Origin: Brachybacterium endophyticum
GTDB lineage: Bacteria > Actinomycetota > Actinomycetes > Actinomycetales > Dermabacteraceae
Length of the DNA: 64,000 nucleotides
Assembly: GCF_003130585.1 (NCBI RefSeq)
Contig: NZ_QFKX01000004.1
Coordinates: 62,001 to 126,000, forward strand
Direction: 5' to 3'
Positions 1 through 64,000 of the stretch are shown here, piece by piece. A program made the position numbers and the translations under genes. Positions within the stretch are counted from its first letter, which is position 1, and each line of letters begins with the position of its first letter. The notes under the pieces are model-generated. The model was not told the DNA's origin and searched no databases. It saw only the letters and a list, made by a program, of their open reading frames with translations.

Positions 1-2895
1 TTCGCGCAGTTCCGCGAGCGCTTCGACTTCGCCCTGGACCCCTTCCAGGTCGACGGGTGCGAAGCGCTCCAGGACGGTCAGTCCGCGCTGGTGGCCGCGC
101 CCACCGGGGCCGGGAAGACCATCGTCGGCGAGTTCGCCGTGCACCTGGCCCTGGCCCAGGGCCGCAAGGTCTTCTACACGGCCCCGATCAAGGCGCTGTC
201 CAACCAGAAGCACGACGAGCTGCGCGAGTGGCTGGGACACGAGCGGGTGGGTCTGCTGACCGGCGACGTCAGCATCCGCCCCGAGGCCGACGTGGTCGTG
301 ATGACCACCGAGGTGCTGCGCAACATGCTGTACGCCTCCTCGCCCCTGCTGGACGGACTCGGCTTCGTGGTCATGGACGAGGTGCACTACCTCGCCGACC
401 GGATGCGCGGACCGGTGTGGGAGGAGGTCATCATCCACCTCGATCCCGCCGTGCAGCTTGTGGCGCTCTCGGCGACGGTCTCGAACGCCGAGGAGTTCGG
501 CACCTGGCTGCAGGAGGTGCGCGGCAGCACCCGCACGATCGTCTCCGAGACCCGCCCCATCCCGCTGTTCCAGCACGTGCTGGTGGGCGAGGAGATGCTC
601 GACCTCTTCGTCGACGAGGACGGCGAGCCCGCGCTCTCGCCCGGCACCCGGGCCGCCTCGCGACCCGTCGTGAACCCCGATCTCGAGCAGGTCGGCTCGC
701 TCTCCGTCCCCGTGGACGGCCACCGCGGCTCGCGGGGATCGCCACGACACGGAGGCGGTCGGGGTGATCGCGGGGGCCATGGCGGCCGCGGCCCCGGGGG
801 CGGCGGCCGGGGCTCGGCGAAGGGACGTCACGGACACGGCGGACGCGGACCGCGCGGAGGGACCGGTGGCCGCGATCGACGCGGCACCGCCGGGCATCAT
901 CGTCTGCGCGGGCACGGCGGGGACCGCGGGGGCCGCCCGCAGGGGCCCCGCCCGCCCCAGCAGGCGGACGTCGTGCGCATCCTCGAGCAGGAGGCCCTGC
1001 TCCCCGCGATCTTCTTCATCTTCTCCCGGGCGGGCTGCGACGCCTCCGTCCGACGGCTCGATCGCTCCCACCTGCGGCTGACCACCGACGAGGAACGAAC
1101 CCGCATCAGGGCCCTGCTCGACGAGAGGCTCAGCGTGATCGGCGTCGAGGACGAGCAGATCCTGGACCTCGCCCACTTCCGTCGGGCGGCCGAGAACGGC
1201 TACGCGGCCCACCACGCGGGCATGCTGCCGCTGCTCAAGGCCTGTGTGGAGGACCTGTTCGAGGCGGCCCTGATCAAGGTCGTGTTCGCGACCGAGACCC
1301 TGGCGCTGGGGATCAACATGCCGGCCCGCTCGGTCGTGCTGGACAAGCTCACGAAGTTCAACGGGGTCGAGCACGCGGACCTCACCCCGGGGGAGTACAC
1401 CCAGCTCACCGGCCGTGCCGGGCGGCGCGGCATCGACATCGAGGGGCACGCGATCGTCGTCGCCTCGGCGGGGTTCGACGCCCACGCGGTGGCGGCGCTG
1501 GCCTCCCGGCGCACCTTCCCCCTGCGCTCCGCCTTCCATCCCACCGCGAACATGGCCGTCAACCTGCTCGCGCGCTTCGACCTCGAGCGCGCACGCGAGA
1601 CCCTCGAGATGAGCTTCGCCCAGTTCCAGAGCGACCGCAGCGTGGTGGGACTGGCCCGGCGCGCCCACGAGCTCGAGGAGACCGCGGCCTCCTACCGCGA
1701 GGCGGCGGTCTGCGAGCGCGGCGACCTGCGCGAGTACGCCGACATCCGCGCCCGCATGACCGCGCGCGAGAAGGAGCTCTCCCAGGCGCGCTCCGCCGCC
1801 GCCCGCGACAGCACGCGATCGACCCTGCGCTCCCTGCGGCGCGGGGAGATCCTGGCCCTGCCCGGGGGTCGGCGGCAGGGGTACGCGGTCGTCCTGGACG
1901 TGGACCGCGAGGTGCTCGGCGGCCCACAGGTCCAGGTGCTCACCACGGAGGGACGCACCCGCAGCCTGCGACCGGGCGACGTGCCGAGCGCCCCGGCGGT
2001 GATCGGGACGCTGCGTCTGCCCAGGCCGGAGCGGATGGGATCCTCGAAGGTCCGCAAGGACACCGCGAGCGCCCTGCGCGAACGACTCAGCGGGCACCAC
2101 GACGACCCCCGCGCCGAGGTCCGCAGACGATCGGGCAGGCCGCCCTCGACCGCGGCGGAGGATCCCGAGCTGATCGAGCTGCGGGAGCGGCTGCGCGCCC
2201 ATCCCTGCCACGGCTGCGAGGACCTGGAGGCCCACGAGCGCTGGCTGCGTCGGCTCGCGCGCACCGAGAAGGACCTCGCCGGGGTGCAGCGACGCATCGA
2301 GGGACGCACCTCCTCGCTCGCGCGCCAGTTCGACCGCCTCACAGGCCTGCTGACCGAGCTCGGACACCTCGAGCGCAGCCGCGCGGGGGATCTGGAGCCC
2401 ACCGAGCGCGGTCTCCACCTGCGGCGTCTGTTCTCCGACCGGGATCTCCTGGTCGCCGAGTGCCTCGAGCAGGAGGCGTGGGCGCAGCTCGACGCGCCCG
2501 AACTGGCCGCCATGGTCTCCGCCTGCAGCTACGAGGCCCGTCGCGACTCCCCGCAGGCTCCCGAGCTCCCACCCGGCACGCGCTTCGACGCGGCGCTGGC
2601 CACCACCGAGCGCATCGCGTCCTCGCTGCGCGCGGCGGAGAGCCGCCACGGCGTGGACCCGACCGCCGCCCCGGACCCCGCGATCAGCGCGATCGTGCAC
2701 CGCTGGGCGAGCGGCCACCACCTCGCGGCGGCGCTCGGCGAGGCCGACCTCACCCCCGGGGACTTCGTGCGGCACTGCCGCCAGGTGGTCGACCAGCTCG
2801 AACAGCTCTCGGAGCTCCCGCACGTCTCCCTCACAGCCAGGGATGCCATAGTCGGCGTGCGCCGGGGGCTGGTCGCCCAGGAGATGGAACGGTGA
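1..2895 (+). CDS. helY: HelY/Ski2-like DEAD/DEAH-box RNA helicase (5' partial)
   Basis: ATP-dependent superfamily 2 helicase, probably acting on RNA in the cytoplasm. The reading frame is open from base 1, so the start lies outside the window and 964 residues are visible. Seen in order: Walker A APTGAGKT (codons 33-40), the DEVH box (about codon 126), motif III LSATVSN, a second RecA-like domain with TGRAGRRG, then a long C-terminal region of the Ski2/HelY type. Mycobacterial HelY is about 900 residues, so little is missing. Odd: about 82 residues between the two RecA domains (bases 715-960) are almost only Gly, Arg and His, and the frame continues cleanly on both sides. It is first in a co-directional run with lnt and ppm. 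HelY is the closest named family; the exact substrate is unknown. Confidence 0.88.
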   Translation, partial: FAQFRERFDFALDPFQVDGCEALQDGQSALVAAPTGAGKTIVGEFAVHLALAQGRKVFYTAPIKALSNQKHDELREWLGHERVGLLTGDVSIRPEADVVVMTTEVLRNMLYASSPLLDGLGFVVMDEVHYLADRMRGPVWEEVIIHLDPAVQLVALSATVSNAEEFGTWLQEVRGSTRTIVSETRPIPLFQHVLVGEEMLDLFVDEDGEPALSPGTRAASRPVVNPDLEQVGSLSVPVDGHRGSRGSPRHGGGRGDRGGHGGRGPGGGGRGSAKGRHGHGGRGPRGGTGGRDRRGTAGHHRLRGHGGDRGGRPQGPRPPQQADVVRILEQEALLPAIFFIFSRAGCDASVRRLDRSHLRLTTDEERTRIRALLDERLSVIGVEDEQILDLAHFRRAAENGYAAHHAGMLPLLKACVEDLFEAALIKVVFATETLALGINMPARSVVLDKLTKFNGVEHADLTPGEYTQLTGRAGRRGIDIEGHAIVVASAGFDAHAVAALASRRTFPLRSAFHPTANMAVNLLARFDLERARETLEMSFAQFQSDRSVVGLARRAHELEETAASYREAAVCERGDLREYADIRARMTAREKELSQARSAAARDSTRSTLRSLRRGEILALPGGRRQGYAVVLDVDREVLGGPQVQVLTTEGRTRSLRPGDVPSAPAVIGTLRLPRPERMGSSKVRKDTASALRERLSGHHDDPRAEVRRRSGRPPSTAAEDPELIELRERLRAHPCHGCEDLEAHERWLRRLARTEKDLAGVQRRIEGRTSSLARQFDRLTGLLTELGHLERSRAGDLEPTERGLHLRRLFSDRDLLVAECLEQEAWAQLDAPELAAMVSACSYEARRDSPQAPELPPGTRFDAALATTERIASSLRAAESRHGVDPTAAPDPAISAIVHRWASGHHLAAALGEADLTPGDFVRHCRQVVDQLEQLSELPHVSLTARDAIVGVRRGLVAQEMER
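715..960 (+). repeat. Gly/Arg/His-rich (RGG-like) low-complexity insert within the helicase
   Basis: In-frame stretch of about 82 codons rich in GG, RG and HG pairs, placed between helicase domain 1 (ending in the SAT motif region) and domain 2. The flanking frame is intact, so this is an insert in the protein and not a sequencing frameshift. RGG-like tracts commonly bind RNA; that role here is inference. Confidence 0.8.
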
Positions 2896-2947
2896 CCGCC
2901 CGCGCCCCGTACCCGCCCGTGCCACGCCCCCAGGAGGGATCCCCCTG

Positions 2948-3718
2948 ATGACCGCGACCGCTCCCGATGCCTCGGACGACGCCGCCGGCGACGAGGTCCT
3001 CTACACGGGTGTCGTCGTCTACAGCACCCAGGACCCGGAGGCCTCCTCGCTGCTGGTCTCCGGTGACCGCATCGCCTGGATCGGCCCCACCGAGACCGCC
3101 GAGGCGCTGCACCCCCGGGCGCGGCGCATCGACGCCACCGGCTGCCTGCTGACCCCGGGCTTCGTCGACTGCCTGCCGACGTCCGACGGCTCCCCGGTGG
3201 ACGAGGACTGGCGACGCGACGCTCTGGCCCGCGGCGTCACCGACGCCGTGCCGGGCCTGCCCGGGACCCGCGAGGGCATGCGCGTGCTCGCGCCGCTCGC
3301 CGAGACGCAGCCCCTGAAGGACCTCAGCACGCAGGGCGTGCCGCTGGCCTTCGGCTCGCTGGGGGCCGAGGAGGCCGCGGCCCCGTGGAGCTGGGTGCGC
3401 TCCGCCGCGCACGAGGGCGAGGTCGACCAGCGCATCAGCGATCGTGCCGCCTTCCTCGCCTCCAGCCGAGCAGGTCTGCGTCTGCTGGACATCCCTCACC
3501 CCGGCGCGCTCAACCTCGGGGTCGAGGCGACGTTCGTGGTCTGGGAGCCCTGGGACCTCACCGTGCACTCCTCGGACATCCGCACCAATGCCTGGTCCGT
3601 GGACCCCCGCTCACGCACCCCGATGCTCCCCGACCTCACCGAGGGCGCACCCCGGGCCCTGCGCACGCTCGTGCACGGCGAGATCGTCCACGACACACCG
3701 GGGGCCATCGCCCGATGA
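2948..3718 (+). CDS. Amidohydrolase-like protein lacking the metal-binding core
   Basis: A 256-residue protein. The N-terminus has the beta-sandwich and 'LTPGFVD' entry of the imidazolonepropionase-like amidohydrolases. The C-terminus has the matching closing strands ('[14 protein letters not shown]', then 'VHGEIVHDT'). In active members PGFVD is followed by a metal-binding HxH; here it is followed by CLPTSDG. The TIM barrel is cut to roughly 110 residues, against about 280 in full-length enzymes. It is therefore probably not a metal hydrolase. The start ATG has AGGAGG about 9 bases upstream. The stop overlaps the lnt start (ATGA), so it is likely cotranslated with lnt. It may be a decaying gene or a repurposed fold. 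Confidence 0.7.
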
Positions 3719-5385
3719 GCAGCACCACGCGCGCAGTGCGCACGGACGGGGGAGGGGGATCGGTGCATCGCCGCGGCCGCGGCGTGCGCGACCAGGTCGT
3801 GCCCACGACGCTCCTGCCCGCCGTGGTGCTCGCGGTGCTGGGGGGTCTCGCCGCGATCGCGGCCTTCCCGCCCTACGACCTGTGGATGCTGCTGCCCTTC
3901 GCGATCGCCGGACTGAACGCCGCCGTGCTCACCCGCCGCTGGCAGGCCGCGGCCCTCACCTCGCTGCTGTGGGGGCTCGCCTTCTTCGTCCCGCTGACGA
4001 TCTGGGCGAAGACCTACGCCGGGGTCGGACCGTGGCTCGCGCTGGGCGCCTTCCAGGCGCTCTACATCGTGGTCTACGGACTGCTCGCCCGTGCCGTGCT
4101 GGTGCGCCGAGGGATCACGCTGGGCTCGGGGATCGTGGTCGCCGCGCTGTGGGTCGGCGTCGAGACGCTGCGCTCGACCGTCCCCTGGGGCGGCCTCAGC
4201 TGGGGCTCGGTCAGCTTCGCCCTGTCCAGCTCCCCGCTGCTGAACCTGGGACCGTGGATCGGAACCGCAGGCCTCTCCTTCGTGGTGGCGCTGCTGGGCC
4301 AGTTCCTGTGCGGTGGCATCCTCGCCCTGCTGGGACGCCGTCACCGCGGGGTCACCGGGCTCAGCGGGGTCTGGCCGATGGCCACGGTGATCGGCGTGGT
4401 CATCGGCACCATGGTGGTGCCGATGCCCAAGAACCCCCCGCCCACGGGGGACAGCACCCTCACGGTCGCCGGCGTCCAGGGCAACATGGACAGGATCGAT
4501 CCCGAGTCCCTCGAGATGCCCGACATCTTCCCCCACCAGCTCGAGGCCACCGACGCCGCCACCTCCCGTGTCGCCGGCAACGGCGGCTCGCTGGACCTCG
4601 TGGTGTGGCCGGAGGACTCCACGGGATGGGATCCCCGCAAGGATCCGGCGCGGGGCCAGGCGATCACCTCCGAGGCGCAGAAGGCCGACGCACCGATCAT
4701 CCTGGGCACCCAGACCCCCACCGACGACGGCGGGCGCTACAACAACTCGCTGCTGTGGACGCAGCAGGGGGAGGTCGACGGCGTCTACGCCAAGCGGCAC
4801 CCGGTGCCCTTCGGCGAGTACATCCCCTACCGCTCGTTCTTCCGCACGCTGAGCGACAAGGTCGACCTGATCTCCTCGGACATGAAGGCCGGGAAGGAGC
4901 CCGGCGTCTTCGACGTCGACGGCCACGGCGTCGGCATCCTGATCTGCTTCGAGATCGCCTATCAGGACCTCGTGCACGACGTGGTCGACGACGGCGCGCA
5001 GGTCATCGTGGTCCAGTCCAACAACGCCCTGTTCGGGGACTCCGACGAGGCGATCCAGCAGGTCGCCGAGGCGAAGGTGTTCGCCGTCGTCAGCGGCCGC
5101 AGCGTCGTGCACGTCTCGACCGTCGGGCAGAGCGCGATCTTCACGCCCGAGGGACGGACCCTCGACTACCAGGACCACTGGACCCAGGGGTCCGTCGTCG
5201 CCGACGTCCCGCTGCGCACCGGCATCACGCCCGCCGTCGCCGCCGGGCACTGGCCCGAGATCGTGCTGTCCGGTCTCGGGCTCGCCGGCGTCCTGCTCGC
5301 CGGGGCGGGCGGACGTCGCGCGGTGGCGCCGGCCCGGCGCCGACGGGACCGTGCGGCCGCGACGGCCGCCGGGGGCCGAGGGTGA
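3715..5385 (+). CDS. lnt: Apolipoprotein N-acyltransferase
   Basis: Integral membrane enzyme that transfers an acyl chain from a phospholipid to the N-terminal cysteine of lipoproteins. The 556-residue protein has about six N-terminal hydrophobic segments (codons ~30-250), then a nitrilase-type domain. The Glu-Lys-Cys triad is visible: E300 in VVWPEDS, K360 in [12 protein letters not shown], and C411 in [12 protein letters not shown] final membrane segment and an Arg-rich tail follow. The ATG at 3715 overlaps the previous stop by 4 bases, and the stop overlaps the ppm GTG. In Mycobacterium tuberculosis the Lnt and Ppm domains are fused in one polypeptide; here they are two overlapping genes. 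Confidence 0.95.
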
Positions 5386-6170
5386 CCCCTCAGCGGGTGC
5401 TCGTGGTGATCCCGACCTACAACGAGCGCGACGCCCTGCCTCCGACCCTGGCCCGCCTGCGCGCCGCCGTCCCCGACGCCCACGTGCTCGTGGTCGACGA
5501 CGCCTCGCCGGACGGGACGGGCCTGCTGGCCGACGAGCTCTCCGCCGACGACCCCGTCGTCGAGGTCCTGCACCGCGCGGGGAAGGAAGGTCTCGGTCCC
5601 GCCTATCTCGCCGGGTTCCGCCACGGCCTGGACCGCAGGTTCGACGTCCTCGTGGAGATGGACGCCGACGCCTCCCACCGGCCCGAGCAGCTGCCCCGGC
5701 TGCTGGAGGCCGTGGAGCGGGGAGCGGACCTCGCGATCGGCTCGCGCTGGGTGCCCGGCGGTCGCGTGCACGACTGGCCCCTGCCACGCCTGCTCCTGTC
5801 CAGGGCCGCCAACACCTATGCGCGTCTCGCCCTCGGACTGCGGGTGCGGGACGCGACGGCGGGCTTCCGCGCCTACCGTGCCCCTCTCGCGGCACAGCTG
5901 GTCGAGGCGGGTCCCGCGTCCCAGGGCTACTGCTTCCAGGTGGACATGACCCGTCGCTCCGCCCGCGGCGGAGCGGTGATCCGCGAGGTCCCGATCGACT
6001 TCGACGAGCGCACCGAGGGCGCCAGCAAGATGAGCTCGGCGATCGTCCGCGAGGCCCTCGTGAAGGTCACGCTCTGGGGTCTCGCACTGCGCTCACAGCA
6101 GCTGCTCACCGCCCTCCGATACGCTGGCCGCCTCGTATCCGGTGAGAGTTCTCAACCGTCCGGCAGGTGA
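5382..6170 (+). CDS. ppm: Polyprenol monophosphomannose synthase (GT2)
   Basis: Family 2 glycosyltransferase of 262 residues that makes polyprenyl-phosphate-mannose from GDP-mannose, the donor for lipoglycan and protein mannosylation. Seen: the N-terminal [10 protein letters not shown], the nucleotide-binding [11 protein letters not shown], and the metal-binding MDADASH. The C-terminal region has TAGFRAYR and the dolichol-phosphate-mannose synthase pattern [11 protein letters not shown]. It has no membrane segments of its own, as expected when the Lnt part is separate. The start is GTG at 5382, overlapping the lnt stop by 4 bases (GTGA). Confidence 0.92.
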
Positions 6171-6174
6171 TCGC

Positions 6175-6756
6175 ATGAGCTCCGCATCGTCCTCGTCCAC
6201 GCCCCCACGCAGCACCGGCGCCGGCAGCACCCGGCGCTCGTGGCGCGCTCGTCTCGCGCCGCTGCTGCCGTTCGGCGTCCTTCTCCTGGGGATACTGGAG
6301 ATCGCACTGCTGATCCTGATCGGCGTGAAGTCCTCGCTCTGGTGGGCGCTGCTGATCGTGGTCGTGGGCTGGATCATCGGCGTCGCGCTGCTGATCGCCG
6401 CCGGGCAGCAGTCCTTCTCCCGGGCGCGCTCCCTCCTGCGCGCGCTGCGGGGTACCGGTGACGTCCAGAGGCACCTGAGCCGCCCCGCCTTCACCGTCCT
6501 GGCTGCGCTGTGCTTCTTCTTCCCGGGCGTCCTCACCGACGTCGTCGGGATCATCCTGCTGATCACCCCGATCCAGCGCCGCACCGTCGAGGGGCTCGGT
6601 CTGCGCAGCGGATCGGACTCCGCCCACCGGGTGCTCTACCGTCGCTCCTCGAACGGGGTGATCGACGGGGAGATCGTCGTGACCCCGCAGAAGCGGGACG
6701 ACGCCTCCGATGCCGGCAGCTCTCCCGACGGGCCCCCGATCATCACCCAGGGCTGA
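6175..6756 (+). CDS. FxsA family membrane protein
   Basis: A 193-residue membrane protein of the FxsA family. In E. coli, FxsA eases F-plasmid exclusion of phage T7; its general role is unknown. Three to four hydrophobic helices lie between residues ~20 and 145. The family signature PGVLTDVVGIILL-x-TPIQRR closes the domain. The Ser-rich N-terminus and polar C-terminal tail of about 50 residues are presumably cytoplasmic. The ATG at 6175 starts 5 bases after the ppm stop, so it belongs to the same transcript, and it is followed by a strong hairpin. Confidence 0.85.
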   Translation: MSSASSSSTPPRSTGAGSTRRSWRARLAPLLPFGVLLLGILEIALLILIGVKSSLWWALLIVVVGWIIGVALLIAAGQQSFSRARSLLRALRGTGDVQRHLSRPAFTVLAALCFFFPGVLTDVVGIILLITPIQRRTVEGLGLRSGSDSAHRVLYRRSSNGVIDGEIVVTPQKRDDASDAGSSPDGPPIITQG

Positions 6757-6780
6757 GGCCCCCGCCCAGGGCCCGGGACA

Positions 6781-6821
6781 GCACGAGACCCCGCGACCGA
6801 TCCGGTCGCGGGGTCTCGTGC
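6781..6821. terminator. 19-bp perfect hairpin between convergent fxsA-like gene and rbpA
   Basis: Left arm 6781-6799 and right arm 6803-6821 are exact reverse complements with a 3-base loop. No T-run follows, which is usual in high-GC actinobacteria. The position between convergent genes suggests a two-way terminator. Confidence 0.85.
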
Positions 6822-6858
6822 GGGGACGGGCAGGCCGCCGCGCAGCAGCGGCCTGGCC

Positions 6859-7209
6859 TCAGAAGTTGCGGCTCTGGTGGAGCTTCCCGGCGTGCAGGAG
6901 GTCGAGGCGCTGATCGAGGAGGGCCTGCAGGTCCTCCTCGCTGCGGCGCTCGAGGAGCATGTCCCAGTGGGTGCGCTGGGGCTTGCCCGGCTTCTCGTCG
7001 GGCTTGTCGTGGTCGCGCAGCACGGCGGTCGCACCGCAGCGGCACTCCCAGACCGCGGGCACATCGGCCTCGACGGAGAACGGGAGGATGATCGCGTGGC
7101 CGTTCGGGCAGTCGTAGACCGCCTCCTGACGCGGAGCGGCGAGAACGTTCTCGTCGGTCTCCATGCTGAAGGATCCGAGTCGTGTGCCTCGCAGGCTGCG
7201 GCTGTTCAT
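6859..7209 (-). CDS. rbpA: RNA polymerase-binding protein RbpA
   Basis: Actinobacterial RNA polymerase-binding protein that stabilises promoter complexes formed by the primary sigma factor. The 116-residue length matches the family (about 110-125). The N-terminus RSLRGTRLG and the following ETDENV and APRQ match RbpA. The core has CPNGH and a CRCG pair. The C-terminus THWDMLLERRS leads into the sigma-interaction helix. The open frame extends upstream, but the ATG at 7209 is preferred because family similarity begins there and AGGAAGG lies about 9 bases upstream. A SigR-type promoter is visible upstream. Confidence 0.93.
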   Translation of the reverse strand: MNSRSLRGTRLGSFSMETDENVLAAPRQEAVYDCPNGHAIILPFSVEADVPAVWECRCGATAVLRDHDKPDEKPGKPQRTHWDMLLERRSEEDLQALLDQRLDLLHAGKLHQSRNF

Positions 7210-7277
7210 CCGATGATGCCTTCCTGACGGTTCCGGGGGCGACGGTCGCGCACGCACTTCGGCGCGACAGTGGGGAC

Positions 7278-7303
7278 AACGTCGCGCGCTCCGAGAACAT
7301 TCC
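7278..7303 (-). promoter_or_regulatory. SigR/SigH-type promoter of rbpA (GGAAT-N18-GTT)
   Basis: On the minus strand GGAAT (7303-7299) is followed after exactly 18 bases by GTT (7280-7278). This is the Streptomyces SigR / mycobacterial SigH consensus. It would give a leader of about 60 bases to the rbpA ATG. rbpA is a known SigR target in Streptomyces coelicolor. Confidence 0.7.
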
Positions 7304-7324
7304 CCGGGCACGACGTGCGTCACA

Positions 7325-8191
7325 TCACGTCACGGGCGGGGAGGGAGGGGGAGTGGCCCGCAGCGGGTCACCGGCGACCGGTCCGGCCTCTCCGCGTCCC
7401 TCGAGCAGCGCGCTGAGCAGGTCGACACGATTGGTGATGATGCCGTCGACCCCGAGCTCGAGCAGCCCTCGCATCTCCTCCGGGTCGTCGATGGTCCACA
7501 CCTGGACCTCGCAGCCAGCGCGGTGCGCTGCGGCGACGTTGGCCGCGGTCACGATGGGGATCCCCGCATGGGAGACGGGGACCTGCAGGGCACCGAAACG
7601 GCTGAGGAGCAGCCGCACGACCGGGTCCGGCAGCTCGAGCAGCCGAGCCCCCAGGAATCCCACGAGGACCTCGCGGGACGGACTGCGCATCGGCGTGACA
7701 CCCGTTCTCGCGGCGACCGCACGGGCGGTACGGGAGGCGACGGACCCCCGGAAGCTCGTCACGCAGACGCGGTCGGCGGAGCAGGTGCGCGCGATCGCCT
7801 CGACCGCCGGGGTGATCGCCGCCTCGTCCTTCACATCGATGTTGACCGGACACGAGGTGAACTCACCCAGCACGTCCTCGAGCCGGGCGAGCGGCTCGAC
7901 GCCGGCGACGAGCACGTCCTCGAGGTCCTTCTCCCGCAGGTCCGCGATGCGGCGAGGATCGCCCGAGATCCGACGCAGGTCCTCGTCGTGGACGGCCAGG
8001 GCGATGCCGTCCGCGCTGGCCCGGGTGTCGGTCTCGAGCATGTCCGCCCCGGCGGCGAGGGCGTCGGCGAAGGCGCGCAGCGTGTTCTCCGCACCGTCGA
8101 GGGCGAGCCCGCGGTGGGCGATCCTGCGCGGGCGTCTGCCCGGCAGGAACCGGCCGGGGTTCTCAGTGCTGTCGGTGCTCCAGGAGCTCAT
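7325..8191 (-). CDS. Glycerophosphodiester phosphodiesterase family protein
   Basis: Hydrolyses glycerophosphodiesters to glycerol-3-phosphate and an alcohol, or a related phosphodiester reaction. The 288-residue TIM barrel shows the family marks in order: HRG near residue 25, ENTLRAF, LETDTRASADG with the metal-binding E-x-D, and VHDEDLRRI. Further on are NIDVKDE and, near the end, VQVWTIDDPEEM and GVDGIITNR. There is no signal peptide, so it is likely cytoplasmic. The ATG at 8191 lies 29 bases inside the SURF1 reading frame, so the two genes overlap and are probably translationally coupled. Confidence 0.9.
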   Translation of the reverse strand: MSSWSTDSTENPGRFLPGRRPRRIAHRGLALDGAENTLRAFADALAAGADMLETDTRASADGIALAVHDEDLRRISGDPRRIADLREKDLEDVLVAGVEPLARLEDVLGEFTSCPVNIDVKDEAAITPAVEAIARTCSADRVCVTSFRGSVASRTARAVAARTGVTPMRSPSREVLVGFLGARLLELPDPVVRLLLSRFGALQVPVSHAGIPIVTAANVAAAHRAGCEVQVWTIDDPEEMRGLLELGVDGIITNRVDLLSALLEGRGEAGPVAGDPLRATPPPSPPVT

Positions 8192-9185
8192 CCTCTTCCT
8201 CCTCGTCCTTCGAGCGTCTGCGCGAGGGGCGTGCCTCGTGCGACGTGCCTCGGCGTGCGGTGCGACCGCCCTGACCTCGGCGCGGATCACGGTCGCTCGG
8301 CGCCGCGGGGCGCCCTGCCTCCTGCTCGCCCTCGGACCCGGCCGGATGCCCACCGCCGTCACCGGCCTCGATGCCCTGAGCGGTGCCGTGCTCGGCCTCG
8401 ACGCCGGGGGCGCTGTCGCTCTCGGCGGCCTCGTCCAGGATCTGGCGGCGGGTGCGGACCACCACGGCGACGGGGAAGAAGGCCGCGAACAGCCACCACT
8501 GCACCGCGTAGGACAGGTGCGGGCCGAGGCTCGTGTCCGGCCCCTCGAGCGAAGCCGGCATCGGGGAGGCCGCGGGGCTCTCGGAGGCAAGCTCACCGTA
8601 GGCGCCCGTGTAGAGCGGGCCGTCGAGGTCGGGCAGCTGCCCGGCGACCACAGAGGGGGTGACGGTCTGCACCTGCCCCGGCGGATTCGTGCGGCCCTTG
8701 AGCACGGGCTCCGCATCGCGCATGCGGACCACCGCCGTGGTCGTGCCGTGGGGGACCGGGGGTTTCGTCGCCGGGACGGAGCTCGACTCGGCCACGTCCA
8801 CCCAGCCGCGCACGACCAGCAGTGTGCCCTGGTCGGTCGTGAACGGCACCAGCTGCCAGAACCCCACCGAGCTGTCCGAGGGCCGATTGCGCACGTACAG
8901 CACGCAGTCCGGGTCGGTGCAGTACTGCCCGCGCAGCTCGACCTGCTTCCACTCGTCCGCACCGGCCAGGTGCGAATCCGTGTCGGGCAGCACGCGGGGG
9001 AGGGCGACCGGGTCCGCCGTCATGTTGGTCTCGACCAGCCGGGCGTTGTCCCTCTTGGTCTCGAAGCGGTGCCACTGCCAGAAGCCCAGGCCCACGCAGA
9101 GGGCCGCGGCCAGGATCGCAGCGAGCAGCATGGTCGCTCCGTCACGGCTGACCAGACGCCGGATGATGAGCAGGGCCGTTCTCAT
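8163..9185 (-). CDS. SURF1 family membrane protein
   Basis: SURF1-type protein, linked to assembly of haem-copper cytochrome oxidase. Of 340 residues, helix 1 is at about 17-38 and ends in GLGFWQWHR, typical of SURF1. The periplasmic domain follows, with QVELRGQY, LYVRNRP, GFWQLVPF and VVRGWV. Helix 2 is near residue 227 (YAVQWWLFAAFFPVAVVV). Unusual: about 95 polar residues rich in Glu, Gly, Arg and Ser follow helix 2, while SURF1 normally ends soon after it. The ATG at 9185 overlaps the previous gene by 4 bases. Confidence 0.85.
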   Translation of the reverse strand: MRTALLIIRRLVSRDGATMLLAAILAAALCVGLGFWQWHRFETKRDNARLVETNMTADPVALPRVLPDTDSHLAGADEWKQVELRGQYCTDPDCVLYVRNRPSDSSVGFWQLVPFTTDQGTLLVVRGWVDVAESSSVPATKPPVPHGTTTAVVRMRDAEPVLKGRTNPPGQVQTVTPSVVAGQLPDLDGPLYTGAYGELASESPAASPMPASLEGPDTSLGPHLSYAVQWWLFAAFFPVAVVVRTRRQILDEAAESDSAPGVEAEHGTAQGIEAGDGGGHPAGSEGEQEAGRPAAPSDRDPRRGQGGRTARRGTSHEARPSRRRSKDEEEEDELLEHRQH

Positions 9186-9661
9186 ACCGTGGTCGCGACC
9201 TCCGCAGCGGCGGGCGCCAGCGACTCGGCGGGCAGCGAGTCCTCCGCGTACGACGTCAGGCGGACGAAGACCACGGCCGTGGCGGCGGCGAGCAGCAGCC
9301 CGACCGCGGTCGCCGCGATGGTCAGCCCCAGGCGCAGGCGGGGGCGAGCACGCCGGGGCGCCGGCTCGGGGAAGCCGTAGTCCTCGTGCTCGAGCTGGTT
9401 GTCGGACCAGATCCCCGGGTTCATGACGCTGACGGGGTATTTCTCGACGCGGCGTCGAACGCGTGCGCCGCTCGCGGGGACGTCCTCGGAGTCCAGCAGG
9501 GGCGCATCGCTCGTGCCGTGCGAGCGCGCGCCCTGCATCCAGACCCTCCACCCCGCGGGCACACGCCCCCAGCGAGGATCGGGCTGCCAGCCCTGCGGCG
9601 GGGCCCAGCCCTCCTCGGGGGGCTCCGGCCAGTGGGGAGGGGGATTGAAGGACGAGGTCAC
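9182..9661 (-). CDS. Membrane protein with N-terminal Trp/Pro module
   Basis: Hypothetical protein of 159 residues. The N-terminus carries the module FNPPP-x-WP ... GW-x-PP-x-GWQPDP-x-WG, shared with the next upstream gene. A single hydrophobic helix lies at about residues 112-132, followed by a short tail. This suggests a Pro/Trp-rich cytoplasmic segment attached to one membrane span. It overlaps both neighbours by 4 bases (ATGA), so it is surely in one operon with the SURF1 gene. The function is unknown; an accessory membrane role is only inference. Confidence 0.7.
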   Translation of the reverse strand: MTSSFNPPPHWPEPPEEGWAPPQGWQPDPRWGRVPAGWRVWMQGARSHGTSDAPLLDSEDVPASGARVRRRVEKYPVSVMNPGIWSDNQLEHEDYGFPEPAPRRARPRLRLGLTIAATAVGLLLAAATAVVFVRLTSYAEDSLPAESLAPAAAEVATTV

Positions 9662-10731
9662 TTGGCGACATCCCAGGTGTACTCGTCGGAGTAGGAGTCG
9701 AAGGCCAGCTTGTTGCCGCCCGCTCGCTTCACTTCGTAGATCATGCTCTCGGTGTACTCCTCACCGGCTGAGAAGTCCCGGGGCGCGTTCACGTCCTGGC
9801 CCGCGCCCTTCAGGGCGAAGGTGTCGGAGTCGTAGGAGACCTGGCCGCCGTACGGCGTCTCGACGTCGAAGTTGCCGGGGCCCATGCTCATCGTCCCGTC
9901 GGTGACCTCGAGCTTCGCGGTCACCACCAGGAACTCGCCGTACGCGCTGTCCTCGATCTCGTAGCTGGTGTCGAGATCCTTGGCCGACTTCCATTCCATC
10001 GACACCGTCATGGTGCCCTTGCCGTCGGGGCCCACGACGTCCTGCTCCGTGCCGGAGGCGGCCACGGTCGGCAGGTCGGAGGGGGTCACGGTCTTCTCCG
10101 CGTCGTCCTCGTCCGCCGTCTCGGTCGTCGCGTCCTGGGTGCGGGTGGACGCCTCACCCGAGGGCGGTGCGGCGGTGGCATCGTCCGAGCGCTTCGCGAC
10201 GGTGGTGGCGATGACGATGCCGACGATCAGCAGCAGAGCCGCGAGGAAGGCCAGGACGATGCAGCCGATCCACCAGAATCTCGCGACGATGCCCTTGGGC
10301 GGCTTCTGCTCCGCGTTCGGCGCATTCGACCATCCCCCGTTCCCGGCGGGGCCCTGGGCACCATCCGCGGAGGACTGCCCCGGGAGCGGGGCGGGGGCGC
10401 TCGAACCACCCGAGGCATGCCCGCCCTGGTCGTCGGCGGAGTACCCGTACCCCATCTGCGGTGCCGAGGTCCGTGACGATCCGGCCTCGTCGGCAGGCGT
10501 GGACGCCCCGGTGCTGCGAGGGTGATCTTCCTCGTCGCCGGTGGGGAGCGGCGGCTCCGCCCCGGGTGCCGGGGACTGCGCCGCGGGCTCTTCGTCCTCT
10601 TCTTCCGGGACCCAGAAGTTCCATCCCTCGGGGGCAGGTCCCCAGGAGGGATCGGGCTGCCACCCCGGCGGAGGGGTCCACCCGGGCTCGTCGATCGGCC
10701 AGTTCGGCGGCGGATTGAAGCGGTAAGCCAT
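9658..10731 (-). CDS. Membrane-anchored protein with Trp/Pro module and DUF4352-like C-terminal domain
   Basis: Hypothetical protein of 357 residues. The N-terminus (2-38) has the same FNPPP-x-WP ... GWQPDP-x-WG module as the downstream gene. An acidic, Ser/Gly/Pro-rich linker follows to about 180, then a strong helix (about 190-212) and a Thr/Asp/Glu-rich stalk. The extracytoplasmic beta-rich domain of about 120 residues (EFLVVTAKLEV, VETPYGGQVSYDS) resembles DUF4352-type folds by pattern. The ATG at 10731 is preferred over the longer open frame because the module starts there. It is first in the overlapping minus-strand operon. Confidence 0.65.
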   Translation of the reverse strand: MAYRFNPPPNWPIDEPGWTPPPGWQPDPSWGPAPEGWNFWVPEEEDEEPAAQSPAPGAEPPLPTGDEEDHPRSTGASTPADEAGSSRTSAPQMGYGYSADDQGGHASGGSSAPAPLPGQSSADGAQGPAGNGGWSNAPNAEQKPPKGIVARFWWIGCIVLAFLAALLLIVGIVIATTVAKRSDDATAAPPSGEASTRTQDATTETADEDDAEKTVTPSDLPTVAASGTEQDVVGPDGKGTMTVSMEWKSAKDLDTSYEIEDSAYGEFLVVTAKLEVTDGTMSMGPGNFDVETPYGGQVSYDSDTFALKGAGQDVNAPRDFSAGEEYTESMIYEVKRAGGNKLAFDSYSDEYTWDVAK

Positions 10732-10907
10732 CGAGGAGGGACCTTCCGGTGGGGGAGGAGCGTGCCGCCGCCCGGGTCGCTCACCGCGGTGTCCCGAGCA
10801 CCTGTCCCTACGTATGCTAGAGCACCGTAGATCCACGGCACCGCCCGTGCCGGGCGCGCACCCGCGCCCCGCGAGCCGCCCTCCCCGCATCGAAGGAGCA
10901 CCCCCGC

Positions 10908-11633
10908 ATGTCCGCCGAGACCCCCCAGCCCCGCAGCGTCCTCGTCACCGGCGCGAACCGCGGCATCGGCCGCGCGATCGCGGAGGAGTTCGTGCGCCGC
11001 GGGGACCAGGTGGCCATCACCTCCCGCTCCGGGCAGGACGGCCCCGAGGGAACCCTCACACTGACGGCCGACATCACCGACGGCGCGTCCCTCGACGCGG
11101 CGGTGAAGGAGGCGGAGGCGGCCCACGGCCCCATCGAGGTGCTGGTGGCCAACGCCGGGGTCACGGACGACCAGCTGCTGCTGCGCATGAGCGACGAGTC
11201 CTTCGAGAAGGTCATCGACACCAACCTCACCGGGTCCTTCCGGACGGTCAAGCGGGTCATCAAGTCGATGATGCGCAAGAAGAAGGGGCGGATCGTCCTG
11301 ATCAGCTCGGTGGTCGGCCAGCTGGGCTCCCCGGGGCAGGTCAACTACGCCGCCTCGAAGGCGGGGCTGCTCGGCATCGCCCGCTCGATCACCCGGGAGC
11401 TGGGGTCGCGAGGGATCACCGCGAACGTCGTCGCCCCCGGGTACATCGCGACGGACATGACCGACGCGCTGCCGGAGGACCTGCAGAAGAGCTACCTCGG
11501 ACAGATCCCGGCGGCACGCTTCGCCGAGCCGTCCGAGGTCGCGCGCGTCGTCGCCTTCCTCGCGAGCGACGACGCCGCCTACATCTCCGGCGCCGTCCTG
11601 CCTGTCGACGGCGGTCTCGGCATGGGACACTGA
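10908..11633 (+). CDS. fabG: 3-oxoacyl-[acyl-carrier-protein] reductase FabG
   Basis: NADPH-dependent short-chain dehydrogenase that reduces 3-oxoacyl-ACP in fatty acid elongation. The 241-residue protein shows the cofactor motif TGANRGIG (14-21), NAG near residue 83, and the catalytic set S134, Y147 and K151 (YAASK). The end has PG-YIATDMT and the terminal GAVLPVDGG, typical of FabG. The ATG at 10908 follows AAGGAG about 10 bases upstream. Mycobacteria pair this gene with inhA, which is absent here. Some other SDR reductase activity cannot be excluded. Confidence 0.88.
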   Translation: MSAETPQPRSVLVTGANRGIGRAIAEEFVRRGDQVAITSRSGQDGPEGTLTLTADITDGASLDAAVKEAEAAHGPIEVLVANAGVTDDQLLLRMSDESFEKVIDTNLTGSFRTVKRVIKSMMRKKKGRIVLISSVVGQLGSPGQVNYAASKAGLLGIARSITRELGSRGITANVVAPGYIATDMTDALPEDLQKSYLGQIPAARFAEPSEVARVVAFLASDDAAYISGAVLPVDGGLGMGH

Positions 11634-11712
11634 GACCCGCAGATCCCGTGCGTCCGGCACGCCTGCCCATCGCGACGCCGGACACCGACCACAGAAGGCG
11701 TGAGACGACCCG

Positions 11713-12234
11713 ATGCCCTCCGACCCCGACAGTCGACTCCTGCTGCTGATGCGCCACGGCAAGGCGGACAGCGCGCAGGACCCGGACCGAGAGCGGGACC
11801 TGACCGAGCGCGGCAGCACCCAGGCGCGGATGATCGGCGAGTACCTCGAGGCACAGGGCGTGCGCCCCACGCGGGTGCTCGTCTCCGATGCGGAACGGAC
11901 CCGGCAGACCTGGGAATCCGTGCTCTCCGCGATGCCCGGCTTCGACGGCAGCGTGCGCTACCGGTCCGAGATCTACGAGGGCGGGCCGATGGAGGTCCTG
12001 GACCTCGTGCACGAGACCGAGGACTCCGAGCGGGTCGTGATGGTCATCGGCCACGAGCCGACGATGTCCTCGCTCACCACGGCCCTGTCAGGGGACGACT
12101 CCGATCCCTCGTCGGTGGCTCAGGCCCGCATCGGTCTGCCCACGGGAGCCCTGTGCGTCCTCACCGGGTCCCTTCCGCACTGGGAGGACCTCGGGGAGGA
12201 CGACCTCACGCTGCACACCGTCGTGCGCAGCTGA
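11713..12234 (+). CDS. SixA-like histidine phosphatase
   Basis: Small histidine phosphatase of 173 residues. The RHG motif is at 14-16, with His15 the phospho-acceptor. Then come ERDLTERG and the second catalytic His114 in VIGHEP. Length and layout match SixA, which removes phosphate from phosphohistidine proteins, rather than phosphoglycerate mutase. The actual substrate is unknown. It follows fabG by 79 bases and is convergent with serB across a hairpin. Confidence 0.85.
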   Translation: MPSDPDSRLLLLMRHGKADSAQDPDRERDLTERGSTQARMIGEYLEAQGVRPTRVLVSDAERTRQTWESVLSAMPGFDGSVRYRSEIYEGGPMEVLDLVHETEDSERVVMVIGHEPTMSSLTTALSGDDSDPSSVAQARIGLPTGALCVLTGSLPHWEDLGEDDLTLHTVVRS

Positions 12235-12240
12235 GGGCTG

Positions 12241-12258
12241 AGGGGTCCGCGGACCCCT
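12241..12258. terminator. Perfect 18-base palindrome between convergent sixA-like gene and serB
   Basis: AGGGGTCCGCGGACCCCT reads the same on both strands and can fold into a GC-rich stem. It sits 7 bases after one stop and 17 bases from the other, so it fits a two-way terminator. Confidence 0.7.
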
Positions 12259-12274
12259 GCGGCCCGCGCCGCGC

Positions 12275-12940
12275 TCACCCCAGCAGACGCTCGAGGTGGG
12301 GCCAGACCTCCATCAGGTCGGGCTCCTGGATCCGCACGTCGGCGACCTCGGCGAGCGCGGGCTTCGCCCGGAAGGCGATGCCCACGCCGGCGGCCTGCAC
12401 CATCAGGGCGTCGTTCGCCCCGTCGCCCACGGCCAGCGTCCGGGAGCGGGGGATCCCGTGCCGTTCTGCCAGCTCTCGCAGGGTGCGCTCCTTCGTCGCG
12501 GCGTCGACGACCGGTCCCTCGACCCGGCCCGTGAGTCGTCCATCGGCGGTCTCGAGCCGGTTGGCCAGCACGTGATCGACGCCCGCGCGCGCAGCGAGCT
12601 CGTCGATCGCCTCGTGGAAGCCGCCGGAGACCAGTGCGGTGAGGACCCCTGCTTCACGAGCGCGGGCGAACAGCTCGAGGGCGCCGGGCGTCGGCACCAG
12701 TGCCTCCCGCACCCGGGAGAGGACCGAGGCGTCGAGCCCGGCGAGGGTAGCGACCCTCTCTCGCAACGACTCCGCGAAGTCCAGCTCACCGCGCATGGCG
12801 CGGGTCGTGACCGCCTCGACCTGCTCGCGGGTGCCGGCGTGGTCGGCGATCAGCTCGATGACCTCCTGGGTGAGGAAGGTCGAGTCGACGTCGCTGACGA
12901 GCAGCGCACGCGGTGCGGCGTCGGGTGTGGGGTGGGTCAT
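12275..12940 (-). CDS. serB: Phosphoserine phosphatase (HAD family)
   Basis: HAD-superfamily phosphatase of 221 residues, the last step of serine synthesis. The nucleophile motif DVDST is at 17-21. SGG appears in ALVSGGFHEAID, and a conserved Lys in ATKERTL. The acidic metal-binding motif is GDGANDALM, followed by GIAFRAKP. These match the SerB subfamily closely, including the AKP ending. It lacks the N-terminal ACT domains of longer SerB proteins such as mycobacterial SerB2. The ATG at 12940 was chosen because family similarity begins just after it. Confidence 0.9.
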   Translation of the reverse strand: MTHPTPDAAPRALLVSDVDSTFLTQEVIELIADHAGTREQVEAVTTRAMRGELDFAESLRERVATLAGLDASVLSRVREALVPTPGALELFARAREAGVLTALVSGGFHEAIDELAARAGVDHVLANRLETADGRLTGRVEGPVVDAATKERTLRELAERHGIPRSRTLAVGDGANDALMVQAAGVGIAFRAKPALAEVADVRIQEPDLMEVWPHLERLLG

Positions 12941-13017
12941 GAGGTCCTCACGGTCGCGGTCGCGGTGCGGTCCGCCCGCTGCGGGCGGCTCCCGGCCCAC
13001 CGGGCCCGGCGCAGCGA

Positions 13018-14256
13018 TCAGGAGGGCTCGATGACGGTGCCCTTCCCGATGACGGTCAGGCCGGACTCGGTCACATGGAAGCCGCGCGCCCGGTCCTTCT
13101 CGGCGTCCAGACCGATCTGGGTGCGCGGCGGGATCACCACATTCTTGTCGATGATCGCGCGATGGACCTGACAGTGCCTGCCCACCGAGACGTTGTCCAT
13201 CAGCACCGAGTCCGAGACCCCCGACCACGAGTGCAGGCGGACGTCGGGCGAGAGCACCGAGTTGGAGACCTGCGCGCCGGAGACGACGACGCCGGGCGAG
13301 ACGATCGAATCGACCGCCGAGCCGACGCGTCCGGGCCCGGCGTGGACGAACTTGGCCGGCGGCACGTTGCGCACCCCGGCGAAGGTCGGCCACTTCTCGT
13401 TGTAGAGGTTGAACACGGGATGGATCGAGATCAGGTCCATGTGGGCGGCGTAGAACGCGTCCAGGGTGCCGACGTCCCGCCAGTAGTCCCGGTCACGGTC
13501 CGAGGACCCGGGCACGTCGTTGCGGATGAAGTCGTAGACGCCGGCCTCGCCCTGGTCCACGAAGTACGGGACGATGTCGCCGCCCATGTCGTGCGCGGAA
13601 TCGGGATCGTTCGCGTCCTTCGTCACGGCCTCGACCAGGGCGTCGGCCGTGAACACGTAGTTGCCCATCGAGGCGAGCACCTGGGTGGGGTCGTCGGCGA
13701 GACCCGCGGTCTGCTTCGGCTTCTCCACGAAGCGCGAGATCACCTCGGGGGAGGACGGCTCGGTCTCGATCACGCCGAACTGGTCGGACTCCTCGATGTC
13801 CTGCCGGATCGCCGCCACCGTGCAGGCCTTGCCCGAGGCGATGTGCGCGTCGACCATCTGGGAGAAGTCCATGCGGTAGACGTGGTCCGCGCCCACCACG
13901 ACGACGTAGTCCGGCTTCTCCTCCTCGATCAGGTTGAGCGACTGGTAGATCGCGTCCGCGCTGCCCAGGTACCAGTGCTTGCCCATGCGCTGCTGGGCGG
14001 GCACGGGGGCGACGTAGTTGCCCAGCAGGGAGCTCATCCGCCACGTCGAGGCGATGTGCTTGTCCAGCGAATGGGACTTGTACTGGGTGAGCACGACGAT
14101 GCGGAGGTAGCCGGAGTTCACGATGTTCGACAGCGCGAAGTCGATCAGCCGGTAGATGCCGCCGAAGGGCACTGCGGGCTTGGCGCGATCGAGGGTCAGC
14201 GGCATCAGCCGCTTCCCCTCACCGCCTGCGAGGACGATGGCGAGCACGGAGGACAT
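13018..14256 (-). CDS. glgC: Glucose-1-phosphate adenylyltransferase
   Basis: Makes ADP-glucose from ATP and glucose-1-phosphate for glycogen and related alpha-glucans. The 412-residue length fits the bacterial enzyme. The N-terminal pyrophosphorylase motif [11 protein letters not shown] and AKPAVPFGG are present. VEKPK, the substrate-binding region, follows, and the C-terminal left-handed beta-helix begins near residue 300. Divergent from glgA, as in many actinobacteria. A -10 box lies 6 bases before the ATG, so the mRNA is probably leaderless. Confidence 0.96.
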
Positions 14257-14262
14257 GGATTG

Positions 14263-14268
14263 AGCATA
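14263..14268 (-). promoter_or_regulatory. -10 box of a leaderless glgC promoter
   Basis: TATGCT on the minus strand ends 6 bases before the glgC ATG, which puts the transcription start at or very near the start codon. No Shine-Dalgarno sequence fits in that space. Confidence 0.6.
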
Positions 14269-14381
14269 ATGCCCTTGTGGGGGCTCTCACACACCCGCCC
14301 ACGCCCACCCCGCCAACACCGCGCGGACGGCCCGACGGACGACCCCGTCGGCCCTCGTCCGCGCCCGATCAGGAGGACCGG

Positions 14382-15584
14382 ATGCGCGTCGACCTGCTGA
14401 CCAAGGAGTACCCGCCGGAGATCTACGGGGGAGCGGGGGTGCACGTCGCGGAGCTGACCCGGGTGCTGCGCGCGCACATCGAGGTGCAGGCGAGATGCTT
14501 CGGGGCCCCGCGCGAGGAGGCGGACACCACCGCCTACCGGGCACCCGCGGATCTGGACGGCGCGAACTCCGCCCTGCAGACCCTGGGCACGGACCTGCCG
14601 ATGGCCGCCGACTGCGCAGGCGCGGACCTGGTGCACTCCCACACCTGGTACGCCAACTTCGCCGGCCACATCGCCTCCCTGCTGCACGGGGTGCCGCACG
14701 TGCTGAGCGCCCACTCCCTCGAGCCGCTGCGGCCGTGGAAGGCCGAGCAGCTGGGCGGCGGCTACGCGCTGAGCTCCTTCGCCGAGCGCACCGCCTACGA
14801 GGGCGCAGCCGGGATCATCGCGGTCTCCGCGGGGATGCGCGAGGACATCCTGCGCTCCTACCCGGGCGTCGACCCCGCGCGGGTCCACGTGGTGCACAAC
14901 GGCATCGACATCGACACCTGGGCCCCGAACCCGGCGACCGATGCGCTCACGAGCCGCGGGATCGACCCCGAGGCGCCGACGGTCGTGTTCGTCGGCCGGA
15001 TCACCCGCCAGAAGGGCCTGCCGTACTTCCTGCGTGCCGTGCGGGAGCTGCCGCCGGAGGTGCAGGTGGTGCTGTGCGCCGGCGCCCCGGACACCCCGGA
15101 GATCGCCGCCGAGGTCGACGGGCTGGTCCAGCAGCTGCAGCAGACCCGCGAGGGTGTGCACCTGATCTCCGAGATGCTGCCCCGCGGCGAGCTCACGCAG
15201 ATCCTCACCCACGCGACCACCTTCGTGTGCCCGAGCATCTACGAGCCGCTCGGGATCGTGAACCTCGAGGCGATGGCCTGCGGCATCCCGGTGGTCGCGA
15301 GCGCGACGGGCGGGATCCCCGAGGTCGTCGTCGACGGGGAGACCGGACTGCTGGTGCCGATCGACCAGGTCTCCGACGGCACCGGCGCCCCGACGCATCC
15401 CGACCGCTTCGTCTCGGACCTCGCCGCGACGCTCACCGACATGGTCAGCGACCCGGAGCGCGCCCGGCGCATGGGGGAGGCGTCCCGGCAGCGGGCAGCG
15501 GACCACTTCTCGTGGACGTCGATCGCCGAGCGCACCCTCGAGGTCTACGAGACGGTGCTGAGGGAGCACGCGGCACGGGCCTGA
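14382..15584 (+). CDS. glgA: Actinobacterial GlgA/GlgM-type glycosyltransferase (glycogen or maltose-1-phosphate synthase)
   Basis: GT4-like glucosyltransferase of 400 residues using ADP-glucose. Seen: the N-terminal KEYPPEIYGGAGVHV, the donor-site hinge VFVGRITRQKGLPYF near residue 205, and the retaining-transferase E-x7-E region in YEPLGIVNLEAMACG. The start at 14382 was chosen because AGGAGG lies 6 bases upstream and similarity starts there, although the frame is open further. In mycobacteria the homologue was re-assigned as GlgM, which makes maltose-1-phosphate for the GlgE pathway. Which product is made here cannot be told from the sequence. Confidence 0.88.
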   Translation: MRVDLLTKEYPPEIYGGAGVHVAELTRVLRAHIEVQARCFGAPREEADTTAYRAPADLDGANSALQTLGTDLPMAADCAGADLVHSHTWYANFAGHIASLLHGVPHVLSAHSLEPLRPWKAEQLGGGYALSSFAERTAYEGAAGIIAVSAGMREDILRSYPGVDPARVHVVHNGIDIDTWAPNPATDALTSRGIDPEAPTVVFVGRITRQKGLPYFLRAVRELPPEVQVVLCAGAPDTPEIAAEVDGLVQQLQQTREGVHLISEMLPRGELTQILTHATTFVCPSIYEPLGIVNLEAMACGIPVVASATGGIPEVVVDGETGLLVPIDQVSDGTGAPTHPDRFVSDLAATLTDMVSDPERARRMGEASRQRAADHFSWTSIAERTLEVYETVLREHAARA

Positions 15585-15615
15585 GAGGCGGGGCGGAGGC
15601 CGGTCAGGAGGACGC

Positions 15616-16422
15616 TCAGCCGAGCTCGTCGGAGATGATCAGCCCGACCGTCTCCATGATCGCCTCGCGCGCCTCGTCGCGCAGGGTGTGCAGGACCTCG
15701 CGCCGCTCGGTGTCCTCGCTGAGGGCGTGGGTGTGCTCGGAACCGGTCCAGAGCTCCTGATCGGCGAGCAGGAGCGTGCGCGCGGCGAGGGTCAGGAGGT
15801 GCTCGGCCGGGGCCCCGACGTGGCGGGGGAGCGGGACCGAGGTCCAGGTCGCCGGGAGCGCCTGCAGAGGGATCGCCTCCTCGGGCACGAGGTCCAGCTC
15901 CAGCGTCCCCGAGGCGGCCTGCTGCAGGGCTCGCAGGAACGTCTCCCGTGCACCGCCGAAGGCTCGGACGGGAGCGGGCGCCCCGCCGCGCGCGGCGATG
16001 CGACGCCAGGAGACCAGGGTGCCCCGGGTGCCGTCGGGCCCCAGTGCCTCGGCGATCGGGACCAGGGTGTGCTCGGCCATCCCCGCGGCGCTGACCACGA
16101 CCGCCTGCTCGGACTCGAGCGCGGAGGCGACGGCCTCGGGCGGGCCGACCAGACCGGTGATCCGCCCGGGGGCCGGCAGCACCAGATGGACCTGCGCGAG
16201 GGGGAGCCTGCGCAGGGCCGTCATCCAGTCGAACAGGTCCTCCCCGCCGCCGCCGACCTGCCGGTGGCCGCTGCCCTGGGCGAGCACCGCGGCGTCGTCC
16301 GGCCCGATGTCCCCGCGCAGGTAGGCGGCGCTCCACAGCACCAGGGCGGCCGCCCGGGGGAGGGCGATCGCGTCGGGACCGGGGTGAGCGCCGGTGTCGT
16401 CCGGCTCGGGCAGCGAGCTCAT
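15616..16422 (-). CDS. Hypothetical protein coupled to the RNB ribonuclease
   Basis: A 268-residue soluble protein that I do not recognise as a named family. It is Ala/Leu-rich with no signal peptide or membrane helix. A mid-protein stretch around RRLPLAQVHLVLPAPGRITGL looks like a Rossmann-type beta-alpha unit. The ATG at 16422 overlaps the stop of the upstream RNB gene by 4 bases. The tight coupling suggests a shared role or complex in RNA turnover, but no motif supports a specific activity. Confidence 0.7.
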   Translation of the reverse strand: MSSLPEPDDTGAHPGPDAIALPRAAALVLWSAAYLRGDIGPDDAAVLAQGSGHRQVGGGGEDLFDWMTALRRLPLAQVHLVLPAPGRITGLVGPPEAVASALESEQAVVVSAAGMAEHTLVPIAEALGPDGTRGTLVSWRRIAARGGAPAPVRAFGGARETFLRALQQAASGTLELDLVPEEAIPLQALPATWTSVPLPRHVGAPAEHLLTLAARTLLLADQELWTGSEHTHALSEDTERREVLHTLRDEAREAIMETVGLIISDELG

Positions 16423-17903
16423 GAGGCCTCCGCGAGGACGAAACGGGGTGCGGATCCGGAGCCGCCCGCGGGGTCCGGGCGGACCCGGATCACGTCGCCG
16501 AGCTCGTGATCGGCCTCGACCCAGGCCGTCACGGGCGGATCGAGCACCTGGACCTCGACACGGACGGGCTGCTCGTCGCTCCCGCCGCGGCGGTCGATCA
16601 CGGTGCCCTCGAGGACCACGCCGCCCATCGCGGCCAGCGCCGTGCGCTCCACGATCTCGACGGCCCGGCGCTCCAGGGAGCCGGCGCGCGAGGTCGTGGA
16701 CTGCATGATCTCCGGCAGCAGAGGGAGGGCCTCGGCGAGCTGCTCGGGGATCTCCTCGCCGCGGGAGAGGTGCAGACAGGTCAGCAGGACGAAGCGGTCC
16801 ACGAGCCGGCGCAGTGGAGCGGTCGCGTGGGAATAGGGAGCGCCGAGGGCTGCCTGCGTCGGATCCTCGGGGATCTGTCCGCTGTTCGTGAAGGCGACGT
16901 ACCCGGCGCCGCGGAACAGGGAGGCCGCCTGGTTCAACAGCGCCAGATGACGCGGATCGCGCCAGTCCAGGGTGCGCAGGAACGCCCCGTACTCCAGGCC
17001 CTCCGGCCAGCTCACGCCGAGCGCCTCGCACTGGCGACGGAAGCGCTCGACGTTCTCGGCGGGGGCAGGTGGCATCGTGCGCAGGATGCCGACGCCGCCG
17101 CGGATCATGAGCGAGGCCGCGGCCATCCCGGTCATCAGGGAGATCTGGGCGTTGGCGTCCTCGATGGGTCGGATGCTGCGCCAGGCGAGGCGCACGTGCT
17201 CCCCGTCCTGATCGACCTCCTGCTCGGGGATGTTCAGGCTCGCGCCCCCGCGCTCGGCCTCCTGCTGGGTGCGCAGCGCGCCGATCTCCTGCAGCAGGAG
17301 CATCATCGGGTGGCCGCGTCCCGCGTCGAGGTCGTCCTGGACCCTGTCGTAGGCGAGCTTCTCGCGGGAACGGACCAGGGCGCGCCCGAGGTGGGTGTCG
17401 GTGACCGCGCCGCGCGGGTCCAGGGAGAGCTCCCAGACGAAGGCGGGAGCGTCCTGGTCGGGCAGCAGCGAGGCGGCACCCTCCGAGATCGACGTCGGAT
17501 GCAGGGGGATCCGACGGTCGGGGAGGTAGACCGTCTCGCCGCGTCGACGCGCCTCCTGGTCGACCGCGCCCTCGAGCTCGACGAAGAGCGGGACGTCGGC
17601 GATCGCGTAGCGGACGCGGAAGCCCTGCTCGGTGCGCTCGAGGTGCATCGCCTGGTCGAGGTCGGTCGAGCTCTCCGGATCCAGGGTCACGAAGGGCATC
17701 TCCCGGAGGTCCTCGTGCGCGGTCGCGCCCTGGGACCAGGTGCCCGCGGACGCCTCGGCCGCTGCCAGGACCTCGGGAGGGAACTCGACGCTCAGCTCCG
17801 CGTCCTGCGCGACGTCGGCGAGCAGATCGTCGATCGCCGCGCCGATCTCGGAGGCGGCGACGGACCCGCGGGGCGCGCGCAGCGAGAGCGGACGGTGCGG
17901 CAC
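16419..17903 (-). CDS. RNB-domain 3'-5' exoribonuclease
   Basis: RNase II/R superfamily protein of 494 residues. The catalytic loop is FVTLDPESSTDLDQAM (D75, D81, D83); the fourth carboxylate of E. coli RNase II is Gln84 here, as I recall for the short actinobacterial RNB group. Later motifs: YLPDRRIPLHP, ANAQISLMTGMAAA and the RNA-clamping YSHATAPLRRLVDR. It is shorter than E. coli RNase II (644), with little room for cold-shock and S1 domains. The GTG at 17903 was chosen because AGGAGG sits 5 bases upstream; the longer open frame has no such support. Confidence 0.88.
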   Translation of the reverse strand: MPHRPLSLRAPRGSVAASEIGAAIDDLLADVAQDAELSVEFPPEVLAAAEASAGTWSQGATAHEDLREMPFVTLDPESSTDLDQAMHLERTEQGFRVRYAIADVPLFVELEGAVDQEARRRGETVYLPDRRIPLHPTSISEGAASLLPDQDAPAFVWELSLDPRGAVTDTHLGRALVRSREKLAYDRVQDDLDAGRGHPMMLLLQEIGALRTQQEAERGGASLNIPEQEVDQDGEHVRLAWRSIRPIEDANAQISLMTGMAAASLMIRGGVGILRTMPPAPAENVERFRRQCEALGVSWPEGLEYGAFLRTLDWRDPRHLALLNQAASLFRGAGYVAFTNSGQIPEDPTQAALGAPYSHATAPLRRLVDRFVLLTCLHLSRGEEIPEQLAEALPLLPEIMQSTTSRAGSLERRAVEIVERTALAAMGGVVLEGTVIDRRGGSDEQPVRVEVQVLDPPVTAWVEADHELGDVIRVRPDPAGGSGSAPRFVLAEAS

Positions 17904-17980
17904 GGGATCCTCCTGGGACGCGTCGGGCGGGACCGGTACCCGGTGGACCGATCCCGCCCAGTCTACGAGCAGCCTGCGGC

Positions 17981-19486
17981 TCAGAACCCTCGGGTCGGGG
18001 CGTCGCTGTCGGCCGCGTCGTGGCCGTGCGCCGTGGACCCGTCGGACGTCCCGGCGGCGCCGACGGACGTCCCGGCGTGCTCGGCTCCGGCCGCATCTGT
18101 CCCGGCTCCATCGGTCCCGGCCCCATCGGTCCCGGCTGCATCGGTCCCGTCGCCGTCGATCGCGTCGGCGGAGACGAAGGGGAGGTTCCCCGAGAGCACC
18201 TCGCGGGCGCGGTCGCGGTCGATGGTCCGGGTCATGGTGCCGATGACGACGGTCGCGATGGCGTTGCCCGCGAAGTTCGTGATGGCGCGGGCCTCGGACA
18301 TGAAGCGGTCGATGCCGATGATGATGCCGACGCCCGGCAGCAGGTCCGAACGATGCGCGGCGAGCCCTCCGGCGAGGGTCGCGAGTCCCGCTCCGGAGAC
18401 GCCCGCGGCGCCCTTCGAGGCGACGATCATGAACACGAGGAGGCCGATCTGCTGAGGGATCGTCATCGGCATCCTCATCGCGTCGGAGACGAAGATCGCG
18501 GCCATGGTCAGGTAGATCGCGGTGCCGTCGAGGTTGAAGGAGTAGCCGGTGGGCACCACGATGCCGACCGTCGACTTCTTGACGCCGAGGTGCTCCATCT
18601 TGGCCATCAGCAGCGGCAGCGCCGACTCCGAGGAGCTGGTCGCGATGATCAGGATGATCTCCTTGATCAGGTACTTCAGGAGCTGGAAGACGTTCACGCG
18701 AGCGACGGCGTAGAGGATGATCCCGAGCACGCCGACCACGAACAGGATGCAGGTGATGTAGAAGCCGATCATCAGCTTGATCAGCTCCCACACCGCGCCG
18801 ATGCCGGAGGCGCCGACGACGGCCGCCATCGCACCGAACGCGCCGATCGGCGCGAGCCACAGCACCATCATCAGCACTCGGAAGACGATGCGGCGGGCGA
18901 CCTCGATCCCCTCGAGGGCGACGTCGGCGGTGCGCCCGCCGATCCCCTGCACGGCGAAGCCGACGAGCAGGGCGATCAGCAGCGCCTGCAGCACGGAGCC
19001 GTCGGTCAGGGAGCTGACCATGGTCTTGGGGATGATCGATCCGATGAAGTCCATGAGGCCGCCCGCGGCCTCGGCCTCGTCGACGTACTGCTCGACCGTG
19101 CTGCCGCCGTCGGGGATGGTCAGGCCCTGCCCCGGCTTCAGGATGTTGCCGACGACCAGTCCGATGGCCAGGGCGAAGGTCGACATGATCAGGAAGTAGA
19201 CGAGGGCGAGGATGCCGATGCGGCCGACGGTCGCCGCGCTGCGCACCGAGCCGATCCCGAGCACGATGGTGCAGAAGATGATCGGGGCGATCATCATCTT
19301 GATCAGGTTCACGAACAGGTCACCGAGGACCTTGAACCCCGCGGCGGTGTCGGGCGCGATCAGGCCGAAGGCGATGCCCGCGAGCACCGCGATGATCACC
19401 AGGATGTACAGCAGGTGCGGACTGACGCGTCGGGTCCTGCGCGGGGCGTCCGGGCCGGCGGCCTGGGTGGGGGACGGGGCTGGCAT
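17981..19486 (-). CDS. Dicarboxylate/amino acid:cation symporter (DAACS, GltP/DctA-like)
   Basis: Sodium- or proton-coupled uptake of glutamate, aspartate or C4-dicarboxylates. Of 501 residues, about eight membrane helices cover 20-430. The family motifs are clear: LFVNLIKMMIAPIIFCTIVLGI, the Ser-rich loop IATSSSESALP, and the transport-site stretch GYSFNLDGTAIY. Near the end, DRFMSEARAITNFAGNAIATVV has the substrate-binding Arg and Asn. After the domain, a Thr/Asp/Gly/Ala tail of about 60 residues includes pentapeptide repeats. The ATG at 19486 has AGGAG-like bases upstream. Confidence 0.9.
   Translation of the reverse strand: MPAPSPTQAAGPDAPRRTRRVSPHLLYILVIIAVLAGIAFGLIAPDTAAGFKVLGDLFVNLIKMMIAPIIFCTIVLGIGSVRSAATVGRIGILALVYFLIMSTFALAIGLVVGNILKPGQGLTIPDGGSTVEQYVDEAEAAGGLMDFIGSIIPKTMVSSLTDGSVLQALLIALLVGFAVQGIGGRTADVALEGIEVARRIVFRVLMMVLWLAPIGAFGAMAAVVGASGIGAVWELIKLMIGFYITCILFVVGVLGIILYAVARVNVFQLLKYLIKEIILIIATSSSESALPLLMAKMEHLGVKKSTVGIVVPTGYSFNLDGTAIYLTMAAIFVSDAMRMPMTIPQQIGLLVFMIVASKGAAGVSGAGLATLAGGLAAHRSDLLPGVGIIIGIDRFMSEARAITNFAGNAIATVVIGTMTRTIDRDRAREVLSGNLPFVSADAIDGDGTDAAGTDGAGTDGAGTDAAGAEHAGTSVGAAGTSDGSTAHGHDAADSDAPTRGF
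18094..18153. repeat. 15-bp tandem repeat (about four copies) in the symporter tail
   Basis: Units close to CATCGGTCCCGGCYS repeat every 15 bases and encode G-T-D-[AG]-[AG] pentapeptides in the C-terminal tail of the symporter. The frame is kept, so copy number could vary without loss of the gene. Confidence 0.75.
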
Positions 19487-19648
19487 GGGACGCTCCTTCG
19501 CGTGGGGTGGGGGGATGACGACGCGCGGCACCTTACCCTGTGGCGCGCGCCACCACGCGACCGTCCCGCGGCAGTGACCCTCGCATCGCGGGTGGTGCGA
19601 GCGGCGCGTCGCGGGCGGTTTCTCGTCGGAAGCCGCCATCCGAGCCGA

Positions 19649-19654
19649 TAGGCT
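19649..19654 (+). promoter_or_regulatory. -10 box of a probably leaderless ABC ATPase promoter
   Basis: TAGGCT lies 7 bases before the ATG at 19662, which leaves no room for a leader with a ribosome-binding site. This is the same geometry as glgC and the AlkZ-like gene. Confidence 0.5.
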
Positions 19655-19661
19655 CTGGACC

Positions 19662-20453
19662 ATGTCCGAGGCTGCTGCACTGAACGATGTCGTCGTCCGC
19701 CGAGCCGGGCGGAATCTGCTGGACGGACTCTCCGTGGGGATCGGCGAGGGGGAGCGCTGGGTCGTCCTCGGGCCGAACGGCGCGGGCAAGTCGACCATGA
19801 TCCGTCTGCTGGCGGCGCGCATGCACCCGACCTCGGGGAGCGTGGAGCTGTTCTCCGAGCGCCTCGGCCGCGTCGACATCTTCGAGCTGCGTCCGCTGAT
19901 CGGGCTCGCCAGCCAGGAGCTCGCCGATTCCGTCCCGGGCCACGAGACGGCGCTGGACGTCGTCGTCACCGCCGGCTACGGGGTCGTCGGCCGCTGGCGC
20001 GAGGAGTACGACGACATGGATCTGGACCGCGCACGCACGCTGCTGGACGCGTTCGGCGTGCTGGACCTCGCCGACCGCGCTTTCGGCACCCTGTCGACGG
20101 GTGAGCGCAAGCGTGTGCTCTCAGCCCGCGCCCTGATGACGGATCCCGAGCTGCTGCTCCTGGACGAGCCCGCCTCGGGTCTGGACCTCGGCGGCCGCGA
20201 GGAGCTGGTGCGCAACCTGGCCCGGCTCGCGAAGGACCCGGCGACGCCGGTGACCGTCCTGGTCACCCACCACGTCGAGGAGATCCCGCCGGGCTACACC
20301 CACGCCCTGCTGCTGCGCGAGGGCACGGCTGTGGCGGCCGGCCCCATCCAGGAGACGCTGACCTCCCAGAACCTCACCCGCACCTTCGGGCTGCCGCTGG
20401 TGGTCGAGCAGCACGGCGAGCGCTTCAGCGCACGCGCCGTGCAGCTGGACTGA
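19662..20453 (+). CDS. Stand-alone ABC transporter-type ATPase
   Basis: A 263-residue ATP-binding protein with one nucleotide-binding domain. Walker A is GPNGAGKST, the signature is LSTGERKRV, Walker B is LLLLDEPASGLD, and the switch His is in VTHHVEEI. No permease or substrate-binding gene lies beside it. It resembles ModF/YlmA-type lone ATPases; its partner may be encoded elsewhere or it may act on cytosolic complexes. The next gene begins 4 bases after its stop and encodes an RNA methyltransferase, so a link to RNA or ribosomes is possible but unproven. Confidence 0.85.
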   Translation: MSEAAALNDVVVRRAGRNLLDGLSVGIGEGERWVVLGPNGAGKSTMIRLLAARMHPTSGSVELFSERLGRVDIFELRPLIGLASQELADSVPGHETALDVVVTAGYGVVGRWREEYDDMDLDRARTLLDAFGVLDLADRAFGTLSTGERKRVLSARALMTDPELLLLDEPASGLDLGGREELVRNLARLAKDPATPVTVLVTHHVEEIPPGYTHALLLREGTAVAAGPIQETLTSQNLTRTFGLPLVVEQHGERFSARAVQLD

Positions 20454-20457
20454 CCCC

Positions 20458-21327
20458 GTGAGAGCAGCGGACGAGCAGATCGTCCGGATCAGCGAGCTCG
20501 TCGATCCGCGGTTGGACGACTACCTGCGGATGACGGACGTGCGACTGCGCTCGAGCATGGAGGTCCAGCGCGGCCTGTTCATGGCCGAGAGCTTCAACGT
20601 CATCCAGCGCGCGATGGACTCCGGCTGCGCCCCGCGATCGTTCCTGATGTCCCAGAAGTGGGTGGAGCAGTTCGCGCCGCTGTTCACCCGCTTCCCCGAC
20701 GTCCCGGTGTTCGTGGGGGAGGAGTCGCTGCTCGAGTCCCTGACGGGGTTCCACCTGCACCGCGGCGCACTGGCCGCGATGCAGCGACCGGAGATGCCCG
20801 CGGCGAGCGAGCTGCTCGAGGGGGCGCGGACCGTCGCCGTGCTCGAGAACATCGTCGACCACACGAACGTGGGCGCGATGTTCCGTTCGGCCGCAGCGCT
20901 GGACGTGGACGCCGTCCTCGTCACGCCCCAGTGCGCGGACCCGCTGTACCGCCGCTCGATCCGGGTCTCGATGGGCACGGTGTTCCAGGTGCCGTGGACA
21001 CGACTGGGCGCGTGGCCGCATGCCCACCATCCACCGGGCGAGGAGACCGCGCACGACGGCGTCGACCTGCTGCACGACGCGGGCTTCGACGTGCTCGCCC
21101 TCGCGCTCAGCGACGGGGCCGTGGCGCTCGACCAGGTGGATCTGTCACCGGGGCGGAAGGTCGCCTTCGTGCTGGGGGCCGAGGGCCACGGGCTCGCGCA
21201 CGCGACGCTCCAGGCCGTCGATCAGCACGTGGTGATCCCGATGAGCGGTCAGGTGGACTCGCTGAACGTCGCCGCCGCGAGCGCGGTGGTGTTCTGGCAG
21301 CGGAGAGCGGCGTCGGGCATCCGGTGA
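20458..21327 (+). CDS. TrmH/SpoU-family RNA 2'-O-methyltransferase
   Basis: SPOUT-class methyltransferase of 289 residues that methylates a ribose of rRNA or tRNA using SAM. The N-terminal part (to about 120) is the substrate-binding domain. The knot domain then shows ENIVDHTNVGAMFRSAAAL, VLGAEGHGL, and the closing IPMSGQVDSLNVAAASAVV, the three SpoU motifs. The GTG at 20458 lies 4 bases after the ABC ATPase stop, so the two genes share a transcript. The target nucleotide cannot be deduced. Confidence 0.9.
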   Translation: MRAADEQIVRISELVDPRLDDYLRMTDVRLRSSMEVQRGLFMAESFNVIQRAMDSGCAPRSFLMSQKWVEQFAPLFTRFPDVPVFVGEESLLESLTGFHLHRGALAAMQRPEMPAASELLEGARTVAVLENIVDHTNVGAMFRSAAALDVDAVLVTPQCADPLYRRSIRVSMGTVFQVPWTRLGAWPHAHHPPGEETAHDGVDLLHDAGFDVLALALSDGAVALDQVDLSPGRKVAFVLGAEGHGLAHATLQAVDQHVVIPMSGQVDSLNVAAASAVVFWQRRAASGIR

Positions 21328-21402
21328 TCGGGCGTCGTACCCGTCGACCGGGTGCCGACCAGCCGTCACACCTCGGCACCTGACGCCGCGACGCCCGTCG
21401 CC

Positions 21403-22197
21403 TCACAGCCTGGCGTTGTCCAGCACGGCGATCCCCGCGCGCACCCGTGCGGAGTCCTCCACGTCGATGTCGATCACCCGCATCTCGGGGAGGCTCCCGA
21501 AGCGGACGAGATCGGTGCCGTCGGGTCGGACGATGCCGGAGTGCCCCACGCCGAGGGGGTGAGCCCCGGTCGTCCCCTCGGTCGCGGTATCGCGCACGGC
21601 CTGATCAGCAGCGATCACCCATGATCCCGTGTCCAGCGCGCGAGCCCTGGTCAACAGATCCCACTGGGCGGCCTTCCCCGGACCGTCGCCCCACGACGCC
21701 GCGACGATCTGCACCTGTGCGTCCTGCGTCGCCAGGCGTCGGTAGAGCTCCGGGAAGCGCACGTCGTAGCAGATGGACAGACCCAGACGGACCTCGCCGA
21801 CGGCGAGGGTGACGGGCTCGTCGCCCGGCGCGATCGAGTCCGACTCGGAGTACCCGAACGCGTCGTAGAGGTGGATCTTGTGGTAGCTCGTCCACCCGCC
21901 CTCGGGGGAGGCGACGACGAGGGTGTTCAGGATGCGCCCGTCCGGCGCCTGCTCGAAGGACCCGACGACGACGGTGATCCCGAACCGTGCGGACATCTCC
22001 GCGATCCGGCGGTGGGCACGGGGCGCACCGTGGGCGGCGAAGCCGGCGACGTCCCCGTCGAACGCGACCAGCGAGGCCTCGGGGAGCACCACGATCTCGG
22101 CGTGCTCCCGTGCCGCGCGCTCCACGTGCTCGGCGATGCGGTCGAGGTTGTCCTCGACCGAGGGCGTGCTGCCGATCTGAGCCAGTGCGATCCTCAT
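21403..22197 (-). CDS. Nitrilase-superfamily carbon-nitrogen hydrolase
   Basis: Cytoplasmic amidase or omega-amidase-type hydrolase of 264 residues. The triad is complete: E40 (VLPEAS), K107 (YHKIHLYD) and C143 (ICYDVRFPE). The YHKIHLYD and CYDVRFPELYR patterns are those of the Nit2-like and omega-amidase branches. The ATG at 22197 was taken because the beta-strand MRIALAQIG begins the fold. It is divergent from a GntR regulator with an operator-like site in the promoter, and is part of the catabolic island up to 25145. The substrate is unknown. Confidence 0.88.
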   Translation of the reverse strand: MRIALAQIGSTPSVEDNLDRIAEHVERAAREHAEIVVLPEASLVAFDGDVAGFAAHGAPRAHRRIAEMSARFGITVVVGSFEQAPDGRILNTLVVASPEGGWTSYHKIHLYDAFGYSESDSIAPGDEPVTLAVGEVRLGLSICYDVRFPELYRRLATQDAQVQIVAASWGDGPGKAAQWDLLTRARALDTGSWVIAADQAVRDTATEGTTGAHPLGVGHSGIVRPDGTDLVRFGSLPEMRVIDIDVEDSARVRAGIAVLDNARL

Positions 22198-22252
22198 CCG
22201 ATGGTCCTCTCGTTCCTCCTGCTCACGGTGCGGTCTTGTCCGCGAGCCCTGC

Positions 22253-22918
22253 ATGTCGTATACAAGCTGTATGTCTTCTCGGAAGCTCAGCGGCAGGGAC
22301 GCCGCGTACCAGCATCTGCTGCAGGTCGTGCTGACGGACCCGTCGAATGCCGGAACCTTCCTCAGCGAGCAGGACATCGCGACCCAGCTCGGGATCTCGC
22401 GCACGCCGGTGCGCGAGGCCATGCTGCTGCTGAACGCGCGAGGTCTCATCGAGCTGGTCCCGCATCGGGGAGCCATGGTCCCCGCTCTGACGACCTCGCA
22501 GATCCGTCAGCTGTTCGCCTTCCGGGAGCTGATCGAGGTCAGGGCCGCCGACCTCACGATCGCGGCCGGCGCCGTCCCCCTCGGGATCATGCAGACCCTG
22601 GTCGCGCAGCAGGAGGAGCTCAAGCAGGACTCCGACATGGCGAGCTCCAAGGCGTTCATCGCGCTCGACGGCGACTTCCACCTCACGATGGTCAGGTCGA
22701 CCGAGAACGAGTACATGATCGAGGCCTACGAAGCGATCCGGACGCGTCAGCTCATGGTCGGCACCGAGGCGATCTTCCGGATGCCCAACCGCCGGGAGCA
22801 GGTCTGCGAGGAGCATCAGCAGATCCTCGAGGCGCTCGCCGGGCGGGATCTCGCGGCGGCCGAGCGCAGCATCGTCCAGCACCTGAAGACCACGAGGGAC
22901 GTCCTCCTGCTGACGTGA
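22253..22918 (+). CDS. GntR-family regulator, FCD (FadR) subfamily
   Basis: Transcription factor of 221 residues. A winged helix at about 20-85 contains SEQDIATQLGISRTPVREAMLLLNARGLIE. The C-terminal all-helical FCD domain has metal/ligand-site residues in DGDFHLTMV and the EEHQQILEAL signature. A second ATG at 22271 is an equally good start; neither has a clear Shine-Dalgarno sequence. A GTATAC operator-like site overlaps the start region, so autoregulation is likely. It probably controls the nitrilase, MHS transporter and DUF2848 genes. Confidence 0.9.
   Translation: MSYTSCMSSRKLSGRDAAYQHLLQVVLTDPSNAGTFLSEQDIATQLGISRTPVREAMLLLNARGLIELVPHRGAMVPALTTSQIRQLFAFRELIEVRAADLTIAAGAVPLGIMQTLVAQQEELKQDSDMASSKAFIALDGDFHLTMVRSTENEYMIEAYEAIRTRQLMVGTEAIFRMPNRREQVCEEHQQILEALAGRDLAAAERSIVQHLKTTRDVLLLT
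22258..22274. promoter_or_regulatory. Tandem GTATAC-type operator, nitrilase/gntR promoter
   Basis: GTATAC at 22258-22263 and GTATGT at 22269-22274 are spaced 11 bases start to start, one helical turn. The same arrangement occurs at 24394-24410. FCD-type GntR proteins often bind TTGTATACAA-like sites. Confidence 0.55.
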
Positions 22919-22973
22919 GCGGTGCCGGGAAGCGTCGGCCCGCGGGTCGAGGAGACGGGGCGACGCGCCACCG

Positions 22974-24350
22974 TCACGACTGCGCCGCCTCGCTCTGATC
23001 GGCGCCGATGTAGTCCAGATCCTCCTGCGGGGCCGAGTTCCGGCCCAGGGCGAGCCCGATGAGCGTCAGCGTGCAGGCCACGGCGACGTAGAGGGCGACG
23101 AATGCGCCCCGCCCCTCGGGACCGGCCACGAGGGTGAACATCAACGGCGCGAGCGCGCCGCCGAAGACACCGGCGATCGTGTACGCGAGGGAGGCCCCGG
23201 TGTAGCGGAGGCGGGGGTGGAACTGCTCGATGACGTACGCCGCCTGCGGGCCGTACATGACCGAGTGGAGGATCCCGGCCACGGCGATGCAGACGATGAG
23301 CAGGCCGACGGACCCCGGCTGGACGACGGCGAACAGCACGAAGCTCCACACCGCGGCGCCGATCGCACCGATCGCATAGAGCAGCCGACGGTTGACGAGG
23401 TCGGAGGCCCAGCCCGCCAGCGGGATCCAGGCCACCTGGAGTCCGGATCCGATCAGCACGGACACCAGCACCTGGGAGCGCTCCATCTCCAGGTGCTGCA
23501 CCCCGTAGCTGATGATGAAGACGGTGTAGAGCGAGTAGAAGACATCGGGGCCGAGTCGTGCGAGCACCGCCGAGAGGAGCTGGCGCCCCTGTGTCGTGAG
23601 CACGTCGCTCAGCGGCTTCTCGGAGCGGTCGCCCGACTCCTGCAGCGCGTGGAACACCGGGGTGTCCTCGAGCTTCAGACGGATCCAGAGCCCGAAGGCG
23701 ACCAGCACGGCGGAGAACAGGAAGGCGACGCGCCATCCCCACGACAGGAAGCTGTCCGCGCTCATGGAGACGGTGAGGATCGCGAGGATGCCGTTGGCGA
23801 GCAGGTTCCCGAGGGGCGGGCCGACCTGGGCGGCCGAGGCCCAGAAGCCGCGGCGATGGGGGTCGCCGTATTCGCTCGAGAGCAGGACGGCACCGCCCCA
23901 TTCGCCGCCGACGCCCACTCCCTGGATGAAGCGCAGGGCCACCAGCAGCACGGCGGCGGTGGTCCCGATGTGCTGGTAGGTGGGGAGGATGCCGATGAGG
24001 AACGTCGCGATCCCGATCATGAGCAGGGTGATGACGAGCACCCGCTTGCGTCCGATGATGTCGCCCAGACGTCCGAAGACCACGCCGCCGATGGGACGGG
24101 AGACGTATCCGACCGCATAGGTCGAGAAGGCCGAGATGGTGGCGACGTAGGGGTCCTCCGACGGGAAGAACAGCGTGCCGAGCACCAGCGCGGAGGCCGC
24201 GGAATAGACCGCGAAGTCGTACCACTCCATCGTCGTTCCCGACAGAGCGGCCGCGAAGGCCTTGTAGAGGCTCTTCCTGTCGACCGGGGGCTGAGAGGCG
24301 CCCGCGCGCCCCGTGCCGTCGTCGGCGGTGCCGACGTGCTGATCACCCAT
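22974..24350 (-). CDS. MHS-family MFS transporter (metabolite:H+ symporter)
   Basis: Major facilitator permease of 458 residues, 12 predicted helices. The MHS (ProP/ShiA/KgtP-like) marks are clear: TMEWYDFAVYSAASALV in helix 1, the RPIGGVVFGRLGDIIGRK loop, and FIQGVGVGGEWGGAVLLSSEY in helix 4-5. This family brings in organic acids, betaines or aromatic acids with protons. The ATG at 24350 has AGGAGG 5 bases upstream. It is divergent from the DUF2848 gene, and a perfect palindrome lies between them, so GntR control is likely. Confidence 0.9.
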   Translation of the reverse strand: MGDQHVGTADDGTGRAGASQPPVDRKSLYKAFAAALSGTTMEWYDFAVYSAASALVLGTLFFPSEDPYVATISAFSTYAVGYVSRPIGGVVFGRLGDIIGRKRVLVITLLMIGIATFLIGILPTYQHIGTTAAVLLVALRFIQGVGVGGEWGGAVLLSSEYGDPHRRGFWASAAQVGPPLGNLLANGILAILTVSMSADSFLSWGWRVAFLFSAVLVAFGLWIRLKLEDTPVFHALQESGDRSEKPLSDVLTTQGRQLLSAVLARLGPDVFYSLYTVFIISYGVQHLEMERSQVLVSVLIGSGLQVAWIPLAGWASDLVNRRLLYAIGAIGAAVWSFVLFAVVQPGSVGLLIVCIAVAGILHSVMYGPQAAYVIEQFHPRLRYTGASLAYTIAGVFGGALAPLMFTLVAGPEGRGAFVALYVAVACTLTLIGLALGRNSAPQEDLDYIGADQSEAAQS

Positions 24351-24390
24351 GGGTTCCTCCTGGAATGTGGGCTGTACCGAGCGCTGGGGA

Positions 24391-24410
24391 ACTGTATACA
24401 GTACGCATAC
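24391..24410. promoter_or_regulatory. Perfect palindrome plus second box, MHS transporter/DUF2848 promoter
   Basis: ACTGTATACAGT (24391-24402) is a perfect 12-base palindrome, and GCATAC follows at 24405-24410, 11 bases from the first GTATAC. The layout matches the site in front of gntR. Confidence 0.65.
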
Positions 24411-24461
24411 ATCACGGATCAAGGCCGTCGATCCAGACCGTCGACACCAGGAGCAGAGCCC

Positions 24462-25145
24462 ATGACACCACTCCAGTTCTCCCTGCCCAACGGCGACTTC
24501 GTGCGCCTCGAGGTGGCCCAGCTGCTGAACGCCGGGTACGCCGGACGCGACCAGGGCGAGGTGCGCGCGCACATTGAGGAGCTCGCCCAGCTCGGCATCC
24601 TCGGACCTGCGACCACTCCGGCCATGTACCCGGTCTCGCCCTACCTGGCCCAGCAGACCGACACCGTCACCGTCCAGCATTCCCGCACGTCCGGCGAGGC
24701 CGAGTGGGCGCTCCTCCACGACGGGGAGAGGTTCTTCCTGACCCTCGCGTGCGACCATACCGACCGCGCGCTCGAGGTCCATGGCGTCGCCTGGTCGAAG
24801 AACGCCTCTCCCGACGTCCTCGCCGCGGAGGCCTGGCCCCTCGACGAGATCCGCGAGCACCTCGACGAGATCAGGGTCCGCGCATGGGTGACGGTCGGGG
24901 AGGAGCGTTCCATGATCCAGGACGCCGCCCTGGGTGCGCTGATGACACCGGATGCGTGGATCGAGAAGCTCCGCGACCTGGACCTGCTGAAGCCCGGGAC
25001 CGTTCTGCTCTCGGGGACGCCGATCATGCTCCCGGACGTCGACCAGTTCGGTCGACGCTGGGACCTGGAGATGCACGACCCCGTGCTGGATCGCACCATG
25101 TCGCTGGGCTATGACGTCGAGATCATGCCGGAACCGATCGGTTGA
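24462..25145 (+). CDS. DUF2848 protein (fumarylacetoacetate-hydrolase-like)
   Basis: A 227-residue protein of the DUF2848 family, related by fold to fumarylacetoacetate hydrolases. Seen: the early YAGRDQGEVRAHIEEL stretch, YPVSPYL, and SRTSGEAEW. Later come DHTDRALE, VAWSKNASPDVLA and LLSGTP, the FAH-like core. No biochemical role is firmly known to me. Family members are often beside GntR regulators and transporters, which fits here. The ATG at 24462 has AGGAG about 12 bases upstream. Confidence 0.75.
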   Translation: MTPLQFSLPNGDFVRLEVAQLLNAGYAGRDQGEVRAHIEELAQLGILGPATTPAMYPVSPYLAQQTDTVTVQHSRTSGEAEWALLHDGERFFLTLACDHTDRALEVHGVAWSKNASPDVLAAEAWPLDEIREHLDEIRVRAWVTVGEERSMIQDAALGALMTPDAWIEKLRDLDLLKPGTVLLSGTPIMLPDVDQFGRRWDLEMHDPVLDRTMSLGYDVEIMPEPIG

Positions 25146-25188
25146 GTGCCCCGGCCGAGTGCCGCCCGCCCGGCCTGCCGCCACTCCG

Positions 25189-25935
25189 TCAGGACGGACG
25201 GCGGGCGAGCAGGCTGAACGTGATCGGCAACCGCCCGTCCCAGGCCGCGGCAGGCATCGCGTCGTCGGGTCGCCAGAACGGCTCGGCGTGCTCGGCCAGA
25301 TGGAGCAGCTCGAAGCCGGCGCCAAGGATCGACATCACCGTCTGTGCGAGGGTGCGCTGGTGCTCTGTCGCCCCGCGTGCCGGGAACGTGTCGTTGACGT
25401 GGGTGGGCGCGAAGTACCCACGGTCGGGGCGGACCCGGGCCTCGTCGGCGTCCCAGTCCCACAGGGGGACGAGCGGATGCGCCTCGAGGACGAACAGGTG
25501 TCCGCCGGGCCTCAGCACCCGATGCATCTCCCGCGCCCAGGCGTTCAGGTCGACCAGCCAGATCAGCGCGCCCTTGCCCGTGTAGACGAGGTCCGCGGAC
25601 TCATCGGGACGCCCCGTGGTCGGCAGCTCCGCCGTCTCGTAGGTGCAGGACGCTGCGAGCTCATCGGCCCGGCGCTGCGCGGCACCCACGGCCGTCGGAC
25701 TGTAGTCCAGGCCCGTCACATGTCGCGCTCCGAGACGCAGGAGCGCATGGTCGTCGATGCCGTGACCCGACTGCGGATGGAGGACCTCGGCCCCCTCGAC
25801 GAATGGCGCGAGGAGCGAGGTCTCGATCGGTGCCAGCTGGGCGGTGCGGGCCTCGTCCAGGAGCTGGGTGTACTCGCGCACATGCTTGCGGGAGGCCTCC
25901 TCCCAGGCACGTCGAGTCTCGTCGTAGGTGCTCAT
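25189..25935 (-). CDS. Class I SAM-dependent methyltransferase
   Basis: Methyltransferase of 248 residues. The SAM site is somewhat altered: motif I reads LHPQSGHGIDDHAL in place of the usual E/D-x-G-x-G-x-G. It is followed by VTGLDYSPTAVGAAQRRA, ADLVYTGKGALIWL and the post-II MHRVLRPGGHLFVLE. These are the ordinary class I features. The acceptor cannot be predicted. It is convergent with DUF2848 and downstream of the HNH gene on the same strand with a gap of 131 bases. Confidence 0.85.
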   Translation of the reverse strand: MSTYDETRRAWEEASRKHVREYTQLLDEARTAQLAPIETSLLAPFVEGAEVLHPQSGHGIDDHALLRLGARHVTGLDYSPTAVGAAQRRADELAASCTYETAELPTTGRPDESADLVYTGKGALIWLVDLNAWAREMHRVLRPGGHLFVLEAHPLVPLWDWDADEARVRPDRGYFAPTHVNDTFPARGATEHQRTLAQTVMSILGAGFELLHLAEHAEPFWRPDDAMPAAAWDGRLPITFSLLARRPS

Positions 25936-26066
25936 CCCGGGAGACTCCCATTCGGCGGTGGTGCGGGCAACAGGATTGATGACGTGACCCGTGGGTGGGG
26001 CAGCGTGCGGCCACGGCGTTCGGCGTCCCGGGCTTCGTCGACCCCGGCCGAGCCGCACCGCACGGT

Positions 26067-27881
26067 TCAGGCCCCGCAGTGCTGCGCGGCCTCCCGTGCG
26101 CATCGTGCACAGGGGATGTCCTCGCGCGAGCACGGGCAGAGGTCATCCAGGTCAGCCGCGGTCGGCAGGTGCGAGAGCGGGATGAGCCCGAGTCGTTCCT
26201 CGAGGAACACGTCACTGTCGGGCGGCGGGAAGCAGTCCTCTCCCAAGGGATCGGGAGCGTCCTGGATCGGCGGCAGCTCGTCCGGATCGATGATGCGGAT
26301 CCGTGGCCGGTTCTCCCGTGGTGGCGCAGGTAGCGGGGGTGGCCCTGGCGGCGCCTTGCCCACCGATGGGCGGCTGTCCATCGGCAGGCCGACGATCGGG
26401 GCAGGAGCGAGGCGCGCCGTGCGCCCGAGACGCGACGTCCAATGCACCAGGTGCGGCTCGGACGTCTCACCGACCCGTTCGGCGGTGCCCAGGAGCTCCT
26501 TGGTGCCGTTGCAGTACGCGCACAGACCCTGGCCGTCGTCGAAGGTGGTGGCACCCCCACGGGAGTGGGGACGGATGTGGTCGATCTGGCGGATCCCCGC
26601 CGAGCAGTACGGGCCCGCGCAGGTGGCGTCGCGCAGGGAGATCATGCGGGCGAGACCGCGCGGGAAGGCCCGGGCGCGCGATTCGGCCGCCACCAGCTCG
26701 CCACTGGTGGGGTGGGTGAACAGCCGACGCAGCACGAGCCTGGACTGCTCATCGAAGACGGTGTCGGGCTCGTCCGATGCCGCTGCTTCGCTCGTCGCCT
26801 TCCGGCTCCGGTGGCGGGGGAGTCGTTCGGTGATCGCCTCCCGGGCGACGCCCGGTGGGACCGTCCCGTACCCCTCGATCATCGCGGGATCCCCGTGCTC
26901 GGGGGCGAACAGGGTGCGCTCGGTCAGGACGAGCCCGACGTCCAGATGCACAGGATCCATACCCTCCTCCCGACCCAGCAGGGTGTCGGCGAACAGGTCG
27001 GCCATGATCTGCTGATGGGTGCGAGGGTCGCCCGCGACCACCTGCGCCTCGGCCTCGAGGGAGAGCTTGCGGCGGATCGCCGCGCAGTCGAGGGCGCTCA
27101 GGTGCGCGTGGACGTCCCCCATCCCGTGGGCACCGGGCGTCACGGTGACGCTGCGCTCGCGGGCGGCGACCACGTGCCGTCGCTGACTATTGCCGGGATC
27201 GATCTGCTGGACGAGCGCAGTGACCTCCTGACCCCAGCGGGTCGAGGAAGCGCCGTCGAGATCGGGTATCCGCGAGACGATGATGCTGTCCATCTCGCGC
27301 CGCTGGTCGACGTCGAGCGGCCCGCTGCTGCGGCCGATGGCGTGCGCCGCGGCCTCCGTCAAGCGCCCCTGTGCGAGGGCGCCGAACACCTGCGGCATGT
27401 CGTGCACGAGACGACGACCTGACCGCAGCCGCCCCGAGGCCCGTCCCGGGGAGATGCGAGAGGCCATGCGGATCTCGCTCGCGGTACGTCGCCCCCGGTC
27501 CCGCTCGGGAACTCCCTGCTGGACGTCCTGTGCGCGCAGGCATTCGTCGAGAGCGTCGCCCACGCGGATTTCGATCGCGCCGAGAGCGGAGCGGAGGGCA
27601 GCGATGTCGGCGAGGATCCCGGAGAGCTCGGCCGCACCGAGGTCTCCCTCATGGGGTCCGAAGGGGGCATCCGGGGCAACGGCGAGCTCGCCGAGAGCGC
27701 TCGCGATCTCCTGCAGATCGGGATCGGAGTGCGGCGCCGGCGTCGCGAGGACGGCTTCGGCCCGGCCGTCGTCGGTCGCGGCGGCGCGCAGGACGACGGA
27801 GCGCGCGAGGGTGGTCGCACGTGAGCGGCCATCGCCCCCACCGGGCTCCTCCGAGCGCCCCATCGCGCCTGCTGTGTCCAT
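26067..27881 (-). CDS. DUF222-HNH endonuclease (13E12-type), SOS-box promoter
   Basis: A 604-residue protein with an N-terminal DUF222 domain (about 60-400) and an HNH nuclease domain near 440-500. The HNH core shows CAGPYC, then IRQIDHIRPHSRGGATTFDDGQ and CAYCN, with both zinc-Cys pairs and the catalytic His. The C-terminus is Pro-rich and ends in a second Cys group, CPCSREDIPCARC. Such proteins are the 13E12 repeat family of mycobacteria. A LexA box lies 40 bases upstream of the ATG at 27881 (or 4 bases upstream of an alternative ATG at 27917). The role is unproven. Confidence 0.85.
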   Translation of the reverse strand: MDTAGAMGRSEEPGGGDGRSRATTLARSVVLRAAATDDGRAEAVLATPAPHSDPDLQEIASALGELAVAPDAPFGPHEGDLGAAELSGILADIAALRSALGAIEIRVGDALDECLRAQDVQQGVPERDRGRRTASEIRMASRISPGRASGRLRSGRRLVHDMPQVFGALAQGRLTEAAAHAIGRSSGPLDVDQRREMDSIIVSRIPDLDGASSTRWGQEVTALVQQIDPGNSQRRHVVAARERSVTVTPGAHGMGDVHAHLSALDCAAIRRKLSLEAEAQVVAGDPRTHQQIMADLFADTLLGREEGMDPVHLDVGLVLTERTLFAPEHGDPAMIEGYGTVPPGVAREAITERLPRHRSRKATSEAAASDEPDTVFDEQSRLVLRRLFTHPTSGELVAAESRARAFPRGLARMISLRDATCAGPYCSAGIRQIDHIRPHSRGGATTFDDGQGLCAYCNGTKELLGTAERVGETSEPHLVHWTSRLGRTARLAPAPIVGLPMDSRPSVGKAPPGPPPLPAPPRENRPRIRIIDPDELPPIQDAPDPLGEDCFPPPDSDVFLEERLGLIPLSHLPTAADLDDLCPCSREDIPCARCAREAAQHCGA

Positions 27882-27920
27882 GTCTCCATCGAACACCACG
27901 GTGGTCCGGAGCACCATAGT

Positions 27921-27936
27921 TCGAACGTACGTTCTA
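27921..27936. promoter_or_regulatory. LexA (SOS) box of the DUF222-HNH gene
   Basis: TCGAACGTACGTTCTA matches the actinobacterial SOS box TCGAAC-N4-GTTCGA at 11 of 12 fixed positions. It lies just upstream of the HNH gene on the minus strand. Confidence 0.8.
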
Positions 27937-27937
27937 T

Positions 27938-27953
27938 TGTGATGTGCATCACG
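27938..27953. promoter_or_regulatory. CRP/GlxR-like palindrome
   Basis: TGTGATGTGCATCACG matches the TGTGA-N6-TCACA pattern of CRP/GlxR sites at 9 of 10 fixed positions. It lies 1 base from the SOS box. Confidence 0.45.
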
Positions 27954-28083
27954 TTTCGCTCTTCCGTCCTCGCATCACCGCAGTTGAGATGTCCGACCCC
28001 TGACGGAGACTTCCCGACCGTCGGCAGGCGAAGGCTGCACGACCCCGGCCGGGGGTGGCGTTCGAGCGCTAGAGGCGTACGAT

Positions 28084-28099
28084 TCGAACGTCTGTTCGA
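28084..28099. promoter_or_regulatory. LexA (SOS) box of the imuA'-imuB-dnaE2 operon
   Basis: TCGAACGTCTGTTCGA is a perfect match to TCGAAC-N4-GTTCGA. A possible -10, TACGAT, abuts it at 28078-28083, so LexA would cover the transcription start. The imuA' ATG is 44 bases downstream. Confidence 0.92.
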
Positions 28100-28142
28100 G
28101 ACTCGCGATCGGTCGGGATCCACGGGAAGGAGGAGGTGGACC

Positions 28143-29144
28143 ATGAGCACAGCGCTGCATGTGCGAGCACTCCCCGGGGGAGCGGCGCCGGAGGCGGATC
28201 GGAACGAGCCGCAGGAGACGCGGAGCGACCCGGGAAAGACGCGGGACGCGCGCCACGAGCGGAGCGATCCGGGGGAGACGCACGCGGATCGTCTCGCGCG
28301 GGCCCGCGCCGCTCTCGGTGCCGCCGAGCGCAGCACGGCCCGGCACGGGAGCCGGATCGATCGCACCGCCTTCTCCGGTGGTCTCGGTGGTCCGACGGGT
28401 CTGGTCCGACCGGGCACGCGTCCCACCCCGGACACCGGCCGTCAGGAGAGCGCGGCGCCGGGGTCGGGCCCGGCCCCGGCGCCGGTCTCGGTCCCGTCCC
28501 CGGCGGAGACCTCTGCGCGCGTGCCGCTGCCGCCGCCGCTCGCCCCGCTGGTGCCGCACGGGTCCCTGCGCGCGGGCAGCACGGTCGCGGTGGACGGCGC
28601 GGGATCGGTCTCGCTCCTGCTCGCGATGGCCGCCTCGGCCTGCGGGGACGACGGCTGGTGTGCGCTCGCGGGTCTGCCCGACGCGGGCCTGCGTGCCGCC
28701 CACGACGCCGGCCTCGACCCGGAGCGTCTCGCCCTGGTCACTGCCACCGACACCGAGGCGATGCCGCAGCTGCCGCAGGTGCTCTCGGCACTCGTCGACG
28801 GCGTGGGGGTGCTCGTGCTCGGGCCGCGTCTGCGGATCCCGCCGTCGCTGCGGCGCAGTCTCACCGACCGCGCCCGTGCGCACGACACCCTGGTCCTCAC
28901 CGCCGATCCCTCCGGACGGGCCGACGTCCGGATGCGCATCGAGGAGGAGTCCTGGGAGGGGCTCGGCCAGGGCACCGGTCGTCTGCGCCGACGCTCCCTG
29001 CGGGTACGTTCCGCAGGCCGCGGCATCCCCGAGGGGAGCGCGATCGACATCGTGCTGCCCGAGGTCCACGGCCTGATCGCACCGGCACCGCACGCCGCCC
29101 CCGCCCGTCCGGCCTCGCTGCACATGATCAGGAGGGCAGGATGA
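28143..29144 (+). CDS. imuA': ImuA'-like mutasome protein
   Basis: Accessory factor of the damage-inducible translesion mutasome, 333 residues. The N-terminal 130 residues are polar and probably disordered. The C-terminal part is a RecA-like fold without a working Walker A: AGSTVAVDGAGSVSLLLAMAA stands where GKT would be expected. Divergent sequence makes this call depend on position: it is first in the cassette with imuB and dnaE2 and behind a perfect SOS box. The ATG at 28143 has GGAGGAGG upstream. Mycobacterial ImuA' bridges ImuB and RecA-type functions. Confidence 0.8.
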   Translation: MSTALHVRALPGGAAPEADRNEPQETRSDPGKTRDARHERSDPGETHADRLARARAALGAAERSTARHGSRIDRTAFSGGLGGPTGLVRPGTRPTPDTGRQESAAPGSGPAPAPVSVPSPAETSARVPLPPPLAPLVPHGSLRAGSTVAVDGAGSVSLLLAMAASACGDDGWCALAGLPDAGLRAAHDAGLDPERLALVTATDTEAMPQLPQVLSALVDGVGVLVLGPRLRIPPSLRRSLTDRARAHDTLVLTADPSGRADVRMRIEEESWEGLGQGTGRLRRRSLRVRSAGRGIPEGSAIDIVLPEVHGLIAPAPHAAPARPASLHMIRRAG

Positions 29145-29163
29145 CCCCGCGCTGGAGGACGAG

Positions 29164-30918
29164 ATGAGCCCCGCGCAGGCCGATGTGCTCGACCAGACCC
29201 CCACCGCGACCCGCATCGCGGCCGTCGTGCTGCCGCACTGGCCCCTGCTGGCGGCACGCGAGAAGCTCGCGCGGACCACGGCCCCGGCGACCACCACGTC
29301 ACCGCAGGCCCCACACTCCCCGCAAGCCCCCACAGCCCCCGAGACCCCCGCACCACCGCCGGTGATCGTCATGGACCGTCACCGGGTCGCGCACGCCGAT
29401 CAGGCCGCACGCGCGACGGGCGTGGCTGCCGGGATGCGTCGTCGCGCCGCCCAGGCCGCCTGCCCCGAGGCCGTCGTCGTCGAGGCCGACGCAGAGCACG
29501 AGAGCGGCCTGTTCGAGCTGGTCGCGGCGGCGGTCGACACCGTCGCCGCGGGCGTGGACGTGCTGCGCCCCGGCGTGCTGCTGATGTCGGCCCGCGGGCC
29601 CGCCCGTCACAGGGGAGGGGAGGAGGCCCTCGCCGAGGCGATCGTCGACGCGGTCGCCGAGCTGACCGGCTGGGATGCGATGGTCGGCATCGCCGACGGC
29701 CCCTTCGCCGCGCTGCTGGCCGCCCGCACCGGGCGGATCGTGCGGCCCGGTCGCAGTCGCAACTACCTGGGGCCGCACGCGATCTCCGCCCTGCGCGAGG
29801 CGCCCGTCGGCCCCGGGTGGGGGCATCGGGACCAGCCCGCGGCCGACTCCGCCCGCACCCGCCGCGTGGACCTCGCCGAGGTGATCGATCTCCTCGAGCG
29901 GCTCGGCATCCGCTCCCTCGAGGACTTCGCAGCGCTGCCCTCGACCTCGGTCACGGCCCGTTTCGGTCCCGATGTCGCCCAGCTGCACCTGCTCGCGCGC
30001 GGCGGCGAGCCGACGCCGCCGGAGGCGCATCACCCGACCCAGCCGCTCGAGGTCTCCCGCAGCCTGGACCCGCCGCTCGTGCGCGTGGACCAGGCGGCCT
30101 TCGCGGCACGTCCGATGGCCGAGGAGCTGCACGGGATGCTGGTGGCGCGAGGGCTCGTCTGCACCCGGCTGCGCATCCTGGCCCTCACCGCCTCGGGGCA
30201 GCAGATGGAGCGCACCTGGCGTCATGACGGCGCGCTGTCCCCGGCCGACGTCGTGGACCGCATCCGCTGGCAGTGCGACGGCTGGATCACCCGCGCCCGG
30301 ATGCGCGGCGAGGAGACCGGGCAGATCGTGCGCCTGGCCCTCGAGCCCGTGCAGCTGCGGCCCGCCGGCGAGGGCGCCCCGGCGCTCTGGGGGAGCGCCG
30401 GGGAGGCCGCGCAGCGTGCCGGCCGCGCCTTCGCCCGTGCACAGGGCCTGGCCGGGGAGGAGGCGGTGATGGTCCCCGTCGAGGTCGGGGGCCGGCTGCT
30501 CGCCGAGCAGGTGCGCCTGGTGCCCTGGCGCAGCGAACGACCGGCCGCGCGCCCGGGGCCCTGGCCGGGCTCCCTGCCGCGTCCGCTGCCCTCCGTCGTG
30601 CTGCGTGACCCGCCGCCCGTCCTGCTGCGGGACGAGGGCGGCCGGGCCGTCGTGGTCACCGCGCGCGCCCTGCTCAGCGCCGCCCCCGCCCTGCTCGAGG
30701 TGCCCCGCGAGGGCGCCGGGGTGCTCGACGCCCACGGCGTGGCGGGCGGACGTTCCTATGCCGTCCTCTCCCACGGGGCGCCGACGGTCCTGGACGAGCG
30801 CTGGTGGGCGACCGACGGCCGACGCGCCGCGCGCCTCGCGGTGGTGCTCGAGTCCGGGCGCGCCCTCGTCCTGCTCAGCCGGGAGGGTGCCTGGACCGTG
30901 GAGGGGATCCATGACTGA
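29164..30918 (+). CDS. imuB: ImuB, Y-family polymerase-like mutasome hub
   Basis: Y-family DNA polymerase fold of 584 residues that recruits DnaE2 to the sliding clamp rather than polymerising. The N-terminal VVLPHWPLLAAR replaces the D-x-D catalytic strand of active Y polymerases. Later LRPGVLLMSARG has no catalytic acidic pair. These losses are typical of ImuB. The helix-hairpin-helix region LLERLGIRSLEDFAALP and a little-finger domain follow. It begins 19 bases after imuA' and ends 15 bases before dnaE2. An extra Pro/Thr-rich loop lies near residues 40-62. Confidence 0.9.
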   Translation: MSPAQADVLDQTPTATRIAAVVLPHWPLLAAREKLARTTAPATTTSPQAPHSPQAPTAPETPAPPPVIVMDRHRVAHADQAARATGVAAGMRRRAAQAACPEAVVVEADAEHESGLFELVAAAVDTVAAGVDVLRPGVLLMSARGPARHRGGEEALAEAIVDAVAELTGWDAMVGIADGPFAALLAARTGRIVRPGRSRNYLGPHAISALREAPVGPGWGHRDQPAADSARTRRVDLAEVIDLLERLGIRSLEDFAALPSTSVTARFGPDVAQLHLLARGGEPTPPEAHHPTQPLEVSRSLDPPLVRVDQAAFAARPMAEELHGMLVARGLVCTRLRILALTASGQQMERTWRHDGALSPADVVDRIRWQCDGWITRARMRGEETGQIVRLALEPVQLRPAGEGAPALWGSAGEAAQRAGRAFARAQGLAGEEAVMVPVEVGGRLLAEQVRLVPWRSERPAARPGPWPGSLPRPLPSVVLRDPPPVLLRDEGGRAVVVTARALLSAAPALLEVPREGAGVLDAHGVAGGRSYAVLSHGAPTVLDERWWATDGRRAARLAVVLESGRALVLLSREGAWTVEGIHD

Positions 30919-30933
30919 GGCGAGGAGGATCCG

Positions 30934-33900
30934 ATGAGCCGCTGGTTCCTGGGCCCGCCCGCCTGGAAGGATCTCGAGGCGATCCTCTCGGACCGCGCGT
31001 CCGCGAGCGTGGAGCCCCCGATCACCGTCGAGCACACGGGACATCGGGAGACGCCCCGTCACGTCCCGCGCGCGGACGTCGCCTACGCGGAGCTGCACGC
31101 CCACTCGCACTTCAGCTTCCTGGACGGCGCCTCGAGTCCCGAGGACATGGTCGCCGAGGCCTCCTCGCTCGGGCTGCGGGCGCTCGCCCTCGTCGACCAC
31201 GACGGTCTGCCCGGGGCGGTGCGCTTCGCCCGCGCCGCCCGCGAGGAGGGCCTGGCGACCGTGTACGGCGCCGAGCTGACCCTGGGCCACGAGCCCGACA
31301 GCGAGCGGGCGAGCAGCCTGCCCGTGATCTCGCCCGAGCGCACCGGGGTCCCCGACCCGGACGGGGAGCACCTCCTGGTCCTGGTCCGCGACGCGGAGGG
31401 CTACCGCTCGCTCTCGGCCGCGATCGCCCGCGCCCACCTGGACAGCCGGCGCAAGGGCACGCCCCGCTACCGTCTGGACGAGCTCTCCCGGATCGCCCGC
31501 GAGGGGCACTGGCTCGTGCTCACCGGATGCCGCAAGGGCGCGGTGCAGCGGGCGGTGCGCCCGCTGGTGGAGGACGGTGACCTCGAAGGAGCGGCCCGGG
31601 CGGCCGCGCGCGAGATCACCCGGCTCCTCGAGCTGTTCGGCCCGGGCAACGTCGCCGTCGAGCTGGTGGCCGGGGGAGGCGCCCTGGACGACGAGATCCA
31701 CGACGCCCTCGTCCAGGGGGCGCGACTGGTGCGGGAGGAGACGGATCTGGACACGCTCACCCTGCCGGTGACCGCGAGCACCAACGCGCACTGCGCCCGC
31801 CCCTCCGACACGCGTCTGGTGGACGTCCACGCCGCCCTGCGCGCGGGCTCCTCCCTGGTCGATGCCGATCCCTACCTGCCCTCGCGGCCCGCCCACCTGC
31901 GCAGCGGCGAGGAGATGGCACAGCTGCTCCCGCGCTATCCCGGGGCGATCGCCACCGCCGCCAGGCTGGGGCAGGAGTGCGCCCTGGACCTGCAGCTGCT
32001 CGCCCCGGACCTGCCGCCCTTCCCCGTCCCCGCCGGCCACACCGAGGACAGCTGGCTGGTCGAGGTCGTCGAGCAGGGCGGACGCGAGCGCTACGGGCCG
32101 CGCCCTGCGACCGACAGCGACGAGGCCGACGAGGAGCACGTCCCCGGCGCCTGGGCGCAGATCGACCGCGAGCTCCAGGTCATCCGGGACCTGCACTTCC
32201 CCGGCTACTTCCTCATCGTCCGCGAGATCGTCGCCTTCTGCGAGCAGGAGGAGATCCTGTGCCAGGGTCGCGGCTCGGCCGCCAACAGCGCCGTCTGCTA
32301 CGCCCTCGGGATCACGGCCGTCGAGCCCGTCGGCCACCACCTGCTGTTCGAGCGCTTCCTCGCGCCCGAGCGCGACGGCCCGCCCGACATCGACCTCGAC
32401 ATCGCCTCCGATCGTCGCGAGGAGGTCATCCAGCACGTCTACGAGCGCTACGGGCGCGAGTACGCTGCGCAGGTCGCCAACGTCATCAGCTATCGGGCGA
32501 AGCTCGCCGTGCGCGATGCGGCCCGCGCGCTCGGCTACGACGTCGGCATGCAGGACGCCTGGTCCAAGAGGATCGAGCGCTCCTTCAGCTCGCTGGCGGA
32601 CGCCGACGTCCCCGCCGACGTCGTCGAACTCGCCCAGCAGCTGCGCGAGGCCCCGCGCCACCTGGGCATCCACTCCGGCGGCATGGTGCTCGCGGACCGT
32701 CCCGTGATCGAGGTGTGCCCGGTGCAGTGGGCGGCCATGGAGGACCGCAGCGTGCTGCAGTGGGACAAGGACGACTGCGCCGACGCCGGCCTGGTGAAGT
32801 TCGACCTGCTGGGCCTCGGGATGCTCACCGCGATCGACCACTGCCTGCGTCTGGTGGCCGAGCACCACGGGGAGCACCACGGCCTGCGCAACCTCCCGCA
32901 GGAGGATCCCGCGGTCTACGACATGCTGTGCACCGGCGACAGCGTGGGCGTGTTCCAGGTCGAGTCCCGCGCGCAGATCGCGACCCTGCCGCGTCTGAAG
33001 CCCGTGTGCTTCTACGACCTCGTGGTCGAGGTGGCCCTGATCCGGCCCGGCCCCATCCAGGGCGGCTCCGTGCACCCCTACATCCGGCGCCGGGCGGGGG
33101 AGGAGGAGACCACCTACCTCCACCCGCTGCTGGAGAAATCCCTGGGCCGCACCTACGGGGTTCCGCTGTTCCAGGAGCAGCTGATGCAGATGGCCGTGGA
33201 CGTCGCCGACTTCACCCCGGCGCTCGCGGACCAGCTGCGCCGGGCGATGGGCTCCAAGCGCTCCACGCAGAAGATGCTCGCGCTCTCGGACCAGCTGTTC
33301 GCGGGGATGGCCCGCCACGGGATCACGGGGGAGGACGCCGAGGCGATCCAGCGCAAGCTGCTCGCCTTCGCCAACTACGGCTTCCCCGAGTCCCACGCCT
33401 ACTCCTTCGCCTACATCGTGTACGCGAGCGCCTACCTCAAGTGCCATTACCCGGCGGCCTTCACCGCGGCGCTGCTGCGCTCCCAGCCGATGGGCTTCTA
33501 CTCCCCGCAGTCGTTGGTGGCCGATGCCCGCCGCCACGGGGTGGAGACCCGTGGCGTCGACGTCGCCGTCTCCGAGGTGCGGACCGGACTCGAGACCGAC
33601 GCCGAGCACCGCGCCTACCGCCTGCCCGGTAACGAGGACCTGCTGGGCAGGGCAGCCCGTCACCGCGGCCCCGAGGGCTGGTCGGAGGAGGAGAAGCAGG
33701 TGCTGCGATCGGCCAGGCCCCAGGTGCAGGGGGAGCTCGCGGCGCAGGGGCCGACGATCCGTCTGGGTCTCGAGCAGGTGCGCGGCATCGGCGAGGAGAA
33801 GGCCGAGGAGATCGTCACCGCCCGCGAGAAGGGCGGGGCCTTCGCCTCGATCAGCGATCTCGCGCGGCGGGTGCGGCTGAGCGCCCGTCAGCTCGAGGCC

Positions 33901-34452
33901 CTCGCGACCGCCGGCGCCCTTGACTCGCTCGCCCCCTCGCGCCGACAGGCGCTGTGGAGCGCGGGCGCGGCCGCCCAGGAGTCGCCCGACGTGCTGCCCC
34001 ACCTGGCGATCGGGGCCGATGCGCCGATGCTCCCGGGCCTCAGCGACGCCGAGCTCGCCTCCGCCGATTCCTGGGCCACCGGGATCACGCTCGCGGACCA
34101 TCCGATGGCGCTCGTGCGGGAGGACCTCGAGCGCGCCGGTGCGCTCTCGATCCGCGGGGCACGGGAGGCCGAGGACTCCACCCGGATCCGCGTGGGCGGG
34201 GTGATCACGCACCGGCAGCGGCCCGGGACCGCGAGCGGCATCACCTTCCTCAGCCTCGAGGACGAGACCGGGATCCTCAACGTCGTGTGCTCGAAGGGGT
34301 TCTGGTCACGTCACCGGGCCGTGCTGCGCACCTCCCGGGCGGTCGTGATCCGCGGGATCGTCGAGAACCTCACCGGCGCGGTGAACCTGGTGGCCGACGG
34401 GGTCGAGGTGCTCGAGCTCGCCGGCGCGGGCCGGGCCCGGGACTTCCGCTAG
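30934..34452 (+). CDS. dnaE2: Error-prone DNA polymerase DnaE2
   Basis: C-family polymerase of 1172 residues for SOS translesion synthesis. The N-terminal PHP domain starts at ELHAHSHFSFLDGASS. The palm motif PDIDLDI carries D485 and D487. GSKRSTQKM in the fingers, a helix-hairpin-helix region (ISDLARRVRLSARQLEAL) and the C-terminal OB-fold (RVGGVITHRQRPGTASG) follow. Layout and length match DnaE2 rather than replicative DnaE1. The ATG at 30934 has GAGGAGG upstream. It is last in the operon and ends at a hairpin shared with the convergent YhgE gene. Confidence 0.96.
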   Translation: MSRWFLGPPAWKDLEAILSDRASASVEPPITVEHTGHRETPRHVPRADVAYAELHAHSHFSFLDGASSPEDMVAEASSLGLRALALVDHDGLPGAVRFARAAREEGLATVYGAELTLGHEPDSERASSLPVISPERTGVPDPDGEHLLVLVRDAEGYRSLSAAIARAHLDSRRKGTPRYRLDELSRIAREGHWLVLTGCRKGAVQRAVRPLVEDGDLEGAARAAAREITRLLELFGPGNVAVELVAGGGALDDEIHDALVQGARLVREETDLDTLTLPVTASTNAHCARPSDTRLVDVHAALRAGSSLVDADPYLPSRPAHLRSGEEMAQLLPRYPGAIATAARLGQECALDLQLLAPDLPPFPVPAGHTEDSWLVEVVEQGGRERYGPRPATDSDEADEEHVPGAWAQIDRELQVIRDLHFPGYFLIVREIVAFCEQEEILCQGRGSAANSAVCYALGITAVEPVGHHLLFERFLAPERDGPPDIDLDIASDRREEVIQHVYERYGREYAAQVANVISYRAKLAVRDAARALGYDVGMQDAWSKRIERSFSSLADADVPADVVELAQQLREAPRHLGIHSGGMVLADRPVIEVCPVQWAAMEDRSVLQWDKDDCADAGLVKFDLLGLGMLTAIDHCLRLVAEHHGEHHGLRNLPQEDPAVYDMLCTGDSVGVFQVESRAQIATLPRLKPVCFYDLVVEVALIRPGPIQGGSVHPYIRRRAGEEETTYLHPLLEKSLGRTYGVPLFQEQLMQMAVDVADFTPALADQLRRAMGSKRSTQKMLALSDQLFAGMARHGITGEDAEAIQRKLLAFANYGFPESHAYSFAYIVYASAYLKCHYPAAFTAALLRSQPMGFYSPQSLVADARRHGVETRGVDVAVSEVRTGLETDAEHRAYRLPGNEDLLGRAARHRGPEGWSEEEKQVLRSARPQVQGELAAQGPTIRLGLEQVRGIGEEKAEEIVTAREKGGAFASISDLARRVRLSARQLEALATAGALDSLAPSRRQALWSAGAAAQESPDVLPHLAIGADAPMLPGLSDAELASADSWATGITLADHPMALVREDLERAGALSIRGAREAEDSTRIRVGGVITHRQRPGTASGITFLSLEDETGILNVVCSKGFWSRHRAVLRTSRAVVIRGIVENLTGAVNLVADGVEVLELAGAGRARDFR

Positions 34453-34458
34453 GGGAGA

Positions 34459-34476
34459 GGCCCGGGCCGCCGGGCC
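34459..34476. terminator. GC hairpin between convergent dnaE2 and YhgE/Pip gene
   Basis: GGCCCGG and CCGGGCC pair across a 4-base loop. It fills most of the 33 bases between the two stop codons, so it may serve both genes. Confidence 0.65.
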
Positions 34477-34485
34477 GCGTCCGCC

Positions 34486-37191
34486 TCAGGCGGCCGCACC
34501 ACCGGCCCGCAGGTGTTTACCGGGGCGCACCGTCCGGGCGCCCCTCGAGGCCACCAGGGTGACCACCACCGACACCGCGAACCAGGCGGCGATGGCGAGC
34601 AGGGTCCCCGCGGTCGAGGTCAGCGAACCGCCCAGCGAGGCATGCACCAGACCGCGACTGACGATCGTGATCGGCATCAGGCCGCTGATCGACTGCAGCA
34701 ACGGCGGCGCCGTCTCGAGCGGGAGGATCCCCACCAGCACCACCACCTGCAGCACCATCAGCACGATCGAGAGGATCCTGCCGATCCGATCGCCCAGCAG
34801 AGCGAGCAGCGCCTGGTGGAAGGCCGCGAACATCACCGCCCCCGCCAGGCACACGAGTCCCACCGAGAGCGGCGAGACCGGGTCCACACCGATGGCCGTG
34901 ATCACCGCCAGCACGGCGATGGTCTGCACGAGTGCCAGCAGCAGACCCGGCACCAGCGACCGCAGCACGACCTTCCACATGGGCACCGCGCCGTCCAGCA
35001 GCCGCTTGGACAGGGCGGGCATCAGCAGGAAGATCCCGAAGGCACCGAGCCACATGGCCAGGGCGGCGACGAAGGGGAAGGTCGCCGTGGCGGCGCCCGC
35101 CGCCTCGTGGGCCCGGGAGGAATAGCTCGAGATCGGCTGGGAGGCCTGGCTCGACATCCTGTCCCGCTCGGACTTCGAGTAGTTCGGGATCTGGTCGGCG
35201 CCCTTGTCCAGGCCGTCGGCCAGATCGCCCGTCCCGTCGGCGAGCTTCGAGGAGCCGTCGGCGAGCTTGTCGTTGCCGTCGGCCAGCTGGTCGGTCCCGT
35301 CGGCCAGCCCGGAGGCCCCGTCCGCGAGCCCCTGCGTGCCGTCGGCGAGCTGCGAGGTGCCGTCGGCCAGCTGGGAGGATCCGTCGGACAGCTTGTCCGC
35401 GCCGTCGGCGCTCTGGCCGACGCCGTCGGCCAGGTCCGAGGCGCCGCCGGCGAGCTTGTGGGCGCCCTTCGCGCTCGAGTCCGTCCCGTCGGCGAGCTTC
35501 TGCGCGCCGTCGGACAGGTCCGAGGCGCCGTCCGCGCTGTCCCTGGTGCCGTCGGCCACCTTGGTCGCCCCGTCGTCGAGGTCGTCGACGCCGCCGGCGA
35601 AGCGGTGCAGGCCGTCGGTGTACTGCTGCAGGCCGTCCACGAGCTCGGGAACCTCGGTGCCGAAGGTGTCGGCGCCCTCGGCGACCTGCTCGGCGCCCGT
35701 GGCCAGGCCCGGGTTCTGCGCGGTGCCGTCCCCCTCGAAGACCTGGGAGACACCGTCGGTGTAGGAGTCGACGCCGTCCGCGGTCTGCTGGGAGATGGAC
35801 GCCAGGTCGTTGCCCTGACCGTCGCCGGCCAGAGCCGTGTCCAGGCCGTCCTTCTGCTGCGAGAGGCCGGCGGTGGCCTCGGCGCACTTGGCGTCGTCGC
35901 GATCGTCGACGCAGTACTGCTGCACCGCCTCCACGGTGGCGTCCATGCCCGGGTTCTGACCCCCGTCACCATGGACGACGCTGTCGACCCCCTGCACGCC
36001 CTTGGCGACGCCGTCGGCTCCTTCGCTCAGTCCGTCGCCGGCGGTCTTCAGCCCGGGGTTCTGCGCGGTGCCGTCGCCGTTCCAGGCCGCGTCCGCCCCG
36101 TCGCCCAGCTGCTGTGCGCCGTCGGCGAGGTCCTTCGCGCCCTTCTCCAGGCCGGGGTTCTTCGAGGTCCCGTCCCCGGCGATCCCGGCGGTGATCGCGT
36201 CGGCCGAGGGCACCAGACCCGGGTTCTTGGCGGTGCCGTCCCCGCGCAGCGCGGTCTTCAGCCCGCCCACGCCGTCGGCGACGCCCTGGGACCCGTCGGC
36301 CAGGTCTCCCAGCCCGTCGGAGAGGGAGGACGTGCCGTCCGAGAGCTGGTCCGCGCCGCCGGAGAGGTCGTCGAGACCGTTCGCGAGATCGTCGGTGCCG
36401 CCCGCGAGATCGTCGGCACCGCCGGAGAGCTGACCGAGCCCGTCGGCCAGGTCCGAGGTGCCGTCCGAGAGGTCGCCGGCACCCTTGGAGAGCTCGGGGG
36501 CGTTGTCGGCCAGCTGCTGGGAGCCGTCGGCCAGCTCGTCGGCGCCGTCGGCCAGGTCGTGGGTGCCGTCGGCAGACTTCTTCACGCCGTCGTCGAGCTG
36601 GTCGGCGCCGTCGGAGAGGTCCGAGGCGCCATCGGCGACGTCACCGAAGTTCTTGTGCATCTCGTTGAAGCCGACGTAGAGCTTGTCCAGGTACTGCTCG
36701 GTGAACTGACTGCCCATCGACTGGGAGGCGGCCTTGGCCACCGTCGAGCCGATGAGGGAGTCGAGCATGCCGGAGGAGTCGTCCGTGTACACCTGCACCT
36801 GGGCCTTCGCGGCATCGGTGGAGCCGATCGAGGCGAGGTTCTTCGAGAAGTCCTTCGGGATCACGATGACCGCCGAGTAGGTGCCGTCCTTCAGTCCGTC
36901 CTTCGCGTCGTCCTGCGAGGTCAGGGACCAGTCGAATCCTGTCTCCTGATCCGAGTCCTTCGCCGTCGAGGGCTGGGTGAGCGCCCCGGCGAGGGTGCGC
37001 CCGAGCGGGACCTGCTGCTCCTTGCCGTCGACCTTCATGGTCGCGCCGTCGTCGAGGTTCACCACGGCGGCCGGCACCTTGTCGATGTTGTCCACGCGCC
37101 CGGTCAGCGCCCACATGCCGATGCCCGCGACGAGCAGCGGCAGCAGCAGGACGATGATCAGGGAGGGGATGTGGCGGGAGAGCGTTCTCAT
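34486..37191 (-). CDS. YhgE/Pip family membrane protein with DG-rich repeats
   Basis: A 901-residue protein of the YhgE/Pip (phage infection protein) family, which forms membrane complexes with large extracellular regions. One N-terminal helix (9-30) precedes the domain with PAAVVNLD. A repeat region then runs from about 185 to 670: heptads of the type L-[AS]-D-G-[AST]-x-x in two blocks, and between them five copies near GDGTAxNPGL. Two Cys residues 10 apart (YCVDDRDDAKC) may form a disulfide. Six C-terminal helices end the protein. It overlaps the MMPL gene by 4 bases, so the two are coexpressed. Confidence 0.88.
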   Translation of the reverse strand: MRTLSRHIPSLIIVLLLPLLVAGIGMWALTGRVDNIDKVPAAVVNLDDGATMKVDGKEQQVPLGRTLAGALTQPSTAKDSDQETGFDWSLTSQDDAKDGLKDGTYSAVIVIPKDFSKNLASIGSTDAAKAQVQVYTDDSSGMLDSLIGSTVAKAASQSMGSQFTEQYLDKLYVGFNEMHKNFGDVADGASDLSDGADQLDDGVKKSADGTHDLADGADELADGSQQLADNAPELSKGAGDLSDGTSDLADGLGQLSGGADDLAGGTDDLANGLDDLSGGADQLSDGTSSLSDGLGDLADGSQGVADGVGGLKTALRGDGTAKNPGLVPSADAITAGIAGDGTSKNPGLEKGAKDLADGAQQLGDGADAAWNGDGTAQNPGLKTAGDGLSEGADGVAKGVQGVDSVVHGDGGQNPGMDATVEAVQQYCVDDRDDAKCAEATAGLSQQKDGLDTALAGDGQGNDLASISQQTADGVDSYTDGVSQVFEGDGTAQNPGLATGAEQVAEGADTFGTEVPELVDGLQQYTDGLHRFAGGVDDLDDGATKVADGTRDSADGASDLSDGAQKLADGTDSSAKGAHKLAGGASDLADGVGQSADGADKLSDGSSQLADGTSQLADGTQGLADGASGLADGTDQLADGNDKLADGSSKLADGTGDLADGLDKGADQIPNYSKSERDRMSSQASQPISSYSSRAHEAAGAATATFPFVAALAMWLGAFGIFLLMPALSKRLLDGAVPMWKVVLRSLVPGLLLALVQTIAVLAVITAIGVDPVSPLSVGLVCLAGAVMFAAFHQALLALLGDRIGRILSIVLMVLQVVVLVGILPLETAPPLLQSISGLMPITIVSRGLVHASLGGSLTSTAGTLLAIAAWFAVSVVVTLVASRGARTVRPGKHLRAGGAAA
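35195..36640 (-). repeat. Coding repeats in YhgE/Pip: DG heptads and GDGTAxNPGL decapeptides
   Basis: 21-base units encode L-[AS]-D-G heptads at about 35195-35585 and 36255-36640. Five 30-base units encoding GDGTAxNPGL-like decapeptides lie near 35704, 35945, 36049, 36148 and 36214. All stay in frame. The periodicity is protein-level, not an array of identical DNA repeats. Confidence 0.85.
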
Positions 37192-39968
37192 GCGTGGGCT
37201 CCTTCCACGACGGCGGCGGAGGACGGGGCACGGTGCACGCGCAGGGCGATGTGACGGTCGGGATCCTCGAGTGCGTCGATCACGCGCTGTTCGGCCTGGG
37301 ACGCCTCCAGGCCCGAGTCGACCCGGGAGCCGGCGATCACGGCGGTGCCGCCCCGCATCAGCTCCTCGAGGCGGTGGACGGCCTCGCCGGCGGTGAGGTC
37401 GGCGGCGTGGGCGAGATCGGTGATCTGGTCGATGACGACGAGCTGCTGCCCGCTGCCGCGGCCGTGGATCTCCCGGATGCGCCCGAGGATGTCCTCGCCC
37501 GGCCCGATGCGGTGCACGCGCGACTGGATCGCGCCGAGGTCGTCGGGCGCCAACCGGTCGTGGACGGCGAGGATCCCGGAGCGCGGGGCCAGCCGGCCGC
37601 TCACCAGGTCCAGGAAGGTGGCGCGCGCGGCGTCGTCGGCGCTGCGGGCCACCAGCAGGCTGCCCGGCTCCAGCGCCCCGGTGAGCGGTCCGAGCCGTCC
37701 GGACTCGCCGACCAGCGGCACGACCAGGTCCTCCATGCGCACGGCCATGTCACCGTGCTCGGCGGTCCACTCCCGGTGCTCGAGGACGGCCGCCAGGCCC
37801 TCGCCCTCGATGTCCAGGCGGGGGAGCAGGGCGTCGAGCCAGCGCGGCAGCCACCAGGCGTGACGACCCAGCAGGGCGAGCACGGCGGGCACGAGGGTCA
37901 TGCGCACCACGAAGGCGTCGACGAGGACGCCCACGGCGAGCGCGATCGCGATCGGCTGCAGCATGAAGCTGCCACCGGGCACGAACGAGGCGAAGACCGA
38001 GAACATGATGAGCGCGGCCGCGATCACCACCGGCGCGCTCGCGCTGAATCCGCGCTCGATCGCCCCGTGGGCGTCGCCCGTGTGCACGTACTCCTCGCGC
38101 ATGCGGGAGACCAGGAAGACCTCGTAGTCCATCGCGAGGCCGAACAGCACACCCATGCACATGATCGGCATGAAGGCGATGACGGGACCGACCACGTGGA
38201 TGCCGAGCGCCTCGTTGCCCCAGCCGTACTCGAAGACCATCGCGACCACACCGAAGGCCGCCCCGACCGAGAGCAGGTACCCCAGGGAGGCCTTGAGCGG
38301 GACCCAGATCGAGCGGAAGACGACCATCAGCAGGATCAGCGAAAGGCCGACGACGAACACGCCGAAGGGCAGCAGGGCGTCGGTGAGACGGTCGGTGATG
38401 TCGATCGCGACCGCCGTCTGACCGGTGACCCGCACGTCGGAGATGTCCAGGTCCTTCTCCCACGAGGAGGAGTCCGATCGCATCGTCTTCACCAGGTCCG
38501 CGGTGGACTCGTCCGTCTGCGAGCCGTCGGGGATGACGACCACCACGGCCATGTCGGCTCCCTCGTTGGGGGTCGCCAGCTGGACCTCGTGGACGTGGGG
38601 GAGGTCCTCGATCCGCTTCTCGAGATCGTCCACCGCACCCAGCGGGTCGTCGGAGTTGATGATGTCGGCGGTGACCAGCAGGGGACCGTTGTACCCGGCG
38701 CCGAAGTCCTTCGCGACCAGGTCGTACGTCTGTCGCGCATCGGTGTCCGGCTTCTCGGTGCCGAGGTCCGGCAGGCCCAGGCGCAGATCCTTGATCGGGA
38801 TCGCGAGGGCACCGATCGCGACCACCACCACCAGGATCGTCACCACCGGCACCTTGGTCACCAGGCGCACCCACCGGCTGCGTCCGGCGGGGCGGGCCGA
38901 GGCGTCCTGCTCGGGCTCCGGGAGGACCCCGCCGTTGGCGGCCATGGCGCGCCGGACCTTGCGGGGGCGCAGGCGCTCGCCCATCAGGCCCATGATCGCC
39001 GGCAGCAGGGTCAGGGCCACCAGCACCGAGACGGACACGGTGGCGGCGGCCGCGATGCCCATGATGTTCAGGAACGGGATACGGGTGACGAAAAGGCCCA
39101 CCAGCGCGATCACGACGGTGAGCCCGGCGAAGATCACCGCGCTGCCGGAGGTCGCCGTCGCCTCGCCGATCGATTCCTCGACGTCGGTCCCGCGCGCCAG
39201 CTGGCTGCGGTGGCGCGAGAGGATGAACAGGGCGTAGTCGATGCCGACCGCGAGGCCCAGCATGGCGCCCAGCGAGATCGTCACCGAGGGGATCTCCATC
39301 GCGGAGGAGAGCGCCATCACCGCGAGGATCGAGACGCCGACCCCCACCACGGCACTCACGATCGGGATGAAGGCCGGGACGACCGACCGGAACGCGACCG
39401 CGAGGATGATCAGGGCCGCGAGCAGACCGATCACCTCACCGGGCCCCATCGGGACCTCGGAGCTCTGCAGGATCTGCCCGCCGAGGTGCACCTCGAGGCC
39501 CTCGGTGTTCGCGTCATCGGCGATGGTCTCGAGCTTCTCCAGGGCGCCGTCGGGGAAGGCCCCGGGCGACCCTTCCATCTGCAGGCTGCCGATGATGGCC
39601 GAGTCGTCATCCGCGCGGGTCCCGGGGCTCTGGTCGTCGAACGGCGAGGGAGCGCTCTGGATCCCCTGGACGTCGGAGACGTCCTCCATGGTCCGGTCGA
39701 TCCGCTTCTCGTGGTCGTCGACGGTGGTGCCGTCGGTCGCGACGAAGACCAGCTGCCCACCGGTCCCGCTCATCTGCGGGAAGCGGTCGGCGAGTTCGTC
39801 GAGCCCCTCCTGCGCCTGGGTGCCGGGGATCTCGAACTGGGTCGAGAACGCGCCGCCGAGTCCCACGGCGAGGACGCCCATGACCACGAGCAGGGAGAGC
39901 CACGTCCCGACCGCTTTCCAGCGAGCACGGGCCATCGCACGTCCGAGGCGGTACAGGGTGGATGACAC
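37188..39968 (-). CDS. MMPL-family exporter with C-terminal decayed ABC-ATPase domain
   Basis: RND-type transporter of 926 residues. It has 12 helices in two halves, with GLAVGIDYALFILSRHR and GLAMDYEVFLVSRMREEY, the paired MMPL motifs holding the proton-relay Asp. Beyond the last helix (base ~37850) about 215 residues follow. Their layout is that of an ABC nucleotide-binding domain, LEPGSLLVARSADDAARATFL in place of a Walker A, and QQLVVIDQITDL in place of Walker B. Both lack the key residues. The GTG at 39968 was chosen for its AGGAG 8 bases upstream. It lies divergent from a TetR gene. Confidence 0.85.
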   Translation of the reverse strand: MSSTLYRLGRAMARARWKAVGTWLSLLVVMGVLAVGLGGAFSTQFEIPGTQAQEGLDELADRFPQMSGTGGQLVFVATDGTTVDDHEKRIDRTMEDVSDVQGIQSAPSPFDDQSPGTRADDDSAIIGSLQMEGSPGAFPDGALEKLETIADDANTEGLEVHLGGQILQSSEVPMGPGEVIGLLAALIILAVAFRSVVPAFIPIVSAVVGVGVSILAVMALSSAMEIPSVTISLGAMLGLAVGIDYALFILSRHRSQLARGTDVEESIGEATATSGSAVIFAGLTVVIALVGLFVTRIPFLNIMGIAAAATVSVSVLVALTLLPAIMGLMGERLRPRKVRRAMAANGGVLPEPEQDASARPAGRSRWVRLVTKVPVVTILVVVVAIGALAIPIKDLRLGLPDLGTEKPDTDARQTYDLVAKDFGAGYNGPLLVTADIINSDDPLGAVDDLEKRIEDLPHVHEVQLATPNEGADMAVVVVIPDGSQTDESTADLVKTMRSDSSSWEKDLDISDVRVTGQTAVAIDITDRLTDALLPFGVFVVGLSLILLMVVFRSIWVPLKASLGYLLSVGAAFGVVAMVFEYGWGNEALGIHVVGPVIAFMPIMCMGVLFGLAMDYEVFLVSRMREEYVHTGDAHGAIERGFSASAPVVIAAALIMFSVFASFVPGGSFMLQPIAIALAVGVLVDAFVVRMTLVPAVLALLGRHAWWLPRWLDALLPRLDIEGEGLAAVLEHREWTAEHGDMAVRMEDLVVPLVGESGRLGPLTGALEPGSLLVARSADDAARATFLDLVSGRLAPRSGILAVHDRLAPDDLGAIQSRVHRIGPGEDILGRIREIHGRGSGQQLVVIDQITDLAHAADLTAGEAVHRLEELMRGGTAVIAGSRVDSGLEASQAEQRVIDALEDPDRHIALRVHRAPSSAAVVEGAHA

Positions 39969-40102
39969 GTGGCGGTCTCCTGTCGGCGGAGGGAGGTGGG
40001 AAGAGAGGATCGCTCGAGAACTCCCCAGCCGTGGGACGGTCCCGGACGGGCTCCGGGGCGGCGCCGGCAGGGACCACGGTGGTGTGGTGCAGCACAGCCC
40101 TG

Positions 40103-40118
40103 GATACACGGATGTATC
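40103..40118. promoter_or_regulatory. Inverted repeat GATACA-N4-TGTATC, candidate TetR operator
   Basis: A perfect 6-base inverted repeat with a 4-base spacer, in the MMPL/tetR divergent promoter, 15 bases before the tetR ATG. Confidence 0.6.
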
Positions 40119-40132
40119 GGTAAGATGTTACC
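40119..40132. promoter_or_regulatory. Second inverted repeat GGTAA-N4-TTACC at the tetR start
   Basis: A perfect 5-base inverted repeat adjoining the first and ending 1 base before the tetR ATG. It could be a second operator half or overlap the ribosome-binding region. Confidence 0.5.
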
Positions 40133-40133
40133 C

Positions 40134-40931
40134 ATGGACACCGCACATCCGGAAGCGTCGACCCGCGCCTCGGACCTCCTGCAGGGAGCGCCCGTGGGGG
40201 ACGAGACCCGGCGCAAGGAGAACACCCGTTCGCGCCTGGTGCGCGCCGCCGTTCAGGTGTTCGCGGAGACGGGCCTGGACGGGGCCACGATCGACGACCT
40301 GGTGAGCGCCGCCGGCTTCACCCGAGGCGCGTTCTACTCCAACTTCGAGAGCAAGGACGAGGTCTTCGGAGCGGCCTTCGCGCTCGCCACCGACCAGGTG
40401 ATCCAGATCATGCGCGAGCGGGTCTCGGCGGTGCGCGCCGAGCACGGCATCCTCGAGACCATCGCCCCCGGGGAACCCTCGAGCGAGGACGCCGGCATCA
40501 TGCTCTCGCTGTTCGAGGTCATGCGCCCCTTCGGCCGCCAGTGGTGCCTGCTGCACACCGAGGCGGTCACCCACTCCCTGCGCTCGCAGGAGGCCCGCGA
40601 CGGACTGGTCGCCCAGCGGCGTCTGCTGCGCGCGACCGTCGCCGAGGTCCTCTCCGAGACGGCTCCCGACGTGGAGCTGCGGGGAGGAGTGGGGTACGAG
40701 GACCTCGCGCAGCTGCTGATCGGCGTCTTCGTCGACCTCATCACCCGCGAGCAGCTCGAGGGCGAGGACGTCTCCACTCTCGCCTCCACGACGATCCTGG
40801 GCACGCTGCACGCGTTCCTGGTCCCGGTCGGCGAGACCGGCGCCGGGAGCTGCGTCCCGCAGCGCGCGGCCGACGGGGGAGAATACTCAGCGGCCGACCC
40901 GGTCGTCGGCCCACGACCGCTGCCCCGGTGA
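40134..40931 (+). CDS. TetR-family regulator of the MMPL-YhgE operon
   Basis: Regulator of 265 residues. The N-terminal helix-turn-helix (about 33-75) reads VFAETGLDGATIDDLVSAAGFTRGAFYSNF in parts, typical of TetR. The rest is an all-helical ligand domain with a polar tail of about 25 residues. It is divergent from the MMPL-YhgE operon and two inverted repeats lie in the shared promoter, so it likely represses both directions. The ligand is unknown. Confidence 0.88.
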   Translation: MDTAHPEASTRASDLLQGAPVGDETRRKENTRSRLVRAAVQVFAETGLDGATIDDLVSAAGFTRGAFYSNFESKDEVFGAAFALATDQVIQIMRERVSAVRAEHGILETIAPGEPSSEDAGIMLSLFEVMRPFGRQWCLLHTEAVTHSLRSQEARDGLVAQRRLLRATVAEVLSETAPDVELRGGVGYEDLAQLLIGVFVDLITREQLEGEDVSTLASTTILGTLHAFLVPVGETGAGSCVPQRAADGGEYSAADPVVGPRPLPR

Positions 40932-40970
40932 TCCGTCGGGGCGCCCCGCCCCGCATCCTCAGGAGACCCC

Positions 40971-41759
40971 ATGAGCACCGCGTCCCCCTCGCCGGCGCCC
41001 GGCCGCACCGCCGGGAAGCCTGGAAGCCCGGTCGGCATCGCCTACGCCGACCGGGGATCCTCGCACTACGACATCCTCGCGATGATCATGTGCGCGGTGG
41101 TGATCCTCTCGGGCATCGGGGCGGCCAAGGGCGTCTTCTTCGGCACGGTCCCGGGGATCGGCTTCGACATCATCACCGACGGTGCCTTCTTCCTCTTCCC
41201 GCTGGCGTACATCGTCGGCGACATCATCACCGAGCTCTACGGCGTGCGCGCGGCGCGGCGCGCGATCATCATGGGCTTCATCGTCAACATCCTCGCCGCC
41301 CTGTGCTACCAGGTGATCATCGCCCTGCCGCCCTTCCCGGACGACTACGGGCTGGCCAAGCAGGAGGCGATCACCATGGCCCTGGGGCCCGTGTGGATCG
41401 TGGTCCTCGCCGGGCTCGTGGGCTTCGCCGCCGGCCAGAGCGTGAACTCCCTGATCATGAGCGGCATGAAGCGCCGGGCGGGGGAGCGGGGCCTGATCGG
41501 CCGGCTGTTCTCCGCGAGTGGCGCGGGCGAGCTCGTGGACACGATCCTGTTCTGCACCATCGCGGCGAGCGCGATCGGCATCACCACCGTGGGCGACTGG
41601 GCGCAGTACACGATCCTCGGCTTCGTCTACAAGGTGGCCGTGCAGTACCTGGTCATGCCGATCACCGCGGCCGTGATCCGGCTGCTCAAGCGTCTGGACC
41701 CGACCTACCAGGCCGCTCTCTCGGCCACGCGGTCCCCCGAGGAGGCGCCCGCCGTATGA
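40971..41759 (+). CDS. Queuosine precursor transporter (YhhQ-like)
   Basis: Membrane protein of 262 residues of the VUT/YhhQ family, which takes up preQ0/preQ1 for queuosine. Six helices; family marks include TDGAFFLFPLAYIVGDIITELYG in the first third and LVDTILFCTIA near the end. There is a polar N-terminal tail of about 35 residues. The ATG at 40971 has AGGAG 6 bases upstream. It lies 39 bases after tetR and 16 bases before an MFS gene. No queuosine synthesis genes are seen in the window. Confidence 0.88.
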   Translation: MSTASPSPAPGRTAGKPGSPVGIAYADRGSSHYDILAMIMCAVVILSGIGAAKGVFFGTVPGIGFDIITDGAFFLFPLAYIVGDIITELYGVRAARRAIIMGFIVNILAALCYQVIIALPPFPDDYGLAKQEAITMALGPVWIVVLAGLVGFAAGQSVNSLIMSGMKRRAGERGLIGRLFSASGAGELVDTILFCTIAASAIGITTVGDWAQYTILGFVYKVAVQYLVMPITAAVIRLLKRLDPTYQAALSATRSPEEAPAV

Positions 41760-41775
41760 GGACGGCCCGCCCGGC

Positions 41776-43053
41776 ATGAGCACAGCATCCCCGAGCGCGA
41801 GCGAGGAGGCACGCTACCCCCACGGCTCGGCGGGCTACCGCCGCGTGGTCGGAGCCGTGTTCCTGGCAGGGTTCGCGGTCTTCCTGGTCATGTACGACAC
41901 CCAGGGACTGCTGCCGCAGATCGGCAGCGGGCTGGACGCCGGCGAGGCGGCGACCGGGTGGACGGTCGCGGCGACCACGCTCGGGATGGCACTGGGAATG
42001 GTGCCGCTGAGCACGGTGGGTCTGCGTCGCGGCCTGTTCCACCGGATGCTCGTCTTCCTGGTGCTCTCCGGCGTGATCGGTCTGGCCTGCGCGCTGATGC
42101 CCACGCTCGTCGCACTGATCGGCGCCCGGTTCCTGCAGGGCCTCGCGATCTCCCTGGTGCCCGCCAGCGCCCTCGCCCTGATCGGCGAGCGCATCGCGCC
42201 GGAGGCGATCACCTCCGCCACGGGCGTGTACCTCGCCGGGAACACGGTGGGCGGGCTGTGCTCGCGTCTGCTGCCGGGCGTCCTCGCCGAGTTCGCGTCC
42301 TGGCGCTGGGCGATGGGCGTGATGGCCCTGCTGTGCCTCGCGTGCGGGCTCGGTGTCGCGCTGCTGCGCCCGCGGCAGGGGAGTGCGATCCCGGCAGCGG
42401 GCGCCGCGTCGAGCGACGGGTCCGGTGCCATGCTGCGCACGCTGCGCGCCGCCCGTGCCTCCCTGGAGATCCCTGGGGTGCTCGCGGCGTGCGTGATCGG
42501 TGCGGCACTGATGGCCGCCTTCAACAGCGCGTACACGGTCGTGGGCTTCCGTCTGCAGGGGCCGGAGCTCGGTCTCGGGCCGGCCGCTGCCAACGCCGTC
42601 TTCCTGCTCTACCTGCTGGGCACGGTGACCTCCGCCCGGGCGGGGAGGATCGTGGGACGGATCGGGCTGCTGCCCGCCCTCCTGCTCTCGGCCGCCGTGG
42701 TCGCGGCGGGCTACTGGATCGCGCTGCCCTCGCACGTGGTCTGGGTCGTCCTGGGGCTGGGCGTGATGACCGGCCTGTTCTTCCTGGGCCACTCGAGCGC
42801 CTCGGCGACGGTCGCCCGTCTCGCCCCCTCCTCGGCGCGCTCGACCGCCTCCGCGATCTACCTCAGCGCCTACTACGTGGGCGCGACCGTCGGCTCGGCG
42901 CTCGGCGCGACCGGCTACGAGCACAGGGGCTGGGTCGCCACCGCCCTGCTGGGGACGCTCTACGCGGCGATCGCGGCGATCGCCGCGCTGCTGGGTTCTC
43001 GAGCCATGAGACGGCGGCGCGAGGTCGGTGCGGCCCGGGGAGTGCGCGACTAG
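41776..43053 (+). CDS. MFS transporter (YnfM-like)
   Basis: 12-helix major facilitator of 425 residues. The N-terminal FAVFLVMYDTQGLLPQI and the loop ATTLGMALGMVPLSTVGLRRG fit the YnfM/arabinose-efflux branch. The late motif GLFFLGHSSASATVARLAP also matches that group. The substrate is unknown. The ATG at 41776 lies 16 bases after the queuosine transporter stop, so they may share a transcript. The next gene is also an MFS protein, but of a different subfamily. Confidence 0.82.
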   Translation: MSTASPSASEEARYPHGSAGYRRVVGAVFLAGFAVFLVMYDTQGLLPQIGSGLDAGEAATGWTVAATTLGMALGMVPLSTVGLRRGLFHRMLVFLVLSGVIGLACALMPTLVALIGARFLQGLAISLVPASALALIGERIAPEAITSATGVYLAGNTVGGLCSRLLPGVLAEFASWRWAMGVMALLCLACGLGVALLRPRQGSAIPAAGAASSDGSGAMLRTLRAARASLEIPGVLAACVIGAALMAAFNSAYTVVGFRLQGPELGLGPAAANAVFLLYLLGTVTSARAGRIVGRIGLLPALLLSAAVVAAGYWIALPSHVVWVVLGLGVMTGLFFLGHSSASATVARLAPSSARSTASAIYLSAYYVGATVGSALGATGYEHRGWVATALLGTLYAAIAAIAALLGSRAMRRRREVGAARGVRD

Positions 43054-43112
43054 GCTTCGAGGACGGTCGCACGCGGGACGCGCGGGCGATCCATCCCTCG
43101 GAAAGGTCCTCC

Positions 43113-44570
43113 GTGTCCTCGCGCCCCCGCGACCCCGACCACCGCTCCGACGCACAGACGCGCCACGAGCACGACCGACATCCCCGTCCTCGACACCCCG
43201 GCCCCGATCCCGAGCTGGTGAGCACCGCGACCGGCGGTCTGCCGACCCTCACCGGCGACATCCCGACCATCACCGGCTCGGTCCCCACGATCACCTCGGG
43301 CATCCCCGTGCTGGAGGACGTGGCCGACCGCGAGCTCGCCCACCGCCCCAGCGAGGACGAGCTCGCGGGGACGCGCGGACGGGTGACCGCCCTGGTCATC
43401 CTGGTGCTGACGACGCTCAGCGCGATCGGGCCGCTCGCCACCGACATGTACATCCCGGCGTTCCCCGACGTGACCGCGGACCTCGGGACGAGCGCCTCGC
43501 GGATGCAGCTCACCATCACCGCGTTCTTCCTGGGGACCGCGAGCGGGCAGATCATCGCCGGGCCGCTCTCGGACCGGGTGGGGCGCCGGGTCCCGCTGAT
43601 CGCCGGCATCTCCCTGTGTCTTATCGCCTCGATCGTGTGCGCGTTCGCGCCGGACGTCGGCGTACTGCTGGTCTTCCGCGTCCTGCAGGGATTCGGCGGA
43701 GGCTTCGGGATGGTGCTGGGACGCGCAGTCCTGATCGACCTGACCGACGGACCCGAGCTGTTCCGCATCATGAACATCATGCAGGGAGTGGGCGGGATAG
43801 CCCCGATCGTCGCCCCGCTGCTGGGAGGGCTCATCCTGCTGGTGGGGCAGTGGCGAGAGGTCTTCCTCGTGATCGCCGCAATGTCGCTGCTCTCCCTGGT
43901 GGGGACCCTGCTGCTGATCCCCGAGTCGCTCCCGCCGAGCAGGCGCCACAGCGGGGGACTGCACACCTTCGCCCGCAACTGCGCGATGCTGCTGCGCCGC
44001 CGCCAGTTCGTCGCCTACATGCTGGTCAACGCGTTCTCGGCGTTCGCCCTGATGGCCTACGTCTCGGCGTCCTCGTTCGTCGTCCAGAACATGCTGGGCT
44101 TCTCCTCGACGGCCTATTCGATCAGCTTCGCGATCAACTCCTGCGGGATGATGGCCATGTCCTTCCTCTCGGCGCGGCTGACACGCTCGTTCCACCCGCG
44201 CCCGCTGATCCGGACCGGCCTCACCATCGTGGTGACCGCCTCCTTCGCGCTGCTCGTCGGCAGCCTGTTCCTGGACACCCCCGCGTGGATCGTGCTGCCC
44301 GCGTTCTTCCTGACCGTCGCGCCGCAGGGGATGATCTTCGGCAACGGGGGAGCGCTCGCTTCCCGGGCGGCGCTCGAGGTCGCCGGCACCGGCTCGGCGA
44401 TGCTCGGGCTGGGCTTCTCGATCTCCGCCTCGCTGGCCGCCCCGCTGGTGGGTCTCGGCGGCACCGATTCCTCCCTGCCGATGGCCGTCGTGATGGTTGT
44501 CGGCTCGCTGATCTCGGTCAGCTGCTTCGTCGTCGCGGGACGAGGGAGCGGGCGCCGGGCGGAGCACTGA
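43113..44570 (+). CDS. Bcr/CflA-type multidrug MFS exporter
   Basis: Exporter of 485 residues. The Bcr/CflA signature is clear: GPLATDMYIPAFPDVTADLG in the first helix, then ITAFFLGTASGQIIAGPLSDRVGRR (motif A). The family usually exports bicyclomycin, chloramphenicol or sulfonamides, though the substrate here is unknown. Before helix 1 there are about 90 polar residues with a run of [LI]-T-x-[DS]-[IV]-P-T units, unlike typical members. The GTG at 43113 fits the RBS-like purine stretch before it. Confidence 0.85.
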   Translation: MSSRPRDPDHRSDAQTRHEHDRHPRPRHPGPDPELVSTATGGLPTLTGDIPTITGSVPTITSGIPVLEDVADRELAHRPSEDELAGTRGRVTALVILVLTTLSAIGPLATDMYIPAFPDVTADLGTSASRMQLTITAFFLGTASGQIIAGPLSDRVGRRVPLIAGISLCLIASIVCAFAPDVGVLLVFRVLQGFGGGFGMVLGRAVLIDLTDGPELFRIMNIMQGVGGIAPIVAPLLGGLILLVGQWREVFLVIAAMSLLSLVGTLLLIPESLPPSRRHSGGLHTFARNCAMLLRRRQFVAYMLVNAFSAFALMAYVSASSFVVQNMLGFSSTAYSISFAINSCGMMAMSFLSARLTRSFHPRPLIRTGLTIVVTASFALLVGSLFLDTPAWIVLPAFFLTVAPQGMIFGNGGALASRAALEVAGTGSAMLGLGFSISASLAAPLVGLGGTDSSLPMAVVMVVGSLISVSCFVVAGRGSGRRAEH

Positions 44571-44713
44571 CACGGACCGCGGGCCACGCCAGGCACGGCG
44601 CGCGGCGACACGCGCGGGAGCGACGTGACAGTGATCCTGGGCTCGTGTGCGGTTACGGTGGCCGGGCGCGGCTCGCTCCGGAGTCGCACCTTCCCCCATC
44701 ACAGGAGCATCCC

Positions 44714-45574
44714 GTGTCCCGTTACGTCCCCCGGCACGCGCGTGCCACCGGCGCCCCAGGACCGTCCTTCCTCTCGCGGCGCAGCACCCCCCGGAACCTC
44801 CGATCCGACGAGTCAGGATCCGGGGCGTCCTCGCGCCGGGCCCTTCTGCGCGGGGGAGCCGTCGGCGTCTCCGCCCTGACGATCGGCGGGCTCGCGAGCG
44901 CTCCCGCCTCCGCGGCCTCGATCCCCGCCGGCATCCCCGGTCAGGACGTGTCCACGTACCAGGGCAGCGTCGACTGGGCGGCCCAGAAGGCCGCCGGCTC
45001 CCGTTACGTGTTCATCAAGGCGACGGAGGGTGCGACCTGGCGCTCCTCGACCTTCAACCAGCAGTACAGGTCGGCGACGTCGGCCGGGCTGATCCGCGGT
45101 GCCTACCACTTCGCCCGCCCCGATTCGGGCGACCCCGAGGGCCAGTGCGAGGCGTTCCTGAACGGCGGCGGAGGCTGGAGCGCCGACGGCCAGACCCTTC
45201 CGGGCCTGCTCGACATGGAGGCCGTCTCGGGCGTCCCCAACGACTTCGGGCTCTCCCAGCAGCAGCTGCGCGACTGGATCTCCGGGTTCATCGCCGCCTA
45301 CAAGGCCGAGACCGGGCGCCGACCGATGGTGTACACCAACGCCAACTGGTGGGACGAGGTCGTCGGCGACTTCGCGCCCTCGAACACGCCGCTCCAGGTC
45401 GCGTACTACAGCTCCTCCAGGCCCTCGAAGATGCCGGGCCGCTGGTGGGACTGGGACATGTGGCAGTTCTCGGACTCCGGGCCGTTCGCCGGTGACTCGA
45501 GCGTCTTCCAGGGCACCGAGAGCGAGTTCGAGGCCTTCGTCGGCGACGCCGGGTACAGCCCGCGCGGGATCTGA
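44714..45574 (+). CDS. Tat-exported GH25 muramidase (lysozyme)
   Basis: Cleaves peptidoglycan between N-acetylmuramic acid and N-acetylglucosamine. Of 286 residues, 1-68 are a long Tat signal with SRRALLRGG and a hydrophobic core ending in ASA|AS. The GH25 barrel then shows D78 in GQDVSTYQG, E105 in KATEG, and D167 and E169 in DMEA. Also present are YHFARP and MWQFSDSG. The GTG at 44714 has AGGAG 6 bases upstream. There is no SH3 or wall-binding domain. It is convergent with the next gene across a hairpin. Confidence 0.92.
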   Translation: MSRYVPRHARATGAPGPSFLSRRSTPRNLRSDESGSGASSRRALLRGGAVGVSALTIGGLASAPASAASIPAGIPGQDVSTYQGSVDWAAQKAAGSRYVFIKATEGATWRSSTFNQQYRSATSAGLIRGAYHFARPDSGDPEGQCEAFLNGGGGWSADGQTLPGLLDMEAVSGVPNDFGLSQQQLRDWISGFIAAYKAETGRRPMVYTNANWWDEVVGDFAPSNTPLQVAYYSSSRPSKMPGRWWDWDMWQFSDSGPFAGDSSVFQGTESEFEAFVGDAGYSPRGI

Positions 45575-45591
45575 GCGACTCCTGCTCGAGC

Positions 45592-45630
45592 CCCGATCCG
45601 GTCGATCACTGTCGATCCGGCCGGATCGGG
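45592..45630. terminator. Hairpin between convergent GH25 and EEP genes
   Basis: CCCGATCCGG (45592-45601) pairs exactly with CCGGATCGGG (45621-45630). The loop holds a smaller GATC-based repeat. It lies between the two stops. Confidence 0.7.
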
Positions 45631-45635
45631 ACCGC

Positions 45636-46451
45636 TCAGACCAGGGGGATCAGGGCATGGATCGGTGCATGGTCCGACGCCGCACGGACGCCGGAGGGCA
45701 CCGCGCCGATCCCGATCCGCTCGGCGCGGACGTCCGGTGAGCCGAGCATCCAGTCGATCCGTTCGGCGCCCTCCGTCCGCTGCCCGTAGTCGGTGAACGA
45801 CCCCCAGGCGGGTGTCACCCGTTCGCGAGCGCCGTCCCAGAGGTCCACGAGCGGACCTCGTTCGACCAGCAGGCGCCAGGCAGGGGAGCGCGTGGGGGAG
45901 TTGAAGTCCCCCGTCACGATGATCGGCAGCTCTGCCATCTCCTCGCTCGTGACCAGCTCGGCCAGAAGACCGGCGCTGCGCACGCGAGCATCTTCCACCT
46001 CGTGGTCGAAATGCGTGTTGACGTGCACGAACTCCGCCCCGGTGGGCTCGTCGCGCAGGCGCGCCCAGGTCAGTATCCGGGTGACGGTGTTGCCCCAGGT
46101 GCGTGAGCCGACGGTACGCGGCGCGTCCGAGAGCCAGAGCTGGTCCCACGCCGTCACGGTGAGCCGCTGCGCGTCGTAGAAGATCGCGGCGTGCTCGCCG
46201 GCGCTGCCGCCTTCACGGCCGTAGCCGATCATCCGGTGCCGCGGCAGGGCGCGCTGGACGACGGGCAGCTGCGGGAAGGTTCCTTCCTGGATGCCCAGCA
46301 GCGTCGGCTGCTCGCTGCGCAGCAGTTCGTCCAGCAGCGGCGCACGGTCGGGCCAGTGGTCGGGATCGCCGGGGTGCGTGAGACCCGATGCCATGCGGAT
46401 GTTGAACGTCATCACGTGCAGGTGCTGCTCGTCGGCCGGACCGAACATCAT
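45636..46451 (-). CDS. Endonuclease/exonuclease/phosphatase-family protein
   Basis: A 271-residue EEP-fold hydrolase. The motifs in order are VMTFNIRMA, LGIQEGTFPQL with the metal-binding Glu, VNTHFDHE, VTGDFNSPT and the final SDHAPIHA with the catalytic His. These are shared by phosphatases, sphingomyelinases and nucleases, so the substrate is open. There is no signal peptide, so it is probably cytoplasmic. An AT-rich stretch with a near-palindrome lies in the upstream gap. Confidence 0.88.
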   Translation of the reverse strand: MMFGPADEQHLHVMTFNIRMASGLTHPGDPDHWPDRAPLLDELLRSEQPTLLGIQEGTFPQLPVVQRALPRHRMIGYGREGGSAGEHAAIFYDAQRLTVTAWDQLWLSDAPRTVGSRTWGNTVTRILTWARLRDEPTGAEFVHVNTHFDHEVEDARVRSAGLLAELVTSEEMAELPIIVTGDFNSPTRSPAWRLLVERGPLVDLWDGARERVTPAWGSFTDYGQRTEGAERIDWMLGSPDVRAERIGIGAVPSGVRAASDHAPIHALIPLV

Positions 46452-46658
46452 GCGGATCTCCTCGTCGAGTCGTCCATGTCGTCGATGCTCATCAGCCTAC
46501 GGGCGATCAGCCCAGAGCCGTCGTCCCTGCACGCCGTCGCGCCCTCAGACACACCCGGGCTCAGGCACACCCGGAAAGCGCCGATAATGCACGTTATGTA
46601 AAGTAGACCGGAAGAGGGCCAGGCGCGCGGACTCCCCGGTCCACACTTCCGCCGACCG

Positions 46659-47237
46659 TCAATCCGCGACCTCGAAGGCCGCGACGACGCCGCTGCCGTC
46701 CGACCACTCCGCGACGAGCCGCACGGTTCCGTCCACGCCGCCGATGCTCTGGGCGATGACGAACGGCGCGCCACCCTCGAGCTGTTCGACGCTCGGGACC
46801 TCGACGCCGGCGTCCACCTCGCGCCGCAGCCTGATGCTCTGCGGCCGGTGCTCGACGAGTTCGCCGTTCTCGTACACGTCGAGATCGGCCTGGTCCTGCG
46901 CGCCGGCGATCGCCCTCAGGAAGCAATCCAGCGCGACCTCGTCCTCGAGCCCGTCATAGATGTACCGCGTGCCCAGCACCGAGTGCTCCATGGTCGCGAC
47001 CAGGTCGGCATCCTCGTCCTCGAGCGGAGCGTCGCGGTAGCTCAGCACGAGATGGAAGACGATCTCCCCCGAACGCACCAGGTGACACTCGATCCCTACC
47101 TGACCTGCAGGATCGTCGAACCTGTACGCGCCGAGCACAGTGAACTCCCCCGGTTCGAGCCAACCGCGCGCGGTCAGCAGACCGTGGAGGATCTCGTTCT
47201 TCGACGGTGTCAGCTCGGCCCGATGGATGATCGCCAT
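46659..47237 (-). CDS. Stand-alone maltokinase N-terminal cap-like protein
   Basis: A 192-residue protein that begins MAIIHRAELTPSKNEIL, then ARGWLEPG, GIECHLV, and near residue 85 MEHSVLGTRYIYDG. This is the pattern of actinobacterial 'maltokinase N-terminal cap-like' proteins, a fold found before the kinase part in maltokinase (Pep2/Mak). Here the kinase part is absent, so it is not itself a kinase. Its role is unknown; it may bind a protein or small ligand. It is not near the glg genes at 13-15.6 kb. Confidence 0.7.
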   Translation of the reverse strand: MAIIHRAELTPSKNEILHGLLTARGWLEPGEFTVLGAYRFDDPAGQVGIECHLVRSGEIVFHLVLSYRDAPLEDEDADLVATMEHSVLGTRYIYDGLEDEVALDCFLRAIAGAQDQADLDVYENGELVEHRPQSIRLRREVDAGVEVPSVEQLEGGAPFVIAQSIGGVDGTVRLVAEWSDGSGVVAAFEVAD

Positions 47238-47315
47238 GGCTCCACGCTATCCGGCCCGTCGTGCGGAAGCGGCGCCGGTCGGTCCGGTGTCGACGTCGAG
47301 TTCCGCTACAGCGTT

Positions 47316-48368
47316 TCACGACAGTTCTTTACTGTACAGGGCAAATGATTTGTCCAGTATGAAACCGAGACGGCCGTAGAGCCGGGTCGCCCCCGTGAGG
47401 CTCTCCCCGTCGACCTCGAGCTCGACGTCGTCGAACTCCCCCGACCGCGTTGCCAGACGCAGTGTGCGCGTCAGCGTCGCGGTCGCGACGCCTCGCCCGC
47501 GGGCTCCGGGCCGCGTGCCGACGAGGCCGATGTAGAGACGGCGCGGCTGCCACACCTCGGTGATCACATAGCCCTGGACGATGCCGTCGGCATCGCGGGC
47601 GATGGTGGAGAACTCCGGGCGCCGGGTCGAGGCCTGCCAGAGACGGGCCCAGCGATCGGCGCTCGCGGGTGCCGACCCCCAGTGATCGGCGAAGGCCTCC
47701 ACGTGCGCGGCGTGGACCGCTGCCGACTCTCCCTCCCCTGGCGTGACGAGCTCCAGGCCGTCGATGCGCGCGGGTTCCGGGAGGCTCTCGTCCGGCAACG
47801 GCCGCAGCATCTCCTGGAAGGTGCGTACCTGCTCGAACCCGCGTGCCGTCAGCAGCGGGCGCACGTCGGCCCCATCGAGTCCTCCCCCGACGTGGAGGTG
47901 ACCGGGGCGCCCGGGGTGGACGGCCTCGGCCAGGCGCCGCCCCATCTCCTGCTGGCGATCCAGCAGCCGCCCTCCGATGCCGCGACGGCGGTAGTGCGGG
48001 TGGACCCCGCCCTCCAGGCGCACCCGCGCACGACCCTCACGGTCGGGGTGAGTGGCGACGTCGACCGAGGCGGTCGCGATCAGCCTCCCTGCGTCGCGCA
48101 CGGCGAGGGAGTCGCGCGCGAGGTCGAAACCGGGAAGGCTCAGCTGATCCCGGGCTGCCTCGAGCGGCATGGTCTCCCCCGTGCCGTCGGCATCCGCGAT
48201 GTCGCCGAACAGCGCCTGCAGCTGCTCGGCGTCCTCGGGGCGCAGGGTGTCCCAGGTGAGGTCGGCGCTCCCCCGGCCCTCTCTCGGCTCCGGGAGATCG
48301 GCGACGGGCATCATGTCGGCATCGTTCACGTGCCTCACCGTATCGAGCCAGGCGCGGGGGCACCTCAT
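47316..48368 (-). CDS. Protein with two GNAT N-acetyltransferase domains
   Basis: A 350-residue protein with two GNAT folds. The first has the acetyl-CoA loop HPHYRRRGIGGRLL near residue 122. The second has GTRPGARGRGVATATL near residue 283. Such paired GNAT proteins resemble mycothiol synthase and Eis-like enzymes in layout, but the substrate is unknown. The ATG at 48368 is preferred because GAGAGGA lies about 7 bases upstream; GTG at 48329 and ATG at 48314 are alternatives. Confidence 0.82.
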   Translation of the reverse strand: MRCPRAWLDTVRHVNDADMMPVADLPEPREGRGSADLTWDTLRPEDAEQLQALFGDIADADGTGETMPLEAARDQLSLPGFDLARDSLAVRDAGRLIATASVDVATHPDREGRARVRLEGGVHPHYRRRGIGGRLLDRQQEMGRRLAEAVHPGRPGHLHVGGGLDGADVRPLLTARGFEQVRTFQEMLRPLPDESLPEPARIDGLELVTPGEGESAAVHAAHVEAFADHWGSAPASADRWARLWQASTRRPEFSTIARDADGIVQGYVITEVWQPRRLYIGLVGTRPGARGRGVATATLTRTLRLATRSGEFDDVELEVDGESLTGATRLYGRLGFILDKSFALYSKELS

Positions 48369-48423
48369 GAATACGTCCTCTCGCGGCCGCCCGACCGTTC
48401 CGCTCAGCGGACGCGGCCCCGCC

Positions 48424-49287
48424 TCACGCCGGGCGCTTGAGGCTCCCGCGGAGATCCGGCACGTCGGAGAGCAGACGCTTGGTGTAGTCGCCCCGGGGAT
48501 CGAAGATGACCGCCTCGGTGGTGCCGCGCTCGACCACGCGCCCGTGCTCCATCACCGCGACCCGGTCGGCGAGGTAGCAGGCCTGGCCGATGTCGTGGGT
48601 GATGAACAGGACCGTCAGCCCGAGGTCGTGCTTGAGGTCGTGCAGGACGTTCAGCACGTTCACGCGCAAGGTCGCATCGAGCATGCTGGTCGCCTCGTCG
48701 GCCAGCAGCACGGTCGGCTTCATCATCAGGGCGCGGGCGATCATCACCCGCTGCCGCTGACCGCCCGAGAGCTGGTGCGGGAACTTCCCGAGCGCCTGGC
48801 CGGGTGTCAGGTCGACATATCCCAGACAGGTCTCGATGAGGTGGTCGGCCTCGTCGGCGGGCACCTCGGCGAGGTGCAGGCTGCGGCGCAGCAGGGACCC
48901 GACGGTGAAGAACTGGTTGAAGGAGGCGAAGGGGTCCTGGAAGACCGCCTGGACCTCTCGCCAGTAGCCGCGGAGATGGCGTCCGTGCAGGTGAGTGACG
49001 TCCTGCCCGCGGAAGGTGATCGTCCCCGAGGTCACCGGCATGAGCCGCAGCAGCATCCTGGCCAGGGTCGACTTCCCCGAGCCGGACTCCCCCACCACGG
49101 CGAGCACGCTGCTCGCGGGGAACTGCAGCGTGACGTCGTCGACCGCGAGCACCTTCCCGCCCGCGACGCTGAACTCCTTGCTCACGCCCTCGCACTCCAG
49201 GACGGCTTCACCGCTCGTCGTGCTGTGGGTGTACGTGCCCTCGGCCTCGTCCTGCACGGCGCTCACTGCCTGCTCCATGTCCTTCAT
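48424..49287 (-). CDS. ABC importer ATPase 2 (DppF-like)
   Basis: Second ATP-binding protein of a peptide/oligosaccharide-type importer, 287 residues. Walker A GESGSGKST is near residue 66, the Q-loop is in VFQDPFASFN, and the signature is LSGGQRQRV. Walker B reads LLADEATSMLD and the switch is ITHDIGQ. The insertion ATLRVNVLNVL and the C-terminal end fit the DppF/OppF branch. The ATG at 49287 overlaps the previous gene by 4 bases (49284-49287). It is last in the five-gene operon. Confidence 0.9.
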   Translation of the reverse strand: MKDMEQAVSAVQDEAEGTYTHSTTSGEAVLECEGVSKEFSVAGGKVLAVDDVTLQFPASSVLAVVGESGSGKSTLARMLLRLMPVTSGTITFRGQDVTHLHGRHLRGYWREVQAVFQDPFASFNQFFTVGSLLRRSLHLAEVPADEADHLIETCLGYVDLTPGQALGKFPHQLSGGQRQRVMIARALMMKPTVLLADEATSMLDATLRVNVLNVLHDLKHDLGLTVLFITHDIGQACYLADRVAVMEHGRVVERGTTEAVIFDPRGDYTKRLLSDVPDLRGSLKRPA

Positions 49288-50264
49288 CCCTTCCTCGCAC
49301 GGGACCCGGCGTGACGCGCGGGCACCCCGGAACGGGCGGGCCGCGCCGTCGCGGCGGTCGATCGTCCCTCCGGCGGTTCGCTCCCCCGGCCGCGCGCCTG
49401 CCCGCGCTGCCTGGTCTCCTCCGTCGGGTCGAGCACCGAGGAGAGCAGCTTCTTGGTGTAGTCGTGCTGCGGGTCGTTCACGATCTGCTCGGTGGGGCCG
49501 GTCTCCACGATGCGACCGGCGTTCATGATGGCGAGACGATCCGAGACCTGCGAGAGCACAGGCAGGTCGTGCGTCACGAAGACCACGCCCGACATGATCC
49601 GCTGCTCGACCATCGCGAGCAGCATCTCGACGAGCATGCGCTGGCTGGAGACGTCCAGGGCCGAGGTGGGCTCGTCGGCGATCAGCAGCCGCGGGTTCAG
49701 CAGCGTCGAGATCACGATGATCACGCGCTGCTTCATGCCTCCCGAGAGCTGATGGGCGTAGGAGTCCAGCACCCTCACCGGCAGCTCGAGCATGGTGAGC
49801 CGCTCGCGGGCCAGATCGAGGGCCTCGTCCCTGCTCACCGAGTGGTCGTGGGCGCGCACGACGTCGTGGACCAGGGAGCGGACCCGCAGCGTCGGACTGA
49901 TCGCGTTCATCGCGCCCTGCGGGAGCATCGAGACGGTGCCTCCGCGGAACCGCCGCTGACGCTTGATGTCGGCGTTGCCGCGGACGGTCGAGAGGTCGAT
50001 GCTGCGCCCGTCGATCTCCAGGGTGCCGCCCAGGACGTACAGCGGCGGGGTCGCGATCATCGCCAGGGAGTTGCCGAGAGTGGTCTTCCCGCATCCGGAC
50101 TCGCCCGCTAGCCCGAGGATCTGCCCCTCCCCCAGCTCGAGGCCGACGCCGTCGACGGCGGTGAAGTCCTTCTCGCCCCCGCCGTAGACGGCGGTGACGT
50201 CGAGCGCGCGGGCGAGCAGTCCCTCGCGGGACGGGGTCTGCGGGGCGGTGGGGGCGACGCTCAT
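49284..50264 (-). CDS. ABC importer ATPase 1 (DppD-like)
   Basis: First ATPase of the importer, 326 residues. Walker A is GESGCGKTT, the signature is LSGGMKQRV and Walker B is LLIADEPTSALDVSSQ. The C-terminal oligopeptide-type extension with HDYTKKLLSSVLDP follows, then an Arg/Gly/Ser tail of about 40 residues beyond the usual end. In place of the usual Q-loop (MIFQEP) it has SMLPQGAMNA, as in related sugar and peptide systems. It overlaps both neighbours by 4 bases. Confidence 0.9.
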   Translation of the reverse strand: MSVAPTAPQTPSREGLLARALDVTAVYGGGEKDFTAVDGVGLELGEGQILGLAGESGCGKTTLGNSLAMIATPPLYVLGGTLEIDGRSIDLSTVRGNADIKRQRRFRGGTVSMLPQGAMNAISPTLRVRSLVHDVVRAHDHSVSRDEALDLARERLTMLELPVRVLDSYAHQLSGGMKQRVIIVISTLLNPRLLIADEPTSALDVSSQRMLVEMLLAMVEQRIMSGVVFVTHDLPVLSQVSDRLAIMNAGRIVETGPTEQIVNDPQHDYTKKLLSSVLDPTEETRQRGQARGRGSEPPEGRSTAATARPARSGVPARHAGSRARKG

Positions 50265-51373
50265 GCGAGGCCTCCTTCCTGGGTCCGTGCCGTGGCGGTC
50301 GAGGTCGGTGCGACCGGGGTCGGTGCGACCGGGGTCGGTGCGGGCGGCGTCGCGGGCCCGTCGGATCCGCTCCGCCCGCCGTGCTCACCGCGATCCTCCG
50401 GCTCGCTGCGCCCCTCCTGCTCGCTGCGCGAGGACGCCAGCTGCGCGGCCTCGGCGGCACGGCGGGCGGCGGCCTGCTTCATCTGGCGACGCCGGCCCCG
50501 CCGCAACCGTGGGTTGAACACCTCGTCGAGGCTCGCCTGCAGCAGCAGGAAGCCGAAGGAGACCAGCGTCAGGATGATCGTCGGCGGCAGGAAGGCCCAC
50601 CAGGCGCCGCTGCCGACGGCCTGGAAGGCGAGAGCCCAGTGCAGCTGGGTCCCCAGCGAGTTCGCCCCCGACGGCCCCAGCCCCAGCATCGACAGGGCGG
50701 CCTCGGCGAGGATCGCCCCGGAGACCTGCAGCACGAAGGCCATCACCGTGTAGGACAGGATGTAGGGCAGCACGTCCCGCATGAGGATCGCGGGCAGGCG
50801 CGACCCGGAGAGCCGGGCGACGTCGATGTGCTCACGGGTGGCGACGGAGCTCGCCTGGGCCCGCACCGCACGCGCGGTCCACGGCCAGGCGGTGATGCCG
50901 ATGACGATCGCGAGGGACCAGATCGTGCTCTTGGGCAGCGAGATCGAGATCAGGATCAGCACGATGATCGAGGGGATCGCGAGCACCACGTTGGTGACGC
51001 CCATCAGCAGCTCCTCGATCCACCCGCCGACGAACCCGGCGAACAGTCCGACCACGACGCCGATCACGGTCGCCACGATGCCGGCGACCAGACCGATCAC
51101 CAGCGAGGTGCGGGTGCCGGCCATCAGCACGGCGAGGACGTCGTGGCCGAAGTTGTCGGTGCCGAAGACGAGCCCGTTGCCGGGGGCGTCGTAGAGGGAG
51201 CCGACCTTCTCCCCCGGGCCGGTCGGGTACACGTAGCCGGCCAGTCCCAGCAGGAGCACGAAGGCCACCAGGACCAGGGCGATCCAGAACCGCGAGGAGA
51301 GGTTGATGCTGCGGAACGGATTGGACCGCGGTGCGGCCTTCTCGTCCGTGAGCGGTGCATTGGGGGCCGACAT
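50261..51373 (-). CDS. ABC importer permease 2 (DppC-like)
   Basis: Inner-membrane permease of 370 residues with about six helices. It has the N-terminal FGTDNFGHDVLAVLMAG pattern of OppC/DppC. The cytoplasmic coupling loop is AQASSVATREHIDVARLSG, then LMRDVLPYIL. Its C-terminal 80 residues are an unusual cytoplasmic tail: Arg-rich first, then Glu/Ser/Gly, and finally Pro/Thr/Val repeats of PTPVA type. The tail is not part of the usual permease. Confidence 0.9.
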   Translation of the reverse strand: MSAPNAPLTDEKAAPRSNPFRSINLSSRFWIALVLVAFVLLLGLAGYVYPTGPGEKVGSLYDAPGNGLVFGTDNFGHDVLAVLMAGTRTSLVIGLVAGIVATVIGVVVGLFAGFVGGWIEELLMGVTNVVLAIPSIIVLILISISLPKSTIWSLAIVIGITAWPWTARAVRAQASSVATREHIDVARLSGSRLPAILMRDVLPYILSYTVMAFVLQVSGAILAEAALSMLGLGPSGANSLGTQLHWALAFQAVGSGAWWAFLPPTIILTLVSFGFLLLQASLDEVFNPRLRRGRRRQMKQAAARRAAEAAQLASSRSEQEGRSEPEDRGEHGGRSGSDGPATPPAPTPVAPTPVAPTSTATARTQEGGLA

Positions 51374-51374
51374 G

Positions 51375-52385
51375 TCACTTCTCCCCTGTCGCTGCGGCGC
51401 GGATGCGCGGATCGACGATGCCGTAGACGATCTCCACGCAGAAGTTGGCGACCAGGACCGCGACGGTGATGATCAGCGTGATCGCCTGGATCACCGGGTA
51501 GTCGTTGTTCGATATAGCGGAGAACAGCAGGGATCCCACGCCCGGGTAGTTGAACACCAGCTCGGTGATCAGGGCGCCGCCCACGAGCGTGCCGATCGAT
51601 AGCGCCAGCCCTGTGATCTGCGGGAGCATCGCGTTGCGGAAGATGTACTGGGTGACCTTGTTGTCGCCGATCCCCATCGCCCGGGCGTAGTTCACGTAGT
51701 CCCCGCCCAGCTCGTAGATGGCCATCGAACGCATGCCGACGGCCTGACCGCCGATGAACACGATCACCAAGGAGAGGAAGGGCAGCCAGTAGTACTGGAG
51801 CGCGTCCAGGAGGAAGGACGGGCTGAGCGAGGGTGTGCCGCCCAGGGAGTACGCCCCGCCCACCGGGAAGACCCCCGCGACGACGGCGAGCACGTAGAGC
51901 AGCAGGATCGACAGGCAGTAGTAGGGCATCGCCGAGAGGAACAGCGAGGAGGTGAACACGCTGCGGTCCCAGTTGCCGCCGCGGAAGGCCGCGACCGCGC
52001 CCACCAGGTTTCCCAGCAGCCAGCCGATCACGATCGCCGGCAGCTGCACGGCGATCGACCATGGCATGGCCTCCCCGATCATGTCGTTGACCGAGGTCGG
52101 ATAGGAGGCGAAGGACGTGCCCAGATCGCCGGTGAACACCTTGCCCAGGTAGGTCACGAACTGCTGCCACAGTGGCTGGTCCAGTCCGAACTCGGCCACG
52201 AAGCTCTCGTAGATCTGCTTCTGCTGCTCGCCCGTGATGGAACCGCCGCGGGTGAGGTTGGAGACGATGACGTCGACGGGGTTGCCCGGGACGAGCCGGG
52301 GCAGCAGGAAGTTCAGGGACACTGCTGCCACCAGCGCGACCAGGTACCACACCGTCTTGCGTGCGATGTAGCGTCCGAGGTTCAC
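51375..52385 (-). CDS. ABC importer permease 1 (DppB-like)
   Basis: Permease of 336 residues with six helices. The start RYIARKTVWYLVALVAAVSLNFLLPRLVPGNP is typical of DppB/OppB in parts. The coupling loop has DYVNYARAMGIGDNKV and RNAMLPQITGLALSIG. The C-terminal stretch ELVFNYPGVGSLLFSAI is characteristic. It starts at 52385, 9 bases after the stop of the substrate-binding gene, and has 1 base between it and dppC. Confidence 0.92.
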   Translation of the reverse strand: MNLGRYIARKTVWYLVALVAAVSLNFLLPRLVPGNPVDVIVSNLTRGGSITGEQQKQIYESFVAEFGLDQPLWQQFVTYLGKVFTGDLGTSFASYPTSVNDMIGEAMPWSIAVQLPAIVIGWLLGNLVGAVAAFRGGNWDRSVFTSSLFLSAMPYYCLSILLLYVLAVVAGVFPVGGAYSLGGTPSLSPSFLLDALQYYWLPFLSLVIVFIGGQAVGMRSMAIYELGGDYVNYARAMGIGDNKVTQYIFRNAMLPQITGLALSIGTLVGGALITELVFNYPGVGSLLFSAISNNDYPVIQAITLIITVAVLVANFCVEIVYGIVDPRIRAAATGEK

Positions 52386-52394
52386 GACAGCACC

Positions 52395-54218
52395 TCAGCC
52401 GCCGATCTTCTGGATCTTGAAGATCCACTGGTTGCCCGCCCCGCGGAACATCGGCGGCGCGTAGTCGTTCTCCTCCGTGGGCCAGTTCGACCAGTTCGAG
52501 GCGTTGAACTCGAAGAACTCGTCGGGCCGGTACATCAGCGGGAAGGCGGGCACCTCCTTGCGGTACAGGTCGTCCAGGGCCGTGATCGCCGACTTCTTGG
52601 TGTCGTCGTCGGCGGCGGCAGCGGCCGCCTCCAGGAGGTCGTTGACCTCGCTGTTCTCCCAGCGTCCGTAGTTGCGGTAGGCGGTCTTGCCCAGATCGGC
52701 GAGCTCGACGTTGCTCATCACGTCGCTGAAGCGCTGCCACGGCGTCGCAGGGTTCGCGCCCGCCACGTACCAGCACGCCATGTCGAAGTCGCCGTTCTGG
52801 ACGGACGTGGTGACCTGCGCCTGCTGCGGGAAGTTGGTGGCGGCGTCGATGCCCACGGCCTTGAAGCTCTTGGCCACGATCTCCAGCGCCGCGTTCCAGT
52901 CCGTCCAGCCCTGCGGGGTGATCAGCTTCCAGGGACCGAGCTTCACGCCGTCCTTGGCGTAGATCCCGTCGGAACCCTTCGCGTATCCCGCGTCCTTCAG
53001 GATCTGCTCGGCCTTCTTCGGGTCGTACTTCCAGCCGTCGGACGTCGCCTTGTCCTTGTCCAGCCACTCCGACTCGGCCCCCTCGGGCAGGATTAGAGAG
53101 GCCACGACGTCCGGCGAGTACCCGGACATCGCGGTCTCGGCGATCGAGGCGTAGTCGACCGCGTAGGCCATCGCGCGGCGGACCTCGGTGTCCTTCAGCC
53201 CGTCCTTGGTGGTGTTGATGAGGAACATGGGCATCGAGCCCGCCACGAAGTACGGCGACTCCTGCAGGTAGGTCCCGACCGGCTTGCCCGAGTCCCACAT
53301 CTTCGAGATCTGCGGGATGAACTGCTGCATGACGTCGAGCTCGCCGTTCTGGAACTTCAGGTTCCCGTCCTCGTTCGACTTGAAGATCGGGTGGATGACC
53401 TTGGTGGGAGCGGGCACTCCGCCGTAGAAGTCCTTGCCCCAGTACTTCTCGTTGCGGGCGAGGATGATCTGGGTCTGGTCGGACTTCTCCAGGGTGTAGG
53501 GGCCGGTGCCCATGCACTCCTTCGTCTCCCAGGTCGCGATCTTCTTCCCGGTCTCCTCCGCGGCCTTCTCGAAGACCGCCTTGGGCACGATGAACTGCTG
53601 GGCGAGGGTCGCCAGCACCATGCCCACGTTCTTGCGGTCCTGGTTGATCGCGACGTTGATGGTGTTGCCGTCGGCCGTGACCTCGTCGACCTCGACCCAG
53701 AAGGAGGCGACCCCGAGGCTGGGGTCGATCTTGCCGAGCTCGAAGGTGTACAGGACGTCATCGGTCGAGAAGTCGCTGCCGTCGTGCCAGGTGATGCCGT
53801 CCTGCAGGGTCAGTGCGATCGACGAGGTGCCGTCGACCTCGTACTTCGCGGCGAGGCCGGGGAGCAGCTTGCCGGAGACGACGTCGTAGCGCAGCAGGGT
53901 CTCGTAGACGTACTGGGCGACGTTGCCCGAGGCGGGCCAGGTCGGCGCCGCGGAGAAGGTGTTGAAGTTGCTGGGCGGGTCCCACTGGAACCCGGCGATG
54001 AACAGGTGGTCCGCGGCGTCTCCGCTGCGTCCCTTGCCGGCGGCTCCGTTGTTGCCGACGCCCTTGAGGTCGCCGGAACCTCCGTCACCGGATCCCCCGC
54101 CGCTGTTGCCGCCGCAGGCGGCCAGGGCCAGGGTGCCGCCGAGCGCTCCGGAGGTCGCGAGGAAGCCGCGCCTGCTGGAGCCCGAGGGGATGTGTGGGGT
54201 GGGGACGCGCTGGGACAT
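52395..54218 (-). CDS. ABC importer substrate-binding lipoprotein (SBP family 5)
   Basis: Extracellular lipoprotein of 607 residues that captures the substrate. It has a Tat-type signal, SSRRGFLATSG, with the lipobox LAAC (C35), then a Gly-rich linker. The SBP_bac_5 core follows: YETLLRYD, ALTLQDGITWHDGSDFSTDDVLY, and VRRAMAYAVD. It is first in the operon. The LacI-type regulator and operator nearby suggest an oligosaccharide rather than a peptide; that is inference. The ATG at 54218 was chosen; a TTG at 54227 is another possible start. Confidence 0.9.
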   Translation of the reverse strand: MSQRVPTPHIPSGSSRRGFLATSGALGGTLALAACGGNSGGGSGDGGSGDLKGVGNNGAAGKGRSGDAADHLFIAGFQWDPPSNFNTFSAAPTWPASGNVAQYVYETLLRYDVVSGKLLPGLAAKYEVDGTSSIALTLQDGITWHDGSDFSTDDVLYTFELGKIDPSLGVASFWVEVDEVTADGNTINVAINQDRKNVGMVLATLAQQFIVPKAVFEKAAEETGKKIATWETKECMGTGPYTLEKSDQTQIILARNEKYWGKDFYGGVPAPTKVIHPIFKSNEDGNLKFQNGELDVMQQFIPQISKMWDSGKPVGTYLQESPYFVAGSMPMFLINTTKDGLKDTEVRRAMAYAVDYASIAETAMSGYSPDVVASLILPEGAESEWLDKDKATSDGWKYDPKKAEQILKDAGYAKGSDGIYAKDGVKLGPWKLITPQGWTDWNAALEIVAKSFKAVGIDAATNFPQQAQVTTSVQNGDFDMACWYVAGANPATPWQRFSDVMSNVELADLGKTAYRNYGRWENSEVNDLLEAAAAAADDDTKKSAITALDDLYRKEVPAFPLMYRPDEFFEFNASNWSNWPTEENDYAPPMFRGAGNQWIFKIQKIGG

Positions 54219-54349
54219 GGTGACCAACTGCCTCTCAGGATCGGCCCCGCCGTTGGAGCCGCGGATCCGCTCTGATCCGTTGGCCGCGAATCTAGGGTGT
54301 GGCAGACATCACCGCATCGCCCTTGCGGTCACGAAGGCGTAACGATCGC

Positions 54350-54357
54350 AACCGGTT
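54350..54357. promoter_or_regulatory. AACCGGTT palindrome, candidate LacI-family operator of the ABC importer
   Basis: AACCGGTT within GCAACCGGTTTTCC, 132 bases before the substrate-binding gene and 52 bases downstream of the lacI stop. The same core and flanks recur at 59978. A half site, CCGGTTTGCA, lies near 54391. Confidence 0.65.
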
Positions 54358-54409
54358 TTCCTACGCTGCGCGACTGTGCTCGCGTGCGCCCGGTTTGCAC
54401 CATTTCCGC

Positions 54410-55420
54410 TCAGCTGCTGCCGCGGGCGAGCACCGTTCCCGGATCCGCCGCGAGACTGCGCGGCGGGCCTCCCTGGACCCGGTCGACGAGCAGCCGGGCC
54501 AGCTGACGCCCGTTCTCGGCGACGTCCCTGCCCAGGGCGCTCAGCGGCGGATCGGTGACGGTGCACAGGATCGAGTTCTCCAGAGCGGTCACGCTGAGGT
54601 CCGCGGGCACCGAGAGCCCCTCGCCGACGAGGGCGACCAGCAGCTGGGCGGCCAGCAGTTCGTTGTCCACGATGACCGCGCGGCACCCGGTCCTCTCCCG
54701 CACGGCGAGGATCTCCCGCATCCACGCGCTCGCGGAGGCCTGCCGGTAGTCGGAGGTCAGGACGGTGACTCCGATCCCCCGCTCGGCGCACTGCGCAGCG
54801 AGGGCGCTCCGCCGGTGCTCGACGTGGAGGAACTCCGGGGGGCCCGCGATGTAGACGAGATGGTCATGGGACCCCCGTGCACCGTCCAGCAGGTGGGAGA
54901 GCACGGTGCGCACCCTCGCCGTCTCGTCGACCAGCAGCGTCGAGATGCCCTCCCCGAGCGGAGCACAGGACATCGCCGCCGCCGGCAGCCCGGATCCCGT
55001 GACCACGCTCAGCCGCGGATCCTCCGTGCGGGGGTCCATCAGCACGAACCCGTCCACCCGGCGCTCTGCCGCCCAGCGGCCCAGCAGGGCCGCCTCGGCG
55101 TCGACGTCGGGGACGATCTGCATCAGCAGCGCGCGGTCGCTGCGCGACAGCTCGGCCTCCATCCCCGCGACGAAGGCCATGAAGAAGTTCTCCGCACCCA
55201 CGATCTCGCTGGAGCGGGCGACGGCGAGACCGAACACACCGGTGGAAGAGCGGGAGAGGGCGCGCGCAGCGTAGGAGGGGGTCCATCCCAGCGTCTCGGC
55301 GGCCTCGGCCACACGGCTCCTCGTCCGCTCCGAGACGCCCGCCTGGTTGTTGAGCGCCTTGGACGCCGTGCCCTTGGAGACCCCCGCCTCCCGGGCGACA
55401 TCGCTCAGTGTCGAGCTCAT
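54410..55420 (-). CDS. LacI-family regulator of the ABC importer
   Basis: Regulator of 336 residues. The helix-turn-helix near 3-25 reads TLSDVAREAGVSKGTASKALN, followed by the hinge AARALSRSSTGVFGLAV. The rest is the periplasmic-binding-like sugar-sensing domain (ALENSILCTVTDPPLSALGRDV). The ATG at 55420 was set by the motif at its start. It is co-directional with and just upstream of the importer, so local control is likely. Autoregulation is possible. Confidence 0.92.
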   Translation of the reverse strand: MSSTLSDVAREAGVSKGTASKALNNQAGVSERTRSRVAEAAETLGWTPSYAARALSRSSTGVFGLAVARSSEIVGAENFFMAFVAGMEAELSRSDRALLMQIVPDVDAEAALLGRWAAERRVDGFVLMDPRTEDPRLSVVTGSGLPAAAMSCAPLGEGISTLLVDETARVRTVLSHLLDGARGSHDHLVYIAGPPEFLHVEHRRSALAAQCAERGIGVTVLTSDYRQASASAWMREILAVRERTGCRAVIVDNELLAAQLLVALVGEGLSVPADLSVTALENSILCTVTDPPLSALGRDVAENGRQLARLLVDRVQGGPPRSLAADPGTVLARGSS

Positions 55421-55602
55421 CGTGACCCCCTTGCCCGCGGCCCCGGAAGGGACCGACACAGCACACCGTAAGCGCTCGGCCCAGCCCTGGGCAGGTGACT
55501 CGTCGATCCGGTGGGCGCATCGCCCCCGGGGACGGGGGTACTGCCGGTGCCCCCATCCCCGGGGACTGGTCGACGGGCGCCGGGCCCGTAGCATCGGCTC
55601 GC

Positions 55603-56868
55603 GTGACCCGCTTCCTCGTCCCCGCCTCAGCGCTCGTCGGCGGACTCCAGCTCGCCCTGCTGAACCCGGTGATCGCCCTCCTGCTGGCGAGCCTGTTCGA
55701 CGCGGGCCCCGGCGAGGTGGGTCTGGTCCTGGCGATCATGAACGCGAGCGGATTCCTCGCAGCCATCCTGATCCCTGCCTGGGCCGATCGGCACGGCGAC
55801 TACACCCGCCCGATGATCCTGTGCGCGGCGCTCACCCTCGCCACGGTGCTCGCGCTCGCCGTGGTCTCGAGCCTGACGCTCGCCGGGATCGTCCTGGTGG
55901 TCCTCGCGGGCCCGGCCGGCGTGTGGTCCGGGATGCTGTTCGCCCAGCAGAGGGCCTCGGGAGCCGACTCCGAGCAGGTCGTGCGCACGCGCGCCGTGTT
56001 CTCCGTGGCCTGGGTCGCGGGGCCCCCGCTCGCGACCGGGGTGATGACCGGGTTCGGCGACCGGGCGGTGCTGCTCCTGATCGCCGCGGTCGCGGCCGGG
56101 AGCATCGCCCTCAGCATCCTGCTGGACCGCGCGGTCGCCTCGGCGAGGAAGCGCCGGTCCGAGGCAGGTGACGCGGGGAGCCCGGACGATCCCGACGCTG
56201 GACCCGGCTCCGGGCCCGACACGACCGGGGATGCGGCGCTCCCCGAGCAGCGCAGGACGGGCCGGCTCGAACTGGTCGTGGTCACGGCCGCGATCACCGC
56301 GCTGCAGGCGGGGAACGCCGGCTCGGTGACGGCGATGCCCCTGCTCGTGACCGACCATCTCGCGCTCGCCCCGGTCTGGGCGGGCGCGGCGCTGGGCACC
56401 TGTGCGGCGCTCGAGGCCCCGGCCCTGCTGCTGATGGGGCGGCTCACGCGTTCGCTGCGCCCCACCGCCCTGCTGGCCGCCGGGGCAGTCCTGGGAGCGG
56501 TCTACTACGCCGTGGTGCCGCTGCTGGCCTCGCCGGTGGCCCTCGTCGGCCTGCAGATCCTCAATGCCTTGTCGATCGCCGCCCTGTCGGGCATCGCGCT
56601 GGCGTGGATGCAGGAGGCCATCGCCGGGCCGGGACTCGCCTCGGGCATCTACCTCAACTCCCGGCGCGTGGGCGCGATCGTCTCCGGTCCGCTGCTGGGC
56701 CTCGCCGCACTGGGGACGCTCGGGTACGCGATCACCTTCTGGGCCTTCGCCCTGCTCGCCGCGCTCGCGGGCCTCGCGATCGCTCTCGTCGGCCGCGACG
56801 CGGGGTCCCGACGACGTCCAGGACCTCCGCGCGACTCTCAGGCGGAGACGAAGGGGAAGGTCGCGTAG
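55603..56868 (+). CDS. MFS transporter (sugar-efflux-like)
   Basis: 12-helix facilitator of 421 residues, with LLNPVIALLLASLFDAG in helix 1. The cytoplasmic loop LDRAVASARKRRSEAGDAG (central) is followed by a long polar stretch of about 50 residues. The C-terminal half contains SGIYLNSRRVGAIVSGPLLG. This resembles the SetA/sugar-efflux group, and its place divergent from lacI supports a sugar-related role, but the substrate is unknown. GTG at 55603 was chosen because helix 1 follows directly. Its last 31 bases overlap the convergent AlkZ-like gene. Confidence 0.8.
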   Translation: MTRFLVPASALVGGLQLALLNPVIALLLASLFDAGPGEVGLVLAIMNASGFLAAILIPAWADRHGDYTRPMILCAALTLATVLALAVVSSLTLAGIVLVVLAGPAGVWSGMLFAQQRASGADSEQVVRTRAVFSVAWVAGPPLATGVMTGFGDRAVLLLIAAVAAGSIALSILLDRAVASARKRRSEAGDAGSPDDPDAGPGSGPDTTGDAALPEQRRTGRLELVVVTAAITALQAGNAGSVTAMPLLVTDHLALAPVWAGAALGTCAALEAPALLLMGRLTRSLRPTALLAAGAVLGAVYYAVVPLLASPVALVGLQILNALSIAALSGIALAWMQEAIAGPGLASGIYLNSRRVGAIVSGPLLGLAALGTLGYAITFWAFALLAALAGLAIALVGRDAGSRRRPGPPRDSQAETKGKVA

Positions 56869-57962
56869 GCGCGTTCTGCCTCCCGTCGTGCCACCGCCGG
56901 CATCGGCCCCAGCGGATCGAGCTCCAGCCGTCGGTCCCCGGGCCGTCCCTCGCGCCGCCAGAAGCCGATCATGCGTCCGCGGCGGATCATCCCCCGACGG
57001 AAGATCCCGTTGCGCCCCGGCACGAGCAGGGGCAGCTCCTCCTCGCCGAGCAGGGGGAGGCGGTCGGGGTGGCCCAGCACGATCTCGTCGAACCCGGGCA
57101 GCAGCTGCAGGGCGTCCAGGTGCGCCGACGGGGTCGAGGCGAGCTGCTCGGCGAGGCCCGGGGCCGCGTACCGCGTCTCCCCCGCCTCGTCCGCTCCGGC
57201 CTCCTCGACCTCCGCCAGGACCGAGGGCAGCGCTCGCCGCAGCAGCGAGAGCGGCAGCTTGCTCCACCAGGCGGCGTCCCGGAGCGTCGCGGGTCCGTGC
57301 CCGAGGAGGTAGCGCCGCAGCAGCTCCGCCGCGGCAGCGGTCCGATCGCCGTCGAACCGTCCTTCGAGTCCGCTGTCCGGAGGCAGATGCGTGTTGGCGA
57401 GCACGACCGCGGTGTCGTCGTCCTTCCACGGCCCGTAGACGGCGACCCCACTCGCCACCAGGTGGCTGAGGAGGTGGTACCCCTGCCCCTTCTCGGAGGC
57501 GAGCCCCGCCTGCTGCCAGGCGGCGAGGAGCTCCGAGCGCGGCAGGCCGGCAGGGACCTCGGCCAGCGTGTCCTCGAGGACCGCACGAGCCCGGTCCACC
57601 TGCTCCTGATCCAGGCCCAGCGCGCCGCGGCGGGCCCTCTGTGCGCGCAGCGGCCCCTCCGCGCACAGCTCGGTCAGCCACCGCATGTCGGCGGCTGCGG
57701 TCACGAAGACCGTCCCGCGCATCGGGTAGCCGCGCACGATCTCGCCGCGGTCGAACGCGGCGATGACGTCAGCGGGCCCGGGAGCGGGACCTTCGCCCGC
57801 GTCGGATTCCCCGAGGCGCAGGGCGAGGGAGCCGACGACGCCCGGCAGGTCCTGCGCCTGCGAGGCGAGCAGATGGGACGCGGCCGCGGCAGCGGAGCCG
57901 AAGGGGCGTGTGACGAGACCCTGGCCCAGCAGGCGGGCGCGGACCAGATCGGGCTGGGGCAT
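56838..57962 (-). CDS. Winged-helix protein, AlkZ-like DNA glycosylase family
   Basis: A 374-residue protein of the DUF1006/HTH_42 family. AlkZ in Streptomyces excises azinomycin-induced interstrand crosslinks. The catalytic Q-x-Q pattern is seen as SQAQD (Q35, Q37), near the N-terminus. Other family marks are RGYPMRGTVF, LPRSELLAAW and the end LLPGFDEIVLGH and PGRNGIFRRG. A -10 box just before the ATG suggests a leaderless mRNA. It may repair bulky or crosslinked DNA; substrates are unknown. Confidence 0.82.
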   Translation of the reverse strand: MPQPDLVRARLLGQGLVTRPFGSAAAAASHLLASQAQDLPGVVGSLALRLGESDAGEGPAPGPADVIAAFDRGEIVRGYPMRGTVFVTAAADMRWLTELCAEGPLRAQRARRGALGLDQEQVDRARAVLEDTLAEVPAGLPRSELLAAWQQAGLASEKGQGYHLLSHLVASGVAVYGPWKDDDTAVVLANTHLPPDSGLEGRFDGDRTAAAAELLRRYLLGHGPATLRDAAWWSKLPLSLLRRALPSVLAEVEEAGADEAGETRYAAPGLAEQLASTPSAHLDALQLLPGFDEIVLGHPDRLPLLGEEELPLLVPGRNGIFRRGMIRRGRMIGFWRREGRPGDRRLELDPLGPMPAVARREAERAYATFPFVSA

Positions 57963-57968
57963 GGACCG

Positions 57969-57974
57969 ATGCTA
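57969..57974 (-). promoter_or_regulatory. -10 box of a leaderless AlkZ-like promoter
   Basis: TAGCAT on the minus strand, 6 bases before the ATG at 57962. The geometry is identical to glgC. Confidence 0.55.
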
Positions 57975-58114
57975 GAGCGCCGCGCCCCTGTGGGGTACCG
58001 CCCGGATGACGCGCGCTTCACACCTCGCAGCACCCGCCTCCCGGAATACCGCGCTGACCGTGGGCGTTGATCGGATCATCCACAGGATCGAGAGAGCAGA
58101 CCAGGAGACTCGCC

Positions 58115-59062
58115 ATGGATCCCACAGCACTGTTCAGCTACGAGCGCCACGTCGACTCCCGCGCGCTGCACGGGCGGACGCTGCTGGTCACCCTGGGGGC
58201 CTTCGGCGACGCCGGCCACGCCCAGCAGATCCTCGACGACCACGTCCTGAACTCGCTCGAGAACCGTGTGGTCGGCCGCCTGGACATGGACCAGGTCCAC
58301 GACTACACCGGCAATCGTCCGGTGGTCACCCTCGACCGGGACGAGTTCACCGACTACGAGCGTCCCGAGATCCTGCTGCACGAGGTCACCGACCCCTCCG
58401 GCGAGACGTTCTTCCTGCTGACCGGGCCCGAGCCCTCCTTCCAGTGGGAGCGGGTGGCCTCCTCCCTGCGCATCGTCGTGGAGCAGCTGGGGATCGAGAC
58501 GACGCTGGTGGCCCAGGGCTTCCCCGCCCCTGTCCCCCACACGCGTGCGCTCCAGGTCAGCCGCTTCGCGGGTGATCGCGCGGACATCTCGCACCCGCGG
58601 CCCGTGCCGGCGACGTTCCGCCTGCGGTCCTCCTTCACCTCCCTGCTGACGATGCGTCTGCACGACGCCGGGCACACCGTGGTCGGGCTCGCGGTGCAGG
58701 TGCCGCAGTACCTCCACGAGCTCGACTACCCCGACGCCGCGATCTCGCTGCTGCGCGCCGTGCACGAGGAAGGCGGACCGGAGATCGCGATCGGCGCCCT
58801 CGCGCCGATGGCCGAGAACGTGCGCGAGTCCATCGCCCAGCAGGTCGCCGCCTCCCCGCAGCTCCAGGAGATGGTCCGCTCGCTCGAGGAGAACGCCGAC
58901 CGGATGGGGATCGGCGCGCCCATCGACGACTCCGAGGTGCCCGACGCCGAGGAGATCGCCGCCGAGATCGAGAAGTACCTCGCCGGGCTCGACGGGGAGG
59001 ACGACACCGAGCACGACGAGGACGAGGGGCCGAGCACCCCCGAGCCTCCGCGCGAGGACTGA
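58115..59062 (+). CDS. PAC2-family protein
   Basis: A 315-residue protein of the PAC2 (proteasome assembly chaperone 2-like) family found in proteasome-bearing actinobacteria. Seen: GFGDAGHA-like region GAFGDAGHAQQIL, ENRVVGRLDMDQVHDYTGNRP, EPSFQWERV and AQGFPAPVPHTR. The function in bacteria is not established. The C-terminal 60 residues are acidic. The ATG at 58115 has CAGGAG 8 bases upstream; the longer frame lacks this. Confidence 0.85.
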   Translation: MDPTALFSYERHVDSRALHGRTLLVTLGAFGDAGHAQQILDDHVLNSLENRVVGRLDMDQVHDYTGNRPVVTLDRDEFTDYERPEILLHEVTDPSGETFFLLTGPEPSFQWERVASSLRIVVEQLGIETTLVAQGFPAPVPHTRALQVSRFAGDRADISHPRPVPATFRLRSSFTSLLTMRLHDAGHTVVGLAVQVPQYLHELDYPDAAISLLRAVHEEGGPEIAIGALAPMAENVRESIAQQVAASPQLQEMVRSLEENADRMGIGAPIDDSEVPDAEEIAAEIEKYLAGLDGEDDTEHDEDEGPSTPEPPRED

Positions 59063-59072
59063 CCCGACCCGC

Positions 59073-59873
59073 TCAGCGCAGCTCGACCCGTGCCCCCGGG
59101 TCCTCGCCCGGCAGGTCGGGCTGGGCGATCGCGACCACCTGGAGGCCCCGGAAGTCCACGTCGCCGCGCAGCGTCGTCATGAAGGCGGTGTCGGCGGCGT
59201 CGAGACCGCTCGCGATCCTCACCATGGACTCGCGCGGCGCCAGGTGCGTGGCATCGACCACCTCCCACATGCCGTCCACGAGCGCTTCGACCACGAGGTG
59301 GAAGTCCATCGGGCTGAGGCCCGGGGCGAAGACCGACACGCAGCGTGCGGGCACACCGGCGGCGCGCAGCAGCGTCGCCGTGAGGTGGGCGTAGTCGCGG
59401 CAGACGCCCTGTCGGGAGCCGAAGGTGCTGCGCGCGGAGTCCTGGACCGTGCTCGAGCCCGGCACGTAGCTCAGGTGACCGCTCACCCAGTCGACGACCC
59501 TGCCGACGGCCTCCCGGCCGCTCGCCGTGCCCACCACGTCGGCGACCACCTGCGCGAACTCGTCGACCTCGCAGTAGCGCGAGGGCAGCAGGTAGGTGAC
59601 CTCGTCCGTGGGCTGCACCGGGGCGGCCGGGGCGTCGGCCTCCACGTGCACGGAGTACTGGATGCTGAGCTCGCCACCGGGGAGGTCGTGCAGCAGGTGC
59701 ATGCGGTTCCCACGCGGGGTGATCTGCTCGTCGGCCTCGACGGCGCGGCCGTCCGCGAGGACCCGCAGGGACTCCCCGGAGCTGGGGACGTACGCATCCA
59801 CCGCCACCAGCAGGGCGAGGTCGGTCCCGGCTTCGACGACGGCGGTCATGCGGGCGCTGATGTCTCTGTGCAC
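59073..59873 (-). CDS. Transglutaminase-like cysteine protease family protein
   Basis: A 266-residue protein with a bacterial N-terminal beta-domain (1-105) and a transglutaminase core. The triad is C158 in GVCRDYAHL, H192 in DFHLVVEAL and D207 in VVDATHLAP. There is no signal peptide, so the protein is cytoplasmic. The GTG at 59873 was chosen because family similarity begins there; no good RBS is seen, so a leaderless start is possible. It may act as a peptidase or amidase. Convergent with the PAC2 gene, with 10 bases between the stops. Confidence 0.85.
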   Translation of the reverse strand: MHRDISARMTAVVEAGTDLALLVAVDAYVPSSGESLRVLADGRAVEADEQITPRGNRMHLLHDLPGGELSIQYSVHVEADAPAAPVQPTDEVTYLLPSRYCEVDEFAQVVADVVGTASGREAVGRVVDWVSGHLSYVPGSSTVQDSARSTFGSRQGVCRDYAHLTATLLRAAGVPARCVSVFAPGLSPMDFHLVVEALVDGMWEVVDATHLAPRESMVRIASGLDAADTAFMTTLRGDVDFRGLQVVAIAQPDLPGEDPGARVELR

Positions 59874-59930
59874 CCCACCAGTCTGCGCCACGACGGCCGA
59901 TACCGGGACCCACGCGGCGTGGTCGGATTC

Positions 59931-59958
59931 TTGACACGGACCCACCACCTCGTAGGCT
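59931..59958 (+). promoter_or_regulatory. Housekeeping promoter of the sugar operon
   Basis: TTGACA (59931-59936), 16 bases, then TAGGCT (59953-59958). The expected start is near 59966, so the operator at 59978 lies just downstream, where a repressor would block it. Confidence 0.75.
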
Positions 59959-59977
59959 GGTGATGCGGAACACAGGA

Positions 59978-59985
59978 AACCGGTT
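59978..59985. promoter_or_regulatory. AACCGGTT palindrome, candidate LacI-family operator of the sugar operon
   Basis: AACCGGTT within GGAAACCGGTTGCC. This is the reverse complement of the site near 54350 with one base-length difference in the flank. It lies at about +13 to +20 of the predicted transcript. Confidence 0.7.
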
Positions 59986-60016
59986 GCCCCGGTCCCCCAC
60001 GTCGAAGGAGCCCCCG

Positions 60017-60784
60017 TTGCAGATCTCTGTCCAGCTCTACAGCGTCAGAGAGGCTCTGGGAACGGATCCTGTCGGCACGCTCACGCGCCTGCGGGACCTC
60101 GGCCTCCGCGAGGTCGAGCCCTTCGGTCTGGTCGAGCACGCGGCGATGCTGCGCAGCGCGCTCCCGGACCTCGGGCTGAGGGCACCCACCACCCACGCCG
60201 ATCTCCTCGGCGCCGAGGACCAGCGCGCACTGTTCGCCACCGCGGCCGAGCTCGGGATCGGCACCGTGATCCAGCCACATCGCGATCCCGATCTGTGGAA
60301 GGACGAGGCGGAGATCCGGCACACCGCCGAGCTGCTGGACGCCGCCGCCGAGACGGCTCGCGGCGAGGGCGTCCGGGTCGGCTACCACAACCATGGCTTC
60401 GAGGCCGATCCGCGCTTCGAGGGGCGCACGGGCCTCGAGGTGCTGGACGGCGCCCTCGGCCCCGACGTGGTCCTCGAGGTCGACACCTACTGGGCCGCCG
60501 TCGGCGGATCCGATCCGGTGACCCTGCTGGGCACGCTCGGAGACCGGGTCCGGGCCGTCCACCTCAAGGACGGGCCCCGCAGCGGGTCGAAGGCCGAGCA
60601 GCAGCCCCTGGGACGGGGCGAGATCGACGTGGACGCGATCGTCGCCGCATCCCGCTCCGCCGGGCACCTGGGCGTGATCGAGTTCGACGACTACGCCGGC
60701 GACATCTTCGAGGGCGTCGCCGCCTCCCTGGCATATCTGCAGGACCATGACGACAACGACGACGAGAAGGATCCCAGGGCATGA
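60017..60784 (+). CDS. Sugar phosphate isomerase/epimerase-like TIM barrel
   Basis: A 255-residue xylose-isomerase-like barrel. Metal and substrate motifs are visible: VGYHNHGFE, VLEVDTYWAA, RAVHLKDG and VIEFDDYAGD, with the usual Glu, Asp and His residues. The TTG at 60017 was chosen because AAGGAG lies 6 bases upstream and the barrel starts there. It is first in the sugar operon behind the promoter and operator. The substrate is likely a sugar or keto-sugar. Confidence 0.85.
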   Translation: MQISVQLYSVREALGTDPVGTLTRLRDLGLREVEPFGLVEHAAMLRSALPDLGLRAPTTHADLLGAEDQRALFATAAELGIGTVIQPHRDPDLWKDEAEIRHTAELLDAAAETARGEGVRVGYHNHGFEADPRFEGRTGLEVLDGALGPDVVLEVDTYWAAVGGSDPVTLLGTLGDRVRAVHLKDGPRSGSKAEQQPLGRGEIDVDAIVAASRSAGHLGVIEFDDYAGDIFEGVAASLAYLQDHDDNDDEKDPRA

Positions 60785-61911
60785 GTGCAGGGCAGCGAAG
60801 CGGACCCGTCGGCGTCGGCATCATCGGGGCGGGGACGATCTCCGCCCAGTACCTCGAGCATCTGGGGGCCTTCCCCGATCTCGAGCTGCGAGCGATCGGC
60901 GACATCGTTCCCGAGGCGGCGGCCACCCGTGCACAGGAGTTCTCGGTGCCCGCCCACGGCGGGGTCGACGTGGTGCTGGAGGACGAGGACATCGAGATCG
61001 TCGTGAACCTGACGATCCCGGCCGCCCATGCGGACGTCTCCGAGCAGATCCTGGCCGCCGGCAAGCACGTGTGGAGCGAGAAGCCGCTGACCACGGACCG
61101 TGCGAGCGCGGCCGCGCTGCTGGAGAGCGCGGCGCACAAGGGGCTGCGCGTCGGCGGTGCGCCGGACACCGTGCTCGGCGCGGGGATCCAGTCGGCGCTG
61201 CGGGAGATCTCCGAGGGCGCGATCGGCGAGCCGCGCTTCGGACTCGCGCTGTTCCGCGTCCCGGGTCCCGAGTCCTGGCACCCCAGTCCCGAGTTCCTCT
61301 TCGCGCGCGGGGCGGGCCCCCTGTTCGACATCGGCCCGTACTACCTGACGTCGCTCGTGCTCGCGCAGGGACCCGTGGCCTCCGTGCAGGCCGTGGGGAC
61401 CCAGGCGGTCCCCACACGCACCATCGGCTCGGGGCCGAAAGCGGGGACCGACTTCCCCGTGGAGGTCCCCACCCAGGTCAGCGCCCTCCTCACCTTCGAG
61501 AACGGCACCACCGCGACGGTGCTGCTGACCTTCGACTCCGGGGCCGCCTACACCGCCGAGCTCGACCTCACCGGGTCGCTCGGCACGATCGCCCTGCCCG
61601 ACCCCAACGTGTTCGACGGGGCCAGCTCCCTCTCGCTGCGCGCCGAAGCGGGCACGGGCGAGGACGTCTGGCAGGCGCGACCCGAGAGCGGCCCCAGCAC
61701 CGGCAGGGGCCTGGGCACCCTGGAGATGGCACGCGCGATCCGCGCCGAGGTCCCGCACCGCCTGACCGGCGAGCTCGCCGGTCACGTCCTGGACGTGATG
61801 GTCTCCATCGAGGAGGCCGTCACCGGTGGCACCGCCGTCGAGGTCACCTCCAGCGCGACCGTGCCGGTCCCGCTGCCCGCCGATTTCGATCCGATGGAGC
61901 GCACCCTGTGA
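60781..61911 (+). CDS. Gfo/Idh/MocA-family oxidoreductase
   Basis: NAD(P)-dependent sugar or polyol oxidoreductase of 376 residues. The cofactor motif is GIIGAGTIS (13-21), and the catalytic EKPL is at 100-103. The C-terminal domain has PLFDIGPYYLT with the His/Tyr-type active region. It overlaps the isomerase gene by 4 bases (ATGA) so they are coupled. It probably oxidises a glycoside or a free sugar. Confidence 0.88.
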   Translation: MSAGQRSGPVGVGIIGAGTISAQYLEHLGAFPDLELRAIGDIVPEAAATRAQEFSVPAHGGVDVVLEDEDIEIVVNLTIPAAHADVSEQILAAGKHVWSEKPLTTDRASAAALLESAAHKGLRVGGAPDTVLGAGIQSALREISEGAIGEPRFGLALFRVPGPESWHPSPEFLFARGAGPLFDIGPYYLTSLVLAQGPVASVQAVGTQAVPTRTIGSGPKAGTDFPVEVPTQVSALLTFENGTTATVLLTFDSGAAYTAELDLTGSLGTIALPDPNVFDGASSLSLRAEAGTGEDVWQARPESGPSTGRGLGTLEMARAIRAEVPHRLTGELAGHVLDVMVSIEEAVTGGTAVEVTSSATVPVPLPADFDPMERTL

Positions 61912-62023
61912 GCACAGGAGCCCCCGGTGCCCTCCTCGGCCTCGCCGCTCGCCGGGATCGCATTCCCCTGCTCCCGTGAGCGCCGCGCACGAATCCGCAC
62001 CCGCTGTCGTCAAGGAGTCCCGC

Positions 62024-63166
62024 ATGTCCTCCCCCAACGCCCGCCCCCTCGGCGTCGCTCTGATCGGCTACGAGTTCATGGGCCGGGCCCACTCACAGGC
62101 CTGGCGCACCGTGGGCGCGGCCTTCGAGGTGCCGCCGATCGAGCGGCGCGTGATCGTCGGCCGTGACGAGCAGAAGGTCGCGGCCGCCGCGACGCGACTG
62201 GGATGGCAGTCCCATGCCACCGACTGGCGGGAGGTGCTCGAGCGGGAGGACGTCGACATCATCGACATCTGCACACCCGGATTCCTCCACGCGGAGATCG
62301 CGATCGCCGCCCTCGAGGCCGGCAAGCACGTGCTGTGCGAGAAGCCGATCGCCAACGACACCGCCGAGGCGGAGCGCATGGTCGAGGCAGCCCGCCGTGC
62401 GCAGGAGCGTGGGCAGGTCGCCGCGCTCGGACACACCTACCGCCGGGTCGCGGCGCTCGCGCAGGCCCGCGCGCTCGTCGAGAGCGGCCGGCTGGGACGG
62501 CTCCTGCAGGCCCGCGCGAGCTATCTGCAGGACTGGCTCGTGGACGAGAACGCTCCCATGAGCTGGCGGCTGCGACGGGAGACGGCGGGCTCCGGCGCGC
62601 TCGGCGACATCGGATCCCACGCGATCGACCAGATCCAGTTCCTCACCGGGCAGCGGGCGACCTCCGTGCGGGGCCGCCTGGAGACCGTGGTCCCCGAGCG
62701 TCCCGGGCCCGACGGTCCCGAGCGGGTCACGGTCGACGACGCCGCCTGGGCCACGCTCGAGCTCGAGGGTGGGGCGATCGCCTCGATCGAGGCGAGCCGG
62801 CTCGCCGGCGGCCGGAAGAACCAGCTCGTGATCGAGCTCTACGGCACCGAGGGCTCCCTGCGCTTCGACCTCGAGGCGCTGAACGAGCTGTGGTTCCTCG
62901 ACGCCACGGTCCCCGCGGCGGAGCAGGGATTCACCCGGATCCTGGTCACCGAGCCCGACCACCCCTACGTGGAGGGCTGGTGGCCGCCCGGCCACACGCT
63001 GGGCTGGGAGAACGCCTTCACGAACCAGGCCTACGACCTGCTGCGCGCGATCACCGAGGACGTGCCCTTCTCCCCCGACTTCGCCGACGGGCTCGCCCTG
63101 CAGAGGGTGCTCGACGCGATCATCGCCTCCGACGCGGCCGACGGCGCGAGCGTCCAGGTCCCCTGA
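62024..63166 (+). CDS. Gfo/Idh/MocA-family oxidoreductase
   Basis: Second oxidoreductase of the operon, 380 residues. The cofactor loop is LIGYEFMGRAH, a variant common in this subgroup, and EKPI lies at 106-109. The C-terminal domain has GSGALGDIGSHAIDQ. The ATG at 62024 has AAGGAG 7 bases upstream. It follows the first oxidoreductase by 112 bases. Two oxidoreductases suggest oxidation then re-reduction, or steps on different sugars. Confidence 0.88.
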   Translation: MSSPNARPLGVALIGYEFMGRAHSQAWRTVGAAFEVPPIERRVIVGRDEQKVAAAATRLGWQSHATDWREVLEREDVDIIDICTPGFLHAEIAIAALEAGKHVLCEKPIANDTAEAERMVEAARRAQERGQVAALGHTYRRVAALAQARALVESGRLGRLLQARASYLQDWLVDENAPMSWRLRRETAGSGALGDIGSHAIDQIQFLTGQRATSVRGRLETVVPERPGPDGPERVTVDDAAWATLELEGGAIASIEASRLAGGRKNQLVIELYGTEGSLRFDLEALNELWFLDATVPAAEQGFTRILVTEPDHPYVEGWWPPGHTLGWENAFTNQAYDLLRAITEDVPFSPDFADGLALQRVLDAIIASDAADGASVQVP

Positions 63167-63226
63167 CACCACCACTGACAGCACCACCCGTACGTTCCGC
63201 CACACACCCTGCGAAGGAGCACCACC

Positions 63227-64000
63227 ATGGCGCAGCCGCACACCCTGTTCACCGGTCAGTGGGTCGACCTCCCCCTCGAGGAGGTCGCCTCGCACGCGGC
63301 CTCCTGGGGGTACGACGGCCTCGAGATCGCGATCTCCGGCGAGCACCTCGACGCCTCCCGCTGGGACGACGACGACTACATCGCCGAGCGCCTGGGGATC
63401 CTCGAGAAGCACGGACTGAAGGTCTGGACGATCTCGCACCACCTGGTGGGCCAGGCCGTGTGCGACGACCCCATCGACTTCCGTCATCAGGCGATCGTGC
63501 CCTCGCACGTCTGGGGCGACGGGGACCCGGAGGGCGTGCGCGAGCGCGCCGCCGAGGACATGAAGAACGCCGCCCGTCTCGCGCAGCGCCTGGGCGCGCG
63601 CACCGTCACCGGCTTCACCGGTTCGAGCATCTGGAAGTACGTGGCGATGTTCCCGCCGGTGCCCGCCGACGTCATCGACAAGGGGTACGAGGACTTCGCC
63701 GAGCGCTGGAACCCGATCCTCGACGTCTTCGAGGAGTGCGGCGTGCGCTTCGCCCTCGAGGTCCACCCCTCGGAGATCGCCTACGACTACTGGACCACCC
63801 AGCGCACCCTCGAGGCCATCGGCCACCGGGAGTCCTTCGGGCTGAACTGGGACCCCTCGCACATGATGTGGCAGCAGATCGACCCGGTCTCCTTCATCAC
63901 CGACTTCGGGGACCGCATCTACCACGCGCACTGCAAGGACGTGCGGGTGCGCATCACCGGGCGCAACACCCGGCTCTCCTCCCACCTACCCTGGGGCGAT
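63227..64000 (+). CDS. Sugar phosphate isomerase/epimerase-like TIM barrel (3' partial)
   Basis: At least 258 residues with no stop before the window end. It has the xylose-isomerase-like fold: LKVWTISHH, FALEVHPSEIAYDY with the metal Glu, NWDPSHM with the metal Asp and His, and AHCKDVRV. The ATG at 63227 has GAAGGAG upstream. It differs from the first barrel and matches a subgroup usually encoded beside Gfo/Idh genes. The full length is likely about 320-340. Confidence 0.85.
   Translation, partial: MAQPHTLFTGQWVDLPLEEVASHAASWGYDGLEIAISGEHLDASRWDDDDYIAERLGILEKHGLKVWTISHHLVGQAVCDDPIDFRHQAIVPSHVWGDGDPEGVRERAAEDMKNAARLAQRLGARTVTGFTGSSIWKYVAMFPPVPADVIDKGYEDFAERWNPILDVFEECGVRFALEVHPSEIAYDYWTTQRTLEAIGHRESFGLNWDPSHMMWQQIDPVSFITDFGDRIYHAHCKDVRVRITGRNTRLSSHLPWGD

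Follow-up and report, generated by a model that had tools for sequence, protein, structure and literature searches.

A DUF222-HNH gene with its own predicted LexA box lies head to head with the mutasome operon in one clade of Brachybacterium

In Brachybacterium endophyticum and three relatives a gene for a DUF222-HNH (13E12) protein lies head to head with the mutasome operon imuA'-imuB-dnaE2, and each of the two promoters carries a predicted LexA box. The reading that we hold to be probable is that the DUF222-HNH gene is a member of the SOS regulon which landed beside the mutasome once and would be co-induced with it from its own promoter. Proteins of this kind are numerous in actinobacteria.

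Results

Two divergent genes and the sites between them

The window, that is the whole stretch of 64,000 nucleotides that was analysed, contains a stretch at 27882-28142 flanked by two divergent genes, one for the DUF222-HNH protein on the minus strand and imuA' on the plus strand. The features considered here are the following.

26067-27881, minus strand: gene for the DUF222-HNH protein (probable span), 604 aa when read from ATG 27881, which is conserved; ATG 27917 opens the longest ORF
27921-27936, no strand: LexA box 1, TCGAACGTACGTTCTA, 11/12 match, HNH promoter region
27938-27952, no strand: CRP-like site, TGTGATGTGCATCACG, TGTGA-N6-TCAC, 1 bp from box 1
27989-28011, plus strand: RecA-NDp/PafBC-type element, ATGTCCGAC-N8-GAGACT, pointing at imuA'
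28078-28083, plus strand: candidate -10 (TACGAT) of the imuA' SOS promoter, drawn from the alignment and abutting box 2
28084-28099, no strand: LexA box 2, TCGAACGTCTGTTCGA, 12/12 match, imuA' promoter
28143-29144, plus strand: imuA', 333 aa, NCBIfam NF058630 at 112.1 bits (cut-off 65)
29164-30918, plus strand: imuB, 584 aa, PF00817 (IMS) at 49.2 bits (cut-off 23.2)
30934-34452, plus strand: dnaE2, 1172 aa, NCBIfam NF004225 (error-prone DNA polymerase) at 1366 bits (cut-off 939)

The three mutasome genes lie together and are contiguous, and their profile matches, all over the cut-offs, bear out the identity that a sequence-only reading had given them. No Pfam match was found for imuA'. The imuB product scored far under the cut-offs of the NCBIfam Pol IV models and no SxDE motif was seen in it by eye, an absence which we take to fit ImuB. 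Convergent with dnaE2 is a gene (34486-37191, minus strand) for a 901-aa membrane protein (PF12698) in which short L-A-D-G-type repeats follow one another over a long stretch.

Both boxes were scored against the actinobacterial LexA (SOS) operator palindrome TCGAAC-N4-GTTCGA over its 12 core positions, and both are predicted sites near a promoter. The sequence-only reading had reported a perfect box for imuA' and a box with one mismatch for the HNH gene, 163 bp apart from start to start, and we found exactly this. It also had the boxes facing opposite ways, which holds for the promoters, the LexA box itself being palindromic.

Under a Markov model of the window (30 runs), 64 kb would be expected to hold 0 perfect and 0.13 one-mismatch LexA sites. 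A single further one-mismatch site does occur, at 57352-57367; as it lies inside an ORF (56838-57962) it is probably a chance match. Such a background would allow box 1 to be fortuitous as well, but a Markov model gives 225 bp of the gap's composition a 0.003 chance of a site with at most one mismatch, and the core of the box is conserved. In an alignment of the gap from four Brachybacterium genomes (G000, the window's own, with G010, G012 and G034; 225 columns) all 24 core positions of the two boxes are identical, while each box keeps two of its four unconstrained central bases. Measured against the 120/225 columns of the gap that are invariant, the hypergeometric P for core invariance is 4e-4 for box 1 and 8e-8 for both boxes; outside the named elements 64/155 columns are invariant. 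For these predicted sites conservation is a stronger argument against chance than the Markov expectation, and we regard a fortuitous box 1 as scarcely credible.

The same divergent pair is present in G010, G012 and G034, where the boxes read TCGAACGCAYGTTCTA and TCGAACGCGTGTTCGA and lie 154 bp apart. The HNH proteins of these three genomes share 58-60% identity with that of the window and are mutually close, so in effect the conservation is seen across a single deep divergence. The deviation that gives box 1 its TTCTA ending appears compatible with function, since the same variant is the sole box with at most one mismatch before imuA' in three genomes of another genus of the family (G038, G039 and G041). 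A single LexA gene is present in the window's own genome and is preceded by a box of at most one mismatch; an 11/12 LexA box stands upstream of its recA, a gene identified by eye. From these predicted sites we infer LexA binding and damage induction at both promoters.

Box 1 probably serves the HNH gene and box 2 imuA'

The first start codon of the HNH gene's longest ORF, ATG 27917, lies 3 bp from box 1 and is doubtful, the codon being CTG in the three orthologues. The first Met common to all four orthologues is at ATG 27881, preceded by GGAG, and hence the gene probably has the shorter span listed above. With this start, 40 bp separate box 1 from the gene, and the box sits where a repressor site belongs. 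No clear -10 of the HNH gene was discerned in the promoter region. On the other side the candidate -10 of imuA' reads TAGAAT in the three orthologues. The earlier proposal that one SOS promoter joins the two genes is thus not upheld, as each box fits a promoter of its own.

The chief alternative is that box 1 represents a displaced distal operator of imuA', with LexA at both boxes repressing the mutasome and the HNH gene a bystander. Most other Brachybacterium do have a second LexA-like site (at most two mismatches), placed some 62-65 bp ahead of the main box, and they have it without such an HNH gene. In the window's clade, however, the two boxes are 154-163 bp apart and the PafBC-type element lies between them, whereas elsewhere the distal box follows the element in the sequences inspected. 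The imperfect half is also the opposite one, GTTCTA here against TCGTAY, TCGCAT or CCGTAC elsewhere, and box 1 is close to the HNH start. Taken together these differences leave a distal operator distinctly unlikely, and we retain the reading in which box 1 belongs to the HNH gene.

A PafBC-type element and a CRP-like site

The gap contains two further conserved elements, neither of them named in the sequence-only reading. In the PafBC-type element 16/23 columns are invariant in the four genomes. The 9-mer ATGTCCGAC is also found upstream of the genome's own recA, followed after 8 nt by TAGTGT, and a pattern written from the 27989-28011 site itself has its single exact match in the window there. 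The RecA-NDp consensus, quoted in PMC5656591 as tTGTCRgtg-8 nt-TannnT, is fitted in part. With a permissive pattern, and as a count without a shuffle baseline, the element was found before imuA' in 36/43 family regions. About 3 kb to the left of the window (G000:C12:57813-59099) is a 689-aa frame with two WYL domains, probably a PafB-PafC fusion to judge from this architecture. In other Brachybacterium the second LexA-like site comes right after the PafBC-type element, and LexA may repress the PafBC promoter there too.

The CRP-family consensus is TGTGA-N6-TCACA. The half-sites of the CRP-like site are invariant at 9/9 positions in the four genomes, and TGTGA-N6-TCAC has one exact match in the window, although one-mismatch matches are not enriched (7 found against 8.55 expected). 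The genome contains one strong HTH_Crp_2 match. This putative site may be a second input to the HNH gene, and we infer the action of PafBC and CRP at the two elements from their resemblance to such sites.

Distribution of the head-to-head pair

The regions upstream of imuA' were examined across the family, in 37 Brachybacterium genomes and six others, and a LexA box with at most one mismatch was found in 42/43. DUF222 genes were called with a 67-sequence profile, which gave 22 Brachybacterium loci and 4 loci in other families. Hence 22/37 Brachybacterium have a DUF222 gene upstream of imuA', in either orientation and with differing HNH type: 14 are co-directional, four are SOS head-to-head pairs (G000, G010, G012 and G034) and four are of another divergent type, beginning about 300-560 bp from the nearest LexA box. 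The place upstream of imuA' seems to receive DUF222 genes of differing type repeatedly.

In an imuA' tree of 30 rows, drawn from the 37 Brachybacterium genomes with imuA', the four pair-bearing genomes form one clade with 100/99 support, and the sister of this clade is G006. At the G006 locus (L093) a different gene is divergent from imuA', about 200-1085 bp upstream; by eye its start resembles a DUF1778/TacA-type antitoxin. For the other families of the order we hand-picked 80 loci, mostly those with better E-values, from 147 outside the family (170 genomes had an imuA' match). A LexA box was present at 73/80, counting one inside the matched region (L221) and with one locus (L155) of only 813 bases. 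A DUF222 frame was present at 4/80, in all cases co-directional and in one case a fragment about 2.2 kb away, and the divergent SOS pair was found at 0/80. The presence of the pair in one clade of four genomes and its absence from these 80 loci indicate that it is local and most likely arose once.

This distribution bears on two other readings. One is a true functional pair, as suggested in the sequence-only reading. On this view the HNH protein would work together with ImuA'-ImuB-DnaE2, perhaps nicking DNA or marking it for error-prone synthesis, and joint expression would be what preserves the arrangement. In its favour, there is a LexA site at each promoter in the four-genome footprint and the arrangement is kept in the four genomes of the clade. 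Excerpts of PMC7911356 describe a common late, high-dose induction pattern for dnaE2, Rv3074 and Rv3776 of Mycobacterium tuberculosis, and those of PMC4181829 propose, as a hypothesis, that 13E12 HNH proteins, RuvABC, and DnaE2 with ImuA/B make up a repair system. Against it, the pair is confined to 4/37 Brachybacterium with imuA' and to 0/80 loci of other families, so in most genomes the mutasome manages without an HNH neighbour; we consider a dedicated partnership unlikely, if worth keeping in view. The other reading treats the HNH gene as a 13E12-type gene, selfish or mobile, which exploits SOS induction to spread and is here by chance. The abundance of DUF222 genes (nine in this genome) and the variety of types before imuA' would suit such a gene, but it has been kept throughout its clade, and we think this explanation very unlikely. 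A single landing of an SOS-regulon gene with its own promoter remains our preferred account.

LexA boxes at DUF222 genes in general

Within the window's own genome 1/9 DUF222 genes has a box with at most one mismatch. Among 50 distinct Brachybacterium DUF222 upstream regions four have such a box, all from the window's clade, and general LexA control of Brachybacterium DUF222 genes was rejected on this count; seven further regions have a two-mismatch site. The DUF222 genes near imuA' were likewise rejected as general SOS genes, with 0/12 co-directional genes having a box of at most one mismatch (12/14 had usable upstream sequence, and that of G009 has a two-mismatch site) and the four genes of the other divergent type starting some 300-560 bp away from the nearest box. 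A further 11 upstream stretches of other DUF222 genes gave one site with at most one mismatch, about 0.8 kb from its gene.

Outside Brachybacterium, boxes with at most one mismatch were found at 6/26 and 7/39 DUF222 genes in the order and 13/30 in the class, or 26/95 altogether. The shuffle baseline for the 26, 39 and 30 regions was 0.04, 0 and 0.02 (about 0.06 expected in total), and a reversed control pattern gave 0/95. The scan covered 450 bp before the DUF222 domain; L250, L271 and L308 were dropped for lack of sequence and the Brachybacterium loci L274 and L275 were left out. Forty of the DUF222 stretches were chosen from listed matches that start early in the profile.

Five genomes were selected for their many DUF222 genes. 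In three genomes of one genus at least 11/20 perfect boxes stand within 300 bp upstream of a DUF222 domain (about 0.013 expected), and in the two other DUF222-rich genomes 1/14 and 0/6 perfect boxes do so among the matches listed. Together this gives at least 12/40 perfect boxes (4/7, 3/5, 4/8, 1/14 and 0/6). DUF222 matches occur in 65/79 genomes of the class sample. By the measure of these predicted boxes, DUF222-HNH genes recur in the SOS regulon throughout the class Actinomycetes, and we regard this as a more useful outcome than the local pair. The literature that we searched, consulted in extracts, yielded no description of LexA-box enrichment upstream of DUF222 genes.

A DnaA-box-like sequence, TTATCCACA, was observed with at most one mismatch in 32/50 distinct Brachybacterium DUF222 upstream regions (shuffles 1.1), with 52/54 sites in the gene's orientation. 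It is missing from the window's HNH clade and was present in 2/21 order-set regions and 10/123 imuA' upstream regions.

The HNH protein

The HNH protein (P0001) consists of a DUF222 domain (PF02720, 54.2 bits, cut-off 24.4) followed by an HNH domain (PF01844, 30.2 bits, cut-off 21.4), which is the 13E12/DUF222-HNH architecture. Its triad is H447-D461-N470 (P0001 numbering). A complete HNH/HNN catalytic triad is lacking, the middle residue being Asp in 4/4 orthologues, all of which read H-D-N, while a paralogue in the same genome (L001) has H-N-N. Among fetched loci whose motif fitted the search expression, the middle residue is Asn in 43/52 motif matches of the genus set (repeats included), 15/17 of the order set and 10/10 of the class set; the nine Asp matches of the genus set are the window's clade with repeats and one own-genome frame with a stop. 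The Asn-to-Asp change suggests weakened or altered cleavage, and the protein probably binds or nicks DNA during damage tolerance.

Other searches with P0001 gave little. The best match among solved structures had E 0.46, no NCBIfam model and none of the PADLOC anti-phage defence families matched, and PHROGs gave one weak HNH match (E 0.00085). A structure prediction from the four-row alignment had a mean pLDDT of 39.5 and no reading was drawn from it.

Discussion

Our data are consistent with a model where the gap contains two separate damage-inducible promoters. In the right-hand promoter the -10 would abut box 2, with the PafBC-type element some 75-95 bp upstream of this box; given both elements, imuA'-imuB-dnaE2 may be inducible by the RecA/LexA and the PafBC damage pathways. 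On the left, box 1 would cover the DUF222-HNH promoter, with the adjoining CRP-like site perhaps a second input. In undamaged cells LexA would silence both genes, and RecA-driven cleavage of LexA would free both, so that co-induction of the HNH gene and the mutasome is likely if the predicted sites are bound. Co-expression would then come about by common LexA control and not by a common operator, the HNH gene having arrived beside the mutasome a single time, in an ancestor shared by the four Brachybacterium genomes.

A bolder proposal is that DUF222-HNH proteins form a main SOS output across the class and that this clade has made the H-D-N variant a dedicated partner of the mutasome. We regard it as a long shot. 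If it were true, the variant would bind or nick damaged DNA without shredding it, would be released by LexA together with ImuB-DnaE2 and would steer error-prone synthesis. A natural mutasome pair whose promoters show a conservation footprint, and whose HNH protein has a variant motif, provides a compact test case for a possible role of these proteins in induced mutagenesis. The enrichment of boxes outside Brachybacterium makes the question of DUF222 genes in the SOS response a general one, not peculiar to mycobacteria.

Rv3074 and Rv3776 of M. tuberculosis are presumably 13E12/DUF222 proteins. LexA-linked 13E12 HNH genes are already known, as is a mutasome under both LexA and PafBC; the head-to-head arrangement and the H-D-N motif make the present case a variant of these. 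That some mycobacterial 13E12 proteins are LexA targets had been mentioned in the sequence-only reading, and three sources agree: excerpts of PMC4181829 place 13E12-family HNH genes among the M. tuberculosis LexA targets, those of PMC8151990 report that five putative HNH genes respond along with the mutasome genes and depend on RecA for this, and those of PMC7911356 report a LexA box and HNH similarity for Rv3074 and Rv3776, induced with dnaE2 by moxifloxacin. The window's gene resembles these two, as far as those excerpts describe them, in being an HNH-type gene with a LexA box. It differs from them in standing head to head with imuA', in the CRP-like site by its box and in the H-D-N motif.

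In mycobacteria the mutasome genes are under LexA as well as PafBC, according to passages of PMC10421592 (citing Adefisayo 2021), and compared with what is given there the operon described here has the same genes, a predicted LexA box at the promoter and a candidate PafBC-type element. The three genes are contiguous here whereas the mycobacterial cassette is split, and here there is a divergent HNH neighbour. Two predicted LexA sites lie upstream of the operon, as at the Streptomyces venezuelae dnaE2 promoter, where excerpts of PMC9380542 report two bound sites; one of these, dnaE2-1 (TCGTACGTACGTTC), is similar to the distal sites seen in other Brachybacterium. That text contains none of the words HNH, imuA and DUF222.

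A parallel to the HNH motif, a likeness of spacing, is found in MSMEG_1275, an HNH nuclease whose overexpression kills Mycobacterium smegmatis and whose killing is abolished by H258A or N272A (PMC9416677, in excerpt). Its H258-N272-N281 spacing equals that of H447-D461-N470, and the position of N272 is Asp in the window's HNH protein.
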